Positions 1 to 64,000 of a DNA stretch of 64,000 nucleotides are shown piece after piece. The stretch lies in contig JAEPPZ010000004.1 in assembly GCA_017640785.1 (NCBI GenBank), positions 130,314 to 194,313 of the forward strand, written 5' to 3'. The notes below the pieces were generated by a model. That model was not told the DNA's origin, did no database searches, and saw nothing but the letters and a program-made list of their open reading frames with translations. A program made the position numbers and the translations under genes. Positions within the stretch are counted from its first letter, which is position 1. Each line of letters begins with the position of its first letter. This stretch comes from Balneola sp. Lineage in GTDB: Bacteria; Bacteroidota; Rhodothermia; Balneolales; Balneolaceae.

Positions 1-1008
1 CTGAATTATAAAGGGTGGAAATGGCGAATGCATGGAGATTCAGTTACACTTGCAGAGCTAACCAGACAGGTAGAGGAAGATATAGATCTTTTGATGGTGA
101 GCAGTATGACAAACTTGCCGGCTTTTATTGCATTGACGAATCCAAGATTTTCGCACACTCCGAAGATCATGTATATGCATGATAATCAGTTTACAAGACC
201 AATTCCGGAAGGAGAAACCCGCGATCTCACTTTTTGCTATATCAATTATTTGAGCATGTTGGTTGCAGATAAGCTAGTATTTACTTCTCAGTTTCATATT
301 GACGATCTGATGGAGGCGTTGCCCAAATTTTTAGACAATTATCCTGATGACAAACATTACAATACTGTAGAGCAGATCAGGGATAAAAGTATAGTTTTAC
401 AGCCCGGTTTAGACCTGAAGAGCTTTAATGAACAACCAGATACCCGATCTAAAAATGAAAATCCGGTTATTGTTTGGAATCAACGTTGGCAGTTTGATAG
501 AAATCCGGCCATGTTCTTCAGAGTACTGAACAGGTTGAATGACATTGATCTTAAATTCGATCTGATATTAGCAGGAGATACCAAACACGAAAAGCCGGAA
601 GAGTTTGAAAAAGCCTGGCAACGCTATGGTACTCACATTACTCATTTTGGCTATGTAGACGACAAAGAAAATTACAGTAAGCTACTCCATTCGGGAGATA
701 TCGTTGTTTCAACAGCGAGTTATGAATTTTTTTGCACGCCGATTTTAGAAGCTATTTATTGTGGATGCCATCCATTCGTTCCTAATGCTCTTCATTATCC
801 CGAATTGATACCGGAATCGCTTCACAGTCCACTTTTACATGCCCCTGTTCTTTATAATGATGAAGATGCTTTATTCAAACATATGAAGGATCTCTTGACC
901 GGAAAGACCAAGCCACTTCCAAAATCTTCTCTTCAGAATATTAATAAACATTTGGACTGGAGCAGAAAGATCAAAGATTATGATAAATTGTTTGAAGAAA
1001 TGATCTGA
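1..1008 (+). CDS. tRNA-queuosine mannosyltransferase-type glycosyltransferase, 5' end outside window
   Basis: The frame is open from base 1. The nine residues before the first Met at base 28 (ending GWKWR) fit the conserved N-terminal region of the DUF3524/GTDC1 family, so the gene begins upstream of the window and base 28 is not its start. The N-terminal part is DUF3524-like, with MHDNQ (family form HENQ) and an INY motif. The C-terminal half is a GT-B glycosyltransferase group 4 domain with an EX7E nucleotide-sugar motif in EFFCTPILEA. Characterised family members transfer mannose from a GDP-sugar to queuosine in tRNA-Asp in the cytoplasm. That function is inferred for this copy from family membership. 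It converges on the peptidase gene that ends at 1009. Confidence 0.8.
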   Translation: MNYKGWKWRMHGDSVTLAELTRQVEEDIDLLMVSSMTNLPAFIALTNPRFSHTPKIMYMHDNQFTRPIPEGETRDLTFCYINYLSMLVADKLVFTSQFHIDDLMEALPKFLDNYPDDKHYNTVEQIRDKSIVLQPGLDLKSFNEQPDTRSKNENPVIVWNQRWQFDRNPAMFFRVLNRLNDIDLKFDLILAGDTKHEKPEEFEKAWQRYGTHITHFGYVDDKENYSKLLHSGDIVVSTASYEFFCTPILEAIYCGCHPFVPNALHYPELIPESLHSPLLHAPVLYNDEDALFKHMKDLLTGKTKPLPKSSLQNINKHLDWSRKIKDYDKLFEEMI

Positions 1009-2286
1009 TCAAAGCTGATCAATGAACTCTACGATCAGCTTAAAATAATTTTCAAACTCGGTTAGAGGTAAGGTTTCCGGTCTGTCATAAACATCATGAT
1101 AGGCTTGAATTCCGCCTAATGTATAAATGTAGAATCCGGGAACATCCTGCTGATCAAACATACAATGATCACTGTTACAAGCCGCTCCTCTTATTTTAAC
1201 ATTTGGAAGTAGATTCATTTCTTCGTTGATCTCAACGAGCGAATCAAATCTATCTTTATAAACAGACCCATTTACCACCTGTATACCTTCATCTCCGGTT
1301 CCGGCAAGATCAAAATTCATGAGAAACTTTATTTCTGAAAGAGGGAAGAGAGGATTCTCAGTGAAATATTTAGAACCGATCAATCCCAGCTCTTCGGCTC
1401 CGAAAGCTATAAATACTGTGTTATATTTCGGCTTGTTTTCTGAGTAGTGCTTAGCAAGACTCAAAAGCATAGCTGTTCCACTGGCATTGTCGTTAGCACC
1501 GTTAAAAGTTGCCTGAGGACCCAACATTCCCAAATGATCGTAATGAGCTATAAATACAATAGTGGAGTCCGTATTTTTACCTTCCACATATCCGATTACA
1601 TTCTGAGTAGTATATTTTTCAACAAAAGAACTCTTTATATCCAGTTTTAGAGACTTTAAAGAACCATCTAGCGAATCGGAATGAATAATGATGGTAGGTT
1701 TAGGATGTTGTCTAACGGAGCCTGCCCATGTCAACTTATCATTAGTCAGTATGATCGTTCCTTTGGATGGATTTTGCGAATGATACTTCAAAAAGTTGAT
1801 CACTCCATTTAACTGATCGTTTTGTTCTTTACTGAAATTAGACTTATCGAAAGGTAGAACAGCGATCAATTGTCCGGAAGAAACTCTGAGTTTGTTAACA
1901 AATTTAGCATTATCCAGAATTTCATCTGCAGTCACAGTCATAACATCGAATGAACCTTTGAGCGAAGGTGAACCGGGATCCAATAAATAATCTTTTCCGG
2001 CTTCAAGCTCTTTTCCGTTGATTACTATTGATTGTCGATCGGGAAAAGTGTTTACTGAAGTTTCAAACTCCTGATAAAAACTACCATTGAATGCCTGTAA
2101 TCCAAACTTTTCGAATTCGCTTCTGATAAAATCCGCAGCCAGCTTATCTCCGTTATCAACATAACCTCGGCCTTTAAGACTATCAGAAGCAAGAATATTT
2201 ACAGCTTTCCGGGCATAGTTAAAATCTTGAGCTGAAATCTTTCCGGTGCAGAAAAACAATAAGAATGAAAGGAGAAAATATCTCAT
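1009..2286 (-). CDS. Secreted M28-family zinc aminopeptidase
   Basis: A protein of 425 residues with an N-terminal Sec signal peptide (hydrophobic run, then KISAQ), so probably exported to the periplasm or outside. The M28 zinc-peptidase core follows. It has HYDHLG (first zinc His), NGANDNASG (bridging Asp), GAEELGL (catalytic and zinc Glu), NFDLAG (Asp) and a late YHDVYD His. Family members remove N-terminal amino acids from peptides. The gene is 5 bp from the dnaB stop on the same strand. A second M28 protein of different architecture lies at 15038-16411. Substrate is not predictable. Confidence 0.85.
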   Translation of the reverse strand: MRYFLLSFLLFFCTGKISAQDFNYARKAVNILASDSLKGRGYVDNGDKLAADFIRSEFEKFGLQAFNGSFYQEFETSVNTFPDRQSIVINGKELEAGKDYLLDPGSPSLKGSFDVMTVTADEILDNAKFVNKLRVSSGQLIAVLPFDKSNFSKEQNDQLNGVINFLKYHSQNPSKGTIILTNDKLTWAGSVRQHPKPTIIIHSDSLDGSLKSLKLDIKSSFVEKYTTQNVIGYVEGKNTDSTIVFIAHYDHLGMLGPQATFNGANDNASGTAMLLSLAKHYSENKPKYNTVFIAFGAEELGLIGSKYFTENPLFPLSEIKFLMNFDLAGTGDEGIQVVNGSVYKDRFDSLVEINEEMNLLPNVKIRGAACNSDHCMFDQQDVPGFYIYTLGGIQAYHDVYDRPETLPLTEFENYFKLIVEFIDQL

Positions 2287-2291
2287 AGTAT

Positions 2292-3827
2292 TTAAAAAGG
2301 CGCGTCCTCATCAGGAGCAGGATTGTGTGGCATTGGTGGTGGCCCCGAATTTCCCTGATCAAAACTATCCGGCAATTGAGCTTGTCCCTGAGGTTCGCCA
2401 AAGAATCCTCCGGAATCAGCCGTAGTTAGATTTTCAAAACGAGCATAGTCCTTAACGAAGTAATGCATTTTACTTCCAACCGGACCGTTTCTTTGCTTTC
2501 CAATGATCACTTCAGCAAGTCCGGCTGTAGACTGACCATCTTCCGTAGTTGTAATTTTATAGTACTCAGGACGATATAAAAACATCACAACATCGGCATC
2601 TTGCTCGATCGAACCTGATTCACGTAAGTCACTAAGCTGTGGTCGTTTATCACCACCACGCTGTTCCACTGCACGACTCAACTGCGAGAGTGCAATAACA
2701 GGAACATCAAGTTCTTTAGCCAGTGCTTTAAGTCCACGGGAAATAGAAGCAATTTCCTGCTCACGATTCCCGGTGTCTTTGGTATTTCCCTGCATCAACT
2801 GCAGATAATCAATGATGATCAATCCAACATCGTGCTCACTTTTCAGTCGTCGACATTTAGTACGAAGCTCCATCAATGTGATTGCCGGAGTATCATCAAT
2901 AAAGATATCTGCTTCATGTAAATTACTGGCAGCCTCGATCAATTGTTTAAAACTGTCGTCGTTCAGCGTTCCTTTTCGGGCTTCCGATGCATTTACACGA
3001 GCTTCCATTGTCAACAATCTCTGAACCAACGACTGATTCGACATCTCCAAACTGAAGAGAGCTACAGAAGTTCTTAGTTTTTCATCATGATGCATTGCAG
3101 CATTTCGGGCAGCTGTTAGTACAAAAGCCGTTTTACCCATAGAAGGTCGAGCTGCAATAATGATCAGATCGCCTTTTTGCCATCCGGCCGTCATGGTATC
3201 GATAGATAATCCCGTAGGAACTCCGGTTATTCCGCCTTCTTTACCACGCATATCTTCCAGATACTCAAGAGTATCTTTCAGAATTTCAGATACAGGCTTT
3301 GAAGCATTCTTGGTCTTATTATTGGCAAGATCAAAAATTCGTTGCTCAGCATCATCCAAAACATCGTACGCATCTGAAGCAGTGTCGTAAGAGTCTTTAA
3401 TTACATCAGTACAATTCAGGATCAGATTTCGCTTTACCGCTTTCTCAATAATGATCTGAGAATGATATTCGATGTTTGCCGCTGAACTTACGGAGCGAGT
3501 CAGGTCAGATAAATAGGAGGGACCACCGCAAGCATCCAGTAAATTATTATCCCGAAGCTCGTTTTCTACCGTCAAAAGATCTAACGGATTATCTCTTTCG
3601 GAGAGATTCTTAATGGTTTCGAAAATATGGCGATGAGCAGGCTTATAAAAATCATCTGCTGTTAGCATTCCAAATGCAATGATCGCTGCTCCGTTTTCGA
3701 TCAGCATAGCACCGAGAATTGCTTCCTCAACTTCAACTGCCTGAGGTGGTACTCGTCCTTGCTGCTCCAAAACCTTATTTGAATCTACGAAATTGTTTTT
3801 TTTGTATGCTGAACCGTTTGTTGCCAT
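2292..3827 (-). CDS. dnaB: Replicative DNA helicase DnaB
   Basis: 511 residues with the two-part DnaB layout. An all-helical N-terminal domain (about residues 28-130, beginning PPQAVEVEEAILG) binds primase. The RecA-like C-terminal ATPase carries Walker A AARPSMGKTA at about 225-234, a Walker B at IIIDYLQLM, and the arginine-containing SRGLKALAKEL and RESGSIEQDAD blocks. The tail is proline/glycine rich and ends in acidic residues. It forms the hexameric 5'-3' helicase at the replication fork. No intein is inserted at the P-loop. The start is the only Met in front of the conserved N-terminal domain. Confidence 0.96.
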   Translation of the reverse strand: MATNGSAYKKNNFVDSNKVLEQQGRVPPQAVEVEEAILGAMLIENGAAIIAFGMLTADDFYKPAHRHIFETIKNLSERDNPLDLLTVENELRDNNLLDACGGPSYLSDLTRSVSSAANIEYHSQIIIEKAVKRNLILNCTDVIKDSYDTASDAYDVLDDAEQRIFDLANNKTKNASKPVSEILKDTLEYLEDMRGKEGGITGVPTGLSIDTMTAGWQKGDLIIIAARPSMGKTAFVLTAARNAAMHHDEKLRTSVALFSLEMSNQSLVQRLLTMEARVNASEARKGTLNDDSFKQLIEAASNLHEADIFIDDTPAITLMELRTKCRRLKSEHDVGLIIIDYLQLMQGNTKDTGNREQEIASISRGLKALAKELDVPVIALSQLSRAVEQRGGDKRPQLSDLRESGSIEQDADVVMFLYRPEYYKITTTEDGQSTAGLAEVIIGKQRNGPVGSKMHYFVKDYARFENLTTADSGGFFGEPQGQAQLPDSFDQGNSGPPPMPHNPAPDEDAPF

Positions 3828-3929
3828 TTACTGAACTAAAAATTGTAAGTCTTCCTGAATTTATTTCAGGATCTTAAGAAAAAGCTTTGATCTTAATCGT
3901 TGCAGAATATTGTTATTAACCTTCGCAAA

Positions 3930-3977
3930 GATCCCGAAACAATACTGAATCAAGTTCAGCACAAGGTTCGGGATGAC
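3930..3977. repeat. Dispersed hairpin repeat (ATCCCGAA...TTCGGGAT)
   Basis: In the dnaB upstream gap, ATCCCGAA (3931-3938) is inverted at TTCGGGAT (3967-3974), with a nested CTGAA/TTCAG stem between. A shorter relative (ATCCTGAA, six bases, TTCAGGAT, then GACC) lies at 7583-7604. Two related copies in intergenic DNA suggest a genome-wide interspersed hairpin repeat. It is not followed by a T-run on either strand, so a terminator role is not supported. Confidence 0.6.
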
Positions 3978-4054
3978 CTCATTAAAGTAACTAAAAGTTT
4001 AAACCAATTTAGAGGAACTTTCGAACAACTTTTCTACAAAGTTATTAACATTTA

Positions 4055-4987
4055 TCACGGCTTGCCTCCAAGCTCGTCATAACGTTTGCGGAGCTTTTGA
4101 ACATCTTCCCAGGTTGGGCGTTTCCATTGTTGATTTCTGAGTAATGCAGCAGGGTGATAGGTTACCATCAATTCTCTGCCATTAAACTCATGAAATTTGG
4201 AACGCATATTTTTCAGAGAGTCGTCTTTACCTAATAAAGTAGTTCCGGAAACTCTGCCCACACACAAGATCAATTTTGGATCAACTAATTCGATCTGTCT
4301 TAACAAATAGGGCAGACTGTTTGCGCGTTCTTCTACTTTGGGATCTCGATTTTCCGGCGGACGATGTTTCAAAATATTGGCGATATAAATATCATCCCGC
4401 TTAAAATTGATGGCTGCCATGATCTTATCCAACAACTGACCGGCTTCCCCAACAAAAGGCTCGCCTTGTTTGTCCTCATTAAATCCGGGAGCTTCGCCGA
4501 TGATCATCAAGTCTGCATTCGGATTTCCAACTCCAAACACCAGATTTGTGCCTTCAAGATCGGTTTTTAAAGCTTCAGTTTTTTTACATAGTGCTTTCAA
4601 CTCTTCTAAAGTTGAACACTGGGCAATGAGTTCTGCTTCGGTTAACTCAGGCTTTACTTCTTCAGTTTGATACTCTGTTTTCACTTCTTCAACCGAAACA
4701 GAAGTATCAGCTTCTACTTTTTCTTCAATATGTTCGTGATTCTCTGCGTTCGTGGCAACCTCAGTTTCTTCACTAACAGTTTCGTGCTTTCGTGATTCCG
4801 TGGTTGAAACCTCTTCTTGTTTATAAACTTCAGAAACTACTTTAACCTCGTTATTCTCTTTTTCGTGATTCTGTGTTTTTGTGGCTAAAGACTCTTCCTG
4901 CTTCACAGAAAAATCACCATACATTTCTTTTTGTTGATTCAGAAACCGAATGGTTCGGCTAATAAGATCATTATCGGTATCAGCCAT
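4055..4987 (-). CDS. Family 4 uracil-DNA glycosylase with long charged N-terminal extension
   Basis: The C-terminal ~200 residues are a family 4 UDG. The evidence is the GEAPGFNED motif, [14 protein letters not shown], the [13 protein letters not shown] segment and a late TYHPAALLR motif. These enzymes use an Fe-S cluster and excise uracil from DNA. The first ~110 residues are unlike the family: rich in Glu, Lys, Val and Thr, low complexity, and containing three imperfect copies of an [10 protein letters not shown]-like unit, encoded by a dispersed DNA repeat (4733-4885). The start is set at 4987 because it overlaps the mtaB stop by a few bases. A Met five codons upstream is possible. Confidence 0.88.
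4733..4885. repeat. Three in-gene copies of a TTCGTG-TTC-GTGGC repeat
   Basis: On the plus strand, TTCGTGATTC...CGTGGC-like units start at about 4733, 4781 and 4862, spaced 48 and 81 bp (multiples of three, so the frame is kept). A fourth relative (TTCGTGCTTCAGTGGC) lies in intergenic DNA at 7823-7838. They fall inside the glycosylase N-terminal extension, which suggests that an interspersed repeat contributed coding sequence. Confidence 0.5.
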
Positions 4988-6317
4988 CAATGAGCTCCGC
5001 AATGGCTTGTTCTTCTTGCTGAACGGATTCAGAAAGCGTTCCTAAAAAATGTCCTTCACTGGTGATGGAAGTCAATTCAATATCCTGAATGGTATTTATC
5101 AATCGCTCATTAAACGGGATAGCTACACGAACGTAATTGTTGGTCCAACCAAACATGAGTCCGTCTTTATCTGATTCTTCAAACAGGGCAGGACGTACTT
5201 CGCCTTCAAATCGGGAATCAAAATCAAAACGCTTCTTCTTTGAAAGTCGTCTGAGTTTATGCGTTCGTTTTTTACGCTCTTGCTTTGGAATCACTGGTTT
5301 CAAAGAAAGCGCATGCGTATTTGGTCGCTCGGAATAAGTAAACACATGCAGATATGAAACATCCAGTGAATTAATGAAATCAAACGACTCCTGAAACAAT
5401 TCGTCCGTTTCGCCCGGGTGACCGGTAATTACATCCACGCCAATACAAGCATCGGGAATCAATTCTCTGATGAGTTCCACTCTGCTGCGGTACAGATCAG
5501 ATTTATAACGCCTTCTCATGATCTTGAGCATTTCATCAGAACCGCTTTGAAGCGGAATATGGAAATGCGGTTGTAATTTCTTTGAAGTAGCAGCAAATCG
5601 GATGATCTCTTCGGTCAATAAATTCGGCTCGATAGAAGAAACGCGCAATCTTTCCAATCCTTTAACTTCGTCCAGCGCTTGCAAAAGCATGTAGAAGTTT
5701 TCATCGGTTCCGTAACCAAAATCTCCCGAATTAACACCGGTAACAATAATTTCTTTGAAACCTTCGGATACCAACTGTTCAGCATTGCGAACTACCGTAG
5801 CGATCTTAGGACTTCTACTCGCACCTCGAGCCAGCGGAATGGTACAGAATGAACATTTATAATTACAACCATCCTGAACCTTTAGAAAAGCACGGGTTCG
5901 GTCATCAGAAGAAAAGGCATTGTGAAAATCCACAGCTTCATTAACATCGGTGTTATGAATGATGGTCTTTTCCTGCTTCACGAAATCATCAAACAGATCC
6001 AGCAGATGGAATTTATCCTTGGCACCAAGTACTACATCCACGCCTTCGATCTGAGCAATTTCTTCGGGCTCCAACTGAGCATAACAACCCACTACAGCCA
6101 CAAAAGCATCGGGGTTTCTTCGGAGAGCTTGTCGGACGGTTTTTCTGCAAGCAGAATTGGCATCCAGAGTCACGGAGCAGGTATTTATAACATACACATC
6201 GGCTTTATCATCGAACTCTTTGAGCTCAAATCCTTCGTCCTCGAAGTCTCTTCGCATGGAAGACGTTTCCGAGAAATTTAACTTACAACCTAATGTTTCA
6301 AATGCGGCACTTTTCAT
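4980..6317 (-). CDS. mtaB: tRNA t6A37 methylthiotransferase MtaB
   Basis: 445 residues with the methylthiotransferase layout. An N-terminal MTTase domain has cluster cysteines C11, C47 and C78. A radical-SAM domain carries CNYKCSFC (C151, C155, C158). A C-terminal TRAM-like region follows. The ETLGCKLNFSE start and the DGCNYKCSFCTIP block match the MtaB branch rather than MiaB or RimO. It converts t6A37 to ms2t6A37 in tRNAs reading ANN codons, using SAM and two Fe-S clusters. It probably shares a transcript with the downstream glycosylase, which overlaps its end by a few bases. Confidence 0.92.
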   Translation of the reverse strand: MKSAAFETLGCKLNFSETSSMRRDFEDEGFELKEFDDKADVYVINTCSVTLDANSACRKTVRQALRRNPDAFVAVVGCYAQLEPEEIAQIEGVDVVLGAKDKFHLLDLFDDFVKQEKTIIHNTDVNEAVDFHNAFSSDDRTRAFLKVQDGCNYKCSFCTIPLARGASRSPKIATVVRNAEQLVSEGFKEIIVTGVNSGDFGYGTDENFYMLLQALDEVKGLERLRVSSIEPNLLTEEIIRFAATSKKLQPHFHIPLQSGSDEMLKIMRRRYKSDLYRSRVELIRELIPDACIGVDVITGHPGETDELFQESFDFINSLDVSYLHVFTYSERPNTHALSLKPVIPKQERKKRTHKLRRLSKKKRFDFDSRFEGEVRPALFEESDKDGLMFGWTNNYVRVAIPFNERLINTIQDIELTSITSEGHFLGTLSESVQQEEQAIAELIDG

Positions 6318-6399
6318 GCGTCAAAGATAAGCAGAAAGAGGAGGGAATGCAGGGGGAATTTTTGTTGGTGGCTTAATTAGATTTAGACAGTTTTATTCT

Positions 6400-6425
6400 C
6401 GTTCCATAGCTCCGCTGCGGAATGC
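6400..6425 (+). repeat. REP-like element, left copy
   Basis: CGTTCCATAGCTCCGCTGCGGAATGC. It is inverted at 7069-7094 with 25 of 26 bases matching, bracketing the transposase gene. Another short palindrome (GGAGCTCTGCTCC, 6431-6443) lies just inside. Confidence 0.7.
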
Positions 6426-6463
6426 AATTAGGAGCTCTGCTCCAAACAGAGAGTTAAAACACT

Positions 6464-6997
6464 TTACTTAGTAAAGATAGTAATAGGAATAAGAGGTTCT
6501 AAGTGCTCATAATTACGAGCTGAAGAATATCTCCAATCTATAACGGCATCAACAAAACCAGCTTTAACTGGATTATAGTGAATGTAGTTTATTTTCTGAA
6601 TCATTACAGAAAGCTCATTTATTTGTTTAGGATGAAACCCTTCTTGCCAAACTTTGTATTTTTTATCTCCACTTTCTGAAGTACCAACCCTAAGTTGTTT
6701 TAAAAGTAACATGCGATTTTGGCTTTGGAGATAATCAATAATACGACGAGCCGTAAAAGACTTGAATTTCTTTACTGCTGCTGAGATATCTTCACCTTCA
6801 AGGATGCAATGAAAATGATTATGCATCAAAACATAGGCATATAAATTAACATCAAACTCCTGTTGGATATAGACAAAACTATCTAATACAATAGAAGCAA
6901 TTTCCGGATCCGCAAACAACGAAATTCCATGGGAGAATGAACTTGTAATAAAGTATGGATAATGTGTTTCATGAATTTTGTATCTGCTTCTTCCCAT
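6464..6997 (-). CDS. REP-associated transposase (Y1/HUH, RAYT-like)
   Basis: About 177 residues from the preferred start at 6997 (MGRSRYKIHETH). A Met 12 codons upstream is also in frame but precedes no conserved sequence. Family features are the HUH core in LMHNHFHCIL, a KKFKSFTARR helix, and the C-terminal INYIHYNPVKAGFV...WRYSSARNY block typical of this group. Such proteins nick and mobilise single-stranded REP/BIME DNA. I cannot place the catalytic Tyr with confidence: the position after KKFKS is Phe. Inverted REP-like repeats flank the gene. It may be host-domesticated. Confidence 0.82.
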   Translation of the reverse strand: MGRSRYKIHETHYPYFITSSFSHGISLFADPEIASIVLDSFVYIQQEFDVNLYAYVLMHNHFHCILEGEDISAAVKKFKSFTARRIIDYLQSQNRMLLLKQLRVGTSESGDKKYKVWQEGFHPKQINELSVMIQKINYIHYNPVKAGFVDAVIDWRYSSARNYEHLEPLIPITIFTK

Positions 6998-7068
6998 GAA
7001 AAGTAAGACGGGTTTGAAAGGTAATCCTTGCAAAATATATTTCTTATTGGAAGCAGAACTTCAAGAGG

Positions 7069-7094
7069 GCATTCCGCAGCGGAGCTACGGAACG
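7069..7094 (-). repeat. REP-like element, right (inverted) copy
   Basis: Reverse complement of the 6400-6425 element apart from one base. It lies 72 bp upstream of the transposase start. Confidence 0.7.
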
Positions 7095-7342
7095 AGGCGA
7101 AAGTGGGAGACTGGTGGGTAATTGATTTCCAATAAAAGGTAGTCGCTGTATTTAAAAATTGAATAGTCATCTCGCGGCGTATGCCCGAGATCTGAATTTA
7201 GATAGAAGGTATACCCTAGATAACAATCCAGATTCCTGCTTCCGCTGGAATGATTCTATTTCACAAGAATTGAATCAAAATACTATCAAAAGCCACATTC
7301 AAATCCTCCTTTGAAGAAGGTGTCCGCCTACTGGCGGACGGA

Positions 7343-7384
7343 GGATGTTGTGCAGTTTATAAGCTCAGAAACTGCACAACATCC
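7343..7384. repeat. 16-bp perfect inverted repeat with 10-base loop
   Basis: GGATGTTGTGCAGTTT (7343-7358) is exactly inverted at 7369-7384 around ATAAGCTCAG. It is immediately preceded by a second perfect hairpin (GTCCGCC/GGCGGAC, 7322-7339). No poly-T follows. It resembles a miniature palindromic element rather than a terminator. Confidence 0.7.
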
Positions 7385-7465
7385 CTCTGATCTCACACAA
7401 GTGTTCGATCGGTCTCCCTTCAAAGGGAGATTTGTTTCTTTTATGTTATTTAGAGCGGATGTGAG

Positions 7466-7500
7466 AATCTAAAGATCTACTTTAAAGCAATCTTTAGATT
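7466..7500. repeat. 11-bp perfect inverted repeat
   Basis: AATCTAAAGAT (7466-7476) and its exact inverse ATCTTTAGATT (7490-7500) enclose 13 bases. It is one of a cluster of palindromes in this gap. Confidence 0.65.
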
Positions 7501-7849
7501 TCTCAGTCGGCAAGCTCCTTGGAAATGACAAAGTATTTAGTGATTTGGAACTTTGATGGCAAGAGCAAAGCCATTACATAAGATCCTGAAACAAGGTTCA
7601 GGATGACCCTGCTAAATATTTCGGCTTGATCTTTTGTCCCGTTGGAGCGGGATATCAAGACAAAAGTAAGCCCTATTCCTTTATCTTTGCAAGATTACTC
7701 GCAGGACTAAAGTCCTTGCTTGTTTATGCACGAGTTTAAGAAAAGAACATAAGCTAGAAGGGGATTTACCCCCGGGTTTATAATATCCATCAAATAATAT
7801 AAACGTTAATGTGTTTTAGCGCTTCGTGCTTCAGTGGCACTCTAAGCAA

Positions 7850-8548
7850 CTATCTATAATCCAGCATATTCGAATAAGCATGACACATCATTTCCTGGGA
7901 AGCTCCCGCAAAGTACATCATAAACACGGTAAGGTTTGCGATCTGAACTCTGAAGTAGCCGTTGTCTTTATATTTTCGGGAAGAAACGATCGCATCTTTT
8001 TGAATGATTCGGAATTTTGCTGATTTCTGGATTTTTTCGATCAGATCATAATCTTCCATGATCCTGTAATCTTCTCTGAAGCCTCCAAGTTCATCAAACA
8101 AACTTCGGGTGATAAATAAAGTTTGGTCACCACCACGAACCATAATGCGATCAAAGCGAGTGCAATAGGAGTTTATTCGAAGCAATGGAGTGTAATAGTG
8201 ATCGAATTTGTAACGATAACATCCCGATTGAAATCCCATTTCCAAAGATTCTGAAATATCATCAGCAAAAGAAGCAGGAGGGATGGAATCGGCATGAACA
8301 AAATACAGGATCTCATTCTTTGAATGCTCTGCACCCACATTCATTTGTGCTGCTCGACCTTTACGCTCGGAACGGATGCATTTGAATCCTGATTCAGAAA
8401 CAAGTTCAACAGTTTTATCGGTACTTCCGCCATCAATCACCAAAATTTCGGCGTCTTTCACATTAGCAATTCCTGCAGAAAGATGAGCCAATAAATCCGG
8501 AATCGTTTTTTCTTCGTTATATGTTGGGATAATGATACTTATCGCCAT
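7850..8548 (-). CDS. Family 2 glycosyltransferase (TIGR04283-like)
   Basis: About 232 residues from the Met at 8548 (MAISIIIPTYNEE). Upstream in-frame residues show no family similarity. It is a GT-A fold: nucleotide-binding IPTYNEE, IDGGSTD, the RKGRAAQMNVG stretch, a DXD-like HAD (FVHADS) and a late FREDYRIMEDYDL acidic motif. The length and the AAQMN sequence match the short TIGR04283 group of GT2 enzymes, whose acceptors are unknown. No membrane segment is obvious apart from a weak hydrophobic stretch near the C-terminus. It stands alone, facing away from the DUF547 gene. Confidence 0.82.
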   Translation of the reverse strand: MAISIIIPTYNEEKTIPDLLAHLSAGIANVKDAEILVIDGGSTDKTVELVSESGFKCIRSERKGRAAQMNVGAEHSKNEILYFVHADSIPPASFADDISESLEMGFQSGCYRYKFDHYYTPLLRINSYCTRFDRIMVRGGDQTLFITRSLFDELGGFREDYRIMEDYDLIEKIQKSAKFRIIQKDAIVSSRKYKDNGYFRVQIANLTVFMMYFAGASQEMMCHAYSNMLDYR

Positions 8549-8633
8549 TAAATATTTATAATTTTGTGATGATATTAAATGCACTTTGGATGATATTAAA
8601 TTACGAAGTTATTAGCGCAACAGATTTCAATTA

Positions 8634-9452
8634 ATGAACACCTTAAATATGAAACCGATTTACATCCTGTTTTTAACCTTTTTTGTGCTTTTTTCTGGAT
8701 CAAACCTTCAAGCTCAGGAAATGGATAGCCTGAATACGGACACCTCTTTTGCTGAGCTATCTATGATCCTGTTGCAAAACGTACGGGACGGCAAACCAAC
8801 AAAACAGATTGAAAGTAAGCTGGCTGAGGTTTCCCAAGAGGAATTAAATGCAGATCTGAATACAGAATCTGAGAAAAAGGCTTTTTGGTTGAATATTTAC
8901 AATGCATACGTGCAGATCTTGTTGCTGGATAAACCTGATTTGTTTGAGGATAGAAATTCCTGGTTTGGGTACAACTTCTTTTCGTCGCCACAGGTCACCA
9001 TAGCCGGAAAAGAATTGAGCTTTGATACCATCGAGCATGGAATTATTCGTCATTCCAAGATCAAACTTTCTATGGGTTATTGGGATAAATGGTTTCCAAG
9101 CGATTACGAAGTGATGTTCCGTTGGGAAGAAGTTGATCCAAGGGTTCACTTTGCGTTGAATTGCGGAGCTAAAGCATGTCCATATATCGCTATTTATGAT
9201 CCTGAAAGGGTAGAGGAGCAACTCGATATCTCCTCCAAGCAATATCTGGAAAAGACTACTGAATACGATGCTGATCAAGACAAAGTGAAGGTAAATGCAC
9301 TTATGAGTTGGTTTCGAGCCGACTTCGGAGGTAAATCAGGAGCGGTAGAAATGCTAAAGAAGTATGAGATCATTCCTCAGGATGCAGATCCATCAGTAAG
9401 TTTTCTGGAATACGACTGGACACTGGAATTGGATAATTACAAAGATATCTAA
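8634..9452 (+). CDS. Exported DUF547 protein
   Basis: 272 residues with an N-terminal signal peptide (hydrophobic core, cut near LQAQE). A DUF547 domain follows: KKAFWLNIYNAYVQ near the N-terminus, DTIEHGIIR, and HFALNCGAKACP with a conserved Cys pair. DUF547 is found in exported bacterial proteins and plant proteins and has a papain-like Cys/His arrangement. No biochemical role is firmly established. The start could also be the Met five codons in (8649). Its 3' end overlaps the convergent histidine kinase gene by four bases. Confidence 0.8.
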   Translation: MNTLNMKPIYILFLTFFVLFSGSNLQAQEMDSLNTDTSFAELSMILLQNVRDGKPTKQIESKLAEVSQEELNADLNTESEKKAFWLNIYNAYVQILLLDKPDLFEDRNSWFGYNFFSSPQVTIAGKELSFDTIEHGIIRHSKIKLSMGYWDKWFPSDYEVMFRWEEVDPRVHFALNCGAKACPYIAIYDPERVEEQLDISSKQYLEKTTEYDADQDKVKVNALMSWFRADFGGKSGAVEMLKKYEIIPQDADPSVSFLEYDWTLELDNYKDI

Positions 9453-10675
9453 TTCTTTTGATCGAAGATCTTTACCGGTAGATGTACCAGAATCTCGGTT
9501 CCTTTGTTTAGCTCTGATCTGATTTCGATGGTTCCTTTAAGTGTATTGATCAGATGCTTTGAAAGTTGAAATCCAAAGCCAAAACCACGTTCATCATTTG
9601 TTCCGGGAGTTGATTGAGCCTGATGATTTATCATTTGTTCAATTTGCTGCTCAGTCATGCCTACACCGTCATCTTTAACAGTGAAGTTTAACAGAGCTCT
9701 GGAGTCTTTGATTTCTCCAAAAGCCAAATTAACAACAACGTTGCCATTCGGGTTTGTGAACTTTATTGCATTCGAGATCATATTTCCGAAGATCTGTAGC
9801 ATTTTGTTTTTTGGGAACAACAGCTCTTTGTTTACGATTTCGATATGAACTCTGAAATCAATCTCTTTAAGCTGTGCCTGAGGTTTGTACAAATCGACCA
9901 GCTTTTCTTTCAATGTGGACAGATCAAATGTTTCTCTTTTAAAGTCTGGCTTCTCATCACTTTTTCTGTGTGTTGAAAGGATCTCATCAGCCAGTTCAAG
10001 AACGGTTTTTCCACCTTTGTTGATCATCTCGATCAATTCAATAATATTGGAAATATCCTGTTCTTCGGCATTATCTTTTATGATCTGAGATAAACCTATA
10101 ATTCCTCCAATAGGTCCGCGAATATCATGACTAACTTTTCGGGAAACATCGTCTGCTTCCTCCAGTTTTTCTCGGAGATCTTTCACTAATTTATAATGCT
10201 CCAGTCGTCTCATAACTTCATCAGCTATGATCTTGAACATTTCGATCTTTTCAGGAGGGAAGGAGTGATTGGTTTGATCCATCACACAAATAGCGCCTAT
10301 GTTAATGCCATCTTTAGTACGCAAAGGAATTCCGAAATAATATTTCAACTTGGGTTCACCCACTATATAAGGCTTATCTTTGAATTCCTCGCTTTTATGC
10401 AGATCAGAAAGCTCTAAATAATCCTCTTCATAAATGGTATGATCACAAATCGAATCTTTTCTGGGCATCTGTTCCTGTTCAATTCCGTAATCTGAGATCG
10501 ACCACTGTGTGTTGGCTCCGATCAGGTTGATCAATGAAATCGGCGTTCCCGAAATATGAGCAGCAAGCTTTGACAAGTCATCCAGATCTTCAAAATCTTT
10601 GGAATAATCTATGTCGAATTCAGCTAGTCTTGTGAGGCGATCAAGTTCTTTTTGTTCGTCTTCGATTTGTATCAT
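9449..10675 (-). CDS. GAF-domain sensor histidine kinase
   Basis: 408 residues, no membrane segment, so cytoplasmic. The N-terminal GAF domain (about 15-160) contains SLINLIGANTQWSIS, the CDHTI motif and GIPLRTKDG, as in light- or redox-linked GAF kinases. After a short coiled coil comes a HisKA-like H-box with VSHDIRG (H183). The HATPase domain has NMISNAIKF, DDGVGMT and a glycine-rich GFGFGFQLSK. It lacks its own receiver domain and no partner regulator is adjacent; the nearest response regulator is at 13625. The ligand of the GAF domain cannot be read. Confidence 0.86.
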   Translation of the reverse strand: MIQIEDEQKELDRLTRLAEFDIDYSKDFEDLDDLSKLAAHISGTPISLINLIGANTQWSISDYGIEQEQMPRKDSICDHTIYEEDYLELSDLHKSEEFKDKPYIVGEPKLKYYFGIPLRTKDGINIGAICVMDQTNHSFPPEKIEMFKIIADEVMRRLEHYKLVKDLREKLEEADDVSRKVSHDIRGPIGGIIGLSQIIKDNAEEQDISNIIELIEMINKGGKTVLELADEILSTHRKSDEKPDFKRETFDLSTLKEKLVDLYKPQAQLKEIDFRVHIEIVNKELLFPKNKMLQIFGNMISNAIKFTNPNGNVVVNLAFGEIKDSRALLNFTVKDDGVGMTEQQIEQMINHQAQSTPGTNDERGFGFGFQLSKHLINTLKGTIEIRSELNKGTEILVHLPVKIFDQKN

Positions 10676-10733
10676 TAATTAGATCAACAGGTTAATTTAT
10701 CTATTGTTACTATGTTAATTACTCTGAATAGAT

Positions 10734-11627
10734 TTAGTTCCGGGAGTATCCCCAGAAATCTACACGATTGAGCGCAATGTAAGGAACAGCAATGATCTTA
10801 TTGGTTCTGTCGATGCCAATATCTGCGGGTCTGCCAATGGTATGGATCAGTATCTTGTTTGAACTACCGTCATGTACACGGATGCTTTGGTCAACCTGAC
10901 TTGCTACCAATAACATATCTTCGTCAAATTCTAAGCCATCAAAATTTCCACCTTGGAAGGTGTAGTGTTCTTCCACTTCTTTAGTTATTCTGAATGAATA
11001 AAACGTAGTGTCACCACGCCAAGGAGCGAGGACAAACTCGTTTTTCAGAAGACTAAATGTAATTCCATTCGGATATACAGGGAGAGAGTCGAAGAATACA
11101 GAAGGAGAGTCGTTTTCTATTTTATAAACGATCGGTTTTCCGGTGTCAGTTACATAAATACTTCCGGAGCCATCTCCTGAAACATCATTAAGGAAACCCG
11201 GCTGAAATGATGTGAAATCTATGAATTTTTGTTGAGCTCCTGTTTTGGTGTCAAAGACATGAACACCTGTTACATCGGCTACCCAAAGAGATCCTTTTTC
11301 GATAAACATCCCTCGTGGAGCATGAAATGGAAATTCATCTGTTCCGGTCATGAAATTCATTTCAACTACATTTCCTTCAGCATCTACTTTGGTAATAAAT
11401 CCATTGCTGTCAAGATCATTTCCGCCACCATTGAAATTCGAAATGAAATACACATTTTGAGATTCATCATACCGAACCGCTTCAGGTTGGCTGAGTCCTT
11501 CTACAGAAAAGAGGATGGAGGTAGAATCCTGTACGGTTTCAAAATCGGCTGCGATGCGTTGCTTTTTTTGCGTTGTACAGGATAAAGCTGTTAGAAAAAC
11601 GAGTAGAGTTATAGAAAGTGATTTCAT
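10734..11627 (-). CDS. SMP-30/gluconolactonase-like beta-propeller lipoprotein
   Basis: 297 residues with a lipoprotein signal (LTALSC, lipid on the Cys), so probably anchored in the envelope. The rest is a six-bladed beta-propeller of the SMP-30/NHL kind: SQPEAVRYDES, HAPRGMFIEKGSLWVADVTGVHVFD, VSGDGSGSIYVTDTG and YPNGITF repeats. Members bind divalent metal and some hydrolyse lactones. The exact substrate is unknown. It is a single gene with a short promoter gap to bioB. Confidence 0.72.
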   Translation of the reverse strand: MKSLSITLLVFLTALSCTTQKKQRIAADFETVQDSTSILFSVEGLSQPEAVRYDESQNVYFISNFNGGGNDLDSNGFITKVDAEGNVVEMNFMTGTDEFPFHAPRGMFIEKGSLWVADVTGVHVFDTKTGAQQKFIDFTSFQPGFLNDVSGDGSGSIYVTDTGKPIVYKIENDSPSVFFDSLPVYPNGITFSLLKNEFVLAPWRGDTTFYSFRITKEVEEHYTFQGGNFDGLEFDEDMLLVASQVDQSIRVHDGSSNKILIHTIGRPADIGIDRTNKIIAVPYIALNRVDFWGYSRN

Positions 11628-11715
11628 CGAGTAATTTTTGAGTTAATTGAAATTCACCTTCTTATCTAAGATTTACAAGTACTGCTAAGAAAGAGTTTGT
11701 AAATATTTACCGTTA

Positions 11716-12708
11716 CTAAGCCTGAACAGGAATATGCTCCGGCTTTGCATTCTTGTATGAAGGACGTGGCTTCAATCCAAACAACTCAAACATATGCATA
11801 TCTTCGTCTAGTTCATTGTTGTCGGTGGTAAGTAATTTCTCACCGGTAAAGATGGAATTAGCTCCCGCCATAAAGCAAAGTGCCTGTTCTTCGAAGCTCA
11901 TGCGAACACGTCCTGCAGAAAGACGAACCATAGATTGTGGCATCAAAATTCTGGCGGTGGCGATCATTCGAGCCATATCCCAACTTGGTACTTTAGGCTG
12001 ATTTTCCATCGGAGTTCCTTTAACAGCGATCAAAGCATTTACAGGAACAGATTCCGGATGCTGATCTAAATTTGACAGCGTATAAAGTAAACCGATTCTG
12101 TCTTCATGTGTTTCGCCCATTCCAATAATTCCACCGGAGCAAACCGAAATATTGTTATCCTGAACTTTTTTGATGGTGTCTAAGCGATCGTCATAAGAAC
12201 GGGTAGTAATGATCTTTTTATAAAAATCTTCGCTGGAATCCAGATTGTGATTGTAAGCATATAATCCGGCTTCTTTAAGTTGAGCAGCTTGTTCATCATT
12301 CAGCATTCCCAAAGTGGCGCACACTTCAAGTCCCATATCAGCTACAGAAGAAACCACGTCTAAAACTTCATCAAAATCTTTGTTTCTTCTGGCACTTCTC
12401 CAGGCTGCTCCCATACAAAAACGAGTACTTCCGGCTTCTTTAGCTCGCTCAGCAGAAGCAAGGATCATTTCCTTAGGCATCAGTTTCTCTGAGTCAACAC
12501 CGGTATCGTAACGCGCTGATTGAGGGCAGTAAGCACAGTCTTCAGAACAGCCACCTGTTTTTATCGAGAGAAGAGTGCAAACCTGAACTTCGCCTGTTTC
12601 ATGATATTCGCGATGGACTGTAGCAGCTCTGTATATTAACTCCATCAAAGGAGTGTTGTAGATCTCTGAGATTTCTTCTTCGGTCCAATCGTTGCGAATC
12701 ACTGACAT
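11716..12708 (-). CDS. bioB: Biotin synthase
   Basis: 330 residues. The radical-SAM motif is CSEDCAYC (C54, C58, C61) followed by PQSARYDTG, the BioB signature. Other conserved blocks include the YNHNLDSS segment, GGIIGMGE and LSAGRVRM near the [2Fe-2S] site. It inserts sulfur into dethiobiotin, the last step of biotin synthesis, in the cytoplasm. No other bio genes are adjacent, so the pathway is dispersed here. No BirA-type operator was recognised in its short upstream gap. Confidence 0.96.
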   Translation of the reverse strand: MSVIRNDWTEEEISEIYNTPLMELIYRAATVHREYHETGEVQVCTLLSIKTGGCSEDCAYCPQSARYDTGVDSEKLMPKEMILASAERAKEAGSTRFCMGAAWRSARRNKDFDEVLDVVSSVADMGLEVCATLGMLNDEQAAQLKEAGLYAYNHNLDSSEDFYKKIITTRSYDDRLDTIKKVQDNNISVCSGGIIGMGETHEDRIGLLYTLSNLDQHPESVPVNALIAVKGTPMENQPKVPSWDMARMIATARILMPQSMVRLSAGRVRMSFEEQALCFMAGANSIFTGEKLLTTDNNELDEDMHMFELFGLKPRPSYKNAKPEHIPVQA

Positions 12709-12828
12709 AAGTATATTTTTTCTGATGTTGATTTACTCATCCAAAAGTAAGAGGTATCGCCTCAAATGCCAATCCATAATTACATTTATTAAAAGGAATA
12801 AAAGTGCTATCGTAAGACTAAAAATTAT

Positions 12829-13518
12829 ATGAAAGAAGTTTTGATTTCCGGTAAAGCGTCCTTCAAAATAGAAGTGCCATATAAATTGTATGAGACAGGG
12901 GAAAAAGGAAAAAAGCCATTGATTGTCTATTTACATGGATTTAATCAAAATATTGATCGCTTTGAGAAAATAGTGAATCCATTAACTGAGCTGAGGGCTT
13001 ATCATTTATTTATTCAGGCGCCTTATCCCATCTATGATGAGACTCGCACTAAAAAAGTAGAAGACTGGGGCAGGAGCTGGTATTTATATGATGGAGAGCA
13101 GCAACAGTTTGTTAGATCAATGGAGCTGTCATCCGAATTCATTCAGGAGATCATAGATGGATTATTACCAAACATAGAAGTGAATAGATTGTGTTTATTT
13201 GGGTATTCTATGGGCGGTTATCTGGCGGGTTATTTTATGCTTTCAAGATGGAAACACGTGAATGAAGCAATCATAATCGGTGCCAGAATAAAAACTGAAG
13301 TTTTCACTGATAGATTACAAGAAGCTAAACACATCAATGTTTTGGCTCTCCATGGATCCGGAGACAAGAGTGTTTTTCCTGAACCACAACAAAAGGAAAT
13401 TGAAAAACTAAAGAATGAAGGATTTAACGCACAATTTAAGTCAATAGAAGCGCAACATAAGCTCTCGCAACAGTTTATAGCGGAAAGCGAATTTTGGCTT
13501 AAGGAAAACGGGTACTAA
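12829..13518 (+). CDS. Phospholipase/carboxylesterase-like alpha/beta hydrolase
   Basis: 229 residues, cytoplasmic. The alpha/beta hydrolase fold shows an oxyanion-hole HG (YLHGFNQN, residue 36 region), nucleophile elbow GYSMGG (S127), an acidic residue after LALHGSGDKS, and a late His in EAQHKLS. It resembles the small carboxylesterase/lysophospholipase (Abhydrolase_2) group. Substrate unknown. It is expressed alone, divergent from bioB. Confidence 0.78.
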   Translation: MKEVLISGKASFKIEVPYKLYETGEKGKKPLIVYLHGFNQNIDRFEKIVNPLTELRAYHLFIQAPYPIYDETRTKKVEDWGRSWYLYDGEQQQFVRSMELSSEFIQEIIDGLLPNIEVNRLCLFGYSMGGYLAGYFMLSRWKHVNEAIIIGARIKTEVFTDRLQEAKHINVLALHGSGDKSVFPEPQQKEIEKLKNEGFNAQFKSIEAQHKLSQQFIAESEFWLKENGY

Positions 13519-13624
13519 TTTCTAATAAATATTATGAGTAGTTAGGTTTTCTTTCTAATGTTTGTTAATTTTTTCTAACCAACATTAAAGACTAACCTGA
13601 TCAGTCAACTAATTTAAAGCGCAT

Positions 13625-14296
13625 ATGAAAATTCTTGTTGTTGAAGATGATCCTTCAGTTAGAACGCTTGTAAAAGCAGTTTTAGAACATAACGACAATA
13701 CCGTAATAACAGCTGAAACTGCTAAGGATGGTCAGGCCTTAGCAACAGGCGAAAATTTTGAAATGATCGTACTCGACCTTGGTTTACCTGATGGAGACGG
13801 ATACGAAGTATGTAAATATATCCGAGATGAAGGGGTAGTTACTCCGGTTCTTATTCTTTCGGGTGAACAAGAGACAGACGTTAAAGTAAAATGCCTTAAA
13901 GTTGGTGCTGATGACTACCTGACAAAGCCATTCAATACTGAAGAGTTACTGGCAAGAATGGAAGCGATCCAACGAAGAACAGAATCTTCCGGTGATCAGA
14001 CGCTTACCTGTGGTGAAATTAATGTTCATTTATTGAAAAGAGAATGCACTGTAAATGATAACAAGCTTCAGCTCACCAATAATGAGTTTAATCTGCTTGT
14101 TTATTTTATAAAGAATAAAAACAGGATAATCACACAAGAAGAACTCGCAGAAAAAGTGTGGGATATTCATTTTGATACTCAAACAAATTATATAAACGTA
14201 TATATTAGTTATCTGAGAAAGAAAATTCGTGAATATACCGAAACTGATTACATTGAGACGATCCGAAAGAAAGGATTTACTTTTCGCTGTAACTGA
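13625..14296 (+). CDS. OmpR/PhoB-family response regulator
   Basis: 223 residues. The receiver domain has the acidic pair EDD near the N-terminus, phospho-acceptor D51 (IVLDLGLPDGDG) and the conserved Lys in LTKPF. The C-terminal winged helix is of the Trans_reg_C type (LTNNEFNLLVYFIKN, then YINVYISYLRKKI and RKKGFTFRC). It binds DNA as a phospho-dependent dimer. No kinase gene is next to it; the GAF kinase at 9449-10675 is a conceivable partner. A strong terminator follows. Confidence 0.93.
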   Translation: MKILVVEDDPSVRTLVKAVLEHNDNTVITAETAKDGQALATGENFEMIVLDLGLPDGDGYEVCKYIRDEGVVTPVLILSGEQETDVKVKCLKVGADDYLTKPFNTEELLARMEAIQRRTESSGDQTLTCGEINVHLLKRECTVNDNKLQLTNNEFNLLVYFIKNKNRIITQEELAEKVWDIHFDTQTNYINVYISYLRKKIREYTETDYIETIRKKGFTFRCN

Positions 14297-14312
14297 TAAA
14301 ATAGAATTTACT

Positions 14313-14345
14313 AAAGCCGTTTCTGAATAAGAGACGGCTTTTTTT
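14313..14345 (+). terminator. Rho-independent terminator after response regulator
   Basis: AAGCCGT and ACGGCTT form a stem extended by TTCT/AGAG-like pairs around GAATA, followed by seven T. It sits between the regulator stop and the trmH start. Confidence 0.88.
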
Positions 14346-14360
14346 ATTTACATTATACAC

Positions 14361-15041
14361 ATGAACAAACAATTAATTGAATATCTGAAACAGTTTATCT
14401 CCGAATCCAGATGGAACCGTATCAATGAGGTTTTAGATAAAAGAACAGAACACATCACTGTCGTTTTAGAAGATATCTATCAACCGCATAATGCGAGTGC
14501 AGTATTAAGAAGCTGCGACGGTTTTGGAATTCAGAATGTTCATGTGATTGAAAATAATAATGTTTTTGATGCGTCATCTGAAGTTACTATTGGAGCTGAT
14601 CAATGGCTTTCATTAAATCGGTATAATGAACGCGACTCAGATAACGTTTCTGCTTGTTTCGAAGTTCTAAGACAAAAGGGATACCAAATTGTTGCTACAA
14701 CACCCCATGAAAATGATCATAATTTAGACGAGCTGGATATTTCAAAACCTACTGCTCTGGTTTTTGGTACAGAGTTGGAAGGCGTTACTGATCAGGTTAT
14801 GGATCAGGCAGATGCTTTTGTAAAAATTCCGATGTCCGGTTTTAGCGAAAGTTTTAATATATCCGTGAGTGCAGCAATCTGTTTGTATGATACTTCAACC
14901 AGATTACGCAGATCTGTCTCAAAATCTGAATGGGCTTTATCTGAAAACAGGAGGGAAGAACTCCTGCTTGAGTGGGTTAAAAAATCCATCAAAGCAGGAG
15001 ATCAGCTTGCAGAAAAATGGTTAGCTGAAAACAGATCCTAA
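14361..15041 (+). CDS. trmH: SpoU-family tRNA/rRNA 2'-O-methyltransferase, TrmH-like
   Basis: 226 residues with the knotted SPOUT fold. Motif 1 is around VLEDIYQPHNASAVLRS, motif 2 VFGTELEGV, and motif 3 the IPMSGFSESFNISVS loop that forms the SAM-binding trefoil knot. The N-terminal stretch and a C-terminal extension after the knot fit TrmH (tRNA Gm18) better than RlmB. Its 3' end overlaps the convergent peptidase gene by four bases. The exact tRNA target is inferred from the subfamily. Confidence 0.85.
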   Translation: MNKQLIEYLKQFISESRWNRINEVLDKRTEHITVVLEDIYQPHNASAVLRSCDGFGIQNVHVIENNNVFDASSEVTIGADQWLSLNRYNERDSDNVSACFEVLRQKGYQIVATTPHENDHNLDELDISKPTALVFGTELEGVTDQVMDQADAFVKIPMSGFSESFNISVSAAICLYDTSTRLRRSVSKSEWALSENRREELLLEWVKKSIKAGDQLAEKWLAENRS

Positions 15042-16411
15042 CGGGGTAATCTTACATCCAGATCTGCAACAGCATATGCAAATACAGCCATTGTAGCCAC
15101 GCACTCATTGAAATCATCAATATTTAGCTTGTCGATCGTATCAACCGCTGTATGATGAAACCAAAAGTATTTGCTACCATCAACATTCAATCCCATTCCG
15201 GGAACGCCATTTCTCATAAGTGGACCAATATCGGCTCCTCCGCCACCTTTTCTTACTTCTCCGGAATCAGCAGACTTAAGTAGTTCACCAATAGAACTTA
15301 GAATTTTAAAAGCATCATCACTTCCGCTAAACCCAAAACCAATTGGATCAAAAACACCGGCATCCGATTCCATAGCAAGAATATGATTATCTAATGATTT
15401 CTCATCCTCTTGTACCCATCTTAAATATTCATTTGCGCCTCTCAAACCATTTTCTTCATTTGTCCATAAGACAACTCGGATGGTTCTTTTAGGACGTACA
15501 CCTGTTTCTTTTATCAACCTTAAAGCTTCCCAGGCAGCTACACAACCACCGCCATCATCCATAGCTCCGTGTCCGTTATCCCAGGCGTCAATATGTCCGC
15601 CCATTACAATGATCTCTTCCGGAAACTCACTTCCTTTAATTTCAGCAATCACATTTCTGGATTGGGCATCGGGTAAGTTTTTGGCTTCCATTTTTAAAGT
15701 AAGAGTAACGGTCTCACCACGTTTTATAAATCGTTCTATCAGATTAGCATCTTCGGTAGTTAGAGCTGCATGGGGAATTTTCTTTACTCCATCTTCATAG
15801 CTCATTGTTCCTGTATGAGGAGTTTGCATAGAATAGGAAGCCACCGATGCCAGTGCACTTGCAACAGCTCCGTGCTTAGCAGCCGCAGAAGCTCCGTTCA
15901 CTCTATACTGTACTGTTTGTCCATAAGTGGTAAAAGGAACATTGAAAAGGACGATCTTTCCTTTAGCTTCAGCGCCTCTTTTTTCAAGATCTTCAAAACT
16001 CTTTACCAACATAACTTCGGCAGTAATTCCTTCTTCAGGAGTTCCAACGCTTCCACCAAGACTCGCCATTGGTAATTCTTTTTGGATAGGAGCATCAAGG
16101 GTAGCAGATTCCTTTCCACGAACCCAATGAGGTACAGTTACAGGCTGAGTCCAAACTCTGTCAAAGCCGTCTTTTTCCATTTCCTGAACTACCCAATCAA
16201 TTCCTTGTTCAAGAACTTCAGAACCACTTAATCTGGGGCCGTAATAGTCTGTTAAATGAGCTAATCTTTCAAAACCCAGATTATTAGCCAGTGCTGCTTT
16301 AATGAGTTTATCGGATGTTTCTTTGATGTTTTGTTTAACCAGCGGTTGACTTACTCCGGGAATTACTAAAAATAAAGCAAATAGGGTAAAGTAGAATTTG
16401 TTCAGTTTCAT
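15038..16411 (-). CDS. Secreted M28 peptidase with PA domain (carboxypeptidase Q-like)
   Basis: 457 residues with a Sec signal peptide ending near GVSQ. A protease-associated insert (about 120-200, around GKIVLFN) interrupts the M28 peptidase core. Metal and catalytic residues are visible in GGHIDAWD, GAMDDGGG, TNEENGL, MESDAG and the late WFHHTAVDT. It resembles plasma glutamate carboxypeptidase/CPQ, which releases amino acids from dipeptides or glutamyl peptides. It probably acts in the periplasm or extracellularly. Confidence 0.86.
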   Translation of the reverse strand: MKLNKFYFTLFALFLVIPGVSQPLVKQNIKETSDKLIKAALANNLGFERLAHLTDYYGPRLSGSEVLEQGIDWVVQEMEKDGFDRVWTQPVTVPHWVRGKESATLDAPIQKELPMASLGGSVGTPEEGITAEVMLVKSFEDLEKRGAEAKGKIVLFNVPFTTYGQTVQYRVNGASAAAKHGAVASALASVASYSMQTPHTGTMSYEDGVKKIPHAALTTEDANLIERFIKRGETVTLTLKMEAKNLPDAQSRNVIAEIKGSEFPEEIIVMGGHIDAWDNGHGAMDDGGGCVAAWEALRLIKETGVRPKRTIRVVLWTNEENGLRGANEYLRWVQEDEKSLDNHILAMESDAGVFDPIGFGFSGSDDAFKILSSIGELLKSADSGEVRKGGGGADIGPLMRNGVPGMGLNVDGSKYFWFHHTAVDTIDKLNIDDFNECVATMAVFAYAVADLDVRLPR

Positions 16412-16495
16412 GAATACAACTTAAGATTTGAAATTTGATTCAAGAAAAAGAAAAGGGAGGACTTATGCTTATTGAAATTGCAAAATAATGTGCAA

Positions 16496-17470
16496 TCAGT
16501 CCATTGATTTTGTATTCTTTCTGGCTATTTCCTGAAAGAGGAGATATTCTTCAGGTGAGATATCCGCAAAAAGATAATTTATGGGATTAACTTTCTGCTT
16601 ATTCAAATGAATCTCGTAGTGAAGATGAGGCCCTTCCGTTAATCCTGAGTTGCCTGAATATCCAATAAGTTGACCTCTTTTTACTTCAGTTCCACGTTTA
16701 ATGTCTTTTGGGACAGTGGACAAATGAGCATAAAGGGTTTCATATCCGTATCCGTGATCAATTACAATTATACGACCAAGCGTTCCTCTGAGTCCTACAT
16801 ACTTAACCTTTCCATTTGCTGTAGAATATACTGAACTTCCGATATCCGCGCGAAAATCAGCTCCACCATGCGTTCTGGGATATCCTAAAACAGGATGCTC
16901 TCTCATTCCAAAACTACTCAGCAAAATACCGGCTGTTGGTTTTATTGCAGGTAAGTGATGTAGTTTATCCTTATTGGTGTTGTAAGACTGTTTAAGTTCT
17001 TCAAAGCTGATTTTTTGAATACTGATACGTCGTTCCAGATTATCAATTTTTGAAGATGTCCATCTCAAAAGTTCAGCTGTGGATTGATTATAAACATCAA
17101 ATTCCGGATTAGGAGTACCGCCACCTGAGCCAGCTTCACGCTCATCAGCAGAAATTTCTTCCAGACCTAATACAGAACGATAAACTTCATTGTCAGCTTC
17201 TGCTATTTCTTTGAGTTGGCTGTCAATATCTAAAATGGATTTTTTGGTTGTCTCAAGCTGCTTATAAAGAATTTCATTTTCAGCTTTAAGTGCTAACTCA
17301 GCTGGTGTACCTACATAACTGGAAAGAAAAATTATACCCAGACCTGATAGAAACACTCCGGTTAATATCCAGATAGATAAGTTATAGATGATTTGCTCTG
17401 CTTTATTATACTCCATTGGTATAAATTCGCAGCTTTCCTCGTCGTAGTAATAATGATTATGTAATGACAT
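16496..17470 (-). CDS. Membrane-anchored M23 metallopeptidase
   Basis: 324 residues. A short cytoplasmic N-terminus, one transmembrane helix (about 32-52) and a periplasmic coiled coil (about 60-95 and 140-170) precede a LytM/M23 domain. The zinc ligands are intact: H201 and D205 in THGGADFRA, H249 in YAHLS, H282 and H284 in PHLHYE. It is therefore likely to be an active peptidoglycan DD-endopeptidase rather than an EnvC-type inactive activator. Architecture resembles the Bacteroidota cell-shape M23 proteins. Confidence 0.87.
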   Translation of the reverse strand: MSLHNHYYYDEESCEFIPMEYNKAEQIIYNLSIWILTGVFLSGLGIIFLSSYVGTPAELALKAENEILYKQLETTKKSILDIDSQLKEIAEADNEVYRSVLGLEEISADEREAGSGGGTPNPEFDVYNQSTAELLRWTSSKIDNLERRISIQKISFEELKQSYNTNKDKLHHLPAIKPTAGILLSSFGMREHPVLGYPRTHGGADFRADIGSSVYSTANGKVKYVGLRGTLGRIIVIDHGYGYETLYAHLSTVPKDIKRGTEVKRGQLIGYSGNSGLTEGPHLHYEIHLNKQKVNPINYLFADISPEEYLLFQEIARKNTKSMD

Positions 17471-17543
17471 ATCCTATTTTAAAAACCTAACAAATTTACG
17501 CACTTGTAGTTTCCCAGTCAAAGAGTAACTAAACATTCTAATG

Positions 17544-18575
17544 TTACTCAACATCACCTTCAAAGTATTCGATCGCTCTTCTGGGAGTAGGATCGAAATC
17601 CCCGGTTTTACTGGCTATTTTTGACTGGATCCTGTCCTGGAATGCTTTTGCGGGATCGTAGCCATAATGTTTCAGTAAATAATTCATGGCAATCACTTCG
17701 GCGATTACAGTTATATTTTTTCCCGGAGTGATAGGAAGGTGGATCAAAGGAATATCCAGATTTAAAATAGAGACAGAGTCATGATTGAGTCCTGTTCGTT
17801 CAACATCGCGTGTTTCGTCCCAAAGAGTGAGTTCTAATACAACCTCCAGTCTTTTTTGATATCGGATAGAGCGGATGCCAAACATCGACATCACATCTAC
17901 AATACCAAGTCCACGGATTTCCATAAAATGTTTACTCATCTCCGTAGCTGAAGACATGAGCACGTTGCTTTTTTTGGTAAGCATTACCACGTCATCAGCA
18001 ACCAAACGATGACCGCGTTCAATAAGATCAAGTGCTACTTCACTTTTACCAATTCCGGATTTTCCTGCTATCAAAATCCCAATCCCATACACATCCACCA
18101 TAGCGCCATGCACCATAGTTTGAGTTGCAAACTGATCTTCCAGAAAATCCCTGAGTAAAAACATGAATCGGGTCGTTTCTACCGGAGTGGAATAGATAGG
18201 AATGGAAGCTTTCTCAGCAATTTTGATTAAATCATCTGAGAGTTTATTACCATCCGTTAAAAAGATCACCGGCAAATCGAAACCGGTAATGTTTTCGAAT
18301 GCTTTTATTTGTTCAGAATTTGGCAGATGATCCAGAAATTGAGTTTCAGTGTTACCTATTATCTGGATTCTTTTAAAAGTAAAAAGATCGGTGTAGCCGG
18401 CTAGAGCCATCCCCGGTCTGTGAAGATCAACTTCATAAACGAATTTATATTCAGAACAATCACCGGAAGTACAAGCGGTTAAATTAAGCTGAACACGTTC
18501 CCTTAGTTTTTGAACTAAATAAGAAACGCTGATCTTTTCTTTACGAGGAATAGGCTCGCTGGCAGTAAATGGCAT
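17544..18575 (-). CDS. hprK: HPr kinase/phosphorylase
   Basis: 343 residues. The N-terminal HprK domain (1-145) is followed by the kinase domain with Walker A AGKSGIGKS (170-178), GHRLVADD and the HprK signature MEIRGLGIVDV. It phosphorylates a serine of HPr-like proteins and dephosphorylates it with inorganic phosphate. No HPr or PTS gene lies in the window. The gene overlaps the upstream hpf gene at one base, matching the conserved hpf-hprK neighbourhood. Confidence 0.94.
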   Translation of the reverse strand: MPFTASEPIPRKEKISVSYLVQKLRERVQLNLTACTSGDCSEYKFVYEVDLHRPGMALAGYTDLFTFKRIQIIGNTETQFLDHLPNSEQIKAFENITGFDLPVIFLTDGNKLSDDLIKIAEKASIPIYSTPVETTRFMFLLRDFLEDQFATQTMVHGAMVDVYGIGILIAGKSGIGKSEVALDLIERGHRLVADDVVMLTKKSNVLMSSATEMSKHFMEIRGLGIVDVMSMFGIRSIRYQKRLEVVLELTLWDETRDVERTGLNHDSVSILNLDIPLIHLPITPGKNITVIAEVIAMNYLLKHYGYDPAKAFQDRIQSKIASKTGDFDPTPRRAIEYFEGDVE

Positions 18576-18874
18576 TAATATACTTCTTGTAATTTTTGTT
18601 TATATCGTTTTAGCTGACGCGTTGCCACATCTACGGCAACAGCCACTGCCTTTTCATAAGATTCGGCTTTTTCATTCACGGCAATAACTTTTCTGGGTAC
18701 TTTAATAATCAGTTCTGCTTTCTGAGGAAGTTTGGGATCAGATGTAGGCTCCAGAACAATATCACAAGATACTATACGGTCATAAAAGTGTTCTAATTTT
18801 TCAACACTTCCTTTACTAAATTCTTTAAGATTTTCGCTTGCATCAAAATGTCTTGAGGTGAATGAAATATTCAT
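18575..18874 (-). CDS. hpf: Short-form ribosome hibernation-promoting factor (HPF/RaiA family)
   Basis: 99 residues, the length of short HPF/YfiA proteins without the dimerising C-terminal domain. It shows the ribosomal-protein-like fold pattern: FTSRHFDASENLKEF, then VEKLEHFYDRIVSCDIVLEP, then ELIIKVPRKVI and a basic C-terminal helix ending TRQLKRYKQK. It binds the 30S decoding region in slow growth. It is translationally coupled to hprK and downstream of xerC. Confidence 0.9.
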   Translation of the reverse strand: MNISFTSRHFDASENLKEFSKGSVEKLEHFYDRIVSCDIVLEPTSDPKLPQKAELIIKVPRKVIAVNEKAESYEKAVAVAVDVATRQLKRYKQKLQEVY

Positions 18875-18891
18875 TTGTTCTCCTATTAGTT

Positions 18892-19836
18892 TTACGTTTT
18901 AGCTCTTGGATGTGCATTCTCATACACATTTTTGAGTCTCTCTACGCTGGTATGAGTGTAGATCTGGGTTGCTGCTAAATTGGCGTGACCCAAAAACTCT
19001 TTAATTATTCTGATGTCTGCCCCGTTATCAAGCATATGCGTTGCAAAACTATGCCTTAACACGTGAGGGCTCTTTTGTGTTACCTCGCTTGTTTTAGTTA
19101 AATATTTCTCGACTATTCGTTGAGCGTTTCTAGCATACATTCGTTGTCCATGTGCGGAATGAAATAATCCTTTTACAGCATCTCCGTCTGTTTGGCTTCC
19201 AAATAATTTTTCTTTTGTCTCAAGATGATCCTTTAACGCCGTAATAGCTTTATTACCTAATGGAATAATCCGTTGTTTATTACCTTTTCCTGTAACATTT
19301 ATTTGATTATTTCTCAGATCAACCTGTTCAAGGTTCAAATTTATTAACTCGCTTAAACGAATTCCGGTTCCGTAAAATAATTCAAGCAATGCTTTATCTT
19401 GTCTTCCGGCAGGTGTATCGGTATTTATTGAATCCATCATTCGTTCAATATCTGCCAAGTTTACCGTTTTTGGTAAGGTTCTGTCTTTTTTGGGAACTAC
19501 CAATAATTGTGCAGGATTTTTGTCAATATGACCTCGTTTAAAACTGAACTTAAAAAAAGATCTGAGCGTAGCTACTTTACGGGCAATTGAACTTTTTGCC
19601 ATTCCTTTTTCCGAAAGTTCACCAAGCCATAGCCGAATTGTTAATCGCGTTATAGAGTGCACTGAAATCTTTTCAGGATCTGAATCTTCCTGTTGTGCAC
19701 AAAACTCTAAAAAAGATCTCAGGTCATTGCCATATGAAGTGATGGTGTGAGGTGAAGCATTCTTCTCAACAGCCAGGTATTTGAGGTATTTCTCGATGAT
19801 CACTTTCATTGATGGAATATGTATATCCGACATCAA
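18892..19836 (-). CDS. xerC: Tyrosine recombinase XerC/XerD
   Basis: 314 residues. The N-terminal SAM-like core-binding domain (about 10-105) is followed by a catalytic domain with the full set of active residues: R160 (GTGIRLSEL), K184, H258 and R261 (HVLRHSFATHML), H284 (LGHANLAATQIYTH) and Y293. It resolves chromosome dimers at dif together with a second Xer. Only one Xer is in the window, so C versus D is uncertain. It heads the xerC-hpf-hprK gene run and is not part of the prophage. Confidence 0.92.
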   Translation of the reverse strand: MMSDIHIPSMKVIIEKYLKYLAVEKNASPHTITSYGNDLRSFLEFCAQQEDSDPEKISVHSITRLTIRLWLGELSEKGMAKSSIARKVATLRSFFKFSFKRGHIDKNPAQLLVVPKKDRTLPKTVNLADIERMMDSINTDTPAGRQDKALLELFYGTGIRLSELINLNLEQVDLRNNQINVTGKGNKQRIIPLGNKAITALKDHLETKEKLFGSQTDGDAVKGLFHSAHGQRMYARNAQRIVEKYLTKTSEVTQKSPHVLRHSFATHMLDNGADIRIIKEFLGHANLAATQIYTHTSVERLKNVYENAHPRAKT

Positions 19837-19873
19837 AAAAGAAAACTTTTATGAAAATAATATGAAGAAATTT

Positions 19874-21031
19874 CTAGTCTAAATTTCTTCCTTTCCAGCT
19901 AACTGATTTTCCTGTAAAATGATCTATCAGACACCGTATTCCAAGAGTCTGGAACCAAAGTAATCCAACAGCATGCGTGAAAGAAGAATAGATATCCCAC
20001 TTGAATATAAAATTAAGTACCGCTCGTTGCGAAAATATCAGAATCAAAGAGATTGATGACCAAATAAGCAGCTCCACAGAATTGACCTGAAACCCATAGA
20101 CAAAAGTGAAAATAGGAGCTACAAATACAATAAGGTGTAAAACAGACATCAATAAAAAGAGAACAGTGTTTTTACCAAAGCCCACAAAAAAGTTTTTTCT
20201 GAGTCCATTCCATAACTCACTGTCATTCGAATACATCCTGCAAAAAACTGACCCAACACCATGGAGCATCTTTAAAGTTAATCCACTACTCTTGATGTTT
20301 TTAGCCAGTTCCACATCTTCAATGATTTGATTCTTTACAGATTCGTGACCATTTATTTTTGAGTAGGCATTTTTATTAAAAGCTATAAACTGTCCACAGG
20401 CTGCAGCGAATTTTGGTGCTAATTTCTTTCTTAAAAAGGAGGGAAGCCATTTCGGAGCTTGTTCCACATATCGTGACGGAAGTAGTGTATACAATGCAAA
20501 GTAGACCAAAGGTATAACCTGCTTTTCCCAAAAAGATTCGACGATCTGCTCCGGCCATACTGTTATCGCATCTACATCAGAAAGCTCTGAAACTGCTTTA
20601 GGAATTGCATCCTCATCTAACCAAACATCTGCATCGATGAAAATTAAAATCTCGCCGGAAGCAGCTTCACTTAGCTGATGACAAGCCCATGGTTTCCCCA
20701 GCCATTCATTTGGTTTTTCTTTTCCTTTGATGTGTATCAGATTGTTGATGATTCCCGAAAGCTTTGCTAAAATTTCTCCGGTACCATCTGTGGATTGGTC
20801 ATCGAGAACCAGAACTTCAAAATTTGGGTAGTTTTGTTTTAAAGCCGAAGTCACACAGCGTTCTATTACCGATGCTTCATTTCTTGCCGGGATACAAATA
20901 CTGACTTTTGGTTTTTCAGAAGAGCCGGGAACGATTGTGTTCTTTAAACCTTTAAAATCAATCAAATTCATACCAAGTATAAAACTCGTATAAATTAAAA
21001 AGCCTACTGATATGTATAAAAGGATCATCAT
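19874..21031 (-). CDS. Membrane family 2 glycosyltransferase, CrtQ-like (carotenoid glycosylation candidate)
   Basis: 385 residues: an N-terminal transmembrane segment, a GT-A catalytic domain and C-terminal membrane helices. Motifs are SICIPARNE, LDDQSTDGT, the DXD in IFIDADVW and a late QIIEDVELAKN. This layout matches membrane GT2 enzymes such as CrtQ that glycosylate carotenoids. The divergent gene is a CrtC-type carotenoid hydratase and the next gene is an acyltransferase, which supports carotenoid tailoring at the membrane. The sugar and the acceptor are inferred from context only. Confidence 0.75.
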   Translation of the reverse strand: MMILLYISVGFLIYTSFILGMNLIDFKGLKNTIVPGSSEKPKVSICIPARNEASVIERCVTSALKQNYPNFEVLVLDDQSTDGTGEILAKLSGIINNLIHIKGKEKPNEWLGKPWACHQLSEAASGEILIFIDADVWLDEDAIPKAVSELSDVDAITVWPEQIVESFWEKQVIPLVYFALYTLLPSRYVEQAPKWLPSFLRKKLAPKFAAACGQFIAFNKNAYSKINGHESVKNQIIEDVELAKNIKSSGLTLKMLHGVGSVFCRMYSNDSELWNGLRKNFFVGFGKNTVLFLLMSVLHLIVFVAPIFTFVYGFQVNSVELLIWSSISLILIFSQRAVLNFIFKWDIYSSFTHAVGLLWFQTLGIRCLIDHFTGKSVSWKGRNLD

Positions 21032-21093
21032 TTAGTGATGGAAGTTAATGAAGCTGAGGTTGTAGTTCACTCAAAAGATTCTGATAATTGCCC

Positions 21094-22164
21094 ATGAATA
21101 TTTCTACAGATCATTTAGACGAAAACCCTTTTCCAAATAAACCATCTGGAGGATACGAGTGGTGGTATTTTGATGCATTGAGTGAAGATAGAAATTGGTT
21201 TTTTGTTATCATTTTCTATCAGGGAAATCCTTTTTCTCCGGAATACATTCGAAATATCGAAAATAAATCTTCATGTCCTGATGAATTTCCTGCAGTCAGT
21301 ATCTCGATCTACAACCGAAATAAAACAGAGTTCTATAGCTTTGTTGAATATTCAGCTGATGAATTTAACTGGAACACGAATTCAGACTCCTGTTCGGTAG
21401 GACCTCACAGCTTTTCGAAATCCGAAAATGATTCAAAGTTGGTTTATTCGATCGTGTTGAATGATGTTTTACCGTCCAGTCATTCCATTAAAGCAGAGCT
21501 CGAATTCAATAGCTCTATAATTACTGAGCCAACCATCGATTCAAAAAACCCGAGCGAGCATCATTTCTGGAATTTGATTCAGCCAAAAGCAGAAGTATCG
21601 GGGACAATTGAGATAAAAGGAAAGTCAGGTTTTCAAAATATCGAATTTACAGGTTCTGGTTATCACGATCATAATGTTGGTTTAGAACCTATGAAAGAAG
21701 ATTTTAAGGACTGGTACTGGGGAAGATATCATCTCGAGAACTCCACTCTGATCTACTATGTGATGAACCGATTAAACGAAAAACAGCATAAAGCCTGGCT
21801 TATTTCAAATGAAAACGGAGAAGTAATTGATGTATTCTCATCTGTTGAGACGGAAGGATTTCTAAGAAATTTATTTGGTTTGCGTTCAGCCAGAAAAATC
21901 AGTTTGAAGTCGGGGGAAAGCGAAGTTACTATACAGGCGGCACTACCTTTGGATGACGGACCTTTTTACCAACGTTTTTTAGGTCAGACCATAATGCACA
22001 AAGATGGAAAGGTTTCAGTGGCTGAAGGAATTTCAGAATACATCTATCCTGAAAATATTTACTCCAAAAAGTTTTGGCCCGCAGTAAAAATGCGTCTGAG
22101 ATTTGCGGATCAAAAGCCTCATTGGGTTCAAAGGTTTAAGATGTTCTATGAATGGACATGGTGA
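21094..22164 (+). CDS. crtC: Carotenoid 1,2-hydratase-like protein (CrtC family)
   Basis: About 356 residues. The start is the ATG at 21094; a TTG two codons upstream is possible. The protein has the CrtC/lipocalin-like pattern: GGYEWWYFDALSED near the N-terminus, HHFWNLIQPKAEVSG, the GSGYHDHNVG block and WYWGRYHLE. CrtC adds water across the terminal double bond of acyclic carotenoid ends, giving the hydroxyl that can be glycosylated. It is divergent from the CrtQ-like gene and convergent with the acyltransferase. Lycopene-making genes are not in the window. Confidence 0.8.
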   Translation: MNISTDHLDENPFPNKPSGGYEWWYFDALSEDRNWFFVIIFYQGNPFSPEYIRNIENKSSCPDEFPAVSISIYNRNKTEFYSFVEYSADEFNWNTNSDSCSVGPHSFSKSENDSKLVYSIVLNDVLPSSHSIKAELEFNSSIITEPTIDSKNPSEHHFWNLIQPKAEVSGTIEIKGKSGFQNIEFTGSGYHDHNVGLEPMKEDFKDWYWGRYHLENSTLIYYVMNRLNEKQHKAWLISNENGEVIDVFSSVETEGFLRNLFGLRSARKISLKSGESEVTIQAALPLDDGPFYQRFLGQTIMHKDGKVSVAEGISEYIYPENIYSKKFWPAVKMRLRFADQKPHWVQRFKMFYEWTW

Positions 22165-22172
22165 TTTATAAG

Positions 22173-22838
22173 CTAGATCTTTTTAAAACCTTCATCTGAA
22201 AAACCGGCTACACTACGAGTTTCTGTGAGCAATTCATGAACTTTCTTCTCGAATTCAGTAGTTAATTCTGATTTTGACTGAGAACGATCAATGGTCAATG
22301 CTGCACCAATATTAATATACAATTCCGGTTTGCTGTCACGGAATGTATGTTCATAAAAGGCTATAGGCACAAAATCGATTTCTTTATCCGTATTTTGATA
22401 CAACCAAGCCAGTCCTTTCTTAAATTCTGGTTTTGAAGCTGAAACAGGAGTGATTTCTCCTTCAGGATAAATGTATAAACTTGAATTAGGCTTCTTCAAA
22501 CTATCAACAGCGAATCTGAGTGATCTTAAAGTGGATCGAGGATCAGAAAGGTTTATAGAAAATGCTCCAATTTTGGAAAAAAACCGGTGTTTACGCATCT
22601 GCTTATCCTCCATAAAAGCCCGTGCTGTTTGATGAAATACATTTCTGCTTAAGTAAAGTGGAAGTAAACCATCCCACCACAAATTGTGATTGATGTAGTA
22701 AACAGTCTTTGCGTCAGTATCCGCCTTATAATCTTGCTTAATAAAGATATTCTTAAAACGACGTCTAAGTAACCAACGGGTATACAGGTCAAAAAACCAG
22801 ATCAAAAAACGGGATTCTTTAGCAGGGATAAAATTCAA
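22173..22838 (-). CDS. PlsC-type acyltransferase
   Basis: 221 residues. The acyltransferase HX4D motif is present (H51 to D56 in NHNLWWD), with the second block YPEGEITP. A hydrophobic/basic N-terminus (FLIWFFDLYTRWLLRRRFK) suggests peripheral membrane binding. It could be a lysophospholipid acyltransferase. Beside a carotenoid hydratase and glycosyltransferase it could instead acylate a carotenoid sugar, as needed for salinixanthin-type pigments. The latter is inference. Confidence 0.78.
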   Translation of the reverse strand: MNFIPAKESRFLIWFFDLYTRWLLRRRFKNIFIKQDYKADTDAKTVYYINHNLWWDGLLPLYLSRNVFHQTARAFMEDKQMRKHRFFSKIGAFSINLSDPRSTLRSLRFAVDSLKKPNSSLYIYPEGEITPVSASKPEFKKGLAWLYQNTDKEIDFVPIAFYEHTFRDSKPELYINIGAALTIDRSQSKSELTTEFEKKVHELLTETRSVAGFSDEGFKKI

Positions 22839-22886
22839 TTCAATTCTTTTTGGTGATGATAGGGTGTTCTGCCTTATCTTTCAATT

Positions 22887-23546
22887 ATGAAGAAGCACAG
22901 AGACAAACCGATCGTTCAAATTACGAATCCTGAAATTGATAAATATTCGGAAGTTCATACAAGTCCCGAAAGTAAGGATATTCAAAACCTGATCAACTCC
23001 AGCGATGAAGAACTGCAATACATTGACATGCTTAGCGGCAGAGTGGTTGGGCAACTTCTTAAAATGCTGGTAAAGATATCAGGTGCAAAGCGAATACTTG
23101 AGATCGGAACTTTTACAGGGTATTCAGCAGTAATGATGGCAGAAGCTTTGCCGGAAGATGGAGAAGTATTCACCCTAGAGATGAACTTGAAGTACCAGAA
23201 AATAGCTCAGAATCATTTTGACAAAAGCCAAGCAGGGCATAAGGTTACAATGATCCGTGGAAACGCTCAGAATACAATTAAAGAGCTAAACGGTACATTC
23301 GATCTGGTTTATCTGGATGGAGATAAATTGAGATACTCGTTTTATTTTGAGCAGGTAATGCCATTTCTCAATTCCGGCGGACTCATTATCGCTGATAATG
23401 TACTTTGGGATGGAACCGTACTTGATCCGGAAGACAAAAAAGCCGAGGCCATTGCCGAGTTCAACAAACTAGTTGCTGAGGATAAAAGGGTAGAGCAAGT
23501 ATTACTTCCGGTAAGAGATGGAGTGAATGTTATTAGAAAAAGGTGA
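22887..23546 (+). CDS. Class I SAM O-methyltransferase (catechol/CCoAOMT type)
   Basis: 219 residues. SAM-binding motif I is EIGTFTGYSAVMMAEAL, followed by an acidic strand end (FTLEMN), then DLVYLDGDK and IIADNVLWDG with the conserved metal-binding Asp/Asn pair of CCoAOMT-like enzymes. Cytoplasmic and Mg-dependent by family. The substrate is likely a catechol-like small molecule but is not predictable. Expressed alone. Confidence 0.88.
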   Translation: MKKHRDKPIVQITNPEIDKYSEVHTSPESKDIQNLINSSDEELQYIDMLSGRVVGQLLKMLVKISGAKRILEIGTFTGYSAVMMAEALPEDGEVFTLEMNLKYQKIAQNHFDKSQAGHKVTMIRGNAQNTIKELNGTFDLVYLDGDKLRYSFYFEQVMPFLNSGGLIIADNVLWDGTVLDPEDKKAEAIAEFNKLVAEDKRVEQVLLPVRDGVNVIRKR

Positions 23547-23599
23547 CTTTGTTTTGTCACAAAAACATGAAACCATTAAAGGGTTAAATTGAGTAGCTC

Positions 23600-24034
23600 T
23601 TAATTATATTTAGATTCAAAAACTTCTCTCATTTCCCAAGCTTTGCAAGCTCCTAATGCACCACCTAGGGAAGAAGGGAAAAAAGAGAGTAAAAAAATGC
23701 CAGCATTAACAATCATGAAATCACCTGTGAAAATTGGAATAATTAGGCTAATAATGAACATTAGAAAAACAAGAATATTTAAAATCCAAAAGAAGAAAAC
23801 AGCTGAGTCAAAAAGTTCTCTGCTCATATGACCTTTGTTTTTATGTTGAAACTCTAAAACTTCTCGGACTCCATAAAAGATAGCATAAGAAAAGACAACA
23901 CCTAAAATTGGAAAAATTATACCATCAGAAGTCCTTATAAAAATTAACCCTATTAAAAGAATTGCGATATGCCAAACAATCAAAATTTTTGGAGCCCAAA
24001 GTTCTGTTAGTTTGTAATATTTAGGTTTTATCAT
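23600..24034 (-). CDS. Small four-helix membrane protein, unknown function
   Basis: 144 residues with about four predicted transmembrane segments (near 18-30, 38-56, 75-95 and 98-130) and a short charged N-terminus. I recognise no family. The codon pattern is AT-rich like its neighbours. It may sit at the end of the minus-strand run but is separated from the creatininase-like gene by 34 bp. Confidence 0.6.
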   Translation of the reverse strand: MIKPKYYKLTELWAPKILIVWHIAILLIGLIFIRTSDGIIFPILGVVFSYAIFYGVREVLEFQHKNKGHMSRELFDSAVFFFWILNILVFLMFIISLIIPIFTGDFMIVNAGIFLLSFFPSSLGGALGACKAWEMREVFESKYN

Positions 24035-24068
24035 TTTAAACCGCCTTATTATCTATTTCAAGCATTCA

Positions 24069-24830
24069 TTAATATAACTCATCAATATCTGCCTTGCTAA
24101 GATCTATGAAAAGCTGAGCCATTTTATTGCAAACAGCATTAAAGAATTTTTTCCCTTTCTCAGGTGTAGCAGCTTTTGGATTACCAACTCCGGTATCTTT
24201 TGAAACCTTTGACCACGGACGTTCACTCCAAGCCCAGTCTTCATTAAAAGCAGTTATTTTGTTTTTTCTTTCAGCTCCGTCGCCCCATTCTTTTTCCGGT
24301 AATACTAAGTGCGGTTCAAGATGAAGGATCAAACTGGTTTCCATTTCGTCAGCATGATCACCGGGGTCGGTAAAATACTTATGTCTATCCAGCATTTTAG
24401 GCCAGAAAGTAACACAGATAAACATATCCGGATACAAAAGTCCAAGTTCCCGAACCATTGATTTAAAGTCGTTACCACCATGACTGTTAAGGATCATAAA
24501 CTTATGAATACCCTGCCTGTTCAGCACTTCAATGATGTCTTTTAGTATTTGAAACTGAGTACTTGGGTTAAGATTTATATCCAGATAAATATCAGATTGA
24601 CCGGTATTTACACCGAATGGAATATTCGGCAGTACAATTACATTCGCATCATTTTCCCAGGCAATTCTGGCTGATTCTTCAGCAATTGCTTTGCCTTCAA
24701 TGTTATCAGTAGCATAGGGAAGATGGTAATTATGAGCTTCCGTTGCTCCCCAAGGCAATACAGCAAGTTCAATATCCGCATCTTTTAAATGCTTCCAGTT
24801 AGTTTCAGCTAAAATGTATGGTCTGATCAT
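24069..24830 (-). CDS. Creatininase-family amidohydrolase
   Basis: 253 residues. The creatininase metal-binding pattern is visible: LPWGATEAHNYHLPYATD (Glu, His, Asp ligands), LNSHGGND, and DHADEMETS with a late Glu. The family includes creatininase, the FAPy deformylase of archaeal riboflavin/F420 synthesis and MftE of mycofactocin maturation, all cyclic-amide or formamide hydrolases. Its position as last gene of an operon with a ligase, kinase, phosphatase and methyltransferase suggests a biosynthetic rather than catabolic role. That is inference. Confidence 0.82.
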   Translation of the reverse strand: MIRPYILAETNWKHLKDADIELAVLPWGATEAHNYHLPYATDNIEGKAIAEESARIAWENDANVIVLPNIPFGVNTGQSDIYLDINLNPSTQFQILKDIIEVLNRQGIHKFMILNSHGGNDFKSMVRELGLLYPDMFICVTFWPKMLDRHKYFTDPGDHADEMETSLILHLEPHLVLPEKEWGDGAERKNKITAFNEDWAWSERPWSKVSKDTGVGNPKAATPEKGKKFFNAVCNKMAQLFIDLSKADIDELY

Positions 24831-24844
24831 TATTCCTCAATTAT

Positions 24845-25933
24845 CTATTTCAAGCATTCATAAATTTCAAACTTATCGTTCTCTGCAGTAATGGAGCAGG
24901 TTTTAAACAATTTATCTAAATGAGTTTTATAGTTCAGATGTTTATTGGCTACCAAAACAAATCTTCCGGATGACTTTAAACATCTTTGAACCTGAGTAAA
25001 CAGACTAATTGTTACTTCTATGTTGGTTTCGTGTTCAAAATGGAAGGGAGGATTGGATACTACCAGATCAAGTGATCCATCATCAAAATCTTCCATAGAA
25101 TCTTTCCAATGAAAATGTGCGCCTTCATTTACATTCATTTTTGAGGATTCGACCGCAAGGAAAGAGTCGTCCACTAAATGAACTTCTGCGTTAGGTTGCT
25201 GACTTAAGATATTATCCGCAATCACACCATTACCGGAAGCCAGATCAAGAATATTATTTTCTGATTCCTTAACTGAAAGATGTTCTAAAAGGAATTGAGT
25301 AGCATAGTCAATATGATCAGAAGAAAAAACTCCCGGGTACTGTTTATATACTTTATCGCTAAACTGGATGTCGATCGTAACTGCTTGTTGCTCAATTTCT
25401 TTCTTATTTTTTAGAATGAGTAATCGGGCTTTTTTCTTTGCTTTTGATTGCTCGACTTCTTCAAAATATTTACTACTGATCTCGAGCAATTGTGGTGTGA
25501 AGTATTTGGTCATAAATCCACATACAATGACGCCATTTTCTCTTAATGATTTGTGTAATAACTGAAGATAGAACTCAAAAGCTTCCATTGATTTAGGAAT
25601 CTTTATCACTCCTAAATCGGTATCAGGAAGTGACCCAAAAGGAGTTTTAATTGTGCGAGATTTCAAGACTAAAGAATTGCTAACATAATTCCTTTCAATA
25701 GCTTTTTGGTGACTCTTATGGTTTACTACCGAAAGTGGTTGCAACTTAAAAAGGGTAGTGGCAAGAAAACCAAAGCGATCGTTTATCAATACTGAAGATT
25801 CATGCTCATCACTCAGGTCGCTTATGTACTCAAGGATCAGTTCATCAGCTGCATTCCAGGGCTGTAGAGATCTATTTGTTGTAGATGGATATCTTTTAAT
25901 ATCAAAGTCCCGATCATTGTAAGTGTATTTCAT
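24845..25933 (-). CDS. RlmG/RsmC-like class I methyltransferase
   Basis: 362 residues in two tandem methyltransferase-like halves. The degenerate N-terminal half is typical of RsmC/RlmG. The active C-terminal half has NILDLASGNGVIAD for SAM binding and the catalytic motif DLVVSNPPFHF. RlmG and RsmC make N2-methylguanosine in 23S or 16S rRNA. Its start overlaps the HAD gene stop by four bases, so it is translated with the upstream operon. The operon context leaves a small-molecule substrate possible. Confidence 0.8.
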   Translation of the reverse strand: MKYTYNDRDFDIKRYPSTTNRSLQPWNAADELILEYISDLSDEHESSVLINDRFGFLATTLFKLQPLSVVNHKSHQKAIERNYVSNSLVLKSRTIKTPFGSLPDTDLGVIKIPKSMEAFEFYLQLLHKSLRENGVIVCGFMTKYFTPQLLEISSKYFEEVEQSKAKKKARLLILKNKKEIEQQAVTIDIQFSDKVYKQYPGVFSSDHIDYATQFLLEHLSVKESENNILDLASGNGVIADNILSQQPNAEVHLVDDSFLAVESSKMNVNEGAHFHWKDSMEDFDDGSLDLVVSNPPFHFEHETNIEVTISLFTQVQRCLKSSGRFVLVANKHLNYKTHLDKLFKTCSITAENDKFEIYECLK

Positions 25934-26775
25934 TCCATAATGGATTTACAGACGAAATCAGGAATAATACCCGTAGATCGAATCTGTGATTCGTAATTAT
26001 CTTCACGAGTATTTCCCGAAAGAACCAGCATTGTTTTTACTCCAAACTTATTACCACCCAAGATATCAGTACGTAATGTATCTCCAACCATAAGAATATC
26101 ATTTTTGTTGATATACTCATCCTGTATAAGCTGTTCATAAGCATACATAAACATTTGAGAATCCGGCTTTCCAAAATGAATGAATTTTTTCCCTAACATA
26201 TTTTCAACCAGTTTTGCCACACCACCGGTAGCAATGGCGATATCGTTATGAGAAACAGGGTAGTAATAGTCAGAATTAGCCAAAATAACCGGCATATTCT
26301 TCTTTCTAAGCAGGTTTACCACTTTGTTGATGTCAATATTCCAATCGAAGCCTTCATCGTCTAAGAACACACAAGCTGATATGTCATCAATATTATTCAG
26401 ATCAACATCGGCAACTGCAATATGCTCCAAACCTGCTTGTAAGATATAATCTGCAGAGTTTTCAGTCCCCAAATATGCGATTTTACCACTGGTGATCTTT
26501 TGCTCAAGAAAATGCTTTGCCATCATACCGGATGTGATCATTTCATGAAGATGAATACCAGGAAGACCTAATTCTACATATTTATCGACTTGTTGCTGTG
26601 GACTTCGGGATGCATCATTTGTAAGAATTCTGAACAATTTTTGTTCATTTCTAATAAAAGCCAGAGTTTTATCCGCTCCTTTAATTAAACCATTGTGATT
26701 TTTAACTACGCCGTACGAGTCCAGCATAATAACTTTAAATTGTTTTGCAATATCGAAGAAAGAGGGGTAGCTCAT
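25930..26775 (-). CDS. HAD-IIA family phosphatase (NagD-like)
   Basis: 281 residues. HAD motif I appears as MLDSYGVV with the nucleophile Asp, motif II in ILTNDASRSP, and motif III/IV in MVGDTLRTDILGGNKFG. The long cap between motifs II and III is of the C2 IIA type. Such enzymes remove phosphate from small metabolites. The gene lies between a kinase-like gene (3-bp gap) and a methyltransferase (overlap), so kinase and phosphatase are likely co-expressed. Confidence 0.85.
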   Translation of the reverse strand: MSYPSFFDIAKQFKVIMLDSYGVVKNHNGLIKGADKTLAFIRNEQKLFRILTNDASRSPQQQVDKYVELGLPGIHLHEMITSGMMAKHFLEQKITSGKIAYLGTENSADYILQAGLEHIAVADVDLNNIDDISACVFLDDEGFDWNIDINKVVNLLRKKNMPVILANSDYYYPVSHNDIAIATGGVAKLVENMLGKKFIHFGKPDSQMFMYAYEQLIQDEYINKNDILMVGDTLRTDILGGNKFGVKTMLVLSGNTREDNYESQIRSTGIIPDFVCKSIME

Positions 26776-26778
26776 ATA

Positions 26779-27822
26779 TTATAGATCTAAAGCGTTAAGT
26801 AATGGTTCAGCGTCAAATTTTTCATCCAGAGTGGGTAAATGAATTTCTAATGCTTCTTTCTGAAGTTTAGTGGCAAATATCTCATGAAAGAAAAATCGGC
26901 CATATTTAATCACGTAAGTGAGAATAAAAAAACGATATGATTCCTTCAGAAAACGAATTTCAAGTTCTGAAAGAGGAAAGATCTTATGGTATGCTTTTAG
27001 AAAGATAATAAAACGTTCTTCCATCATTACATCCACATTGTAGCTAAACACGGTTTTATCGCCAATATCAGAAGCTACACGACTAAAGAAATAGAAATCA
27101 AGCATTCTGGTACTCATCCGGAACCAGTCGTAATCCCATCTTGAAAAAAGCTTAAAATTTGGAGTGACAGAGAAGTTGCCAATATTCCAGTCTACAAATA
27201 CAGGAATAGTTTCTAATTCGCCTCCTCCTAAGGATTTATAATTATCTAAAAACAGGTGACAATGATCCCTGATTAAAGATCTGTGAATAGGATATTCATA
27301 TTTAGTAGATTTATCGTCCAGAATCTCAAGAAGATCATTTATATCATCCCGCATGGTTTTAGATGATCTTGGCAAAGTAGCTTTTACAGTATCACAAGCT
27401 TTATGAAAGTAAGCTGTTTGCTGAGCTAATTTTACTATCTCATTCTTGTTCAGTCGTTTAGGTAGCTTATTCTTAATATGAATAGGTCTGTAAAAAACCA
27501 CCCAGGCATCAATAATTTCACTTTTATAACGATGAACAAACAACTTGTTTCCTTTCATCAAAGATCTGGCCAGAAAGTTTTCAAAAGGAGAGGGCAGATT
27601 ATTGGAAAGTGTGTTTATAATGCTGTGATCTTCAACAAAGTGTTCGAACTTTCCGAAATAGGAAAGCTTGGCTACTATAAAATTTTTGTCTTTAAGCGAA
27701 ATCCGGTACACATGATTAGTGGAAACTTTCGCGCTAATATCCACGATGTGTGCAATTTCTCTGGAACTATCGTAGCTGTTCCATGCCTCGCGAATTATTG
27801 TATCAAAGTCGATGAATGCCAT
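26779..27822 (-). CDS. APH-like phosphotransferase
   Basis: 347 residues with the aminoglycoside phosphotransferase/choline kinase fold. The nucleotide-binding lobe has FIVAKLSYFG. The catalytic loop is VDWNIGNF, where Asp replaces the usual HGD start, and the metal-binding Asp lies in RWDYDW. Many APH-fold members phosphorylate small metabolites rather than antibiotics. It overlaps the glutamine-synthetase-like gene by one base and is 3 bp from the HAD gene. Substrate unknown. Confidence 0.75.
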   Translation of the reverse strand: MAFIDFDTIIREAWNSYDSSREIAHIVDISAKVSTNHVYRISLKDKNFIVAKLSYFGKFEHFVEDHSIINTLSNNLPSPFENFLARSLMKGNKLFVHRYKSEIIDAWVVFYRPIHIKNKLPKRLNKNEIVKLAQQTAYFHKACDTVKATLPRSSKTMRDDINDLLEILDDKSTKYEYPIHRSLIRDHCHLFLDNYKSLGGGELETIPVFVDWNIGNFSVTPNFKLFSRWDYDWFRMSTRMLDFYFFSRVASDIGDKTVFSYNVDVMMEERFIIFLKAYHKIFPLSELEIRFLKESYRFFILTYVIKYGRFFFHEIFATKLQKEALEIHLPTLDEKFDAEPLLNALDL

Positions 27823-29177
27823 TATACGATCTCGAAATATCTTTTTAGTTCCCAGTTAGCTTGCTGAGGATCATATTGCTGCCATTCCCATTCCCGGGTT
27901 TTTATAAAGTGATCTGTGAATTCCATTCCAAAAAGATCATTAGCTATATCTGATTCTTTCATTGCTTTAGTTGCTTTGTGAAGGTTTGTTGCTAATGGTT
28001 CAGTAGTTGTGTTGTCGTATTCATTTCCTTTTGTAACAGGAATATCAAGTTTTAAGTTATTCTTAATGCCATATAATCCCGAAGCCAGACTTGCTGACAT
28101 ACTTAAATAAGGATTTGCATCCGATCCCGGCACCCGGTTTTCAACTCTTATTGCTTCCTGAGAGCTATTGATCACTCTGAGAGCAGTGGTTCTGTTTTCT
28201 ATGCCATAACTTACAGTTGTAGGAGCCCAGGAGCCTTCTACAAATCGTTTATAGCTATTTACAGTTGGCGCAAACATTGGTAAGATATAAGGCAAGCAAT
28301 GAAGCTGACCTGCTATGTAAGATTCCATTAACGAACTCATCTTGCTTTCTGATGATTGTTCGAAGAATAAGTTCTTTTTGCTTTCAAGATCCCAAAGACT
28401 TTGATGAATATGCCCACTGCATCCGGGTAATTCTTTATTCCATTTCGCCATAAAACTAGCCATTACTCCTTCCTGATAGGCAATTTCTTTTACAGAAGAT
28501 TTGAAAAGAACAGCTTTGTCTGCCGCAGATAGAATATTATCGTACTTGATGCAGGCTTCATAAACACCCGGGCCTGTTTCAGTATGCAATCCCTCAACAG
28601 GAATATCGAAATCATGTAAGGAATCAAAAATGGTATTCACAAAATGGCTGTGTTGAGATGATCTTAAAATTGAATACCCAAACATTCCGGGTGAAAGGGG
28701 TAGCGGAGCTATATAATTTTTGTGCTGCAAGGTATGCGGTGATTCTACAAAAGTGAACCATTCAAACTCATTACTGAATTTGGGTAAATAACCTAAATCA
28801 TTGCACTCCTTTTGAATACGCTTCAACAAACTTCGAGGGCAAACTTTATTTAGATCTTCGGAATGCTCAAAATCACCTAGAAAAAAAAGCTTGTCATCAT
28901 CCCAGGGAATTTTTCTCAATGTGTTTATATCAATAGTAGATAAGCTGTCTGGATAACCTGTTTGCCAACCACTTACCTTAGTATTTGTGTAGGTTGCATC
29001 ATTTATATCCCATCCAAAAACCACATTACAAAACCCTAAACCATTATCTAACGATTTTAAAAACTTCTCCTTACTTATCAGTTTTCCTCTCAGAACTCCA
29101 TCAATGTCAGTAACAGCGAACTTAATGCTGTTACTTTCTTGTTGGTTGATATGTGATATAATTTCTTCTTTGTTCAA
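27822..29177 (-). CDS. Glutamine synthetase-family ligase
   Basis: 451 residues with the GS layout. A small N-terminal beta-Grasp domain (residues 10-105, DIDGVLRGK) precedes the catalytic domain: HTETGPGVYEACI, CSGHIHQSLW, NSYKRFVEGSWAP, NRTTALRV and ENRVPGSDANPY. The length and the missing adenylylation loop fit GS-like enzymes such as gamma-glutamylamine synthetases better than housekeeping GlnA. It is the first gene of a tight five-gene minus-strand operon. It probably ligates glutamate, or another carboxylate, to an amine that the downstream kinase, phosphatase, methyltransferase and amidohydrolase process. Confidence 0.85.
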   Translation of the reverse strand: MNKEEIISHINQQESNSIKFAVTDIDGVLRGKLISKEKFLKSLDNGLGFCNVVFGWDINDATYTNTKVSGWQTGYPDSLSTIDINTLRKIPWDDDKLFFLGDFEHSEDLNKVCPRSLLKRIQKECNDLGYLPKFSNEFEWFTFVESPHTLQHKNYIAPLPLSPGMFGYSILRSSQHSHFVNTIFDSLHDFDIPVEGLHTETGPGVYEACIKYDNILSAADKAVLFKSSVKEIAYQEGVMASFMAKWNKELPGCSGHIHQSLWDLESKKNLFFEQSSESKMSSLMESYIAGQLHCLPYILPMFAPTVNSYKRFVEGSWAPTTVSYGIENRTTALRVINSSQEAIRVENRVPGSDANPYLSMSASLASGLYGIKNNLKLDIPVTKGNEYDNTTTEPLATNLHKATKAMKESDIANDLFGMEFTDHFIKTREWEWQQYDPQQANWELKRYFEIV

Positions 29178-29258
29178 ATCCTTACATTTATTTTTTACAA
29201 TATAGGAAAGCTATGGTTACTATAAATTTCAAAAATTTTCACAGTTCCCAAAATACAT

Positions 29259-30284
29259 ATGAGTGAAATAAGAGACCGCAAAAAAGATCATATAAAGTTT
29301 ACTGTTGATCAGCAAGCTCAATATGATCAATCAACTGGATTTGAAAGATATCAATTTATACATAATGCTCTTCCTGAAGTAAATCTAGACGATATACTAA
29401 CAGAGACGATATTGCTTGGGCGTACATTTTCTTTTCCATTATTTATTTCTTCGATGACAGGCGGTTATTCCGAAGCAGGTCAGGTTAATGCTATTATAGC
29501 AGAATTTTGCAATGAGAAGAATCTACCTTTCGGAGTTGGGAGCCAAAGAGCGATGCTGGAAGATGACTCTTTAACGGAGACTTTTTCGATAGTCCGGAAG
29601 AAAGCTCCAAATGCTTTTATTTGTTCTAATATCGGTGGTGTTCAGCTAATAGGTGGTTTACAAAAAGATTCTTTAATAAGAATGATCGATAGTATTGAAG
29701 CTGATGCAGTTATCGTGCATTTGAATCCGTTACAGGAGCTTATGCAACCCGAAGGAGATAGAAATTTCAAAGGAGTACTGGATGGGATTGAGCATTTAGT
29801 TACAAAAACTTCAATTCCAGTGATCGTTAAGGAAACCGGAGCCGGAATTTCACAATCAGTTGCAAGAAAACTAATTAATATTGGGGTTTCTGTTATTGAT
29901 GTAGCCGGAGCAGGAGGGACCAGCTGGGCTAAAGTTGAAAACCTTCGTGAGTCTAATATTGATCCGAATTTTGATTTCGATGAATGGGGAATCAGTACAA
30001 CTGATTGTTTAATTGAAATAAATAAGCTCAAGAAGGATCATAACTTTGAATTAATTTCTTCGGGTGGTATAAGATCCGCTTTCGATATAGCTAAATCTTT
30101 ATGTCTTGGAGCCGATTTTACCGCTAGCGCACAACCTTTTATTAAAGCAATTTCAGTTAATGGTTTAGAGGGAGCTGAAGAGTTATTTTTAAAATGGGAA
30201 AAAGATCTGATGACCATTCTTACACTACTCGGCTGTAACTCTTCAAAAGATCTTAGTATTTCACATTTAAAACTCAAATCCTAG
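29259..30284 (+). CDS. fni: Type 2 isopentenyl-diphosphate isomerase
   Basis: 341 residues. FMN-dependent IDI-2 fold: the RKKDHIKF start, SSMTGGY, GVGSQRAML, HLNPLQE with the conserved Gln/Glu, VKETGAGIS, DVAGAGGTSW and SSGGIRSAFD phosphate-binding loop. It interconverts IPP and DMAPP for isoprenoid, quinone and carotenoid synthesis. It is followed by a polyprenyl synthetase on the same strand, so the two probably form a transcript supplying carotenoid and quinone precursors. Confidence 0.94.
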   Translation: MSEIRDRKKDHIKFTVDQQAQYDQSTGFERYQFIHNALPEVNLDDILTETILLGRTFSFPLFISSMTGGYSEAGQVNAIIAEFCNEKNLPFGVGSQRAMLEDDSLTETFSIVRKKAPNAFICSNIGGVQLIGGLQKDSLIRMIDSIEADAVIVHLNPLQELMQPEGDRNFKGVLDGIEHLVTKTSIPVIVKETGAGISQSVARKLINIGVSVIDVAGAGGTSWAKVENLRESNIDPNFDFDEWGISTTDCLIEINKLKKDHNFELISSGGIRSAFDIAKSLCLGADFTASAQPFIKAISVNGLEGAEELFLKWEKDLMTILTLLGCNSSKDLSISHLKLKS

Positions 30285-30339
30285 CTTTTTAGGTGCATAA
30301 GAATCCTTATATTCTCTCAAATTATTCTTCAGAGACGTC

Positions 30340-31335
30340 TTGGCACAAACCGAATTACACCAAAATCTTTACACACTTATAGAGAAAGAAATTTCAGAAT
30401 TAAAAATTCCGAAATTACCTGTGACTCTGTACGATCCTTATTCCTATACAATGGAAACGGGAGGGAAGAGGATTCGTCCTTTTTTAGTGCTTTTAGCATG
30501 TGGTATCTGTAAAGGAGATGTTTTAGATGCCATTCCTTCAGCCCTAGCTGTTGAAATCTTGCATAATTTCACTCTTGTTCATGATGACATAATGGACAGT
30601 GCGGAAACCCGGCGTGGTAACCCAAGTGTTTTTAATAAATGGGATCAAAACACAGCTATTCTTTCAGGGGATGTCATGTTTGCTGATGCATTCAGACAAT
30701 TAGAATTTTATGGTTCCAACGATTCTTTCTCAAAACAAGAATACGTTGAAATCAACAAAACATTTACCAAAGCAACTGTTACAGTATGTGAAGGTCAGGC
30801 TTTGGATATGGATTTTGTGGATCGATCAGATGTAGACCACCATGAGTATATTCAGATGATCAAAGGTAAGACATCAGCTCTGCTGGCATGTTCGCTTAAG
30901 CTTGGAGCTATTTCAGCTCATGCTACTGAATCTCAATCTGACATTCTATATAGTTTAGGGACAGAAATGGGAATCGCTTTTCAAATACAGGATGACCTTT
31001 TAGATGCAATTGCTGACCCCGGAAAGTTTGGAAAAAGAGTTTGTGGAGATATTTATGAAGGAAAGAAAACATATCTTACAATACTTGCGTTAGAACGAGC
31101 AGATAAAGAACAGAAAGAGTTCATTGAAAGTGTTTTATCGGAAGAAAATTCGAAAGAAAAAGAAGTTGACGCTGTATTACAATTGATGAAAAGGTTGGAA
31201 GTTATTGCTGATACTGCTCTTAAAGTGGAACAACATTACAACAAAGCCATTGATTCATTGAATAATTTTGAAGACTCAGAATACAAACAAGAGCTTAAAA
31301 ATCTTCTTATCTTTCTAAAAAACAGAGATCATTAA
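30340..31335 (+). CDS. Trans-isoprenyl diphosphate synthase
   Basis: 331 residues from a TTG start (MAQTELHQN); the next Met lies inside the conserved GGKR region, so TTG is favoured. Conserved motifs are GGKRIRP, the first Asp-rich motif DDIMD (82-86) followed by RRG, KGKTS and the second motif DDLLD after FQIQ. The chain length (GGPP versus farnesyl) cannot be settled by eye. It is adjacent to fni and probably supplies GGPP or a longer chain. Confidence 0.92.
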   Translation: MAQTELHQNLYTLIEKEISELKIPKLPVTLYDPYSYTMETGGKRIRPFLVLLACGICKGDVLDAIPSALAVEILHNFTLVHDDIMDSAETRRGNPSVFNKWDQNTAILSGDVMFADAFRQLEFYGSNDSFSKQEYVEINKTFTKATVTVCEGQALDMDFVDRSDVDHHEYIQMIKGKTSALLACSLKLGAISAHATESQSDILYSLGTEMGIAFQIQDDLLDAIADPGKFGKRVCGDIYEGKKTYLTILALERADKEQKEFIESVLSEENSKEKEVDAVLQLMKRLEVIADTALKVEQHYNKAIDSLNNFEDSEYKQELKNLLIFLKNRDH

Positions 31336-31349
31336 TCATAAACTCACTA

Positions 31350-32180
31350 ATGAAAAAGAATTCATATTTATTTTTAACTGTAATTTTATTATTCACTGCT
31401 TGTAAAAGTTCAAGGTTAGTAAACCCGGGTGATACTGTTCAGGAAGTTTATCAAAAGGGTATTACAAAATTTGAAGAAGGTAACTATGGAGATGCTGCTG
31501 AGATCTTTGAAACTGTTACAAGAGTTGGAAGAGGAAGTGAGTACGCTCAGGAAGCACAATATTATTTAGCAGAAAGTTATTTTAACCAGGAAAGATACAT
31601 CCTCGCTGAAGCCGAATATAATAGATTTATAACTTTCTACCCCAGAGATTCAAAGCGACAAGAAGTGGATTATAAAAAAGCTCTGAGTATTTATCATCAA
31701 AGTCCGAGGTACAGACTGGATCAAAGTGCAACAAGAAGAGCTATAGAGGAATTTCAATTGTTTAACAGCAGATATCCTGATTCCCGTTTTGTAACGGAAT
31801 CTGCTGACAAGATAAATGAGTTGAGAGAAAAACTTGCAAGAAAGTATTATGAGTCAGCTCAATTTTATTCCAGAACAGATCAGTACAAAGCAGCAACAAT
31901 TTACTATGATCTGGTTATAGACAGATATCCGGAATCTAAATGGGCAGAAACAGCTTTGCTTAAACAGATTGACACATACAACGAATATGCAGTTAATAGT
32001 ATCCTTAACAAGCAAGTAGAGAGATATAATTTAGCATTATCTTCTTACGAGAAATTTATTCAGTTATTTCCACAGAGTGATGCACGTTCCGAAGCGGAAG
32101 CTTTCAGAGATAAAGCTGAACAAGGGGTTAAAGACGCACAAGAGCAATTGCAAGAAAGAGAAAACAACCAAGGTAATTAA
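31350..32180 (+). CDS. bamD: Outer-membrane assembly lipoprotein BamD
   Basis: 276 residues with a lipoprotein signal (LLFTAC, lipid Cys near residue 17). TPR repeats follow (about 40-250): YQKGITKFEEGNYGDAAEIFE, AQYYLAESYFNQERYILAEAEYNRFI and later helices. It is the outer-membrane partner of BamA in beta-barrel insertion. It lies between isoprenoid and NAD genes with short gaps, in an apparent five-gene plus-strand run. Confidence 0.88.
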   Translation: MKKNSYLFLTVILLFTACKSSRLVNPGDTVQEVYQKGITKFEEGNYGDAAEIFETVTRVGRGSEYAQEAQYYLAESYFNQERYILAEAEYNRFITFYPRDSKRQEVDYKKALSIYHQSPRYRLDQSATRRAIEEFQLFNSRYPDSRFVTESADKINELREKLARKYYESAQFYSRTDQYKAATIYYDLVIDRYPESKWAETALLKQIDTYNEYAVNSILNKQVERYNLALSSYEKFIQLFPQSDARSEAEAFRDKAEQGVKDAQEQLQERENNQGN

Positions 32181-32186
32181 CCTGAT

Positions 32187-32765
32187 TTGAAAAAAATCGG
32201 TCTACTCGGCGGTACTTTTGACCCTGTTCATAACGGACATATTGAAATCGCATATTCATTTATAAATTCAGGGTTTATAGATGAATTATGGATTCTGTTA
32301 ACTCCATTTCCTCCACATAAACTTGGTGAAAAACATGTTCCGTACGAAAAAAGACTTTCGATGCTTGAAGCTGCTTTTTCAGACACAGAGTTTAAAATAC
32401 TTTCTATCGAAAAAGAATTACCTAAACCTTCGTACACCTACCGAACCATTCAGGTTTTAAAAGAAAATAATCCCGATACTTTTTTCTACTTTTGTTTAGG
32501 GGAAGATAGTCTTGCTCAATTCCATACCTGGAAACACTTCGAAGAGATTTTAGATGAAGCTGAGCTTTTAGTTGCTAAGAGACCTCAGTCTGATCACGAT
32601 AAAGTCGATAATGAAATTTTAAGCAAAACTACTTTTGTAGAACACACCCCAAATGAAGTCTCTTCTTCATCTATTAGAGATCGTATTTCAGATATCAAGT
32701 TTCTGAAAGAAAATATACCAGAACAAGTTTATTCTATTATTGAAAAAGAGAATTTATATCGCTAA
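32187..32765 (+). CDS. nadD: Nicotinate-nucleotide adenylyltransferase
   Basis: 192 residues from a TTG start immediately followed by KKIGLLGGTFDPVHNGH, which is the complete family N-terminus, so the TTG is required. HNGH is the catalytic HXGH motif. SSSSIRDR near the end is the ISSTXIR-like motif. It makes deamido-NAD from nicotinate mononucleotide and ATP in the cytoplasm. It starts 7 bp after the bamD stop. Confidence 0.94.
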   Translation: MKKIGLLGGTFDPVHNGHIEIAYSFINSGFIDELWILLTPFPPHKLGEKHVPYEKRLSMLEAAFSDTEFKILSIEKELPKPSYTYRTIQVLKENNPDTFFYFCLGEDSLAQFHTWKHFEEILDEAELLVAKRPQSDHDKVDNEILSKTTFVEHTPNEVSSSSIRDRISDIKFLKENIPEQVYSIIEKENLYR

Positions 32766-32789
32766 TTACTGCGAACTAAAAATTCTCTT

Positions 32790-33812
32790 ATGTCTTTATC
32801 CAGAAAACAATTTCTAAAAAATACAAGTCTAGCTTCTCTCGGTTTAGTTGGGCTATCAAAAAACTCTTGCGAAGAGGAAAAAACCGAAGTTAATGAATTG
32901 ATCCTTCCAAAAGCTATTAGCTGGAATTCCACCATTGGCTTAGTAGCACCTGCTAGCCCTATTTATGACACTTCTCAATTTGATGAGATGATAATTACTT
33001 TAAAGGAACTTGGCTTTAATCTGAAGCTGGGTAAACATGTTCAGGATCAATATGGATATCTGGCAGGCTCAGATGAAGACAGAGCAACAGACTTAGTTAA
33101 TATGTTTAAGGACTCAGAAGTAGATGCTATTCTTTGTGTTCGTGGAGGATGGGGGTGTAACAGAATATTAGATCTGATCGATTATGAGATCATAAAAAGT
33201 AATCCGAAACCTCTTATTGGGTTTAGTGATATAACCTCACTTCATAATGCAATTTTAACTAAAACAGGATTAGTAAGTTTTCATGGACCTGTTGGAAAAT
33301 CAGATTGGAATGATTTTACAAAACAAAGTTTTGAAAAGGTCTTGATCAAAAAACAAAAAGAGAATTATAAACTTCCAATTGGTCAAAATGACGCTTTTAC
33401 AATAACATCAGGTACTGTAGAAGGCCAACTTCTAGGAGGGAATCTTTCCGTACTTGTGGCTATGATGGGGTCTGAATATCTGCCTGACTTTACAAATGCT
33501 ATACTTTTTCTTGAAGATGTTGGAGAGGATGTTTACAGATTGGACCGTATGCTTACTCAATTAAAATTGAATGGTATACTTGATAAAATTTCAGGATTTA
33601 TCTTTGGGAAGTGTACGAATTGCGACGCAGGAGCTAATAGCTTGACCCTTCCACAGCTTTTAAATGATACGATAAAACCTTTGAAAATTCCTGCATTTTA
33701 TGGAGCAATGATAAGTCACGAAGAACTTAACGTAACAATACCGGTTGGTTTACGTGGCAGGATGGATGCTGATAACAAGTCATTCGAAGTTTTATCAGCA
33801 GCTGTTAAATAG
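32790..33812 (+). CDS. S66 LD-carboxypeptidase/muramoyltetrapeptide carboxypeptidase-like
   Basis: 340 residues with a Tat-like or Sec-like signal (SRKQFLKNTSLASLGLVGL), so exported. S66 features: IGLVAPASPI at the domain start, the nucleophile-elbow region CVRGGWGCNRIL, where Gly/Cys occupy the usual G-[SA] site, GFSDITSLHNA, and the Glu/His segments FLEDVGEDVYRLDRML and SHEELNVTIPVG. Classical members trim D-Ala from tetrapeptide stems in peptidoglycan recycling. An exported variant would act in the periplasm. The exact nucleophile is uncertain. Confidence 0.78.
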   Translation: MSLSRKQFLKNTSLASLGLVGLSKNSCEEEKTEVNELILPKAISWNSTIGLVAPASPIYDTSQFDEMIITLKELGFNLKLGKHVQDQYGYLAGSDEDRATDLVNMFKDSEVDAILCVRGGWGCNRILDLIDYEIIKSNPKPLIGFSDITSLHNAILTKTGLVSFHGPVGKSDWNDFTKQSFEKVLIKKQKENYKLPIGQNDAFTITSGTVEGQLLGGNLSVLVAMMGSEYLPDFTNAILFLEDVGEDVYRLDRMLTQLKLNGILDKISGFIFGKCTNCDAGANSLTLPQLLNDTIKPLKIPAFYGAMISHEELNVTIPVGLRGRMDADNKSFEVLSAAVK

Positions 33813-33883
33813 ACATTTTTTTACTCTAATTTCATGTGGAAATTTGTTTATTTCCAACGATAACTCTTACCAAAAAAAATTAC

Positions 33884-36800
33884 ATGAATAAGTTAAACCG
33901 CTACGGCAAAATAAAAAGCTCCTTTTTGGTGCTTATATTAAGTGTTTTTCCAACATTATTATTTGCTCAAATAACAGGAAGTTCAAATTTTATTGAACTC
34001 CATTCTGATACAACTGATACTAATAAAATTGAAAAGAAGTCAAAAAACTTACCTCTTGATCCGGGTAGATTGATAGAAATAAATTCTACAGAAGCAACTT
34101 GGATGTCATTAGATGTAAGCCCGGATGGATCTAAAATTGCTTTTGATTTCATGGGTGATCTATATGAAATCCCGTTTTCGGGTGGAGAGGCTAAGCAATT
34201 GACGGATGGAATGGCTTTTGATTCTCATCCAAGATACAGCCCGAATGGAAAATATTTGCTCTATGTTTCTGATGCCCATGGTGCTGATAATTTATACTAT
34301 ATAAATTTAGAAGATACATCAGATGTAACTCAGGTCACCAAAGGTAAATCCAGCGGTTATGCTTCAGGTGAATGGACAACAGATGGCGAATATATAATAG
34401 GAGCCAAAGGAAAAGGAGTTCCTAAACTCTGGATGTACCATAAAGATGGTGGAAGTGGTACAGCGCTGATTTCATCTCCGAGTGGACTTAAAACAACCGA
34501 TCCAGCTGTAGGTCATACAGGACGTTATATATATTTCTCACAAAGAAACGGATCTTGGAACTATAATGCTCAATTCCCTCAATATCAGATTGGAAGATAT
34601 GATCGTGAAACAGGAGAACGTACTTCTGTAACATCCAGATATGGATCAGCATTTACACCGGTTCTTTCAAGTGATGGTAAATGGATGGTTTATGGAAGTA
34701 GATTTGAAGACAAAACTGGACTTGTTCTTCGTGACATGAATTCAGGTTCAGAAAACTGGCTGGCTTATCCGATTCAAAGAGACGATATGGAATCTCAAGC
34801 AACTCTTGGTGTACTTCCTGCAATGTCTTTCGCTCCTGATAACAATCATTTAATAGCTTCTTATGGTGGTAAAATCCATAAGATTCCTGTTGATGGTGGT
34901 GAAGCTACAGAAATTCCATTCGAAGTTACTACCGAACTTGAGATGGGACCCGAAGTACTTTTTAAATATCCGATCAGGGATGAAAAAGAAATGATTGCTA
35001 CTCAGATCAGAGACGCTGTTCCTTCACCAGACGGAAAATGGTTGGCATTCACTGTACTGAATGATCTTTATATTCAGGAATTACCCGAAGGCGAGCCTAA
35101 GCAACTAACAAATTCCGGAGCTACAGAAGCACAACCAACATGGTCTCCTGACGGTAAAAAATTGGCTTACGTGACGTGGAATTCCGCAGAAGGAGGGGCT
35201 ATCGTTTCTGTAGATCCTTTTGCTAGAAGATTTCGTCCAACAAAATTAACCACCAAAACAGGAATTTATACAAACCCTGCATATTCTTCTGATGGTAGCA
35301 AAATCGTTGCTTTTAGGAATGATAAACAAGTTTACGACGATTCCTACGGTCCCGGATTTTCAGGTGCCTTAACGGATATAGTTTGGATACCTTCAAATGG
35401 TGGGGAAGTTTCTGTCATTGACAGAGCAAAAGGTCGTTCTAATCCTCATTTTGTAAAATCAGACGATCGTATTTACCTGAACAGATCCGGAACTTTAGTA
35501 TCAATAAGATGGGATGGTACGGATGAAAAAGAACATGTAACAGTTACAGGTATTACAACTTATTCACCGTTTAATCTTGAAACTGCTTTAAAAGAAGCAG
35601 AAGTCTGGAAAACGCCTGCAGAAATTCTTCATCCTGATGGAAATCATGATCATGCCAAAGAAAACAATCCTCCTTCGCGGGCTGCTTTTATTCAAATGGC
35701 TCCGGAGGGTGATCAGGCTTTGGCTCAGGTAAACAATAATATTTATGTGGTCACAGTGCCTTTAACTGGTGGAAGTACTCCTTCAATATCTGTTGCAAAT
35801 GCAGCATCTGCACCATTTCCTTCAAAAAAGCTGACTACTATTGGTGGGCAATTTCCAACCTGGAGTGCTGACGCTAAACAAGTTCACTGGTCAATAGGTA
35901 ATGGTCATTTCATATATAATTTTGATGATGCAGAAGCTTTTGAAGACAGTGTAAAAGCGGCAAAAAAGCTGGAAGAAGAAAAGAAAAAAGAAGAAGCTGA
36001 GAAAAAAGCTGAAGAAGATGAAGATTCTGATGAGGATAAGGATGAAGGTGATAATGAAGGCGATGAGGACAAAGAAAAATCATCTGACAAAAAAGAAGAA
36101 AAGAAAGATGACACATTTAAACCCATTGAGCTTTCTATAGATGTAACAATAGAAAAAGATATTCCCGAATCGTCTATACTTCTTAAGAATGCTAGAATTA
36201 TTACGGCAAATGGCAATGAAGTTATTGAAGGAGGGGATATCCTGATCAAAAATAACAGAATTGTTGAAGTTGGGAAGAATCTTTCAGCTAACGGTGCTCA
36301 GGAAATGGATATGACCGGAAAAACTATAACTCCCGGATTTGTAGATACACATGCGCATATGTGGCCAAACTGGGGAATTCATAAAGAAGAGATCTTTAAT
36401 TACGCTGCAAATCTTGCCTATGGGGTTACTACAACAAGAGATCCTCAAACTGCAACAACAGACGTACTCACCTATTCCGATATGGTAGAAACGGGAAGAA
36501 TGCTCGGTCCAAGAGTTTATTCTACCGGACCTGGTTTTGGATACTGGGCATACAATGTAAAAAGCCTTGAAGAAGCTCAGAATGTGATGAAGCAGTACAG
36601 TAAATATTACGATACAAAGACTATCAAAATGTATTTAGCAGGTAACCGTGAGCAACGACAGTGGATAATACAAGCTGCTCGTGAACAGAATATCATGCCA
36701 ACTACTGAAGGTGCATTGGACTGGAAGCTAAATATGACCCAACTCATAGATGGTTATCCGGGTCATGAACATTCATTGCCAATTTATCCGATTTACAGTG

Positions 36801-37423
36801 ATGTGGTGGATGTAATAGCTCAATCCAAAATGGCTGTAACTCCTACTTTACTTGTATCTTATGGAGGGCCTTGGGCAGAGAATTTTTACTACTCTCGTGA
36901 AAATCCTTATGACGATCCTAAGTTGAATAAATATACTCCTTATTCTGTACTGGCAAGTAAATCTAGACGCAGACCGGGTTGGTTCAAAGACGACGAGCAT
37001 GTTTTCCAAAAGCACGCTGAAACTATGACCAAAATCGTTGAAGCAGGTGGCCTAGCCGGTGTAGGAAGCCACGGTCAGTTAGAAGGGCTAGGATATCATT
37101 GGGAACTATGGTCGGTAGCTGCGGGTGGAATGAGTAATATTGATGCAATCAGAGTTGCTACCATTCTTGGTGCTGAAGCTATTGGGCTTGATGGAGATCT
37201 TGGATCTATTGAAGAAGGAAAATTAGCCGATCTGGTTATTCTATCCGATAATCCTCTAGATGATCTGAGAAATACTAATACAGTAACTTATGTTATGAAA
37301 AATGGTCGTTTGTACGATGCGAACAATTTGAATGAGGTTTACCCAAGAAAAGTAAAAGCAAAACCATTTAGTTGGAACGAACCAAAGCCTCAAAGTTTAG
37401 GTTTACCGGGAACAAATAAATAA
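33884..37423 (+). CDS. Secreted TolB-type beta-propeller fused to amidohydrolase
   Basis: About 1179 residues from the Met at 33884, which opens a clear signal peptide (hydrophobic core, cut near LLFAQ); an in-frame Met 16 codons earlier would precede it. The first ~600 residues are PD40/TolB-like propeller repeats (LDVSPDGSKIAFDF, PRYSPNGKYLLYVS, PTWSPDGKKLAYVT). A highly charged Glu/Lys/Asp linker (36,000-36,110) then leads to a metal amidohydrolase: THAHMWPN metal His pair, HEHS, GSHGQ, and the GSIEEGKLADLVIL C-terminus. Imidazolonepropionase/prolidase-like members hydrolyse peptides or cyclic amides. A terminator follows. Confidence 0.85.
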   Translation: MNKLNRYGKIKSSFLVLILSVFPTLLFAQITGSSNFIELHSDTTDTNKIEKKSKNLPLDPGRLIEINSTEATWMSLDVSPDGSKIAFDFMGDLYEIPFSGGEAKQLTDGMAFDSHPRYSPNGKYLLYVSDAHGADNLYYINLEDTSDVTQVTKGKSSGYASGEWTTDGEYIIGAKGKGVPKLWMYHKDGGSGTALISSPSGLKTTDPAVGHTGRYIYFSQRNGSWNYNAQFPQYQIGRYDRETGERTSVTSRYGSAFTPVLSSDGKWMVYGSRFEDKTGLVLRDMNSGSENWLAYPIQRDDMESQATLGVLPAMSFAPDNNHLIASYGGKIHKIPVDGGEATEIPFEVTTELEMGPEVLFKYPIRDEKEMIATQIRDAVPSPDGKWLAFTVLNDLYIQELPEGEPKQLTNSGATEAQPTWSPDGKKLAYVTWNSAEGGAIVSVDPFARRFRPTKLTTKTGIYTNPAYSSDGSKIVAFRNDKQVYDDSYGPGFSGALTDIVWIPSNGGEVSVIDRAKGRSNPHFVKSDDRIYLNRSGTLVSIRWDGTDEKEHVTVTGITTYSPFNLETALKEAEVWKTPAEILHPDGNHDHAKENNPPSRAAFIQMAPEGDQALAQVNNNIYVVTVPLTGGSTPSISVANAASAPFPSKKLTTIGGQFPTWSADAKQVHWSIGNGHFIYNFDDAEAFEDSVKAAKKLEEEKKKEEAEKKAEEDEDSDEDKDEGDNEGDEDKEKSSDKKEEKKDDTFKPIELSIDVTIEKDIPESSILLKNARIITANGNEVIEGGDILIKNNRIVEVGKNLSANGAQEMDMTGKTITPGFVDTHAHMWPNWGIHKEEIFNYAANLAYGVTTTRDPQTATTDVLTYSDMVETGRMLGPRVYSTGPGFGYWAYNVKSLEEAQNVMKQYSKYYDTKTIKMYLAGNREQRQWIIQAAREQNIMPTTEGALDWKLNMTQLIDGYPGHEHSLPIYPIYSDVVDVIAQSKMAVTPTLLVSYGGPWAENFYYSRENPYDDPKLNKYTPYSVLASKSRRRPGWFKDDEHVFQKHAETMTKIVEAGGLAGVGSHGQLEGLGYHWELWSVAAGGMSNIDAIRVATILGAEAIGLDGDLGSIEEGKLADLVILSDNPLDDLRNTNTVTYVMKNGRLYDANNLNEVYPRKVKAKPFSWNEPKPQSLGLPGTNK

Positions 37424-37430
37424 TTAATTA

Positions 37431-37456
37431 AAAGGCTCTTTCGGGAGCCTTTTTTA
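37431..37456 (+). terminator. Rho-independent terminator
   Basis: AGGCTC (37433-37438) pairs with GAGCCT (37445-37450) around TTTCGG, followed by a run of T. It ends the transcript of the TolB/amidohydrolase gene. The mirror A-run makes it usable for the opposite gene ending at 37454. Confidence 0.88.
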
Positions 37457-38539
37457 TATCCTTTTTTCAGAAAGGTGGGATATTCTCTCATTATCTGTTG
37501 TCAAGTAAGAGCCCATTAAATCAGCAGTTAAACAAGAGTGAATTGGAAGTATTGTAATGATATCTCCTGGTTTTGTATCGTTAAAAAATTCATCTGTGCA
37601 TTTGATTATGCCATGCTCCTGTGATACAGACTTCAAAAAGCAGTTTTCAATTGGCTTTCCCCATTGTCCATTTAGATTTTGAACTACTTGACCAAAATAC
37701 GGTTCTCCGCTATCCAGGAGATCATAATCTTTAGAAAAGTGGACAGCGCCTCCATGAATTAACAATTCATTTCTGGATGGATATTTAGCAACTACGGGAC
37801 ATTTCATTGCAATGGTTATCTCATCAGGATCGCAGGAACCGATCTGTGTCTGAATCCAGTCATAAAAAACAAAATTACCCGGACTTAGCTCATCTATTGC
37901 TCCAAAATTTTTTAAAACAGAGCAGGAGGGAGTGTCTCCAAAACATATTGAGAGGTCGTATTTATTCTTTAATTGACTTAAACTGTTAATAATAGCCTTA
38001 GAGAATTGCTCTAGATCATTAGCTGACCTGCATTTATAAGAATGTCCTGCATGTGAATAAAAACCATGGAGTGTTAATTTCTTAGTATTATTTAGAGTTG
38101 AGATCAGCTTATCGATTTGCTCAGTATCATTAAAGTGAATTCCACTTCTTCCATATTCAGGATCTATTTCGATATAAACAGATACATTTGATGTTAAGCG
38201 CTTATCTAATTCTATCGCTGATTCAGAGTCAACCACCAATACTCTTAAATCTATTTTTGAAGCCAGAGCGTTAATCTCTTTTATATCAAGAATATTAAAA
38301 GGAAATGCTACAGTAATACTTTTCCATCCACCCGATGCAAAATATTTAGCCATTTTAAGAGAGGAGACCGTAATTCCGTCAATGGGAAATTCTCTAAACC
38401 AATTACCAATTTCCAAGGATTGATGTGTTTTAAAATGGGGGCGGAATTTTAAACCAAGGTTCGAAATTTTTGAAGACATTTTATTAATGTTTTCAAGGGT
38501 TTTGTTTCTGTCCAGAACCAGAGTAGGGGATGTAATCAC
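37454..38539 (-). CDS. D-threonine aldolase/D-serine dehydratase-like PLP enzyme
   Basis: 361 residues with an alanine-racemase-type TIM barrel and C-terminal beta domain. The PLP lysine is in FRPHFKTHQS. Further family blocks are EIDPEYGRSGIH, GFYSHAGHSY, TPSCSV and a late HSCLTADLMG, with His/Cys for the metal site of D-TA/DSD1 enzymes. It acts on D-amino acids, probably D-threonine or D-serine. Convergent with the TolB-amidohydrolase gene and divergent from the RimB-like gene. Confidence 0.82.
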   Translation of the reverse strand: MITSPTLVLDRNKTLENINKMSSKISNLGLKFRPHFKTHQSLEIGNWFREFPIDGITVSSLKMAKYFASGGWKSITVAFPFNILDIKEINALASKIDLRVLVVDSESAIELDKRLTSNVSVYIEIDPEYGRSGIHFNDTEQIDKLISTLNNTKKLTLHGFYSHAGHSYKCRSANDLEQFSKAIINSLSQLKNKYDLSICFGDTPSCSVLKNFGAIDELSPGNFVFYDWIQTQIGSCDPDEITIAMKCPVVAKYPSRNELLIHGGAVHFSKDYDLLDSGEPYFGQVVQNLNGQWGKPIENCFLKSVSQEHGIIKCTDEFFNDTKPGDIITILPIHSCLTADLMGSYLTTDNERISHLSEKRI

Positions 38540-38760
38540 TGAAAAAATTTAGGTTTAAGGATTGATTAAAAGATACAGCAAACCGGGGATGTATTTAAGT
38601 ATTTTTAAGAGATAGCGATAAATAAAAAACAGGTGCTCTGACCAAAAGGCTTTGTAAGGCATAATCATTTTAATCAATCCGGTAAAAATATATTGCAAAG
38701 GTTTAATAAAAAAGAGTTCAAAAAGTGAAGATCAATTGATAATGAGTTATCTTTATTGAA

Positions 38761-39204
38761 ATGAAGAAAACGAATAAAGAAATTATTGGCAGACTGGAAA
38801 TTGTAGATTTGCCAAAATGGGATATTAAAGAAATAGAAGCCAAAATTGATACAGGGGCTTATTCTTCAAGTTTACATTGCCATAATATTAAAGAATATGA
38901 GAAGAACGGTGCTAAATGGGTTAAATTTAACTTATTAGATCCTGAACATCCTTCATATAACGAACGCCTATTTTCTTTACCCGTATCAGACATTAGAGAA
39001 GTAAAAAGTTCCAACGGTCAAACTGAGTTACGTGTTTTTGTTAAAACTAAAATTATCTTCTTTAATAAAGAGCATGATATTGAATTATCTCTTACTAATC
39101 GTTCAGAAATGAAATACCCGATCTTAGTAGGGCGCAAGTTTTTAAAGAATAAATTTCTTGTAGATGTTTCTAAAAAAAATTTATCCGAAAAAGAGGAAAA
39201 CTAA
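38761..39204 (+). CDS. RimB-like retropepsin-fold protein (RimK-associated)
   Basis: 147 residues. The retropepsin-like motif KIDTGAYSSSLH carries the single DTG typical of the RimB/DUF785 ATP-dependent zinc protease group. A second hydrophobic half-site lies in YPILVGRKFLKNKFLVD. These proteins accompany RimK-type ATP-grasp ligases and are thought to process or remove the added amino acids. The next gene, 7 bp on, is exactly such a ligase, followed by an M14-like deacylase. Two other retropepsin-type candidates were sought; only the prophage one at 54706 is related in fold. Confidence 0.86.
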   Translation: MKKTNKEIIGRLEIVDLPKWDIKEIEAKIDTGAYSSSLHCHNIKEYEKNGAKWVKFNLLDPEHPSYNERLFSLPVSDIREVKSSNGQTELRVFVKTKIIFFNKEHDIELSLTNRSEMKYPILVGRKFLKNKFLVDVSKKNLSEKEEN

Positions 39205-39211
39205 ATAAAAT

Positions 39212-40135
39212 ATGAAAATAGGAATACTTTCCAGAAACGCTAATCTATACTCTACCAAAAGACTTGTTGAAGCAATAGAAACAAAAGGTCATGAAGCAAA
39301 GGTTATTGATCATCTAAAATGTGATATAGTTATTGAACAAGACAAGCCTACCATTTTTTATAAAGGAGAACAACTATCTGATCTGGATGCAGTTATCCCT
39401 CGAATTGGCGCGTCTGTGACTTTTTACGGTACAGCTGTGGTTCGTCAATTTGAAATGATGAATATCTTTAGCGCTGTTGAATCACAGGCTTTGGTACGCT
39501 CCAGAGATAAACTGAGAAGCTTACAAATTTTAGCTAAAGCCGGAGTCGGACTTCCGAAAACTGTATTTACAAACTACTCTAAAGAGGTTGATAAATTAAT
39601 TGATTCAGTAGGCGGTGCCCCTTTGATCGTTAAATTACTTGAAGGCACTCAAGGTTATGGAGTTGTGTTAGCTCCGACAAAAAAAGCAGCTCAGTCAATG
39701 ATAGAAGCATTTCATAGTATGAAAGCACGAGTGATTGTCCAGGAATTTATTAAAGAAAGTAAGGGTGCTGATATAAGAGTTTTTGTTGTAAATGGGAAAG
39801 TAGCAGGAGCAATGAAGCGCCAGGGAAAAGAAGGAGAGTTCAGGTCTAATTTACACCAAGGTGGATCCGGGAGCTTGATTAAATTGTCAAAAAAGGAGAG
39901 AGAAGCTGCTCTTACTGCCGCTCAGGCAATGGGATTGCCAATTGCTGGTGTTGACATGTTACAATCTGAAAGAGGACCTTTAATTTTAGAAGTAAATTCG
40001 TCACCTGGTTTGGAAGGTATTGAAAAATCAACGGGTAAAGACATCGCAGGCAATATTATCAAGTATGTTACAACAGCTGTAGAAGCTCAGAGAAATAACC
40101 CGTCAAAGCGACGTAAAATCAAAAGTAATGCCTAG
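39212..40135 (+). CDS. rimK: RimK-family ATP-grasp amino-acid ligase
   Basis: 307 residues. The RimK layout has an N-terminal pre-ATP-grasp region ([15 protein letters not shown]), [17 protein letters not shown], the ATP-grasp loop [31 protein letters not shown], and the metal site [13 protein letters not shown]. RimK adds glutamates to the C-terminus of ribosomal protein S6 in E. coli; related ligases modify other peptides or metabolites. The partner RimB-like protein upstream and the M14-like deacylase overlapping its 3' end argue for a cycle of addition and removal. Confidence 0.93.
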
Positions 40136-41072
40136 TAGCATCACAATAAATAAAGAAAAAATAAGGCCTGGCGAACACAAAATTATCAATTTTGATATTG
40201 CAAGTTTGCCAACCAGGACATCAATAAGCCTTCCGGTTCATGTTTACAGGTCAGAAATTGAAGGTCCTACGCTATTACTAACCGGAGGCTTACACGGTGA
40301 TGAGTTAAATGGCGTTGAGATTATAAGAAGGTTGATCGATTCAGGTGATGTAATACCTGATCGTGGAACAGTTATCGCGATTCCTATAGTTAATATCTAT
40401 GGTTTTATTCAAAATTCAAGAGGGCTTCCGGATGGAAAAGATATAAATCGTAGTTTTCCGGGCGTTAGAAAAGGAGGTTCGCTAGCAAAGCTTTTAGCCT
40501 ACACTATTATGAAAAATATAATCCCACATATAGATTGTGGTTTAGACTTTCATACCGGTGGTGCAAGTAGGTCTAATTATCCTCAGTTAAGAGTGGACTT
40601 ATCTAATGATAAAGCTCTTGAGCTTGCAAAAGCATTTCAACCGCCTTTAATAATTAACTCAAAGTTAATTCCAAAATCATTTAGAAGCGCTTCATTTCGA
40701 AAAGGTAAAAATATTTTAGTTTATGAGACCGGAGAATCATTAAGATTCGATGAGTTCGGTATTCAAGAAGCTTTAAATGGTACATTAAGACTTATGAATC
40801 ATTTAGGGATGGTAGACTTTAAAAAGGAGGGACATCCCACTGAAATTTATAGTTCATCCAGTTGGATTAGATCCAGTTATGCAGGCCTGTTTTCACCGTC
40901 CATAAAACTAGGAGAATCATTCAAGAAAAAACAGCCTCTTGGATATATTAATGGTGCATATGGTGAACTACACGCTAAGATTTTAGCTCCTAAAGAAGGT
41001 AGGGTTATTGGTTTAAATTATTGTCCTGTAGTAAATAAGGGCGATGCAATTATACATTATTCATATAATTAA
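40128..41072 (+). CDS. Succinylglutamate desuccinylase/aspartoacylase-like M14 metalloenzyme
   Basis: 314 residues. Zinc motif GLHGDELNG (His and Glu), a substrate Arg/Asn region [11 protein letters not shown], the third zinc His in DFHTGG, and a catalytic Glu in VYETGES. The C-terminal beta domain starts after YSSSSWIRS. Family members hydrolyse N-acyl amino acids or C-terminal residues. It overlaps the rimK stop by eight bases, so it is translationally coupled. A role in removing residues added by the ligase is inferred. Confidence 0.88.
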
Positions 41073-41077
41073 AAGAA

Positions 41078-41425
41078 ATGGATTACGATTTATTATTTAC
41101 TGTAATTGACGATCAAAACTGGAAAGAAATTGCTTCTGAAGGAACCTTTCATCCAAAAAGTTTAGACGAACTTGGTTTTATCAAATGTATTGATGAGAAG
41201 GATCTAGAAAATTATGTAAACCTGGATATTCACAAAGAGAAGGACTTAATTTTAGTAGTAATTGACCCGCTAAGAGTAAAAAATTCCATAAAAACAGAAA
41301 AAGAAGGAGATTTTAAAATAATTAAACTGTTTGGAAGCCTAACCTTAGATGCTATAATAGATAAAATAGACCTTAAACCGTCCAAAAAAGGAGATTACAG
41401 CATTAAAATAAAGCACTACGATTAG
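41078..41425 (+). CDS. DUF952-like small protein
   Basis: 115 residues. It resembles DUF952: an N-terminal segment LFTVIDDQNWKEIASEGTF, GFIKCIDEKDLENYV (family GFIH-S), LILVVIDPLRV, then a Lys/Glu block and LFGSLTLDAIID (family LYG-L). DUF952 proteins have no secure function. It begins 6 bp after the M14-like gene, so it is the last member of the RimB-RimK-deacylase operon. Confidence 0.68.
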   Translation: MDYDLLFTVIDDQNWKEIASEGTFHPKSLDELGFIKCIDEKDLENYVNLDIHKEKDLILVVIDPLRVKNSIKTEKEGDFKIIKLFGSLTLDAIIDKIDLKPSKKGDYSIKIKHYD

Positions 41426-41510
41426 TGAATTAGATTTCTGTATTTGAGTTTTAATTCATCATTTCTTCATAATTCTATTTTAGTTTCAGATAAGAATTAA
41501 GGAGGTTCAG

Positions 41511-42188
41511 ATGAAAAATCACAGATCTACAAAATTCCGCAAAATCAATCTTAAGAAAAACTATTTTCTTTTTTTTGAGACTGGTTTAATACTTTCTCTT
41601 GGTATTCTGAATTTGTTGACCCGAATTGATATTTCTTCAAATGAAGCTATTAAAGCTAACTTCGAGGACGTTGAAGAGTTAGTTTTTTTAGAGAAAACAA
41701 TTCAAACTAAACAAGAGCTTAAAGTACCACCGCCCCCAAGACCTGTAGTTCCTATTGAAGTACCTAATGATGAAATCATTGAAGATGAAATTATTTTAAT
41801 GAGTTCAGAAATAGATTTCGAAGAGATTATAGTATTAGGACCACCACCTTTACCTCAAAATGAAAAAGAATTAGTAGAAGAAGAGGTTTTTGTAGTAGTT
41901 GAGCAACCACCAGTCTTAATTAATGGTCTTAGAGAACTTCAATCCAAAGTAATTTATCCTAAAGTAGCTGTGCAAGCAAACATAGAAGGAAGAGTAATAG
42001 TGCAGTTTGTAATTAACAAAGAAGGTGATGTTACACAACCGGTAGTATTACGTGGCATCGGTGGCGGTTGCGATGAGGAGGCATTAAGAGTAATAAAGCT
42101 TGCTAAATTCAGACCAGGCATGCAGCGCGGCAAACCCGTACCTGTAAAGTATACAATCCCAATTTTATTTAAAATGACTCAAAATTAA
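41511..42188 (+). CDS. TonB-family energy-transducing protein
   Basis: 225 residues. An N-terminal transmembrane helix (about 18-38), a proline-rich periplasmic spacer (VPPPPRPVVP, GPPPLPQ) and a TonB C-terminal domain (about 145-225: LQSKVIYPKVAVQANIEGRV, then the GGGCDEEALRVIKLAKFRPG block). It couples proton motive force to outer-membrane receptors. A very strong Shine-Dalgarno (AAGGAGG at 41499-41505) precedes the ATG, unusual for this lineage. ExbB/ExbD genes are not adjacent. Confidence 0.9.
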   Translation: MKNHRSTKFRKINLKKNYFLFFETGLILSLGILNLLTRIDISSNEAIKANFEDVEELVFLEKTIQTKQELKVPPPPRPVVPIEVPNDEIIEDEIILMSSEIDFEEIIVLGPPPLPQNEKELVEEEVFVVVEQPPVLINGLRELQSKVIYPKVAVQANIEGRVIVQFVINKEGDVTQPVVLRGIGGGCDEEALRVIKLAKFRPGMQRGKPVPVKYTIPILFKMTQN

Positions 42189-42190
42189 TG

Positions 42191-42544
42191 CTAAATCTTT
42201 TCAAGAGAACTTCTAAGATCATCTAAACTTACAGGTTTTACCAAATAATCGATATGTTCAGTAGAGTTAGCTCTTTCTCTGTTATAAGAATCCGAATTTC
42301 CGGTGATATAAATGACCTTAGATGTAGTATTGGTTTTTTGAAACTCCTTAGTGGCTTCAATTCCATCGATTTCGTCTTCTAGCATAATATCCATTAAAAC
42401 TAAATCGGGGACAAGCTCTTGAGCTTTAGCTATTGCATCGGATCCTTTAGCGTAGATTCCTACAACTTGATAATTCAATCTCTCAACCATCTTTGATAAC
42501 AGCAGTGATAATACTTTATCGTCTTCTATAATTAATACATTCAT
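42191..42544 (-). CDS. Stand-alone CheY-like response regulator
   Basis: 117 residues from the Met at 42544 (MNVLIIEDDK). Upstream in-frame codons give an unrelated hydrophobic tail and are not used. A single receiver domain has the acidic pair EDD, phospho-acceptor D52 (LVLMDIMLEDEIDG) and K103 (LVKP). There is no output domain, so it acts through protein contacts or a separate effector. Its 3' end faces the TonB gene. Its upstream side is where the prophage begins, so integration sits in or near its promoter. Confidence 0.9.
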   Translation of the reverse strand: MNVLIIEDDKVLSLLLSKMVERLNYQVVGIYAKGSDAIAKAQELVPDLVLMDIMLEDEIDGIEATKEFQKTNTTSKVIYITGNSDSYNRERANSTEHIDYLVKPVSLDDLRSSLEKI

Positions 42545-42858
42545 TAGAGTATCTTTATTAGTTATAAATATACAATGTTTGAAGCTAAGTAAATATTGAG
42601 AGACACATAGTTTAATAGAGGTCTCCAAAAAGCGGATTTTCTTTTATGTACCGCAAACAGTGTATAAACGCACATTTCAGGTTCGGATCAACAAAACTAA
42701 ATGGGCTTCTAAATTCAGCCGAAAATTACGGTAAACACTAAGAAAAAGACAGTTAGTTTTATACAATCTTAATTAGAGTCACTTAATTTTGTTAAATATA
42801 AGTACGACCTGATACTCGCCTTGGTCTTTTTTAAGCTATTAGCGTTTAAATATGAGCC
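42545..42858. other. Gap containing host-prophage left junction (not precisely resolved)
   Basis: 314 bp with no gene. It must hold both the host promoter of the response regulator and the left end of the Mu-like element. Mu-type ends begin TGT. Candidates are TGTACCGCAAACAG at 42647 and TGTATAAACGCAC at 42661. Two loosely similar subterminal segments with TTCAG followed by CGGA/CGAAA lie at 42674-42688 and 42713-42726. The 5-bp target duplication cannot be tested because the right end is outside the window. Confidence 0.45.
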
Positions 42859-43269
42859 TCACTTTTTGCTGATTTTGTCAATAAAAGCCTGATTATGCTC
42901 TTTTAGGATGGATTCTTGGAATTCTTTAATGATCTCCAATTTACGATCGTCGCTTAGATCGCTTTCTTTTAAGTGGTGGTAAGCTGCTATAATATTTATG
43001 TAGACAGGATCAGAAGCATTGTATTCCACTCCTAAATCGTTTACCTGATCTACCAGGTCTTTGATAAGCATTGGTCCTTTCCCGGTGTACAGCCAGTGCG
43101 CGTTGATCCCTAAATCAATGATCTTAAGCACAATATTATATCCCGGAGTCCTAGGATTGTCGTTCACGTAGTTATTAAAAGCTTGCGGACTCATGCCCAG
43201 GTCTTTAGCCATTTTAGACTTATTCCCCGAATAAAGCTCTTCTACGATGTTTTCTAGTCTCTCTCGCAT
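42859..43269 (-). CDS. Phage CI-like transcriptional repressor (no peptidase domain)
   Basis: 136 residues. The N-terminal helix-turn-helix domain (about 1-70: NKSKMAKDLGMSPQAFNNYV) ends with LGINAHWLYTGKGPML, the typical CI/XRE repressor sequence. The rest is helical and charged (residues 85-136), without the LexA-like S24 Ser/Lys protease, so RecA-driven self-cleavage is not expected. It lies at the left end on the minus strand, as c does in Mu, divergent from the early operon across three operator-like repeats (43288-43339). It probably maintains lysogeny. Confidence 0.85.
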   Translation of the reverse strand: MRERLENIVEELYSGNKSKMAKDLGMSPQAFNNYVNDNPRTPGYNIVLKIIDLGINAHWLYTGKGPMLIKDLVDQVNDLGVEYNASDPVYINIIAAYHHLKESDLSDDRKLEIIKEFQESILKEHNQAFIDKISKK

Positions 43270-43287
43270 TTTATTTTAATTAATTAC

Positions 43288-43347
43288 ACACATTGTATTG
43301 CTAATGTAAACAAATTGTCTTAATATTAATACAGATTGTTTAAATAA
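43288..43347. promoter_or_regulatory. Three operator-like repeats ACANATTGT at 22- and 21-bp spacing
   Basis: ACACATTGT (43288), ACAAATTGT (43310) and ACAGATTGT (43331), each followed by an AT-rich T/A pattern. They lie in the same orientation two helical turns apart between the divergent repressor and Ner-like genes. The placement is that of the early operator of a transposable phage. Binding by the CI-like or Ner-like protein is inferred. Confidence 0.65.
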
Positions 43348-43386
43348 GTTATCAAAATATACACAAACCCAATTTACTTATAAAAA

Positions 43387-43647
43387 ATGGAAGGAACTCA
43401 AGAAAATATAAAAATCGCTCTGGATGCAGTTGATCTTAATAAACTGAAGCCTCTTTTGAGATATGGAGATATAAAGAAAATAGCTGAAAAAACGGGATTC
43501 AGTCGTGGTTACATCCATAATTGCTTAAACCCGAGAAACCCGAGAGAGAACAGTAATGTAGTTAATGCTGCTATTGACCTGGTGGATGAACGTAATACAA
43601 AAAGTGTAAGCAAGCTTACTGCGGAATCCATCACTAAAAGTGCATAA
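43387..43647 (+). CDS. Ner/Cro-like early regulator
   Basis: 86 residues. A helix-turn-helix lies at about 28-52 (IKKIAEKTGFSRGYIHNCL), followed by a short charged tail. It is the first rightward gene, upstream of the transposase, the position of Ner in Mu. Ner turns down the repressor and early promoters. Sequence similarity to Mu Ner itself is not obvious, so the name is positional. Confidence 0.7.
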   Translation: MEGTQENIKIALDAVDLNKLKPLLRYGDIKKIAEKTGFSRGYIHNCLNPRNPRENSNVVNAAIDLVDERNTKSVSKLTAESITKSA

Positions 43648-43713
43648 CCGGATATACCTAAATAGCCCACTATTTAAGGTACATATCTCATTTGTTGATA
43701 AAAACTAATCTAA

Positions 43714-45816
43714 ATGACTAATAAAACTTCACATAACTTATTTTTGACCGTTAAAGAATTACGGTACAGAATTTCGCTTTCAGAGAGAGGGATTAGAAAG
43801 CTTGTTGATCGCGGAAATATCGGCGAAGACAATTTTGATTATAAAAAAGAGAAAAGCGCAGGCCGGCCGGAGTTGGTTATAAACCCGATGGCTTTACCGG
43901 AGAAATATAAGAACGAGTATCTGCGTAGTATTGAGAATGAACAGATCAACGAAACTGCAGGTACGCTACCGGATTGGGCGGAAGAAAAAGCTACTGCCAG
44001 GATAGCTGTTGTTCGATTGCTTAAGCAGGAGAAAGCGCAGTTTAAAAAAGAAGGCAAAACCATTGGAATGGTATATGATGAAGTTGCTGAGATCTACAAT
44101 ACCGGCCACATCCTGGAGAAGGCTTTTTCCATACTTGGTGATATCAGCGGTTACACTGTAAAGAATTGGGAAAAGCTGTACGACGATTGCCGCGCTACCG
44201 GTGGAAACATTCTGGAAGCAATGGCACCTAATTACGGCCATCGTAAAGGTGATTCTAAAATGAATCAAAATGAATGGTACAAGGACCTAATCTTAAAGCA
44301 ACTTCTTACACCAAACCGTTTAAATGTTACCCGCGCTGCCAAGATCGTGAACGCTGAGCTTAGGCTTCATAAAAAAGAAATTCCCTGCAGTATTAAAACC
44401 GTGCAGCGCTTTGTTAAGAAGTGGAAGAAAAACAATTACGATACATGGGTGTTGATGCGCGAAGGCCAGAAGGCGCTGAACGACAAAGTAATGCCTTACA
44501 TAGATCGAGACTGGAACCTGCTTAATGTTGGTGATGTGCTTATTGCCGATGGCCATGTACTTAATTTTGACGTGAAACATCCTGTTACCGGTAAAGCTCA
44601 CCGACCTACAATGATCTGCTTTTTAGATGGTAGATCTCGCTATCCGGTTGGTATCTCGATCATGCCGACGGAGAACACAGATAACATAAATGAGGCTTTA
44701 CTGGATGCGATCAATACACTTGGAAAGTTCCCACAGGCAGTGATCCTGGATAACGGCCGAGCATTTAAAGCAAAGCATTTTACTAAGTCACCTGATTTTT
44801 ATGATGCCGGTATTGCAGGGATCTATGAGAAGTACGGAATTCTTACCCATTTCACATTGCCATATCACGGACAAAGTAAGCCTGTAGAACCATTCTTTAA
44901 TCAATTTAATGAGCGCTTTAGTAAGCAGATGGCGACGTATCGCGGAGCTTCTATTGATACTAAAGTTCCACGGTTGATGCGTAACGAGAAGTTCCATCAA
45001 AAACTATACGGCGATGTAGTTGGCGACTGGTTGCCGACTATTTCGGAAGCTACAGATCTTATAAAAATTTGGGCGGAGAAAGCTTACGGACAAGAAGAGC
45101 ATTCAGGTTTAAAGAAGGGCGAAACTCCATTAAAAGTTCTATTAAACGGCAGGGGCGAAGGTGTTAAAGAGTCGCTACTAATTGACCTGATGCTTAAGAG
45201 TAAAGCTGTAACTCCACGCCGGGCACGATTTATAATTGAAGGCATTGTTTACAGTAATGAAGATGTACTAACAGGTGTTAATAAAGAATTATTAGTTAGG
45301 TATTCAAGAAATATACCACAAAAAGTATGGGTGTTTGATACAGATTCATCAAAAGGTAATGAGTTGATATGTATTGCTGAGGCAACACAAGCAGTTCATC
45401 CTTTAGAAAAGCTTACTGAAGCAAACGGTGAGTTTAATATGGGTATCCGCGACAGACTGGACCAGAGAAAACGACTTGAAAAACGTGCTCAAAAGTCCGC
45501 AAAAGCGTTGCTTGAAATGGACGGTACTACTCACGCCGGACATGGTATTCCTGAACATTTAAAAAATATTCCGGATGCGACTCCAAATCTACGCATCGAG
45601 GCGATTGAGTCGAAAGAAATTGAAGAAGAAAAAACAGATACACCTACCATTTTTGAACATGCTTACGAGCGGTTTGAGTACATCGCAGCACAAAAGAAAT
45701 TCGCGGATCTGAGCGAAGCTGATATTGATTTTCTAAGAGATTTTAAAACAACCGGAACGTACAGCAATCTATACAAAGAGCGCTATGCAGACCAAGTAAA
45801 TTCTATAATTAACTAA
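43714..45816 (+). CDS. MuA-type DDE transposase
   Basis: 700 residues with the MuA order. An N-terminal DNA-binding Mu HTH (about 8-70: TVKELRYRISLSERGIRKLV) and winged-helix repeats precede an rve/RNase H-fold core with the catalytic triad D279 (IADGH), D346 (ILDNGRA) and E392 (KPVEPFF). A Mu-transpos C beta-barrel and a C-terminal charged tail that should contact MuB follow. It cuts and joins the phage ends for integration and replicative transposition. All three acidic residues are present, so the enzyme is probably functional. It is followed by the MuB-like gene after 8 bp. Confidence 0.95.
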   Translation: MTNKTSHNLFLTVKELRYRISLSERGIRKLVDRGNIGEDNFDYKKEKSAGRPELVINPMALPEKYKNEYLRSIENEQINETAGTLPDWAEEKATARIAVVRLLKQEKAQFKKEGKTIGMVYDEVAEIYNTGHILEKAFSILGDISGYTVKNWEKLYDDCRATGGNILEAMAPNYGHRKGDSKMNQNEWYKDLILKQLLTPNRLNVTRAAKIVNAELRLHKKEIPCSIKTVQRFVKKWKKNNYDTWVLMREGQKALNDKVMPYIDRDWNLLNVGDVLIADGHVLNFDVKHPVTGKAHRPTMICFLDGRSRYPVGISIMPTENTDNINEALLDAINTLGKFPQAVILDNGRAFKAKHFTKSPDFYDAGIAGIYEKYGILTHFTLPYHGQSKPVEPFFNQFNERFSKQMATYRGASIDTKVPRLMRNEKFHQKLYGDVVGDWLPTISEATDLIKIWAEKAYGQEEHSGLKKGETPLKVLLNGRGEGVKESLLIDLMLKSKAVTPRRARFIIEGIVYSNEDVLTGVNKELLVRYSRNIPQKVWVFDTDSSKGNELICIAEATQAVHPLEKLTEANGEFNMGIRDRLDQRKRLEKRAQKSAKALLEMDGTTHAGHGIPEHLKNIPDATPNLRIEAIESKEIEEEKTDTPTIFEHAYERFEYIAAQKKFADLSEADIDFLRDFKTTGTYSNLYKERYADQVNSIIN

Positions 45817-45824
45817 GAGACAGC

Positions 45825-46505
45825 ATGAAAAATAAATTCGTTAATACCAGGAATGTAAAGTCAATGTTTGCACTGGCTGATCTACTGGAAAGTTCAGAAG
45901 AAAAAACGCCCGGATTAGGATTGTATTACGGCGATCCCGGACTCGGAAAAACAGAAGCAGCGCAACATCTTTGCATTAAAAAGCCGAACTACATTTATAT
46001 ACGAGCAAAGACAGCCTGGACCATTCGATGGATGCTTAATGATTTGCTATTAGAACTGAACGAGCAAGCTGCGGGGCGAACTGAACGAGCTTATGAAAGG
46101 CTTAGAGATACTTTGCTTAAAGATCGCCGCCCTATTGTTATTGATGAAGTGGATCACATGCTGCACGACAGTAAGGTTATTGAGACGATGCGAGATATTT
46201 ACGATGAAACCGGCAATCCGTTTTTGTTGATCGGTATGCAGGATGCCGAGCGTAAGTTGAAGCGTTTTCCTCACTTGTATAGTCGCTTCGCTGATGTATA
46301 TAAAGCAAAGCCTATATCAGCAGATGAAATTCAGGATATCGCTGATCAATTATGTGATTACCCGTTGGAGCAGCAATCCGCACAGCTACTTTTTGAGCGT
46401 ACGAACGGAGAGTTCAGAAAGATAATGCGATGGCTAAAAGTGCTTGAAAGAAAAGCCCACACTAACAGCTTGAAAGCTATAACACCGGCTTTAATTAAAG
46501 GATAA
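45825..46505 (+). CDS. MuB-type AAA+ target-capture ATPase
   Basis: 226 residues. Walker A GDPGLGKT (36-43), Walker B IVIDEVDH (104-111), a sensor region GNPFLLIGMQ and an arginine-containing SRF motif; AAA_22/ExeA-like. It lacks the N-terminal HTH seen in Mu B, beginning directly with the ATPase domain, like shorter MuB relatives. It binds target DNA with ATP and stimulates MuA. A target-immunity role is inferred from the family. Confidence 0.9.
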   Translation: MKNKFVNTRNVKSMFALADLLESSEEKTPGLGLYYGDPGLGKTEAAQHLCIKKPNYIYIRAKTAWTIRWMLNDLLLELNEQAAGRTERAYERLRDTLLKDRRPIVIDEVDHMLHDSKVIETMRDIYDETGNPFLLIGMQDAERKLKRFPHLYSRFADVYKAKPISADEIQDIADQLCDYPLEQQSAQLLFERTNGEFRKIMRWLKVLERKAHTNSLKAITPALIKG

Positions 46506-46509
46506 TACA

Positions 46510-47055
46510 ATGGATTTGACCAACAATTTACAACATGCCTCACGCTGCGTTTTCTGCGGTCATGATCGGATAGATATCAAGTCTTATCTGATACGAACAT
46601 GGCATGTGTACTGCGTGGGTTGCGAAGCCAGAGGGCCTATCGGTAAAACACCTGATGAAGCTCTTTATAAATGGAATACAACGATTAGTAAAACCAAAAC
46701 TGAAAGGGAAGACATCTTGAAAGGACAGATAGATTACCAAAATCCACAAACTGTATCTCTTATCTGGAAGGCGATAAGAATGCGGCGGGTATTTACAACC
46801 AATGACATAGAATTATTAAGTGAGCAGCACCGCAAAACAGTGTACAACTACATTCGGTTGCTAAAAAAGAGCGGGTTTGTTCGCGAAGAACATAGGAAGA
46901 AAGCGCAAGGTGCTCCGGTAGTGTACCGATGTATTAAGCCGGAAGTAATTGAGGCTCCCGGCTGGACTGAGCTGCAGGTTAAAATGAGGCAAATAGACTT
47001 TCCTGAGAAGGTTAGGAACTTGAAGAAGATCTCGCTTGAAGCAACAGCGAATTAA
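46510..47055 (+). CDS. Lar-like zinc ribbon fused to winged-helix protein
   Basis: 181 residues. The N-terminal Lar (restriction-alleviation)-like zinc motif has C13, C16, C35 and C38, with the family Trp at W55 (EALYKWN). A winged-helix-like part follows (about 78-140: AIRMRRVFTTNDIELLSEQHRKTVYNYIRLLKKSGFV). Lar in Rac protects against type I restriction by enhancing methylation; zinc-ribbon-only relatives are common in phages. The fusion to a DNA-binding domain suggests a regulator or DNA-protection role. Its last codons and stop lie inside a heptad repeat. Confidence 0.72.
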   Translation: MDLTNNLQHASRCVFCGHDRIDIKSYLIRTWHVYCVGCEARGPIGKTPDEALYKWNTTISKTKTEREDILKGQIDYQNPQTVSLIWKAIRMRRVFTTNDIELLSEQHRKTVYNYIRLLKKSGFVREEHRKKAQGAPVVYRCIKPEVIEAPGWTELQVKMRQIDFPEKVRNLKKISLEATAN

Positions 47056-47106
47056 GAATTAAGAATTAGGAATAGCTGTTAGCCGTCAGCTGATAGCTAT
47101 TAGCTT
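47049..47106. repeat. Heptad junction repeat: (AATTAAG)n then (TAGCTGT)n
   Basis: Three AATTAAG-like units (last AATTAGG), then five units of the TAGCTGT kind (TAGCCGT, CAGCTGA, TAGCTAT variants). The first unit encodes the Asn and TAA stop of the upstream gene. Same order and strand as the copy at 56214-56276. Confidence 0.8.
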
Positions 47107-47126
47107 TAACAAAATAGGAATGAATC

Positions 47127-47405
47127 ATGAGCGGAGTATTAGGCATGAACGAATGGGAAAAGGAAATGGAAGCAGGTAGAAGTCATATTGCCAGATTGCT
47201 TAATGAAGAGCAGGAATATCAGGAGCGGTTTGATCGCAAAGAGACTGTTACAGAAGCACCGGTAATGCCTTTCTGGTATTACAAAGGTAAAAGGCTAAAT
47301 GAAGTTCCGGAGCAGTATCTGGAAAACTTGTACGATCAGGATTTTTTAAACGATTACCCAGACTGCAAGGAATGGGTTGAAAAGAACATCATAAACCAAA
47401 AATAA
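47127..47405 (+). CDS. DUF3820-like small protein
   Basis: 92 residues. The central MPFWYYKGKRLNEVPEQYLENL resembles the MPFGKYKGK-L-E-P-YL-WL motif of DUF3820 and of the ExoX C-terminal domain. A Glu-rich N-terminal helix precedes it. Such small proteins occur in phage early regions and their role is unknown; binding to nuclease or DNA partners has been proposed for related domains. Upstream lies the period-7 repeat (47049-47106). The next gene begins 12 bp on. Confidence 0.65.
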   Translation: MSGVLGMNEWEKEMEAGRSHIARLLNEEQEYQERFDRKETVTEAPVMPFWYYKGKRLNEVPEQYLENLYDQDFLNDYPDCKEWVEKNIINQK

Positions 47406-47417
47406 AGGAAGGAAGAA

Positions 47418-48029
47418 ATGGCAATTAAGAATAAGAAAAACGAGTGGATCAGCGGTACCGGTAAAGCGGTAAAGCCTGTAGATATCAAACCAATGGTTCG
47501 TGAGCGTGATCGTGTAGTGGAATCTATTTTCAGAGAGATCGAGCTTATGCAGCAGTTTATGCAGCATAAAAAAGAGGACATCCTGAGCAGGATTGATGAA
47601 TATAAGCAGATCTGCGAAGAGGAATATAACGCATCATTTTCCGATACCGGTGCAATAACGCTTACTAATTACTCAGCTAATAAACAGATCGAGATCAAGA
47701 TTAATAATCTTGTTAAATATAATGAAGTAGCTCTATTAGCTGAATTTACTTTAAAAAGCTGCATAAGAAGATGGAGCGAAGGAGCAAGCGATGAACTTAT
47801 AAAGATCGTGGATTACGCTTTTGAATTAGACGCTCAAGGTGCGCTCAGCAGGTCTAAACTAGCTTCTCTCAGGAGTATTGAGATTGATGATGAAAACTGG
47901 CATAACGGCTTAGATATGCTTAAAGAAGCGGAATATGCTGCCGGATCTCGCCAATACATTATGGTGAGGGAAAGAAAGAATCCGGATGAAAAATTCCAGA
48001 GTAAATCACTCAATTTCAGCACGGTATAG
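47418..48029 (+). CDS. DUF3164 phage protein
   Basis: 203 residues. It matches DUF3164, a protein typical of Mu-like phage early operons: N-terminal WISGTGKAV, KPMVRERDRVVE, a long helix (LMQQFMQHKKEDILSRIDEY), then a GAITLTNYSANKQIEI beta segment and SEGAS-ELIKIVDYAF. Function unknown. A purine-rich GGAAGGAAG stretch precedes its start. The next ATG follows the stop after one base. Confidence 0.8.
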   Translation: MAIKNKKNEWISGTGKAVKPVDIKPMVRERDRVVESIFREIELMQQFMQHKKEDILSRIDEYKQICEEEYNASFSDTGAITLTNYSANKQIEIKINNLVKYNEVALLAEFTLKSCIRRWSEGASDELIKIVDYAFELDAQGALSRSKLASLRSIEIDDENWHNGLDMLKEAEYAAGSRQYIMVRERKNPDEKFQSKSLNFSTV

Positions 48030-48030
48030 T

Positions 48031-48417
48031 ATGGCTACTGCAATCCAGGATAAGAAACGAAACCACGAGCTTAAGAAGTGTTTTGCTATTGCTAAAGAAA
48101 GCCTTGGCATGGACGCAAATACACTTCGCGAAACAGTAGAGGCTTGGGGTTTCCCGAGGCTTAGCAGGTGTACTTCGGCTGATCTGAGAGCGATTCAGGC
48201 TAAAATGCGCAGCTGGTTTAAAGCCAGAGATCGCCAAGGTTTGGCAACGCAAAAGCAACTAGATCTACTGCAGGATCTATGGAAGCAAAAGAGTCATAAA
48301 AAAGATCGTCAATCGCTGATCAATTACTTGTTTAAGAAAACCGGTTTAACTGATCCTACGCTTTTTACAGTGGATGAAATTTCAAATAAAATTCAAGGAT
48401 TGCAGAGATGGCCGTGA
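48031..48417 (+). CDS. GemA/Mu gp16-like regulator (DUF1018)
   Basis: 128 residues starting at 48031, one base after the previous stop; a longer frame reaching back into that gene is not supported. The DUF1018 pattern is clear: an N-terminal helix pair (KKCFAIAKESLGMDANTLRETV), SCTSADLRAIQAKM-like middle, and the C-terminal FKKTGLTDPTLFTVDEISNKIQGLQRW, matching the (R/K)-TG-LT-A---VI-L-W ending of gp16 proteins. In Mu, GemA modulates host genes and DNA topology. Transfer of that role is inference. Confidence 0.82.
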   Translation: MATAIQDKKRNHELKKCFAIAKESLGMDANTLRETVEAWGFPRLSRCTSADLRAIQAKMRSWFKARDRQGLATQKQLDLLQDLWKQKSHKKDRQSLINYLFKKTGLTDPTLFTVDEISNKIQGLQRWP

Positions 48418-48429
48418 TGCCACTGCGTG

Positions 48430-48462
48430 GAATTAAGAATTAATCAATTAAGAATTAAGAAT
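48430..48462. repeat. Heptad junction repeat (AATTAAG type)
   Basis: Units of AATTAAG/AATTAAT ending directly at the ATG of the 45-residue frame (48463). Nearly identical to the central part of the 51001-51044 copy. Confidence 0.75.
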
Positions 48463-48600
48463 ATGTCGGACAGTAAACTGATAAAAAAATGGAAGGATAA
48501 GCTTAGAAAAGCGACCGGTGATTTAAACCCGGACACGTTGAAGCGAGTTGTTGAAGCGGTAATGAAACAGGCGGACTTGGAGAAGCTTAGCAACCAGTAA
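48463..48600 (+). CDS. 45-residue hypothetical protein, possibly the first half of a split gene
   Basis: ATG at 48463 follows a heptad repeat. The product is short, basic and helical (MSDSKLIKKWKDKLRKATG). The TAA at 48598 is followed in the same frame by 46 more sense codons with coding-like character (LAERIVDGPLYGTQII... to 48741), which lack their own ATG near the front. Either this is a disrupted 92-codon gene, or the second part starts at a non-ATG codon, or the stop is read through. I recognise no family. Confidence 0.5.
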   Translation: MSDSKLIKKWKDKLRKATGDLNPDTLKRVVEAVMKQADLEKLSNQ

Positions 48601-48741
48601 CTGGCTGAGCGGATCGTGGATGGTCCGTTGTATGGAACTCAGATCATTTTCAGTGACAGCGAAATGCTTTTGAGTGAAGTTATTAACCGTCTGCTTGATG
48701 GAAGGGTTCCGGAGAGTTGGGGTGCGCCTTCGGCGGATTAA
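48601..48741 (+). pseudogene. In-frame continuation after a TAA stop (possible gene remnant)
   Basis: 46 sense codons in frame with the upstream 45-residue frame, ending at a TAA that lies inside the next heptad repeat. It contains SDSEMLLSEVINRLLDGRVP, which looks like a real helix. The first possible non-ATG start is GTG at 48616-48618. Whether it is expressed is unknown. Confidence 0.4.
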
Positions 48742-48773
48742 GAATTAAAGATTAAAAATTAAGGATTAGGAAG
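48736..48773. repeat. Heptad junction repeat (GATTAAG/AATTAAA units)
   Basis: Five degenerate units of the AATTAAG kind (GATTAAG, AATTAAA, GATTAAA, AATTAAG, GATTAGG). The first supplies the stop of the split frame and the last gives AGGAAG just before the ATG at 48774, a usable ribosome-binding site. Confidence 0.75.
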
Positions 48774-49067
48774 ATGAAATATTTGACTTATTACAGTGGT
48801 AGTTATGTACCGAAAAATCAGCTTGAGAAAGACCAGATAGAGTTTATGAGAAGTAAAGACAGAATACTTCTTAATAACGAGGAAGCGCTTGAAGAGTTTA
48901 AACTGGAAGTGATTAATGGCTTGAAAAAAATCAATCAAGTAAATCACCGGTGTAACCCAATGTTTCCGTCCTGGCACCGGAACGACATAAATGATCGGGA
49001 TCATTTTTTGAGTTCGATTCGGGCTGTAAACTTCTACATCTACAAAGTGGAATCAGAGCAAGCTTAA
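48774..49067 (+). CDS. Hypothetical phage early protein
   Basis: 97 residues, no family recognised. It is mostly polar: LTYYSGSYVPKNQ, then a helix around NNEEALEEFKLEVINGLKKIN, and a segment HRCNPMFPSWHRND with Cys/His residues that could bind a metal but lacks a clear pair. It starts directly after a heptad repeat and ends 1 bp before the next ATG, so it is part of the compact early operon. Confidence 0.6.
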   Translation: MKYLTYYSGSYVPKNQLEKDQIEFMRSKDRILLNNEEALEEFKLEVINGLKKINQVNHRCNPMFPSWHRNDINDRDHFLSSIRAVNFYIYKVESEQA

Positions 49068-49068
49068 A

Positions 49069-49467
49069 ATGAATCCGCTTAAAACAGATACCGGAAAGTA
49101 TTTACCTGAGATCATTGAACGATCTGTTCGCCTTTATGAGAAGGGAATGAAGGCTGAGACTGTGGAAAAGATCACCGGCATGAAACGCCGATCGGTTAAT
49201 TACCACGCTCAGCGATTAGGCATTAAGCGCAAAGCCGGTAACACTTCTTTCACGCCAAAACAAGCTACAGAGATCAAGCAGCTGTATGTGAAAGGAAGCT
49301 TATCAAGCAATCAAGTAGCTGATATTATGAATGTATCAGCCAGAAAGGTTAGGAAATTCTTAGCTCGGGAAGGACTCACCCGCGACCGGTTAAAAGCTTT
49401 AAGAATGAGATTTAAAAGAAGATCATCTGTAAAAAACGATAACAAAAGATTTTTTAAACATGCTTAA
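49069..49467 (+). CDS. Tandem helix-turn-helix DNA-binding protein
   Basis: 132 residues with two helix-turn-helix units: about 12-45 (YEKGMKAETVEKITGMKRRSVNYHAQRLG) and 60-95 (LYVKGSLSSNQVADIMNVSARKVRKFLAREG). A very basic tail (RMRFKRRSSVKNDNKR) follows. The position in the early-middle operon fits a regulator of middle or late transcription (Mor/C in Mu), although it is not a Mor homologue by sequence. The perfect palindrome at 60607-60626 is a possible target. Its 3' end overlaps the next gene by eight bases. Confidence 0.68.
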   Translation: MNPLKTDTGKYLPEIIERSVRLYEKGMKAETVEKITGMKRRSVNYHAQRLGIKRKAGNTSFTPKQATEIKQLYVKGSLSSNQVADIMNVSARKVRKFLAREGLTRDRLKALRMRFKRRSSVKNDNKRFFKHA

Positions 49468-49804
49468 CTCACAGGATATCGAAGATATAGCTCGTTACAA
49501 GGAGTTGTATAAGGAAACGAAAGATCCGGTTTTCAGGAAGGCGCTGCAGTGGTTTGATAACGGTAAGACCCGGAAGCGGTACACGCCTGTTCAGCAGAAT
49601 AAACCGCTGTACAACGAAGTGCGATTGATACTAAGTACAGTGAAAAGCACCGGACTTACCTATCCACAGATCATTGACAAATACGATCTGGAAGTTAGTG
49701 TAGAAGTACTCAGTTCCATTATTTGCGATAACAATGTAGTGGTATCTGTTGATACTTTAGAAAGGGTTAAAAGTAGAATTTTAGGAGAGTATGAAATCAA
49801 TTAA
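49460..49804 (+). CDS. Hypothetical phage protein, helical
   Basis: 114 residues, no family recognised. The N-terminal half is charged and helical (IARYKELYKETKDPVFRKALQWFDNG); the C-terminal half has a possible helix-turn-helix-like stretch (TGLTYPQIIDKYDLEVSVEVLSS). It overlaps both neighbours (49460-49467 and 49791-49804), a sign of translational coupling. Confidence 0.6.
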   Translation: MLNSQDIEDIARYKELYKETKDPVFRKALQWFDNGKTRKRYTPVQQNKPLYNEVRLILSTVKSTGLTYPQIIDKYDLEVSVEVLSSIICDNNVVVSVDTLERVKSRILGEYEIN

Positions 49805-50375
49805 AACAGAATATCTGGTACTTGCACCGATGGTGCCGATGGTGGTGCATATCTACACGTTTTTTAATGCGTACGATCACTGGCTGATTGCCGGAGCTGT
49901 AGCCATCACGTTTGATGTAACCATCTTTATGCTGTTCCGATATCTACGGACCAAAGAAGTACGGACAGATAAAATTGCTTTACGCTCGGTTTGGATAGGC
50001 ATCATCATTATGACGCTGTTTCAGCTGTACGTGAATATTCGCGTGTACTGGCAAGTAGATCCCGGAGCGGATGCCGTTGCAATGGGAACTATTTTCCCGG
50101 CGATGTTTGGCTTTCTGAGCTTTATCAGTTCCCGGATGGAGCAGAAAGTGGAATCATATAGAAAAGTGGTAGGGTCGCATGGCGATGCGCCCGTACTGAA
50201 AAATGAAAAGGCACTACCGGATAAGAATTTAGACAATAGAGAATTATGCCAAAGCCTGTTTGAGAGTTTAGCAGATAAAACCGAGGCTATTGCAGCGGCC
50301 ACTACAGCCGGAGTTCCGCAGAGTAGCGCTTACAGATACTGGAAGGAATTTAAAAAGGAAGGGAGTTTAGTATGA
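49791..50375 (+). CDS. Membrane protein with cytosolic HTH-like tail
   Basis: 194 residues. Four hydrophobic segments (about 8-26, 31-50, 66-84 and 96-112) are followed by a soluble, charged C-terminus whose last 35 residues read like a helix-turn-helix (EAIAAATTAGVPQSSAYRYWKEFKKEG). A membrane part joined to a DNA-binding-like tail is unusual among phage early proteins. It may sense membrane state, tether DNA, or act in superinfection exclusion. The stop overlaps the next ATG (ATGA). Confidence 0.62.
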   Translation: MKSIKTEYLVLAPMVPMVVHIYTFFNAYDHWLIAGAVAITFDVTIFMLFRYLRTKEVRTDKIALRSVWIGIIIMTLFQLYVNIRVYWQVDPGADAVAMGTIFPAMFGFLSFISSRMEQKVESYRKVVGSHGDAPVLKNEKALPDKNLDNRELCQSLFESLADKTEAIAAATTAGVPQSSAYRYWKEFKKEGSLV

Positions 50376-50590
50376 AGTGCCCACAATGCCATGAGGACAG
50401 AAACGAGGTAAAGCAAACGCATTCTGATAAGAATTTTATGATGAAAGCGAATATGAGAACGCGCCTTTGCCATGAGTGCGGTTACTTGTTTGATACCGAA
50501 GAGACGGCAGTGGGAGAGCCTTATAAGATCATAGATAAGCAGAAGATCAAGACCAACCAAAAAGACATGTTTACCGATGAAGAAGACTAG
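50372..50590 (+). CDS. Small zinc-ribbon protein
   Basis: 72 residues. Two CXXC knuckles (MKCPQC near the start and LCHEC at about 33-36) enclose a basic stretch. The spacing and the ECGYLFDTEE ending resemble the NrdR-type and Ogr-type zinc ribbons. It may be a DNA-binding regulator. It overlaps the upstream gene by four bases and the downstream gene by fourteen. Confidence 0.65.
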   Translation: MKCPQCHEDRNEVKQTHSDKNFMMKANMRTRLCHECGYLFDTEETAVGEPYKIIDKQKIKTNQKDMFTDEED

Positions 50591-51026
50591 AAAACAAAAT
50601 CTGATTTTAATTGAAGAAGCTTCCATTAAGGATGTGCAACAACTGATCCTGAATTGGATCGCTTCCGGTGAAGATATAAAAATTAAGGGCGAGCTTAAAG
50701 GGTGGATATTGTTTGGCGGCAGCTTACTCCGGTTTGATGTTGGCTCCAAAAAGTTACTGTTAGCATTCAGGAAGCGTGAGAATCATCCACAACAAATGAT
50801 CGACTTTACAGTGAATAAGATTGAAGCTTTTGTATTGAAGAACTTCTCCGGCTCTTGTCGTGAGTTTGCAGATCAGGGATATAAGTACGGCATCCAGAAA
50901 GGGTATGAGAATTACTTGTTTTATGAGTGGAGCTTGCCGCGTTGTTTCAGCGAAATTGAAACGGTTGGTGTTGTTTCAGAGAATGTGAAGCGGAAGGCAA
51001 TTAAGAATGAAGAATTAATCAATTAA
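50577..51026 (+). CDS. Hypothetical phage protein
   Basis: 149 residues, no family recognised. It looks globular: a helix near 17-30, then the beta-rich KGWILFGGSLLRFDVGSKKLLLAFRKR, then a helical half (AFVLKNFSGSCREFADQGYKYGIQKG). The last codons (KNEELIN and the stop) are made of heptad repeat sequence. Confidence 0.58.
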   Translation: MKKTRKQNLILIEEASIKDVQQLILNWIASGEDIKIKGELKGWILFGGSLLRFDVGSKKLLLAFRKRENHPQQMIDFTVNKIEAFVLKNFSGSCREFADQGYKYGIQKGYENYLFYEWSLPRCFSEIETVGVVSENVKRKAIKNEELIN

Positions 51027-51044
51027 GAATTAAGAATTAGGAAT
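50999..51044. repeat. Heptad junction repeat (AATTAAG type)
   Basis: Six to seven degenerate AATTAAG units running from inside the upstream gene's 3' end to the base before the ATG at 51045. The final unit gives TTAGGAAT, a weak ribosome-binding site. Confidence 0.8.
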
Positions 51045-51293
51045 ATGGCTGATCAAAACGAATTAGAAAAACAAGCAGAACAGGTAAAGAAGGTTTCAAA
51101 AACTGGACTTTTGCCTTGTCCTTTCTGTGGATCAATAGAACTTTCAGGAATTACAATTCCAGTGCCAAGAGCTGACGAAAAAGAAAAGAAATTCCATTTT
51201 ATACAATGTGAACATTGTTTCTGCACTGGACCTAATCGGTTTGAAATGAAAGAAGCAAGACATCTATGGCAAACTAGAGCGGAAGAAGCATGA
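51045..51293 (+). CDS. Lar family zinc-ribbon protein
   Basis: 82 residues. The Lar (restriction alleviation) pattern is LLPCPFCGS (C25, C28), FIQCEHCFCTGP (C55, C58) and the closing EARHLWQTRA with W75. Lar from Rac modulates EcoK restriction; many phages carry Lar-like proteins of unproven function. It is the second Lar-like protein of this prophage (see 46510-47055) but without the winged helix. It overlaps the next gene by four bases. Confidence 0.8.
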   Translation: MADQNELEKQAEQVKKVSKTGLLPCPFCGSIELSGITIPVPRADEKEKKFHFIQCEHCFCTGPNRFEMKEARHLWQTRAEEA

Positions 51294-51481
51294 ACCCAGC
51301 AACCCAAATAATAAAACTCACAGCAGTAACCAATAATGGTTTGATTGCTAATCCAGAGCTTGTTTCAGGAAACTTTAACGAGGTCTGCAAAGGCTTAGCT
51401 GATGAAGTGAAGAAAACAAACGAATTCAATTTTATTGTAATAAGTAAAGTTGCGAAACCACAATTAAGAAGAGCATCATGA
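51290..51481 (+). CDS. Small hypothetical phage protein (paralogue of next gene)
   Basis: 63 residues. No family recognised. The C-terminal stretch NFIVISKVAKPQLRR resembles VKIIVSRVPKPKRIK of the next gene, so the two may be diverged paralogues sharing a strand followed by a Lys-Pro tail. It overlaps both neighbours by four bases (ATGA couplings). Confidence 0.5.
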   Translation: MNPATQIIKLTAVTNNGLIANPELVSGNFNEVCKGLADEVKKTNEFNFIVISKVAKPQLRRAS

Positions 51482-51690
51482 TCGACTCACGGGATTTAAT
51501 GAACGCGTACCAGGATTGCAAGGAGCAGATCGAAGAGGGTAAGCATTTTGGGTTTATGGCTGTTTCTGATGTTGGTGATACTGAGATCAATGAAAGTGAA
51601 TATCAGGTTAAGATCATTGTTAGCCGTGTACCGAAACCGAAGCGTATAAAGTCGAATTTTAACAACATTAGAGTAGAAGGAACCTTCTAA
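51478..51690 (+). CDS. Small hypothetical phage protein
   Basis: 70 residues with an acidic N-terminal helix and the IIVSRVPKPKR motif shared with the previous gene. The stop TAA overlaps the ATG of the minor head gene by one base, so the two are translationally coupled. Function unknown. Confidence 0.5.
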   Translation: MIDSRDLMNAYQDCKEQIEEGKHFGFMAVSDVGDTEINESEYQVKIIVSRVPKPKRIKSNFNNIRVEGTF

Positions 51691-52550
51691 TGCCGGAAAC
51701 TACCGAAAATATCATTGAATTTATGTATGTGCAGGAAGTAGAATCGGATAAGCTTCTGGATCGGTTGCGTAAGCTTACCAAAACCAAAAGCAGATCAGCT
51801 ACGGCATTTTACAGAACCTTACTGGATCTGATCCTGGACGAACTGGATGCCGGCACGTTAGATCCTGCCGATATTAAACAATTTGTAAAGCAGCAGCTTA
51901 CACGATCCATCGCTAATGATAGCCTGGAACGTGCTATTTTTCTGGGTTTAGAGGATGATCTGAATGATATCGTCCGCGTTATGGAAAAGGGATTTCAGTT
52001 TCTGGACCCGGAGTTCCGATTGAATGATCTGCGGATCATTGCCCGGGGCAGAATGAGTAAGTACGCTCTGGATAATGGCGTTAAGATCGCTGATCGAATG
52101 GCGGTTGATATTCAGAATATCGCTCGGTTCTATACCGGAAAGGAGCTGCGCGACACTGCAGAGCTGTATCTCGGTAATGCAACCACTCGCCTGGACACCG
52201 TGATCAACGATGTGCTGATGGGTTATGATCGTGAAATGACTTTTTTAAGTGCTGAAAAGTACGGTTTAACGCATTATAAGTATCGCGATGTGATCAATAC
52301 CAATACCCGCTTTTTTTGCAGACAGTTAGTTTCGCTGCCTTATTGCTATACACTTGAGCAAGTTGAGAAAATGAAGAACGGCCATAAACTGGATGTGCGT
52401 ACTAATGCGGGCGGGTATCGCTGTATTCACGGATGGAGTGCCGGTAAAGTTGGTTGGCCGGGATTTAAGAAACCGTTTCCGGAGAAGGGTAGGTTTGTAT
52501 CGAAGATTGGGCCGGATGAAAGTAAAGCAGTTACGGTGCCGCAAGCGTAG
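51690..52550 (+). CDS. Phage minor head protein (Mu F / SPP1 gp7-like)
   Basis: 286 residues. The C-terminal part has the signature of phage head morphogenesis proteins: DVINTNTRFFCRQLVSLPYCYTLEQ, then MKNGHKLDV and the GGYRCIHGWSA motif (family form GGYNCRHRW). The N-terminal 180 residues are helical. These proteins bind portal and capsid and assist DNA entry. Here the gene is the last of the early operon on the plus strand, about 4 kb from the portal gene on the opposite strand, an unusual separation. Confidence 0.78.
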   Translation: MPETTENIIEFMYVQEVESDKLLDRLRKLTKTKSRSATAFYRTLLDLILDELDAGTLDPADIKQFVKQQLTRSIANDSLERAIFLGLEDDLNDIVRVMEKGFQFLDPEFRLNDLRIIARGRMSKYALDNGVKIADRMAVDIQNIARFYTGKELRDTAELYLGNATTRLDTVINDVLMGYDREMTFLSAEKYGLTHYKYRDVINTNTRFFCRQLVSLPYCYTLEQVEKMKNGHKLDVRTNAGGYRCIHGWSAGKVGWPGFKKPFPEKGRFVSKIGPDESKAVTVPQA

Positions 52551-52559
52551 CCGCTTCGC

Positions 52560-52611
52560 GGAATTAAGAATGTTTCAATTAAGAATTAAGAATTCAAAAT
52601 TAAGAATTATA
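52560..52611. repeat. Heptad junction repeat (AATTAAG type)
   Basis: At least five AATTAAG-like units interrupted by TGTTTC and TTCA, between the minor head gene stop and the AACGGAG ribosome-binding site of the next gene. Confidence 0.75.
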
Positions 52612-52624
52612 AACGGAGTGAATT

Positions 52625-52807
52625 ATGATTGAATGGTACTGGATGGTTTTGATTGCAATGGCTACCGGAGTGATCGGGTATTGCCTGGGCGTGTGGCGGA
52701 TCTTTGTTTCTGATCACCCTGCAGTTTTAACGAGTAATGAATGGAATGATGTGATCTTAAATGATCGTGACAGTATTAAGAAGGCGTTGCACAACATTCG
52801 GAATTAA
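52625..52807 (+). CDS. Single-pass small membrane protein
   Basis: 60 residues with one transmembrane helix (about 5-28, WMVLIAMATGVIGYCLGVW) and a short polar C-terminus. A GGAG ribosome-binding site lies 8 bases upstream. It has no recognised family; a holin- or exclusion-like role is possible but not supported. The last codon and stop (AATTAAG) are repeat sequence. Confidence 0.55.
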   Translation: MIEWYWMVLIAMATGVIGYCLGVWRIFVSDHPAVLTSNEWNDVILNDRDSIKKALHNIRN

Positions 52808-52812
52808 GAATT
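52800..52812. repeat. Short heptad junction repeat
   Basis: AATTAAGAATT overlapping the stop of the membrane protein gene and ending at the ATG (52813) of the next gene. Confidence 0.6.
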
Positions 52813-53217
52813 ATGAAATGCGAGACTAAATTTTGTCGGAATAGTGCTGCGAAGGGGCGGAGGGTTTGCTATAAGTGCCGGAGCAGACAGTGGAAGGAGA
52901 AGTATCCGTTTCGGTATCATTTTAATGCGTTGCGGAATAATGCCAGGCGGCGAGGTATTCCGTTTGATCTTAGCTTTGATGTGTACCGGGCTTTGTACCG
53001 GGATCACCCGATTGCAAGCAAGGATAAACTACTAAGCGATACTAACGCCCGCTACGAAATTGACCGGATAGATGTTAGAAAAGGTTACACTGATACGAAT
53101 GTACAACTGATAGAGAAGCAGCGTAATATTCAGAAATACCACGAATTTGATAAGTTTATTCTGGAAGTGAACTGGCAACCGAAAGCAGAACTAAGTGTTG
53201 GTGAAGCGCCTTTTTAG
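52813..53217 (+). CDS. HNH-like endonuclease with zinc ribbon
   Basis: 134 residues. An N-terminal zinc ribbon (C3, C8, C19, C22) precedes an HNH-like core where YEIDRIDVRKGYTDTNVQLI matches the ID-RID-KGY---NVQ strand-turn-helix of phage HNH proteins. The first His of the HNH motif is not evident (Glu-Ile-Asp), so catalytic activity is uncertain. It may act in packaging, as terminase-linked HNH proteins do, or as a homing-type nuclease. The 3' end overlaps the minus-strand secreted protein gene by four bases. Confidence 0.62.
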   Translation: MKCETKFCRNSAAKGRRVCYKCRSRQWKEKYPFRYHFNALRNNARRRGIPFDLSFDVYRALYRDHPIASKDKLLSDTNARYEIDRIDVRKGYTDTNVQLIEKQRNIQKYHEFDKFILEVNWQPKAELSVGEAPF

Positions 53218-53699
53218 ATCTTCTCAAGCTCTGCTTTATTAATGAAATTTAAAATATAATCAACTTCATTTTGACTGAACACTTTATCAATACTGTAAGA
53301 AGGGGTAATATAAATTCTGATCGTAAGGTTTTCGGATCTTTTTATTTCCTGCACTTCGAAACCAGAAAGCTTAAGAAGCGCTGTGCCCCCGTCTTTTACT
53401 ACAGTTCCTTCTACTGGTTCTTGATCACCGGCTTTAAGGTATATTCCATCTACAGGTTTGTTCAAGGTTCTGCTGTTTTCACTGAAAAGAAATCCGATGC
53501 TGTGAGAGTAATTTTTACCTTTATCAGTAGAGCTGCTTATATAAAAGTAATTTACTTCATAATTACCTTTAGTGATTCTAAAGGTGTTTTCATCGGTTAC
53601 GGTAATATTACCCTTCCAGTCGTCTTTATCGACCTTGATGTTTTGAGCAATAATAGAAGTGTTAATAAAAAGCAGTGCAAGCGTAAGTATATATTTCAT
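53214..53699 (-). CDS. Secreted protein of unknown function (prophage cargo)
   Basis: 161 residues with a Sec signal peptide of host style (KYILTLALLFINTSIIAQ). The mature part is beta-rich (WKGNITVTDENTFRITKGNYEVNYFYISSS). No family recognised. It faces against the phage early operon and has its own upstream region, so it is probably expressed in the lysogen (a moron). A 15-base motif ending 6 bp before its ATG is repeated exactly upstream of the other cargo operon (55545-55559). Confidence 0.65.
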   Translation of the reverse strand: MKYILTLALLFINTSIIAQNIKVDKDDWKGNITVTDENTFRITKGNYEVNYFYISSSTDKGKNYSHSIGFLFSENSRTLNKPVDGIYLKAGDQEPVEGTVVKDGGTALLKLSGFEVQEIKRSENLTIRIYITPSYSIDKVFSQNEVDYILNFINKAELEKI

Positions 53700-53705
53700 A
53701 ATCTT

Positions 53706-53720
53706 ATAAAACTATTTGTC
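53706..53720 (-). promoter_or_regulatory. Shared cargo motif, copy 1
   Basis: On the minus strand GACAAATAGTTTTAT. It is identical to 55545-55559. It contains TAGTTTTA, near the TANNTTTG -7 element of Bacteroidota, and resembles the operator ACAAATTGTCTTAATA at 43310. It could be a promoter, a repressor site, or a direct repeat left by insertion. Confidence 0.5.
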
Positions 53721-53750
53721 CCTAATGAAAAGAAATTTTAAATTAGAAGC

Positions 53751-53915
53751 AATCCCAAAAACAAACAGAGTTCTAGCGCACTGGACATTCCGTCCGTCTT
53801 TGTCGATGCAGACGTAAGAATATGCCGGTGCGTCACCCGTAACCAATCGGGTGGACGGTTCTCTGTAACTGTTTGGGAGCGCATCGGCTTATTTTAATCC
53901 CAAGAATAAACAGAG
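53751..53915 (+). ncRNA. Structured non-coding element between direct repeats (candidate RNA)
   Basis: Locally GC-richer than its surroundings. CCGTC (53790-53794) pairs with GACGG (53854-53858), enclosing CGTCT/AGACG (53795-53799/53810-53814) and CACCCG/CGGGTG (53834-53839/53848-53853). The stems abut, giving a three-way junction. The whole element is flanked by AATCCCAA-A-AAACAGAG direct repeats (53751-53770 and 53896-53915, 18 of 20 bases). Strand and expression are unknown. It could instead be a DNA regulatory site or a 5' leader of the 53921 gene. Confidence 0.4.
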
Positions 53916-53920
53916 AAATA

Positions 53921-54493
53921 ATGATTAGTAACACTCCAATACCTGTATTTCAGGAGCAGGACTTTATACCGTTTGACGGTAGGTTTTGGCTTGGAATACG
54001 GCAAGTTCGCTCTTATCTGGGCTTGCCAACTGCAACCGCATTAAACAGCACTCAACAGCAATTGTTACGCCCTTTTGTGGCGTACCCTGACGAAATCCCG
54101 TTTGCAAAAGACGAGATCTTTCTGTTAGATCTGTTTGGTGCGTACCTGTTTGCCTTACTGGTAGACAGCGACCAATCGCCCAGGCTTATGCACGAACTTG
54201 GACGATTTATTATTAACTCTAAAACCAATCGGAACAAAGCCATCGCTTTGCGGTACGAATTAGCAAGCCTCGAAGTTGAGATCGAGAAAAAACGCGCCAA
54301 TCTTGCTGCGGAACAGCTCCGCGCTAAAATACATAAGAAAGAAGGGTTAAGCTTACGCACGGTTCGCCGGATGGAAGAGCTTACCGAGGTACTAAGCAAG
54401 GAAGAATTAGCTTCTATGTTCGGCTATCCTGTACAGCAGATAACGCGTATGGTTAATTTATTAAAACAAAGCGAAGGGAGAGCGGTATTATGA
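53921..54493 (+). CDS. Hypothetical phage protein with coiled coil
   Basis: About 190 residues from the Met at 53921; an in-frame Met 16 codons upstream lies in the structured element and is disfavoured. An N-terminal globular part (PFDGRFWLGIRQVRSYLGL, later DEIFLLDLFGAYLFALLV) is followed by a charged coiled coil (about 120-165: ALRYELASLEVEIEKKRANL) and a possible helix-turn-helix at the end (SKEELASMFGYPVQQITRMV). The layout recalls phage antirepressor/regulator proteins, but no family is recognised. It overlaps the next gene by four bases. Confidence 0.58.
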   Translation: MISNTPIPVFQEQDFIPFDGRFWLGIRQVRSYLGLPTATALNSTQQQLLRPFVAYPDEIPFAKDEIFLLDLFGAYLFALLVDSDQSPRLMHELGRFIINSKTNRNKAIALRYELASLEVEIEKKRANLAAEQLRAKIHKKEGLSLRTVRRMEELTEVLSKEELASMFGYPVQQITRMVNLLKQSEGRAVL

Positions 54494-54675
54494 GTACGAT
54501 CAGCATTAAAATGGAACGATTAGAACAATTAGAAAAGAAAGCGCTGATCATGTATGCCGCTACCGAGGCTTTAATTCACCGCCTGGAGGACTACAACCCG
54601 GACGACGAAATAGCGGCCGGGGCAGGGTGGAGCATTCAGGAATTTAAAACTGAACTCCGTAACCTGCGTGATTAG
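54490..54675 (+). CDS. Small hypothetical phage protein
   Basis: 61 residues, helical and acidic (KMERLEQLEKKALIMYAATEALIHRLEDY). Start overlaps the preceding stop (ATGA). A strong terminator follows directly, so it is the last gene of this short rightward transcript. Confidence 0.55.
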   Translation: MSTISIKMERLEQLEKKALIMYAATEALIHRLEDYNPDDEIAAGAGWSIQEFKTELRNLRD

Positions 54676-54681
54676 AAAAAG

Positions 54682-54714
54682 CCCGGGTGTGTAGAAGCAT
54701 CCGGGTTATTTTTT
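54682..54714 (+). terminator. Rho-independent terminator
   Basis: CCCGGGTG (54682-54689) pairs with CATCCGGG (54698-54705) with one G-T pair around TGTAGAAG, followed by TTATTTTTT. It closes the 53921-54675 transcript; the A-run on the other side allows use by the converging gene ending at 54706. Confidence 0.9.
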
Positions 54715-55251
54715 ACCATGACAGTGTTTGTATTTCTTTCCGGAACCACAAGGGCATGGAGCATTTCGACCCGGCTCTTCATCCTTCTTAAAAGGCGTTT
54801 TCTTTGGTTGCACATTGTAGTCAATCTCTTCAATAGATGGTATTCTAAACGAAAAAGTAGTTTTACCACCTACGTTAGTGATCGAGAAGTCACCTTTATT
54901 AATTACATTCATTCCAATCAATACATCAAACCCATTTAAATCACCTTCAGTAACTTTAACAAGCTTAAAACCAACATTGTTTGGAAGCACTAGGTTAATT
55001 AAGTAAACATTTTTTACGCTATTACCGTCTGCGTGGTATACTTTATTCTTTCCAACGGGTTTAAGATTAAGCTCTTCAGCTACTTTTTTACTGATAACAG
55101 TACCTGATGCACCTGTATCCCACAGACCTGTATATTCTTTAAAAACCGGATGCTCTTTACCGGAGTTAGGATCATGCGCTTTGCAAACACCAAGCTTTGT
55201 AATGAGCTTGTTAAGTATACCGTTTCCTTTAAGCGTAAATGAATTAACCAA
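54706..55251 (-). CDS. Retropepsin-like aspartic protease with C-terminal SEC-C motif
   Basis: 181 residues. A retropepsin half-fold has LWDTGASGTVIS (catalytic D45-T46-G47) and the hydrophobic GFDVLIGMNVI (about 108-117). After a linker comes a SEC-C zinc motif, GRNAPCPCGSGKKYKHCHG (161-179, with C166, C168, C177 and H178). Retropepsins act as dimers. SEC-C binds zinc and contacts ribosome or protein partners in SecA and stress proteins. The fusion suggests regulated cleavage of a target chosen by SEC-C. It is downstream of a DUF5678-like gene (8-bp gap) on the minus strand, against the phage late genes, so it is probably cargo. Confidence 0.82.
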   Translation of the reverse strand: MVNSFTLKGNGILNKLITKLGVCKAHDPNSGKEHPVFKEYTGLWDTGASGTVISKKVAEELNLKPVGKNKVYHADGNSVKNVYLINLVLPNNVGFKLVKVTEGDLNGFDVLIGMNVINKGDFSITNVGGKTTFSFRIPSIEEIDYNVQPKKTPFKKDEEPGRNAPCPCGSGKKYKHCHGKK

Positions 55252-55259
55252 AGCTTACT

Positions 55260-55496
55260 TTAATTAAAAACTACGTTAGAATGAAACGACTGAGTATATG
55301 CTTCGTCACCAGATTCGCACAACTGGATTAAAAAAGTACCTTCATCATACTTTTCTGTAGACTTAAAATAAGCCTCTTCTTCAGTATCATATACAGCTTC
55401 AATTTCCTCTCCGATAATAACAAGGTATTTTCCTTGGTATTTTTTTACCAGATCTTCTTGATTATCAAGATAATATTGAAATTCTTTTTCAAGCAT
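55260..55496 (-). CDS. DUF5678-like small protein, partner of the retropepsin gene
   Basis: 78 residues. LVKKYQGKYLVIIGEEIEAVYDTEEEAYFKSTEKY fits the DUF5678 pattern (YPGKYVA-V-GEVVA-G-D--EA). Such small proteins frequently precede retropepsin-like genes. Paired function is unknown; an adaptor, substrate or inhibitor is conceivable. It starts about 50 bp downstream of the shared 15-base motif (55545-55559) and 63 bp beyond the stop of the head gene. Confidence 0.7.
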   Translation of the reverse strand: MLEKEFQYYLDNQEDLVKKYQGKYLVIIGEEIEAVYDTEEEAYFKSTEKYDEGTFLIQLCESGDEAYTQSFHSNVVFN

Positions 55497-55544
55497 ATTT
55501 ATTAATTAGGTTAGTTTAGAAATATACGATTAAATTAACATTTA

Positions 55545-55559
55545 ATAAAACTATTTGTC
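55545..55559 (-). promoter_or_regulatory. Shared cargo motif, copy 2
   Basis: Exact copy of 53706-53720, on the same strand, between the head gene ending at 55561 and the cargo operon start. Reading leftward it would place a -7-like TAGTTTTA about 50 bases before the DUF5678-like ATG. Confidence 0.5.
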
Positions 55560-55560
55560 T

Positions 55561-56199
55561 TTATAGTACATCATTACCCCGTAACCACTCTGTTACTTCG
55601 GTTTCAAAGAGATCCATCATCTGGTCCTTCTCTTTTTCGTTAAAGCCAAAGAAGTCGTACACGATCTTATTTTTTCCTGCCCCGGCAAAACTCAAGTAGT
55701 ACGCTTTAATTCTGTCCTCAGCTCGTTCAAAAGAAATAACAGCCTTGTTGTCGCCTTCACTAATACTGCGCATTCCGTTGAGCATTTTACCTGTGTAATT
55801 GAGATTTACGAATGCTACTTGCTTATTGGTTAGTTGCCGGAATTGGAAGTAGCCATTTTCCAGGAATACGTACCGAGCAATTGAATCGTCTTTCCGTATT
55901 CCACGCCGTTTCCATTCTTCGCCAGATCTGCCAAACAATTGAAACTTTGAATTAGCGCCTATTAATTTTGACCGATAATGTTGTTTCAGCTTCGCGCTTC
56001 CTGCAATTGGAAAGATGGCACCGGCTTTGCTGTATTGTTTACCGGAGCCGTTCAGGAACTCGCCTTTATCGGTACGCTGCTTTATAAGGTTTTCACCATA
56101 AGTAGCTACACCTAGCATGAGCTGCGTATTCACCGCCTTTTCGGCTTTCTTAAATCGCTCGAGGGTTTCTTTAAGTCCGGTTACGCGTATTCCGCTCAT
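55561..56199 (-). CDS. Virion morphogenesis protein (Mu gpG / HK97 gp10-like)
   Basis: 212 residues. Pattern of gpG/gp10-type tail-completion or neck proteins: an N-terminal GIRVTGLKETLERFKKAEKAVNTQL helix, a central basic domain with RSKLIGANSKFQLFGRSG, and beta strands up to the IKAYYLSFAGAG segment. It is the last gene of the leftward head operon, 75 bp after the portal; those bases are a heptad repeat. Exact role (head-tail joining versus tail completion) is uncertain. Confidence 0.6.
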   Translation of the reverse strand: MSGIRVTGLKETLERFKKAEKAVNTQLMLGVATYGENLIKQRTDKGEFLNGSGKQYSKAGAIFPIAGSAKLKQHYRSKLIGANSKFQLFGRSGEEWKRRGIRKDDSIARYVFLENGYFQFRQLTNKQVAFVNLNYTGKMLNGMRSISEGDNKAVISFERAEDRIKAYYLSFAGAGKNKIVYDFFGFNEKEKDQMMDLFETEVTEWLRGNDVL

Positions 56200-56213
56200 T
56201 GCATCCGCTCCAT

Positions 56214-56276
56214 GGAATTAAGAATTAAAAATTAAGGATTAAGAATGAGCTAACAGCTGTTAGCTGTTAGCTATTA
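56214..56276. repeat. Heptad junction repeat: (AATTAAG)n then (AGCTGTT)n
   Basis: Four AATTAAG-like units followed by AGCTAACAGCTGTTAGCTGTTAGC-type units, the same order and strand as 47049-47106 although the flanking genes run leftward. Its end (TTA at 56274) supplies the portal gene's TAA stop on the minus strand. Confidence 0.8.
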
Positions 56277-57536
56277 TCCTAAAGGTTCTTGTTCGCCGAG
56301 GGTTTCTTCGCCTTCTTCGGGTTCGGGGATCTCGAATTTCTCGTTGATGAATTTAGCCGGGATGCGTTTTCCTGCTCCTGCGTTTTTTAGATTGCCTATA
56401 ACGACAGATAGTTTTACTAAATCTTCTTTTTCTTTGTAGTCGTTTTCTACATACAGCGGGCATTCTTCCGTCCGGCTTATGTTCATCCACCACCATTTAT
56501 TGAGCAGATCCTGCAGGCAGTTTTCATTATGCTCGAGATCATCTTCAAAGTAATCGGATCTTACTTCATCCTGGCTATCGGCTTGTGCTCTGGTTCCGTA
56601 CTTTTCTGCAGTAGTAGCAAGCGTAGTTCCGTTGTACAGCTTAGTAATGTAGCCGTCCAGTCTGTGGATCAGATTTTCAGCCATATCAGCTGAAGCGCTC
56701 ATTCCTTTAAATTCCTGCAGCTCAATCATCATATCTTCCGGGAACACTGCTCCGAGATCTTCGCCCAGATCAAAGATCGCACTTTTTAGCACATCAACAT
56801 CGGCTTTTGGTGCGCCTTGCGGATATTTACCAATTCTTTGAGGTTTACCATACTTACCGGAGAGCTTTACTGTATTCCAGATCACGTAGAATTGCATTGC
56901 TGTGATCATAGCAGCGTACTTAAACAGCCCGCCGTAATAATCTCTATCGCGTTCCGGTTCTTCCATAAAGAATGTTGGAGCGTACAAGTGTAACAGCTGC
57001 TCTTCGCTTAGCGGATTGGCTCTGGTGCTCATTCCCGGGATATCACTCCAATGAAGCTCACCATCAACCCAAAAGAACTGATCTTTACGGAGCGGTTTAA
57101 AACCTGAAATAGTAGTTCGGCTGCCTTTGGTATTCCAAATGATCTCAGCGGGTTTAATACCCATTAAGATCGCTTCCTGGTTTAACTTCTTAGCTTTCTT
57201 AAACACCTTGTTAAGATCTTCAGTAGCCTGCTCAATTACCTTTTCATTTTTCCCGTCTCTGCTTTTGATCAGGAAGGTAATTTTAGAAACAGAGTTCTTT
57301 CTGGTAGTGAACTCAGTAATATTAAGCGGGTTCGCCAAGTTGATGCGATCTTTCAGATCATAAAACCGCTGAGGATCTGCAGAAATTCCTTTTAAAGCGT
57401 TCCGTACTTCAATCACGGTTGGTGCAATGTTTGCGTAACCCATATCAATAGAAGTACCCGGAAGTAAACCACGGTATGCTTTTGCCGGTTTAAAAAGCTC
57501 GCTATCGTGTGCGTAAATATCGTTTAGTGTAGGCAT
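56274..57536 (-). CDS. Portal protein, DUF935 (Mu gp29-like)
   Basis: 420 residues. DUF935 features: KYGKPQRIGKYPQGAP with the downstream DLGEDLGAVFPEDM segment, and LYNGTTLATTAEKYGTRAQADSQ followed by a helix with the LLNKWWWMN block. The N-terminal RNSVSKITFLIKSRDG and GIKPAEIIWNTKG strands fit the gp29 wing. The acidic C-terminus (EEGEETLGEQ) is typical. Portal dodecamers form the DNA gate of the head. It lies directly downstream of the terminase (4-bp gap). Confidence 0.9.
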   Translation of the reverse strand: MPTLNDIYAHDSELFKPAKAYRGLLPGTSIDMGYANIAPTVIEVRNALKGISADPQRFYDLKDRINLANPLNITEFTTRKNSVSKITFLIKSRDGKNEKVIEQATEDLNKVFKKAKKLNQEAILMGIKPAEIIWNTKGSRTTISGFKPLRKDQFFWVDGELHWSDIPGMSTRANPLSEEQLLHLYAPTFFMEEPERDRDYYGGLFKYAAMITAMQFYVIWNTVKLSGKYGKPQRIGKYPQGAPKADVDVLKSAIFDLGEDLGAVFPEDMMIELQEFKGMSASADMAENLIHRLDGYITKLYNGTTLATTAEKYGTRAQADSQDEVRSDYFEDDLEHNENCLQDLLNKWWWMNISRTEECPLYVENDYKEKEDLVKLSVVIGNLKNAGAGKRIPAKFINEKFEIPEPEEGEETLGEQEPLG

Positions 57537-57540
57537 GGTG

Positions 57541-59163
57541 TTATAAATGTTTAGGATCGCCTTTTACGACGGTTTCATATTCTCCGGAACGATCATTCGC
57601 GTACGCCCGGGCAATTACATACAGATCATTATAGGCACTTGCTAGAGCATCAGCTCCATCCAGGCGTTTATTTGCCATTCCATAATCCCAAGCCAGAACG
57701 TGGCTGTACAGCTCGTTCATGTCCGGGTCCAGTTCCAGATCGTGCGGCCAAAGGATCAGTCCAAGCTCGAACGGACTTTCGAGTCGTGAAACTCTCGCAT
57801 CTTTATCGCCTTGTCCTTTTACTTCAAACTTACCGATCGGCACTCTGTAACCTTTTTCCTGCTCTTTAAGCGTGAAGTACGGATTATAGATCAGGTCCTG
57901 CTGAAAATCTTTCTCGATCTTGATATTCATTAACCCATTTTCGCGCCAATGATCGTATTTAAAATAGCAGGCATCAATCAGGCTGTTAATTGTGGATTGC
58001 CGCACCCACGCATCTACAATGTAGTATCTACGAGTAGAAGGGGAGTAACCGAGTAAAGCAATTGCTTTGAATGATGCGCTTTTGCTGCTACCTGCAGAGA
58101 AGTCAATCCGACCAAGCACAATCAGATCGTGCGGTACTTCCCGGTAGCGTTTCATCCACTCGGCTTTAAAGATCTTACCTTGTATAATCGGCTCCTGCAT
58201 CCAGTCACCTTTCCACGTAATGGAACCGACTTTCCGCATTTTGGCTTTAAGCGCTTCGGCTGTCCAATGTTGTGGCCATACCGGATTCCATTCTCCATCA
58301 TGCGCAGCTACTTTATGCGAAAATATACCTTCCCGCCCGGATTGGTTTTCATGTAGTTTATCAGCGCAACTACCTTTCCGGGAATTGTTATGCAACCAAA
58401 CCATTACGGAGTCTTTACTGGTACGTCCTTCAACTTCTGAGAATATCCAGTTTTCACGATCTTCTACAAGCTCTTTATTTTTTGATGCGGCGATAGGTTC
58501 GTAATCATCAAACTCAACGCATTCCACCCGGTATTGAAAAAACCGAATTCCTTTCAATGTTCCTTTGTGGCCAAGCCAGGCAAAACCGGTGTACGGATTA
58601 TCGGCTTCTTTTTGCTTGCCGGTATAATCGTAATTACGAACGGCAAAGATATCTTCAAAAGTTCGATTCTTTACCGTAAGCTCTCCGAAGTCTGCAACCA
58701 GTTTCCAGTTTAATTCAAACTCCTGCTTTACCCAGCTGATGTTGTTTTTTGCGATGGTTTTATTTTCACAGATCTGCACCCATAAATGGCGAAGCCCGCG
58801 AATACCACAATACACTTTCCAGATCCCGGAGATAATAGACTTACCATGTTCCGGTGGACCTGCAAACAAATGGAACTCTCCGTTCCTGGTATTATAGATC
58901 TCTGCCAGTTCCCGGTGAAAGTCAGCAAACTCACTAGTCGTATATTCGCTGTAGTAGGTTTTCGCAAAGAAGAAGAAACCTTCAATCACATCTTTCTGGA
59001 ATACCAGATCAATCCTTTTCTGCTTGCCTAGTTTTTCGGAAGGTTCGCCTTTAAATGGATTCTCACGTTCGGTTTTAGAAACCTTCTCAAGTTCTTTCTT
59101 ACGCTTGGCGATTTGATCTTCTAAGCGATATCCCAAAGATATTTCATCGTAATTCTCACTCAT
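57541..59163 (-). CDS. Terminase large subunit
   Basis: 540 residues. The ATPase domain has an atypical Walker A AGPPEHGKS (about 101-109) and Walker B-like VECVEFDD. The RNase H-like nuclease shows GRIDFSAG with an Asp, and a late LDGADALASAYNDL. It pumps DNA into the prohead and cuts concatemers or, in Mu, host-phage junctions. Resemblance is to the gp28-type Mu terminases. Between its start and the upstream gene lies a stretch of TGAGAA iterons (59185-59289). Confidence 0.88.
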   Translation of the reverse strand: MSENYDEISLGYRLEDQIAKRKKELEKVSKTERENPFKGEPSEKLGKQKRIDLVFQKDVIEGFFFFAKTYYSEYTTSEFADFHRELAEIYNTRNGEFHLFAGPPEHGKSIISGIWKVYCGIRGLRHLWVQICENKTIAKNNISWVKQEFELNWKLVADFGELTVKNRTFEDIFAVRNYDYTGKQKEADNPYTGFAWLGHKGTLKGIRFFQYRVECVEFDDYEPIAASKNKELVEDRENWIFSEVEGRTSKDSVMVWLHNNSRKGSCADKLHENQSGREGIFSHKVAAHDGEWNPVWPQHWTAEALKAKMRKVGSITWKGDWMQEPIIQGKIFKAEWMKRYREVPHDLIVLGRIDFSAGSSKSASFKAIALLGYSPSTRRYYIVDAWVRQSTINSLIDACYFKYDHWRENGLMNIKIEKDFQQDLIYNPYFTLKEQEKGYRVPIGKFEVKGQGDKDARVSRLESPFELGLILWPHDLELDPDMNELYSHVLAWDYGMANKRLDGADALASAYNDLYVIARAYANDRSGEYETVVKGDPKHL

Positions 59164-59184
59164 GGTAAAAACTCCGTTTTACTT

Positions 59185-59289
59185 TGAGAAAACAGCGATT
59201 TTGTGAGAAAACCGACTGAGAAAATCCGTTCCCAAAAGTGATAATTATATGAGAGAATTGAGAATTCATTGTGAGAATTTTTATGAGAA
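59185..59289. repeat. Seven TGAGA iterons upstream of the terminase gene
   Basis: TGAGA starts at 59185, 59204, 59217, 59250, 59259, 59272 and 59284, mostly as TGAGAA. All are on the plus strand (TTCTCA on the coding strand), in the only sizeable gap of the leftward head operon. Candidate terminase recognition (pac-like) site or regulator-binding iterons. Spacing is not regular. Confidence 0.5.
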
Positions 59290-59760
59290 TAAACCGACAA
59301 TCTCATCGTCGGATAAGTTGGGATTTATCTTTCTGAACGCTTTGGCTAACTTGGAAAACTCCACGCTCGAAAGCTTAATATTTGGCTTCAAGTCTTTCCA
59401 TAACATTCTTATCTCTTTGATCAACGCTTTTCTTTCAGTTGCTTTTTCAACGTCCTGCAGCTTTTGTAATTGATCAGATAAAAGATTTTGCGTTCGCTTT
59501 CGCAGTTCCAGATCTACATCCGGATAATATCGAGCTTCATCAAATGGTAAAGGGTTACCGGCTTCCAGTTCCTGCTTGTTTGCAGCTCGCTTTAAAACAG
59601 TGATCAAATCTTCTTTGTCTCCGGAGCCGATGCGGAAAGTAACGGTTTGTTCTTCCGGTGGACTTACAGAGTGATCTACATACGGAAGTTTCAGCGTCAT
59701 TCCGCCGGCAGCGCTATCAATTACAAGCGTTAATAGTTTTATGAATGGTGATTCGCTCAT
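59281..59760 (-). CDS. Hypothetical head-operon protein (possible small terminase)
   Basis: 159 residues. The N-terminal part is beta-like (LKLPYVDHSVSPPEEQ), then a long helical, charged part (LRKRTQNLLSDQLQKLQDVEKATERKALIKEIRMLW). No helix-turn-helix was found, so small terminase is a guess from position only. It overlaps the upstream gene by four bases and is separated from the large terminase by the iteron stretch. Confidence 0.55.
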   Translation of the reverse strand: MSESPFIKLLTLVIDSAAGGMTLKLPYVDHSVSPPEEQTVTFRIGSGDKEDLITVLKRAANKQELEAGNPLPFDEARYYPDVDLELRKRTQNLLSDQLQKLQDVEKATERKALIKEIRMLWKDLKPNIKLSSVEFSKLAKAFRKINPNLSDDEIVGLFS

Positions 59761-60176
59761 GTTCGCCTGATGGTTACTTTAGCTTGATATTCTATTGCGT
59801 AGCTGCATTCCTTTTTATTGATCACCAACGGAACCGGATCACCAACTAAACGCCATTCATCTTCCATTGTGAAGCGGGCATCGGCATACTCTACATACTT
59901 TCCGTTCAGTTCATCATCAATATTCAAGATCTTTTTTACAGCATTCTCCTGGTCGTAGTCTGCAATAATGATCAGTACTTTTAACACCGGCTGTTTTACG
60001 TTGCCGGCATGATCAATAGCAGTAAGGTTTTCGATTTTCACTCCATAAAAAGCACTCACCGGCCGGATGTCATTATCCGCATCAAACTTAGATTCTTCTG
60101 TGGTTGTAATTTTCCCGGATTTAAAGCCTGCAGCAACCAGAGCCTCTTCTATAAAAGTCTTAGTTTCTGTAATCAT
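59757..60176 (-). CDS. Hypothetical head/tail-joining protein (Mu gp37-like position)
   Basis: 139 residues. Beta-rich with alternating hydrophobics (VLKVLIIIADYDQE, later IEYQAKVTIRR), reminiscent of tail-terminator or DUF1834 (gp37) proteins that follow gp36 in Mu-like phages. Start overlaps the upstream gp36-like stop (ATGA), and its own stop overlaps the next start. Family membership not certain. Confidence 0.55.
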   Translation of the reverse strand: MITETKTFIEEALVAAGFKSGKITTTEESKFDADNDIRPVSAFYGVKIENLTAIDHAGNVKQPVLKVLIIIADYDQENAVKKILNIDDELNGKYVEYADARFTMEDEWRLVGDPVPLVINKKECSYAIEYQAKVTIRRT

Positions 60177-60556
60177 ATCCAGTCACCTAACTTTGTAGCG
60201 CTTACCTGGATCTCTGCCTGTGTTACTGATCCTGCTGTGTTCGGTAACATCCCAAAGAAATGCTCAGCTCTTTGATCAACTTGGTCCTTAGCGATCTGGT
60301 TATGCGGTTTCCGGCTCATTAAGTACACAACGCCCGCAACGGTAGCGGCTTCCAGGAAGTCGGCATCTGTTGGTTCTTTTCCAAACTTCTGAGTGATAAT
60401 AGCGACAGAGTGTTTTTCAGCTGCTTCGATCTCTGCATCAAATGTGGTTTTCTGCTCAGCTGTTAAATCAGCATAAGCAACACGTTCGTCCACCCGGCTT
60501 AAAGCAACTAAATCTTCTTCGCCAATAATTACGGAGTAAGCATCTATAGATATCAT
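60173..60556 (-). CDS. gp36-like (DUF1320) head-tail connector
   Basis: 127 residues. It has the DUF1320 shape: an N-terminal segment with small helices (SRVDERVAYADLTAEQKTTFDAEIEAAEKH), FLEAATVAGVVYLMSRK, and a helical centre with Gln/Asp. In Mu-like phages this protein precedes gp37 and lies in the connector. It is the first gene of the leftward head operon, facing the capsid operon across a 148-bp divergent region containing a perfect palindrome. Confidence 0.65.
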   Translation of the reverse strand: MISIDAYSVIIGEEDLVALSRVDERVAYADLTAEQKTTFDAEIEAAEKHSVAIITQKFGKEPTDADFLEAATVAGVVYLMSRKPHNQIAKDQVDQRAEHFFGMLPNTAGSVTQAEIQVSATKLGDWI

Positions 60557-60606
60557 GGTTCTGCACTTGTTTTACAGAAAGCTACTATAGAGGAAGGATG
60601 TTAATT

Positions 60607-60626
60607 AGTGAGATGTACATCTCACT
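60607..60626. promoter_or_regulatory. Perfect 20-bp palindrome in divergent head-gene promoter region
   Basis: AGTGAGATGT and its exact inverse, no spacer, centred between the two divergent structural operons (60556 and 60705). No T-run follows on either side, so a terminator is unlikely. Best read as a dyad operator for a late activator or repressor that controls both operons together. Confidence 0.6.
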
Positions 60627-60704
60627 TAAAGAAAGGCGTGGGTACGCTGATATTGTACGGAGATAATCGAGGACAAACAAATTTCTCTAACCAAAAATAT
60701 TAGC

Positions 60705-61325
60705 ATGTTTAAAAAATCACATATCGCCGCCTTAATCGCATTTTTAATGCTGATGATCTTTAACCCGGAAGTTTCTTTTGATAATTCCGGAGTACTGGAT
60801 ATTACTACCGAACAGGTTTTAGCTGATGATCCAACACCGCCAACTCCGCCTGCAGATCCAAAACCACCCGCGGACCCAAAACCACCATCTGATCCTAAGA
60901 ATCCAAAGGATGATGAAGATGATGAAGATGATGAGGATGAACCTGCTGATCCAAAACCACCTGCAGACCCAAAACCTGATCCTAAATCAAAAGCAGTACC
61001 GGTTACCAGGGAAGAGTTTGAAGCTTACCAGAAGCGCTTAGATGCAATTGAAAGCAAAGCAACAGAGCGTGAAGTAAGTGAGCGCGTAGCCAAAGCAATT
61101 TCTGAGCAGTACGTAGATGCAAACGATAAAGACGCGGTGGAAAATATCCGTGAGTTAGCAAAGAATGAAGCTAGCTGGAACGCATATTTAAAAGTCGCAA
61201 AACCTATTGTTCCTTCGCATATCGTAGCTAAGAATCATTTTAAAACCCAAACTAAATCAACTCAGGCTCCGAACGATCCTATCATGGATAAGATCCTTTC
61301 GGACCAAAAAATCAAAAAGGATTAA
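60705..61325 (+). CDS. Scaffold-like protein with N-terminal hydrophobic segment
   Basis: 206 residues. The first ~20 residues are hydrophobic and signal-like (AALIAFLMLMIF). A Pro-rich repeat region follows (PPADPKPPADPKPP), an acidic run (DDEDDEDDEDE), then a helical C-terminal part (EEFEAYQKRLDAIES and beyond), the usual build of capsid scaffolds. It is 3 bp upstream of the capsid gene. The membrane-like N-terminus is unusual for a scaffold and is either real membrane anchoring or an alternative internal start. No protease Ser/His pair was seen. Confidence 0.62.
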   Translation: MFKKSHIAALIAFLMLMIFNPEVSFDNSGVLDITTEQVLADDPTPPTPPADPKPPADPKPPSDPKNPKDDEDDEDDEDEPADPKPPADPKPDPKSKAVPVTREEFEAYQKRLDAIESKATEREVSERVAKAISEQYVDANDKDAVENIRELAKNEASWNAYLKVAKPIVPSHIVAKNHFKTQTKSTQAPNDPIMDKILSDQKIKKD

Positions 61326-61328
61326 CTC

Positions 61329-62255
61329 ATGTTACTATCACAAATCTCATCCCTGGATGCAAATGGAGCTGCGGTACTACGAGATATTTTAAATATTTCA
61401 CAGTTTGCACGTTTAGCTGAATTCCGTGAAGACGGTACAGATTACGTTAAAACAGAACTTAAAGAACGTAGCGCTCCCGGCTTTAGAGCAAAGAACGGTT
61501 CTTATACACCGGAAAACGATAACCCAACTCCAGAACTTGAAGGATTGAAGTTTCTTGGTAAGGAAGCAATTCTTGATCAGTCTTACAAGATTGATGCAGA
61601 AAAGGGTTTGCTAAACCTTGACGTTTATAAGCAACGTTTGTTAAAAAGACGAGCTTTCGCATTGGGTCGCGGGCTTGATGTTCAAACATTCGCCGGTGGC
61701 GGTACCGGTAATGACATCCTTGGGTTTGCAGGGATTTTAGACGGCACGAACGTCGGAAACTTCGGTGATACGATGGTTCTTAATGGTTTAGATCTTGATC
61801 TAACTGCAGAGGCAAACTGGAATTCTTTCATGGAACTTCTTGATGAAGCGATTGAAGATGTACCTCAAGCGAATATTATCGCTGTAAATGGTAAGCTTAA
61901 GGCAAAGATTAACTCAATGGGTAGAAAATTTCATTCAGTAGCCGAAACTAAAGACGCTTTCGGTGAGCATGTAATGACGTATAACGGTATTCCTATTGTG
62001 CGCTTAAACGATGGTGCTATCCCTAATGATGAGCGTAACAACGCTGACACCGCAGATACAACTACAAGTTTGTATGTAATGCGAATGGAAGAGATAGACG
62101 GTGTTTGCTTAAGCTCAAACTCCGGATTGCGATACACTCCATTCCCTGAACTGGAAGCTTCTGTTACAGAAAAAGCTAGAATGGAAATTTACTACAACAT
62201 TACAATTGAAGCTCCGGACGCGATCCGTAGAGTCGAGCACTTGAAAATAGTGTAA
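61329..62255 (+). CDS. Major capsid protein
   Basis: 308 residues. Sequence features fit an HK97-fold capsid: an N-terminal arm (ILNISQFARLAEF), E-loop-like ERSAPGFRAKNGSY and the YKIDAEKGLL segment, the TGNDILGFAGILDGTNV stretch corresponding to the common GTGN--P-GI motif, and a C-terminal part ending EAPDAIRRVEHLKI. It follows the scaffold-like gene. A UUCG-capped hairpin and an initiator-type tRNA come directly after. It is the most strongly expressed structural gene in comparable phages. Confidence 0.85.
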   Translation: MLLSQISSLDANGAAVLRDILNISQFARLAEFREDGTDYVKTELKERSAPGFRAKNGSYTPENDNPTPELEGLKFLGKEAILDQSYKIDAEKGLLNLDVYKQRLLKRRAFALGRGLDVQTFAGGGTGNDILGFAGILDGTNVGNFGDTMVLNGLDLDLTAEANWNSFMELLDEAIEDVPQANIIAVNGKLKAKINSMGRKFHSVAETKDAFGEHVMTYNGIPIVRLNDGAIPNDERNNADTADTTTSLYVMRMEEIDGVCLSSNSGLRYTPFPELEASVTEKARMEIYYNITIEAPDAIRRVEHLKIV

Positions 62256-62279
62256 AATTATCAACCAACAGGCTGCGAT

Positions 62280-62304
62280 CCCGGTCCGTCTTCGGGCGGC
62301 CGGG
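62280..62304 (+). promoter_or_regulatory. UUCG-tetraloop hairpin between capsid gene and tRNA
   Basis: CCCGG, a bulged T, CCGTC, loop TTCG, GGCGG, CCGGG: a ten-pair stem with a C(UUCG)G cap. No T-run follows, so it is not a standard terminator. It could protect the capsid mRNA 3' end or guide processing of the tRNA 5' end, which begins eight bases on. Confidence 0.7.
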
Positions 62305-62311
62305 TTCATAC

Positions 62312-62383
62312 AGCGAAGTAGAGCAGTGGTAGCTCGCTGGGCTCATATCCCGGAGGTCGCAGGTTCGAATCCTGCCTTCGCCA
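62312..62383 (+). tRNA. Initiator-type tRNA-fMet (anticodon CAT) encoded by the prophage
   Basis: 72 nt with full cloverleaf. Acceptor G2-G7 pairs with C66-C71, but position 1-72 is A.C, unpaired, as initiators require (usually C.A). The D stem is GAGC/GCTC with the A11-T24 pair of bacterial initiators. The anticodon stem ends in three G-C pairs (GGG/CCC), and the loop CTCATAT has CAT at 62344-62346. The variable loop AGGTC and the T arm GCAGG-TTCGAAT-CCTGC are standard. CCA is not encoded. It lies between capsid and HeH genes on the same strand. Confidence 0.9.
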
Positions 62384-62419
62384 CAAGTTTTAATCAATAA
62401 TAACCAACCGGAGATCACC

Positions 62420-62998
62420 GTGAAAAACTTAACACTCACCTTTTTTATAGCACTCTTTTTGTGCTTCATCGCATCGCCTGCAGTACCTGCAGCTGAAGTA
62501 AACGAATTTGAAATCGTAGTAGCCGATGGCTTTATCGGTTTTGAACAAGCCTATCAAGTTGATGAGCTTGCTAAATCGTCAAATAAATCAAAAAACGTTA
62601 TGTCACAGTCAAAAACTTTAACAGCAGCTGTTGCAAAGATAAAGCAGGATAAGTTGGATCAGCGCAGAACAGTGCTAAGTAAGATCGACCAGGAATTTGT
62701 AGACGAAACGGTAAAGCTCGGTATAGAATCCGGAGTAGCTGTTGATAAGTCTATTGTAAAAGCTGCTTCAGAGGAAGTGCAGAAAGCTTACCAAAAAGCC
62801 TCAAAGAAACTGAAGGCCGCCCCGGAACCGGAAGCGGATTCTGATGGTGGCGGTGAAGCGGATGAAACGGACCCCGGTATTCCTACAAAGGCAAATACTA
62901 AAGCTGAAATTCAAAGCTGGTTAACGGAGCATAAAGTCGAGTTTGAAACCGACGCAAATAAGGACGCTCTCCTTGCCCTGGTAGCGAAAAGCCAGTAG
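62420..62998 (+). CDS. Exported-looking protein with C-terminal HeH/LEM domain
   Basis: 192 residues from a GTG start with GGAG 7 bases upstream. The N-terminal signal peptide-like run (TFFIALFLCFIASPAVPA) is unexpected for a virion protein. The middle is Lys/Asp-rich and helical. The C-terminal ~35 residues (TKAEIQSWLTEHKVEFETDANKDALLALVA) are a HeH/LEM-type helix-extended-helix fold found in phage head or tail proteins that bind DNA. Position right after the capsid suggests a head decoration or head-tail protein. An internal Met at about residue 54 could be an alternative start. Confidence 0.6.
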   Translation: MKNLTLTFFIALFLCFIASPAVPAAEVNEFEIVVADGFIGFEQAYQVDELAKSSNKSKNVMSQSKTLTAAVAKIKQDKLDQRRTVLSKIDQEFVDETVKLGIESGVAVDKSIVKAASEEVQKAYQKASKKLKAAPEPEADSDGGGEADETDPGIPTKANTKAEIQSWLTEHKVEFETDANKDALLALVAKSQ

Positions 62999-63075
62999 TA
63001 AAGTTCTTTTAGTTAGTTATGTACAGGAGCTTTGATCGGCTGCTGTACTTTTTAAAACATTATACAACCTTAGCC

Positions 63076-63429
63076 ATGGACTACTTTCCACAATCTGATT
63101 TTACCACCGCTGTTCCTTCCTGCAGTAAAAAAGACATGAGTCCTGACTTGCTGGAAAGGCTGAATGTAGCCCGTTCTTTGGCAGGTGTACCATTCGTAAT
63201 TAATTCAGCATACAGATCATATCAGTGGGAAAAAGATAACGGCCGTGATGGATCGAGTTCTCACACGCTTGGCTTGGCAGTAGATATAAAAGCAACAAGC
63301 AGCCGAAACCGGTTTTTAATACTGGACGGATTGTTTAAGGCAGGATTTAAGAGAATCGGAATCCATAAGCATTTTATACATGCTGATATAGATCCGGATA
63401 AAGGTGAACAAGTAATCTGGATGTACTGA
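63076..63429 (+). CDS. M15-family D,D-peptidase endolysin
   Basis: About 117 residues from the Met at 63076 (MDYFPQSDF, the usual start of this family); an ATG 19 codons upstream is also in frame. Zn-binding and catalytic residues of M15A are present: NSAYRS, SSSHTLGLAVDIK (His and Asp ligands) and KHFIHADIDP (late His). It cleaves peptidoglycan stem peptides for host lysis. Adjacent small membrane proteins downstream are likely holin-like partners. Confidence 0.85.
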   Translation: MDYFPQSDFTTAVPSCSKKDMSPDLLERLNVARSLAGVPFVINSAYRSYQWEKDNGRDGSSSHTLGLAVDIKATSSRNRFLILDGLFKAGFKRIGIHKHFIHADIDPDKGEQVIWMY

Positions 63430-63704
63430 TGCTAGAATTAAAGCTACTCAAAAACATTTACGGCGTGTACCTGATCCTTCAATCGCAGAATGTGGAATTA
63501 GTTACGCAGGCGTTTGATAAAGCTTTTTCAATCGGACTGTTAATGGTTGGATTGATCATAATCTGGAAGAGCAACCAAAAAGCAAACGAGTACAACCAGA
63601 TGCGGGATCAGAAATTTGAAGCAGTCCTGGAGCGGACTACTGCAGCACTTGAAAATAACAACGCTTTAATGCGACGTATAAACGAAAAACTGGATAAAAT
63701 TTAA
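63429..63704 (+). CDS. Holin-like small membrane protein
   Basis: 91 residues with one transmembrane segment (about 31-46, FSIGLLMVGLIIIWK) and a charged, coiled-coil C-terminus (QMRDQKFEAVLERTTAALENN). It directly follows the endolysin with a one-base overlap, the usual place for a holin or spanin. Single-span holins with such tails exist; the assignment is positional. Confidence 0.6.
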   Translation: MLELKLLKNIYGVYLILQSQNVELVTQAFDKAFSIGLLMVGLIIIWKSNQKANEYNQMRDQKFEAVLERTTAALENNNALMRRINEKLDKI

Positions 63705-63711
63705 GGCAGCC

Positions 63712-64000
63712 ATGAGTAAACCAAAAATTCCAATACTATCATTTTTAGGCGATGTGATCACCGGCAAAGCCAAAGCCGGGCAATTGCTAAATAAAGTACT
63801 ACCGTTCCGGAAAACACGTGAAACTGTAGGAGAGATCATTAAAGGTGGCAAAGATCTTATCCCGGTTGCCCAGGTTAAAGATGCTTCCGTTGTGCGTGAC
63901 GCGGAAAAAGCAAAGCAGTTACTTGCAGACCTGCCAAATGATTACGCTCAGCTCAATAATATGTTTAAAGAGTCTCCGGATCTGGTAACTAAGAAACTTT
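63712..64000 (+). CDS. Hypothetical phage protein, 3' end outside window
   Basis: ATG at 63712, 7 bp after the previous stop. 96 codons are open to the right edge with no stop. The product starts MSKPKIPILSFLGDVITGK, is basic and helical (TVGEIIKGGKDLIPVAQ, DAEKAKQLLADLP), and is not recognised. By position it may be a further lysis-cassette protein or the first of the tail genes. Confidence 0.6.
   Translation, partial: MSKPKIPILSFLGDVITGKAKAGQLLNKVLPFRKTRETVGEIIKGGKDLIPVAQVKDASVVRDAEKAKQLLADLPNDYAQLNNMFKESPDLVTKKL

What the first reader, a model, noticed from the sequence alone, without database searches (positions are those of the whole stretch)
62312..62383. Prophage-encoded initiator tRNA (fMet) directly behind the major capsid gene
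The tRNA has the three initiator hallmarks together: an unpaired 1-72 position (A.C), A11-T24 in the D stem, and three G-C pairs below the CAT anticodon loop. Most phage tRNAs are elongators matching codon use; an initiator tRNA inside a structural operon is rare. It might boost initiation on late mRNAs during capsid synthesis, replace host fMet tRNA that is cleaved by anti-phage nucleases, or alter start-codon choice. The A1.C72 mismatch, instead of the usual C1.A72, is itself unusual.
Basis: partly seen in the sequence, partly recalled or inferred. Interest (0 to 1): 0.78.

Follow-up and report, generated by a model that had tools for sequence, protein, structure and literature searches.

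The report
Prophage initiator tRNA with altered loop
A virus dormant in a bacterial chromosome carries its own copy of the tRNA that starts every protein, changed at the exact spot where some bacterial toxins cut that tRNA; the same change recurs in unrelated viruses and is almost never seen in bacterial chromosomes, which suggests (unproven) a way to keep protein synthesis starting when the host destroys its own starter tRNA.

Summary
Window 62312-62383(+) is an intact initiator-type tRNA (CAT anticodon, A1·C72, A11-T24, three G-C pairs) in the late operon of a Mu-like prophage, 56 nt behind the major capsid gene. It is not a captured host gene or attachment fragment: the host's only chromosomal initiator lies intact on another contig and matches at 61/73 positions, stem differences are mostly paired, and the prophage carries a MuA/MuB transposition system.

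Two corrections. A1·C72 is not the striking feature (host relatives have C·C; A·C is common in phage initiators). What stands out is U38 in the anticodon loop. Every other initiator matching the core pattern in 196 related genomes has A38. U38 occurs in 26 viral contigs (21 distinct tRNAs), but in 84,980 species genomes I found seven real cases: five beside phage or RNA-repair genes, one on a plasmid, one chromosomal. A38-C39 is the bond cut by initiator-specific VapC toxins. U38 initiators also recur among head and packaging genes of unrelated phages.

Best explanation: a functional back-up initiator made with late mRNA that resists VapC-type cleavage. The tRNA's identity is near certain; resistance is inferred (about 0.5). 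Phage initiators are already known; the recurrent A38U change was not found described in the papers searched.

The parts
62312..62383 (+). initiator-type tRNA (tRNA-fMet, CAT); no CCA encoded
   Evidence: ARAGORN, Rfam RF00005 66.4 bits, identity to host fMet 61/73
62348..62348 (+). position 38 of the tRNA: U (A in the host and in all other pattern-matching initiators of relatives); 5' side of the bond cut by initiator-specific VapC
   Evidence: cleavage site A38-C39 from PMC4105405
62280..62304 (+). G+C-rich hairpin between the capsid stop codon and the tRNA; no T-run, not called as a terminator; possible 3' end of the capsid mRNA after tRNA processing (inferred)
   Evidence: -18.6 kcal/mol, z -3.2; not in terminator scan
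61329..62255 (+). major capsid protein gene
   Evidence: PHROG 212 E 3e-18; homologous capsids in 12 phage records
60705..61325 (+). 206-aa gene just upstream of the capsid gene; first gene of the plus-strand late operon (scaffold-like by position, inferred)
   Evidence: ORF and position; no family match
62420..62998 (+). gene following the tRNA (GTG start, signal-peptide-like start)
   Evidence: ORF; weak PHROG 2101
63019..63429 (+). M15 peptidase / endolysin
   Evidence: PF08291 E 5e-9, PHROG 894 lysis E 3e-14
43714..45816 (+). MuA-type transposase of the prophage
   Evidence: PHROG 310 E 1e-87
45825..46505 (+). MuB/TniB-like AAA ATPase of the prophage
   Evidence: PHROG 296 E 6e-46, PF05621
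57541..59163 (-). terminase large subunit
   Evidence: PHROG 38 E 7e-45
56274..57536 (-). Mu-type portal protein
   Evidence: PF06074 E 5.5e-42

Best explanation
A Mu-like prophage carries a functional second initiator tRNA inside its late (head) operon. With no promoter of its own detected, it is probably cut by RNase P and tRNase Z out of the late transcript and completed by the host CCA enzyme, so it appears when capsid is made (inferred). It keeps the determinants for initiator function, and its anticodon loop carries U38 in place of the otherwise invariant A38, next to the A38-C39 bond cut by initiator-specific VapC toxins. Its most likely job is to keep initiation going when the host's single chromosomal tRNA-fMet is cleaved or depleted during infection. 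Shown: sequence, structure, context, U38, its repeated occurrence in phages and its near absence from chromosomes. Inferred: expression, charging and formylation, and resistance to cleavage.
For: Initiator hallmarks and formylation-type acceptor pairs are intact. Relative to host fMet the stems change mostly by paired substitutions (5-68 and 6-67 G-C to A-T; 27-43 T-A to C-G), so the gene is maintained. The host has one chromosomal initiator in the tRNA set found. All other matches to the initiator core in 196 relatives are A38; only this prophage copy is U38. In a phylum sample of 118 genomes only two matches are U38, this one and a prophage copy beside a portal gene in a genome with normal A38 copies. 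U38: 26 viral contigs, 21 distinct, against 9 hits in 84,980 genomes. Two of those 9 are spurious. The seven real ones: beside terminase/protease, beside terminase, beside portal, beside a RlaP+PNKP RNA-repair gene, a phage contig, a plasmid tRNA array, and one chromosomal. A38U is the commonest single loop change in viral initiators (21 distinct; next C32U 12) and arose repeatedly (21 changes for 23 sequences). VapC cuts tRNA-fMet at A38-C39 (PMC4105405); extra tRNA-fMet genes partly rescue a VapC that targets it (PMC8522696). The host has four PIN-domain proteins, at least one a clear VapC with a neighbouring antitoxin gene.
Against: Most viral initiators (estimated about 97%) keep A38. No host nuclease is shown to cut tRNA-fMet; the clearest host VapC resembles M. 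tuberculosis VapC11/15, not a known fMet cutter. Relaxed constraint on a spare gene copy could also allow U38. The only two identifiable relatives of this prophage (shared transposase in G054, distant capsid in G128) lack the tRNA. No expression data.
Confidence: 0.5

Rival explanations
1. Dosage: a functional extra initiator that raises the initiation capacity for abundant late mRNAs, with U38 selectively neutral.
For: One chromosomal initiator gene in the set found; late-operon position; most phage initiators keep A38; in 80 contigs with the related terminase the only tRNAs are three initiators, so initiation itself seems to be the target rather than codon supply.
Against: Does not explain why a residue invariant in chromosomes changes repeatedly, and mostly to U, in phages.
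Confidence: 0.27
2. Transcript punctuation: the tRNA and the hairpin before it are mainly a processing site that separates and stabilises the capsid mRNA; initiator identity is incidental.
For: Tight placement between two genes (56 and 36 nt) with a strong hairpin upstream (-18.6 kcal/mol) and no promoter or terminator found.
Against: All initiator-specific features are kept; other phages place initiator tRNAs among head genes, and the only tRNAs near 80 related terminases are initiators; any tRNA would serve for punctuation.
Confidence: 0.1
3. Non-functional passenger: a recently captured or decaying tRNA, or an attachment-site or lysogeny-complementing tRNA.
For: Two partial relatives of the prophage lack it; prophages often involve tRNA genes, and tRNA-dependent lysogeny exists (PMC10865867).
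Against: Full-length, high-scoring and with compensatory stem changes; the prophage is of the transposing Mu type; the host initiator is intact on another contig and differs at 12 of 73 positions.
Confidence: 0.06

Closest known systems
Bacterial initiator tRNA (tRNA-fMet), host copy L020
   Same: CAT anticodon, unpaired 1·72, A11-T24, three G-C pairs, formylation-type acceptor pairs, T arm
   Different: 61/73 identical; A1 instead of C1, U38 instead of A38, A9 instead of G9, D loop one base shorter, A-T pairs in the acceptor stem
Phage tRNAs with anticodon-loop changes proposed to escape tRNA-cutting defences (van den Berg et al. 2023, PMC10264068)
   Same: Phage-borne tRNA whose loop differs from the host's at a known nuclease site
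   Different: That work deals with tRNA-rich mycobacteriophages and enterobacterial phages and states that phages generally avoid encoding tRNA-fMet where VapC-LT2 targets it; here the initiator itself is encoded, with the change at the scissile bond
phiLM21-like Sinorhizobium prophages with a single tRNA-fMet (PMC12429752)
   Same: Temperate phage, solitary initiator tRNA; in phiLM21 the tRNA annotated tRNA-Met lies just before the terminase genes
   Different: Site-specific integration at host tRNA genes; phiLM21's tRNA has A38 and only two of the three G-C pairs (T29-A41)
tRNA-dependent lysogeny (PMC10865867)
   Same: Prophage carries a tRNA that duplicates a host function
   Different: There the phage disrupts the host tRNA gene of the same isotype by site-specific integration; here the host initiator is intact and the phage is of the transposing type

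Membership tests
Bacterial initiator tRNA (tRNA-fMet) | CAT anticodon in a complete tRNA fold | tested here: met
Bacterial initiator tRNA (tRNA-fMet) | no strong pair at 1·72 | tested here: met
   A1·C72
Bacterial initiator tRNA (tRNA-fMet) | A11-T24 in the D stem | tested here: met
   D stem GAGC/GCTC
Bacterial initiator tRNA (tRNA-fMet) | three consecutive G-C pairs 29-31/39-41 | tested here: met
   GGG/CCC
Bacterial initiator tRNA (tRNA-fMet) | acceptor pairs G2-C71, C3-G70, G4-C69 read by the formylase (general knowledge) | tested here: met
   AGCGAAG/CTTCGCC
Bacterial initiator tRNA (tRNA-fMet) | charged, formylated and used in initiation | not testable with these tools
   needs bench work
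Nuclease-evading phage tRNA (PMC10264068 hypothesis) | loop differs from the host tRNA at a known cleavage site | tested here: met
   A38U; VapC cuts A38-C39
Nuclease-evading phage tRNA (PMC10264068 hypothesis) | host encodes a nuclease that targets this tRNA | tested here: inconclusive
   four PIN-domain proteins, one clear VapC; targets unknown
Nuclease-evading phage tRNA (PMC10264068 hypothesis) | tRNA is insensitive to that nuclease | not testable with these tools
   needs cleavage assay
tRNA-dependent lysogeny | integration disrupts a host tRNA gene of the same isotype | tested here: not met
   host fMet intact on contig C10; prophage on C13
tRNA-dependent lysogeny | tyrosine integrase | tested here: not met
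   a MuA-type transposase and MuB partner were found instead; no integrase among the prophage genes scanned, though not every prophage gene was scanned
Captured attachment-site tRNA fragment | sequence identical to a chromosomal tRNA | tested here: not met
   61/73 identity to the closest host tRNA

The most novel reading that the evidence does not exclude
Phages have repeatedly evolved cleavage-proof initiator tRNAs: A38U at the bond cut by initiator-specific VapC toxins makes a resistant initiator, often made with the head and packaging genes, that defeats a defence based on stopping translation initiation.
Probability: 0.4. Interest if true: 0.78.

Novelty: new variant of a known kind. Interest (0 to 1): 0.6.

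Why it matters
Why phages carry tRNAs is a decades-old question (PMC10264068). Codon supply explains an initiator poorly, because an initiator does not read internal codons. A single, repeatedly gained base change exactly at the bond cut by initiator-specific toxins, almost absent from chromosomes, turns the question into one cleavage assay. It also qualifies the published statement that phages generally avoid encoding the VapC target tRNA-fMet.

Tried and rejected
Close relatives of the capsid in viral contigs: none. Conservation of the tRNA within the same phage lineage could not be tested: only a transposase relative (G054) and a distant capsid relative (G128) were found, both without a tRNA and, in G054, with different head genes. 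Host PIN proteins against solved structures gave no known initiator cutter. Elongator or Ile2 identity rejected. Attachment-site fragment and tRNA-dependent lysogeny rejected. A1·C72 as the key oddity rejected. Two genome hits for U38 rejected as coding DNA (L225) and degenerate tandem copies beside a normal gene (L224). The 72-base tRNA tree is weak, so 'repeated gain' rests on scattered nearest neighbours and 21 changes for 23 sequences, with no shuffle control run.

Full report
OBSERVATION. ARAGORN calls tRNA-Met(CAT) at 62312-62384 and it is the only tRNA in the window. Rfam's tRNA model matches 62312-62383 from end to end at 66.4 bits. By position: A1·C72; G2-C71, C3-G70, G4-C69, A5-T68, A6-T67, G7-C66; T8 A9; D stem G10-C25, A11-T24, G12-C23, C13-G22; anticodon stem C27-G43, T28·G42, G29-C41, G30-C40, G31-C39; loop CTCATAT; A73; no CCA encoded. 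The host's own tRNA-fMet does not encode CCA either.

IDENTITY. The genome has 34 tRNA matches. The loci scanned, which cover all of them, hold four CAT tRNAs: the prophage copy, L001, L002 and L020. L020 (C10:515859-515931, minus) is the host initiator. Against L020, stem positions change mostly in pairs (5-68 and 6-67 from G-C to A-T, 27-43 from T-A to C-G), the mark of a maintained tRNA rather than a decaying fragment.

CONTEXT. The prophage has a MuA-type transposase (43714-45816, PHROG 310) and MuB/TniB-like ATPase (45825-46505), a Mu-type portal (PF06074) and terminase on the minus strand, and the head operon on the plus strand from about 60705: a 206-aa gene, the major capsid gene (PHROG 212), the tRNA, a secreted-looking protein and an M15 endolysin. 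It continues to about window-equivalent 72220, where chromosomal genes resume (L036). The tRNA lies 56 nt after the capsid stop and 36 nt before the next start, on the same strand. No promoter-like or terminator-like site was found between on that strand, but there is a strong hairpin at 62280-62304 without a T-run (-18.6 kcal/mol, z -3.2). It is therefore probably processed from the late transcript (inferred).

WHAT IS UNUSUAL. Not A1·C72: all 30 related host initiators examined have C·C, and A·C is frequent in phage initiators (10 of 26 with U38, 7 of 120 with A38). The notable feature is U38 (window 62348). In 196 related genomes every other match to the initiator core pattern TAGCTCGNNGGGCTCATANCCC has A38. 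In a phylum sample of 118 genomes, 102 of which match, only two matches are U38: this prophage, and a copy 43 nt behind a portal gene in a genome that also has normal A38 copies.

CENSUS. The U38 form occurs in 26 viral contigs, 21 distinct tRNAs. The C/G38 scan gave 8 contigs, all C38. One complete subset (NN=CT) has 63 A38 contigs against 4 U38, and CT makes up 9 of the 120 A38 rows, so I estimate roughly 800 A38 contigs in all and U38 at about 3%. In 84,980 species genomes the U38 pattern occurs on only 9 contigs. Of these, L225 is coding DNA and L224 holds degenerate tandem copies beside a normal gene. The seven real ones are L228 (between terminase and head protease), L229 (before terminase), L232 (after portal), L231 (after a gene with RlaP and PNKP RNA-repair domains), L227 (a 37,757-base contig of the same length and tRNA as viral contig L055), L226 (tRNA array on plasmid pCPAA3) and L230 (chromosomal genes of a Subtercola MAG, the only chromosomal case). 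Most genomes carry a matching A38 gene (102 of 118 and 113 of 196 in the samples), so the enrichment in phages is of the order of a hundredfold or more. This is an estimate, not a complete count.

SELECTION OR DRIFT. Among distinct viral initiators with one loop change, A38U is commonest (21), then C32U 12, A37U 7, A38C 6, A37G 3, C32G 1, and none for A38G, A37C and C32A. Nearest neighbours of U38 tRNAs are mostly A38 tRNAs of varied origin, and a tree built with position 38 masked needs 21 changes for 23 U38 sequences. The change therefore looks repeatedly gained. Relaxed constraint on a spare gene is not excluded; a G at 38 could pair with C32 and may be barred for structural reasons.

PLACEMENT. 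U38 initiators lie among head or packaging genes in several unrelated phages: between portal and head protease (L072), one small gene behind a P22-type major capsid gene (L051/L054/L058/L064), near terminase (L066, L069), and in L228, L229 and L232 above. Among 80 viral contigs with a terminase related to this prophage's, ARAGORN finds only three tRNAs, all initiator-type; the one in L331 is U38 and sits in the packaging operon just before the terminase genes. Other U38 initiators lie beside replication genes or in tRNA arrays, so the head position is recurrent but not a rule. Annotated phages with A38 initiators beside terminase genes include phiLM21 and Elanor.

MECHANISM. VapC of Shigella flexneri and Salmonella cuts tRNA-fMet at the single bond A38-C39 (Winther and Gerdes 2011, as stated in PMC4105405). 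In E. coli, extra copies of the tRNA-fMet operon partly restored growth under a VapC that targets this tRNA (PMC8522696). The host here has one chromosomal initiator gene and four PIN-domain proteins, including one clear VapC with a neighbouring antitoxin gene (L043). Their targets are unknown; the nearest solved relatives of L043 are M. tuberculosis VapC11 and VapC15. The prophage tRNA could thus act as a cleavage-resistant back-up initiator when late proteins must be made. Expression, charging and resistance are inferred.

KNOWN WORK. Phage loop changes at nuclease sites were proposed as escape from tRNA-cutting defences in PMC10264068, which also reports that phages generally avoid encoding tRNA-fMet where VapC-LT2 targets it. 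Prophages with tRNA-fMet are published (PMC12429752). I found no description of a recurrent A38U change in phage initiators in the papers searched; the library is open-access only. The tRNA is therefore a new member of a known kind with a variant feature that deserves a direct test.

Noticed in passing
L231:4334-5710 and tRNA 6044-6116: In Actinomadura rubrisoli a U38 initiator tRNA follows a gene with RlaP and PNKP-phosphatase domains, both linked to RNA repair; this fits an arms race over tRNA cleavage.
   Followed up: partly
L331:7620-7694, L350:4446-4519, L400:6220-6292: Among 80 viral contigs with a related terminase the only three tRNAs found are all initiator-type, one of them U38.
   Followed up: partly
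L047:5001-5074: Bordetella phage PHB04 has a CAT tRNA with GGG/CCC but C11-G24 (a mixture of initiator and elongator features), in the same stretch as an RtcB RNA ligase gene.
   Followed up: no
L044:5985-6095 and L045:4025-4130: The initiator-like tRNAs of phages phiLM21 and Elanor have T29-A41, so only two of the three canonical G-C pairs.
   Followed up: no
L297:7966-8039: A genome of the same family (G058) has a second, divergent initiator tRNA (T1·C72, A38) besides the usual one; its neighbour gene has no family match.
   Followed up: partly
L224:814-1103: An Ignavibacteria MAG has two degenerate tandem copies of an initiator tRNA (5' part kept, 3' part altered) directly before a normal copy.
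   Followed up: no
window 7378-7433 (-): Rfam whalefall-1 RNA match, 42.5 bits, above the curated cut-off; outside the prophage.
   Followed up: no
window 54706-55251 (-): Prophage gene with a retropepsin-like DTGA motif and a C-terminal SEC-C-like cysteine motif (read by eye from the translation).
   Followed up: no
L040, L042, L043: Host VapBC-like pairs on contigs C10, C14 and C16; natural candidates for testing cleavage of the host initiator.
   Followed up: partly
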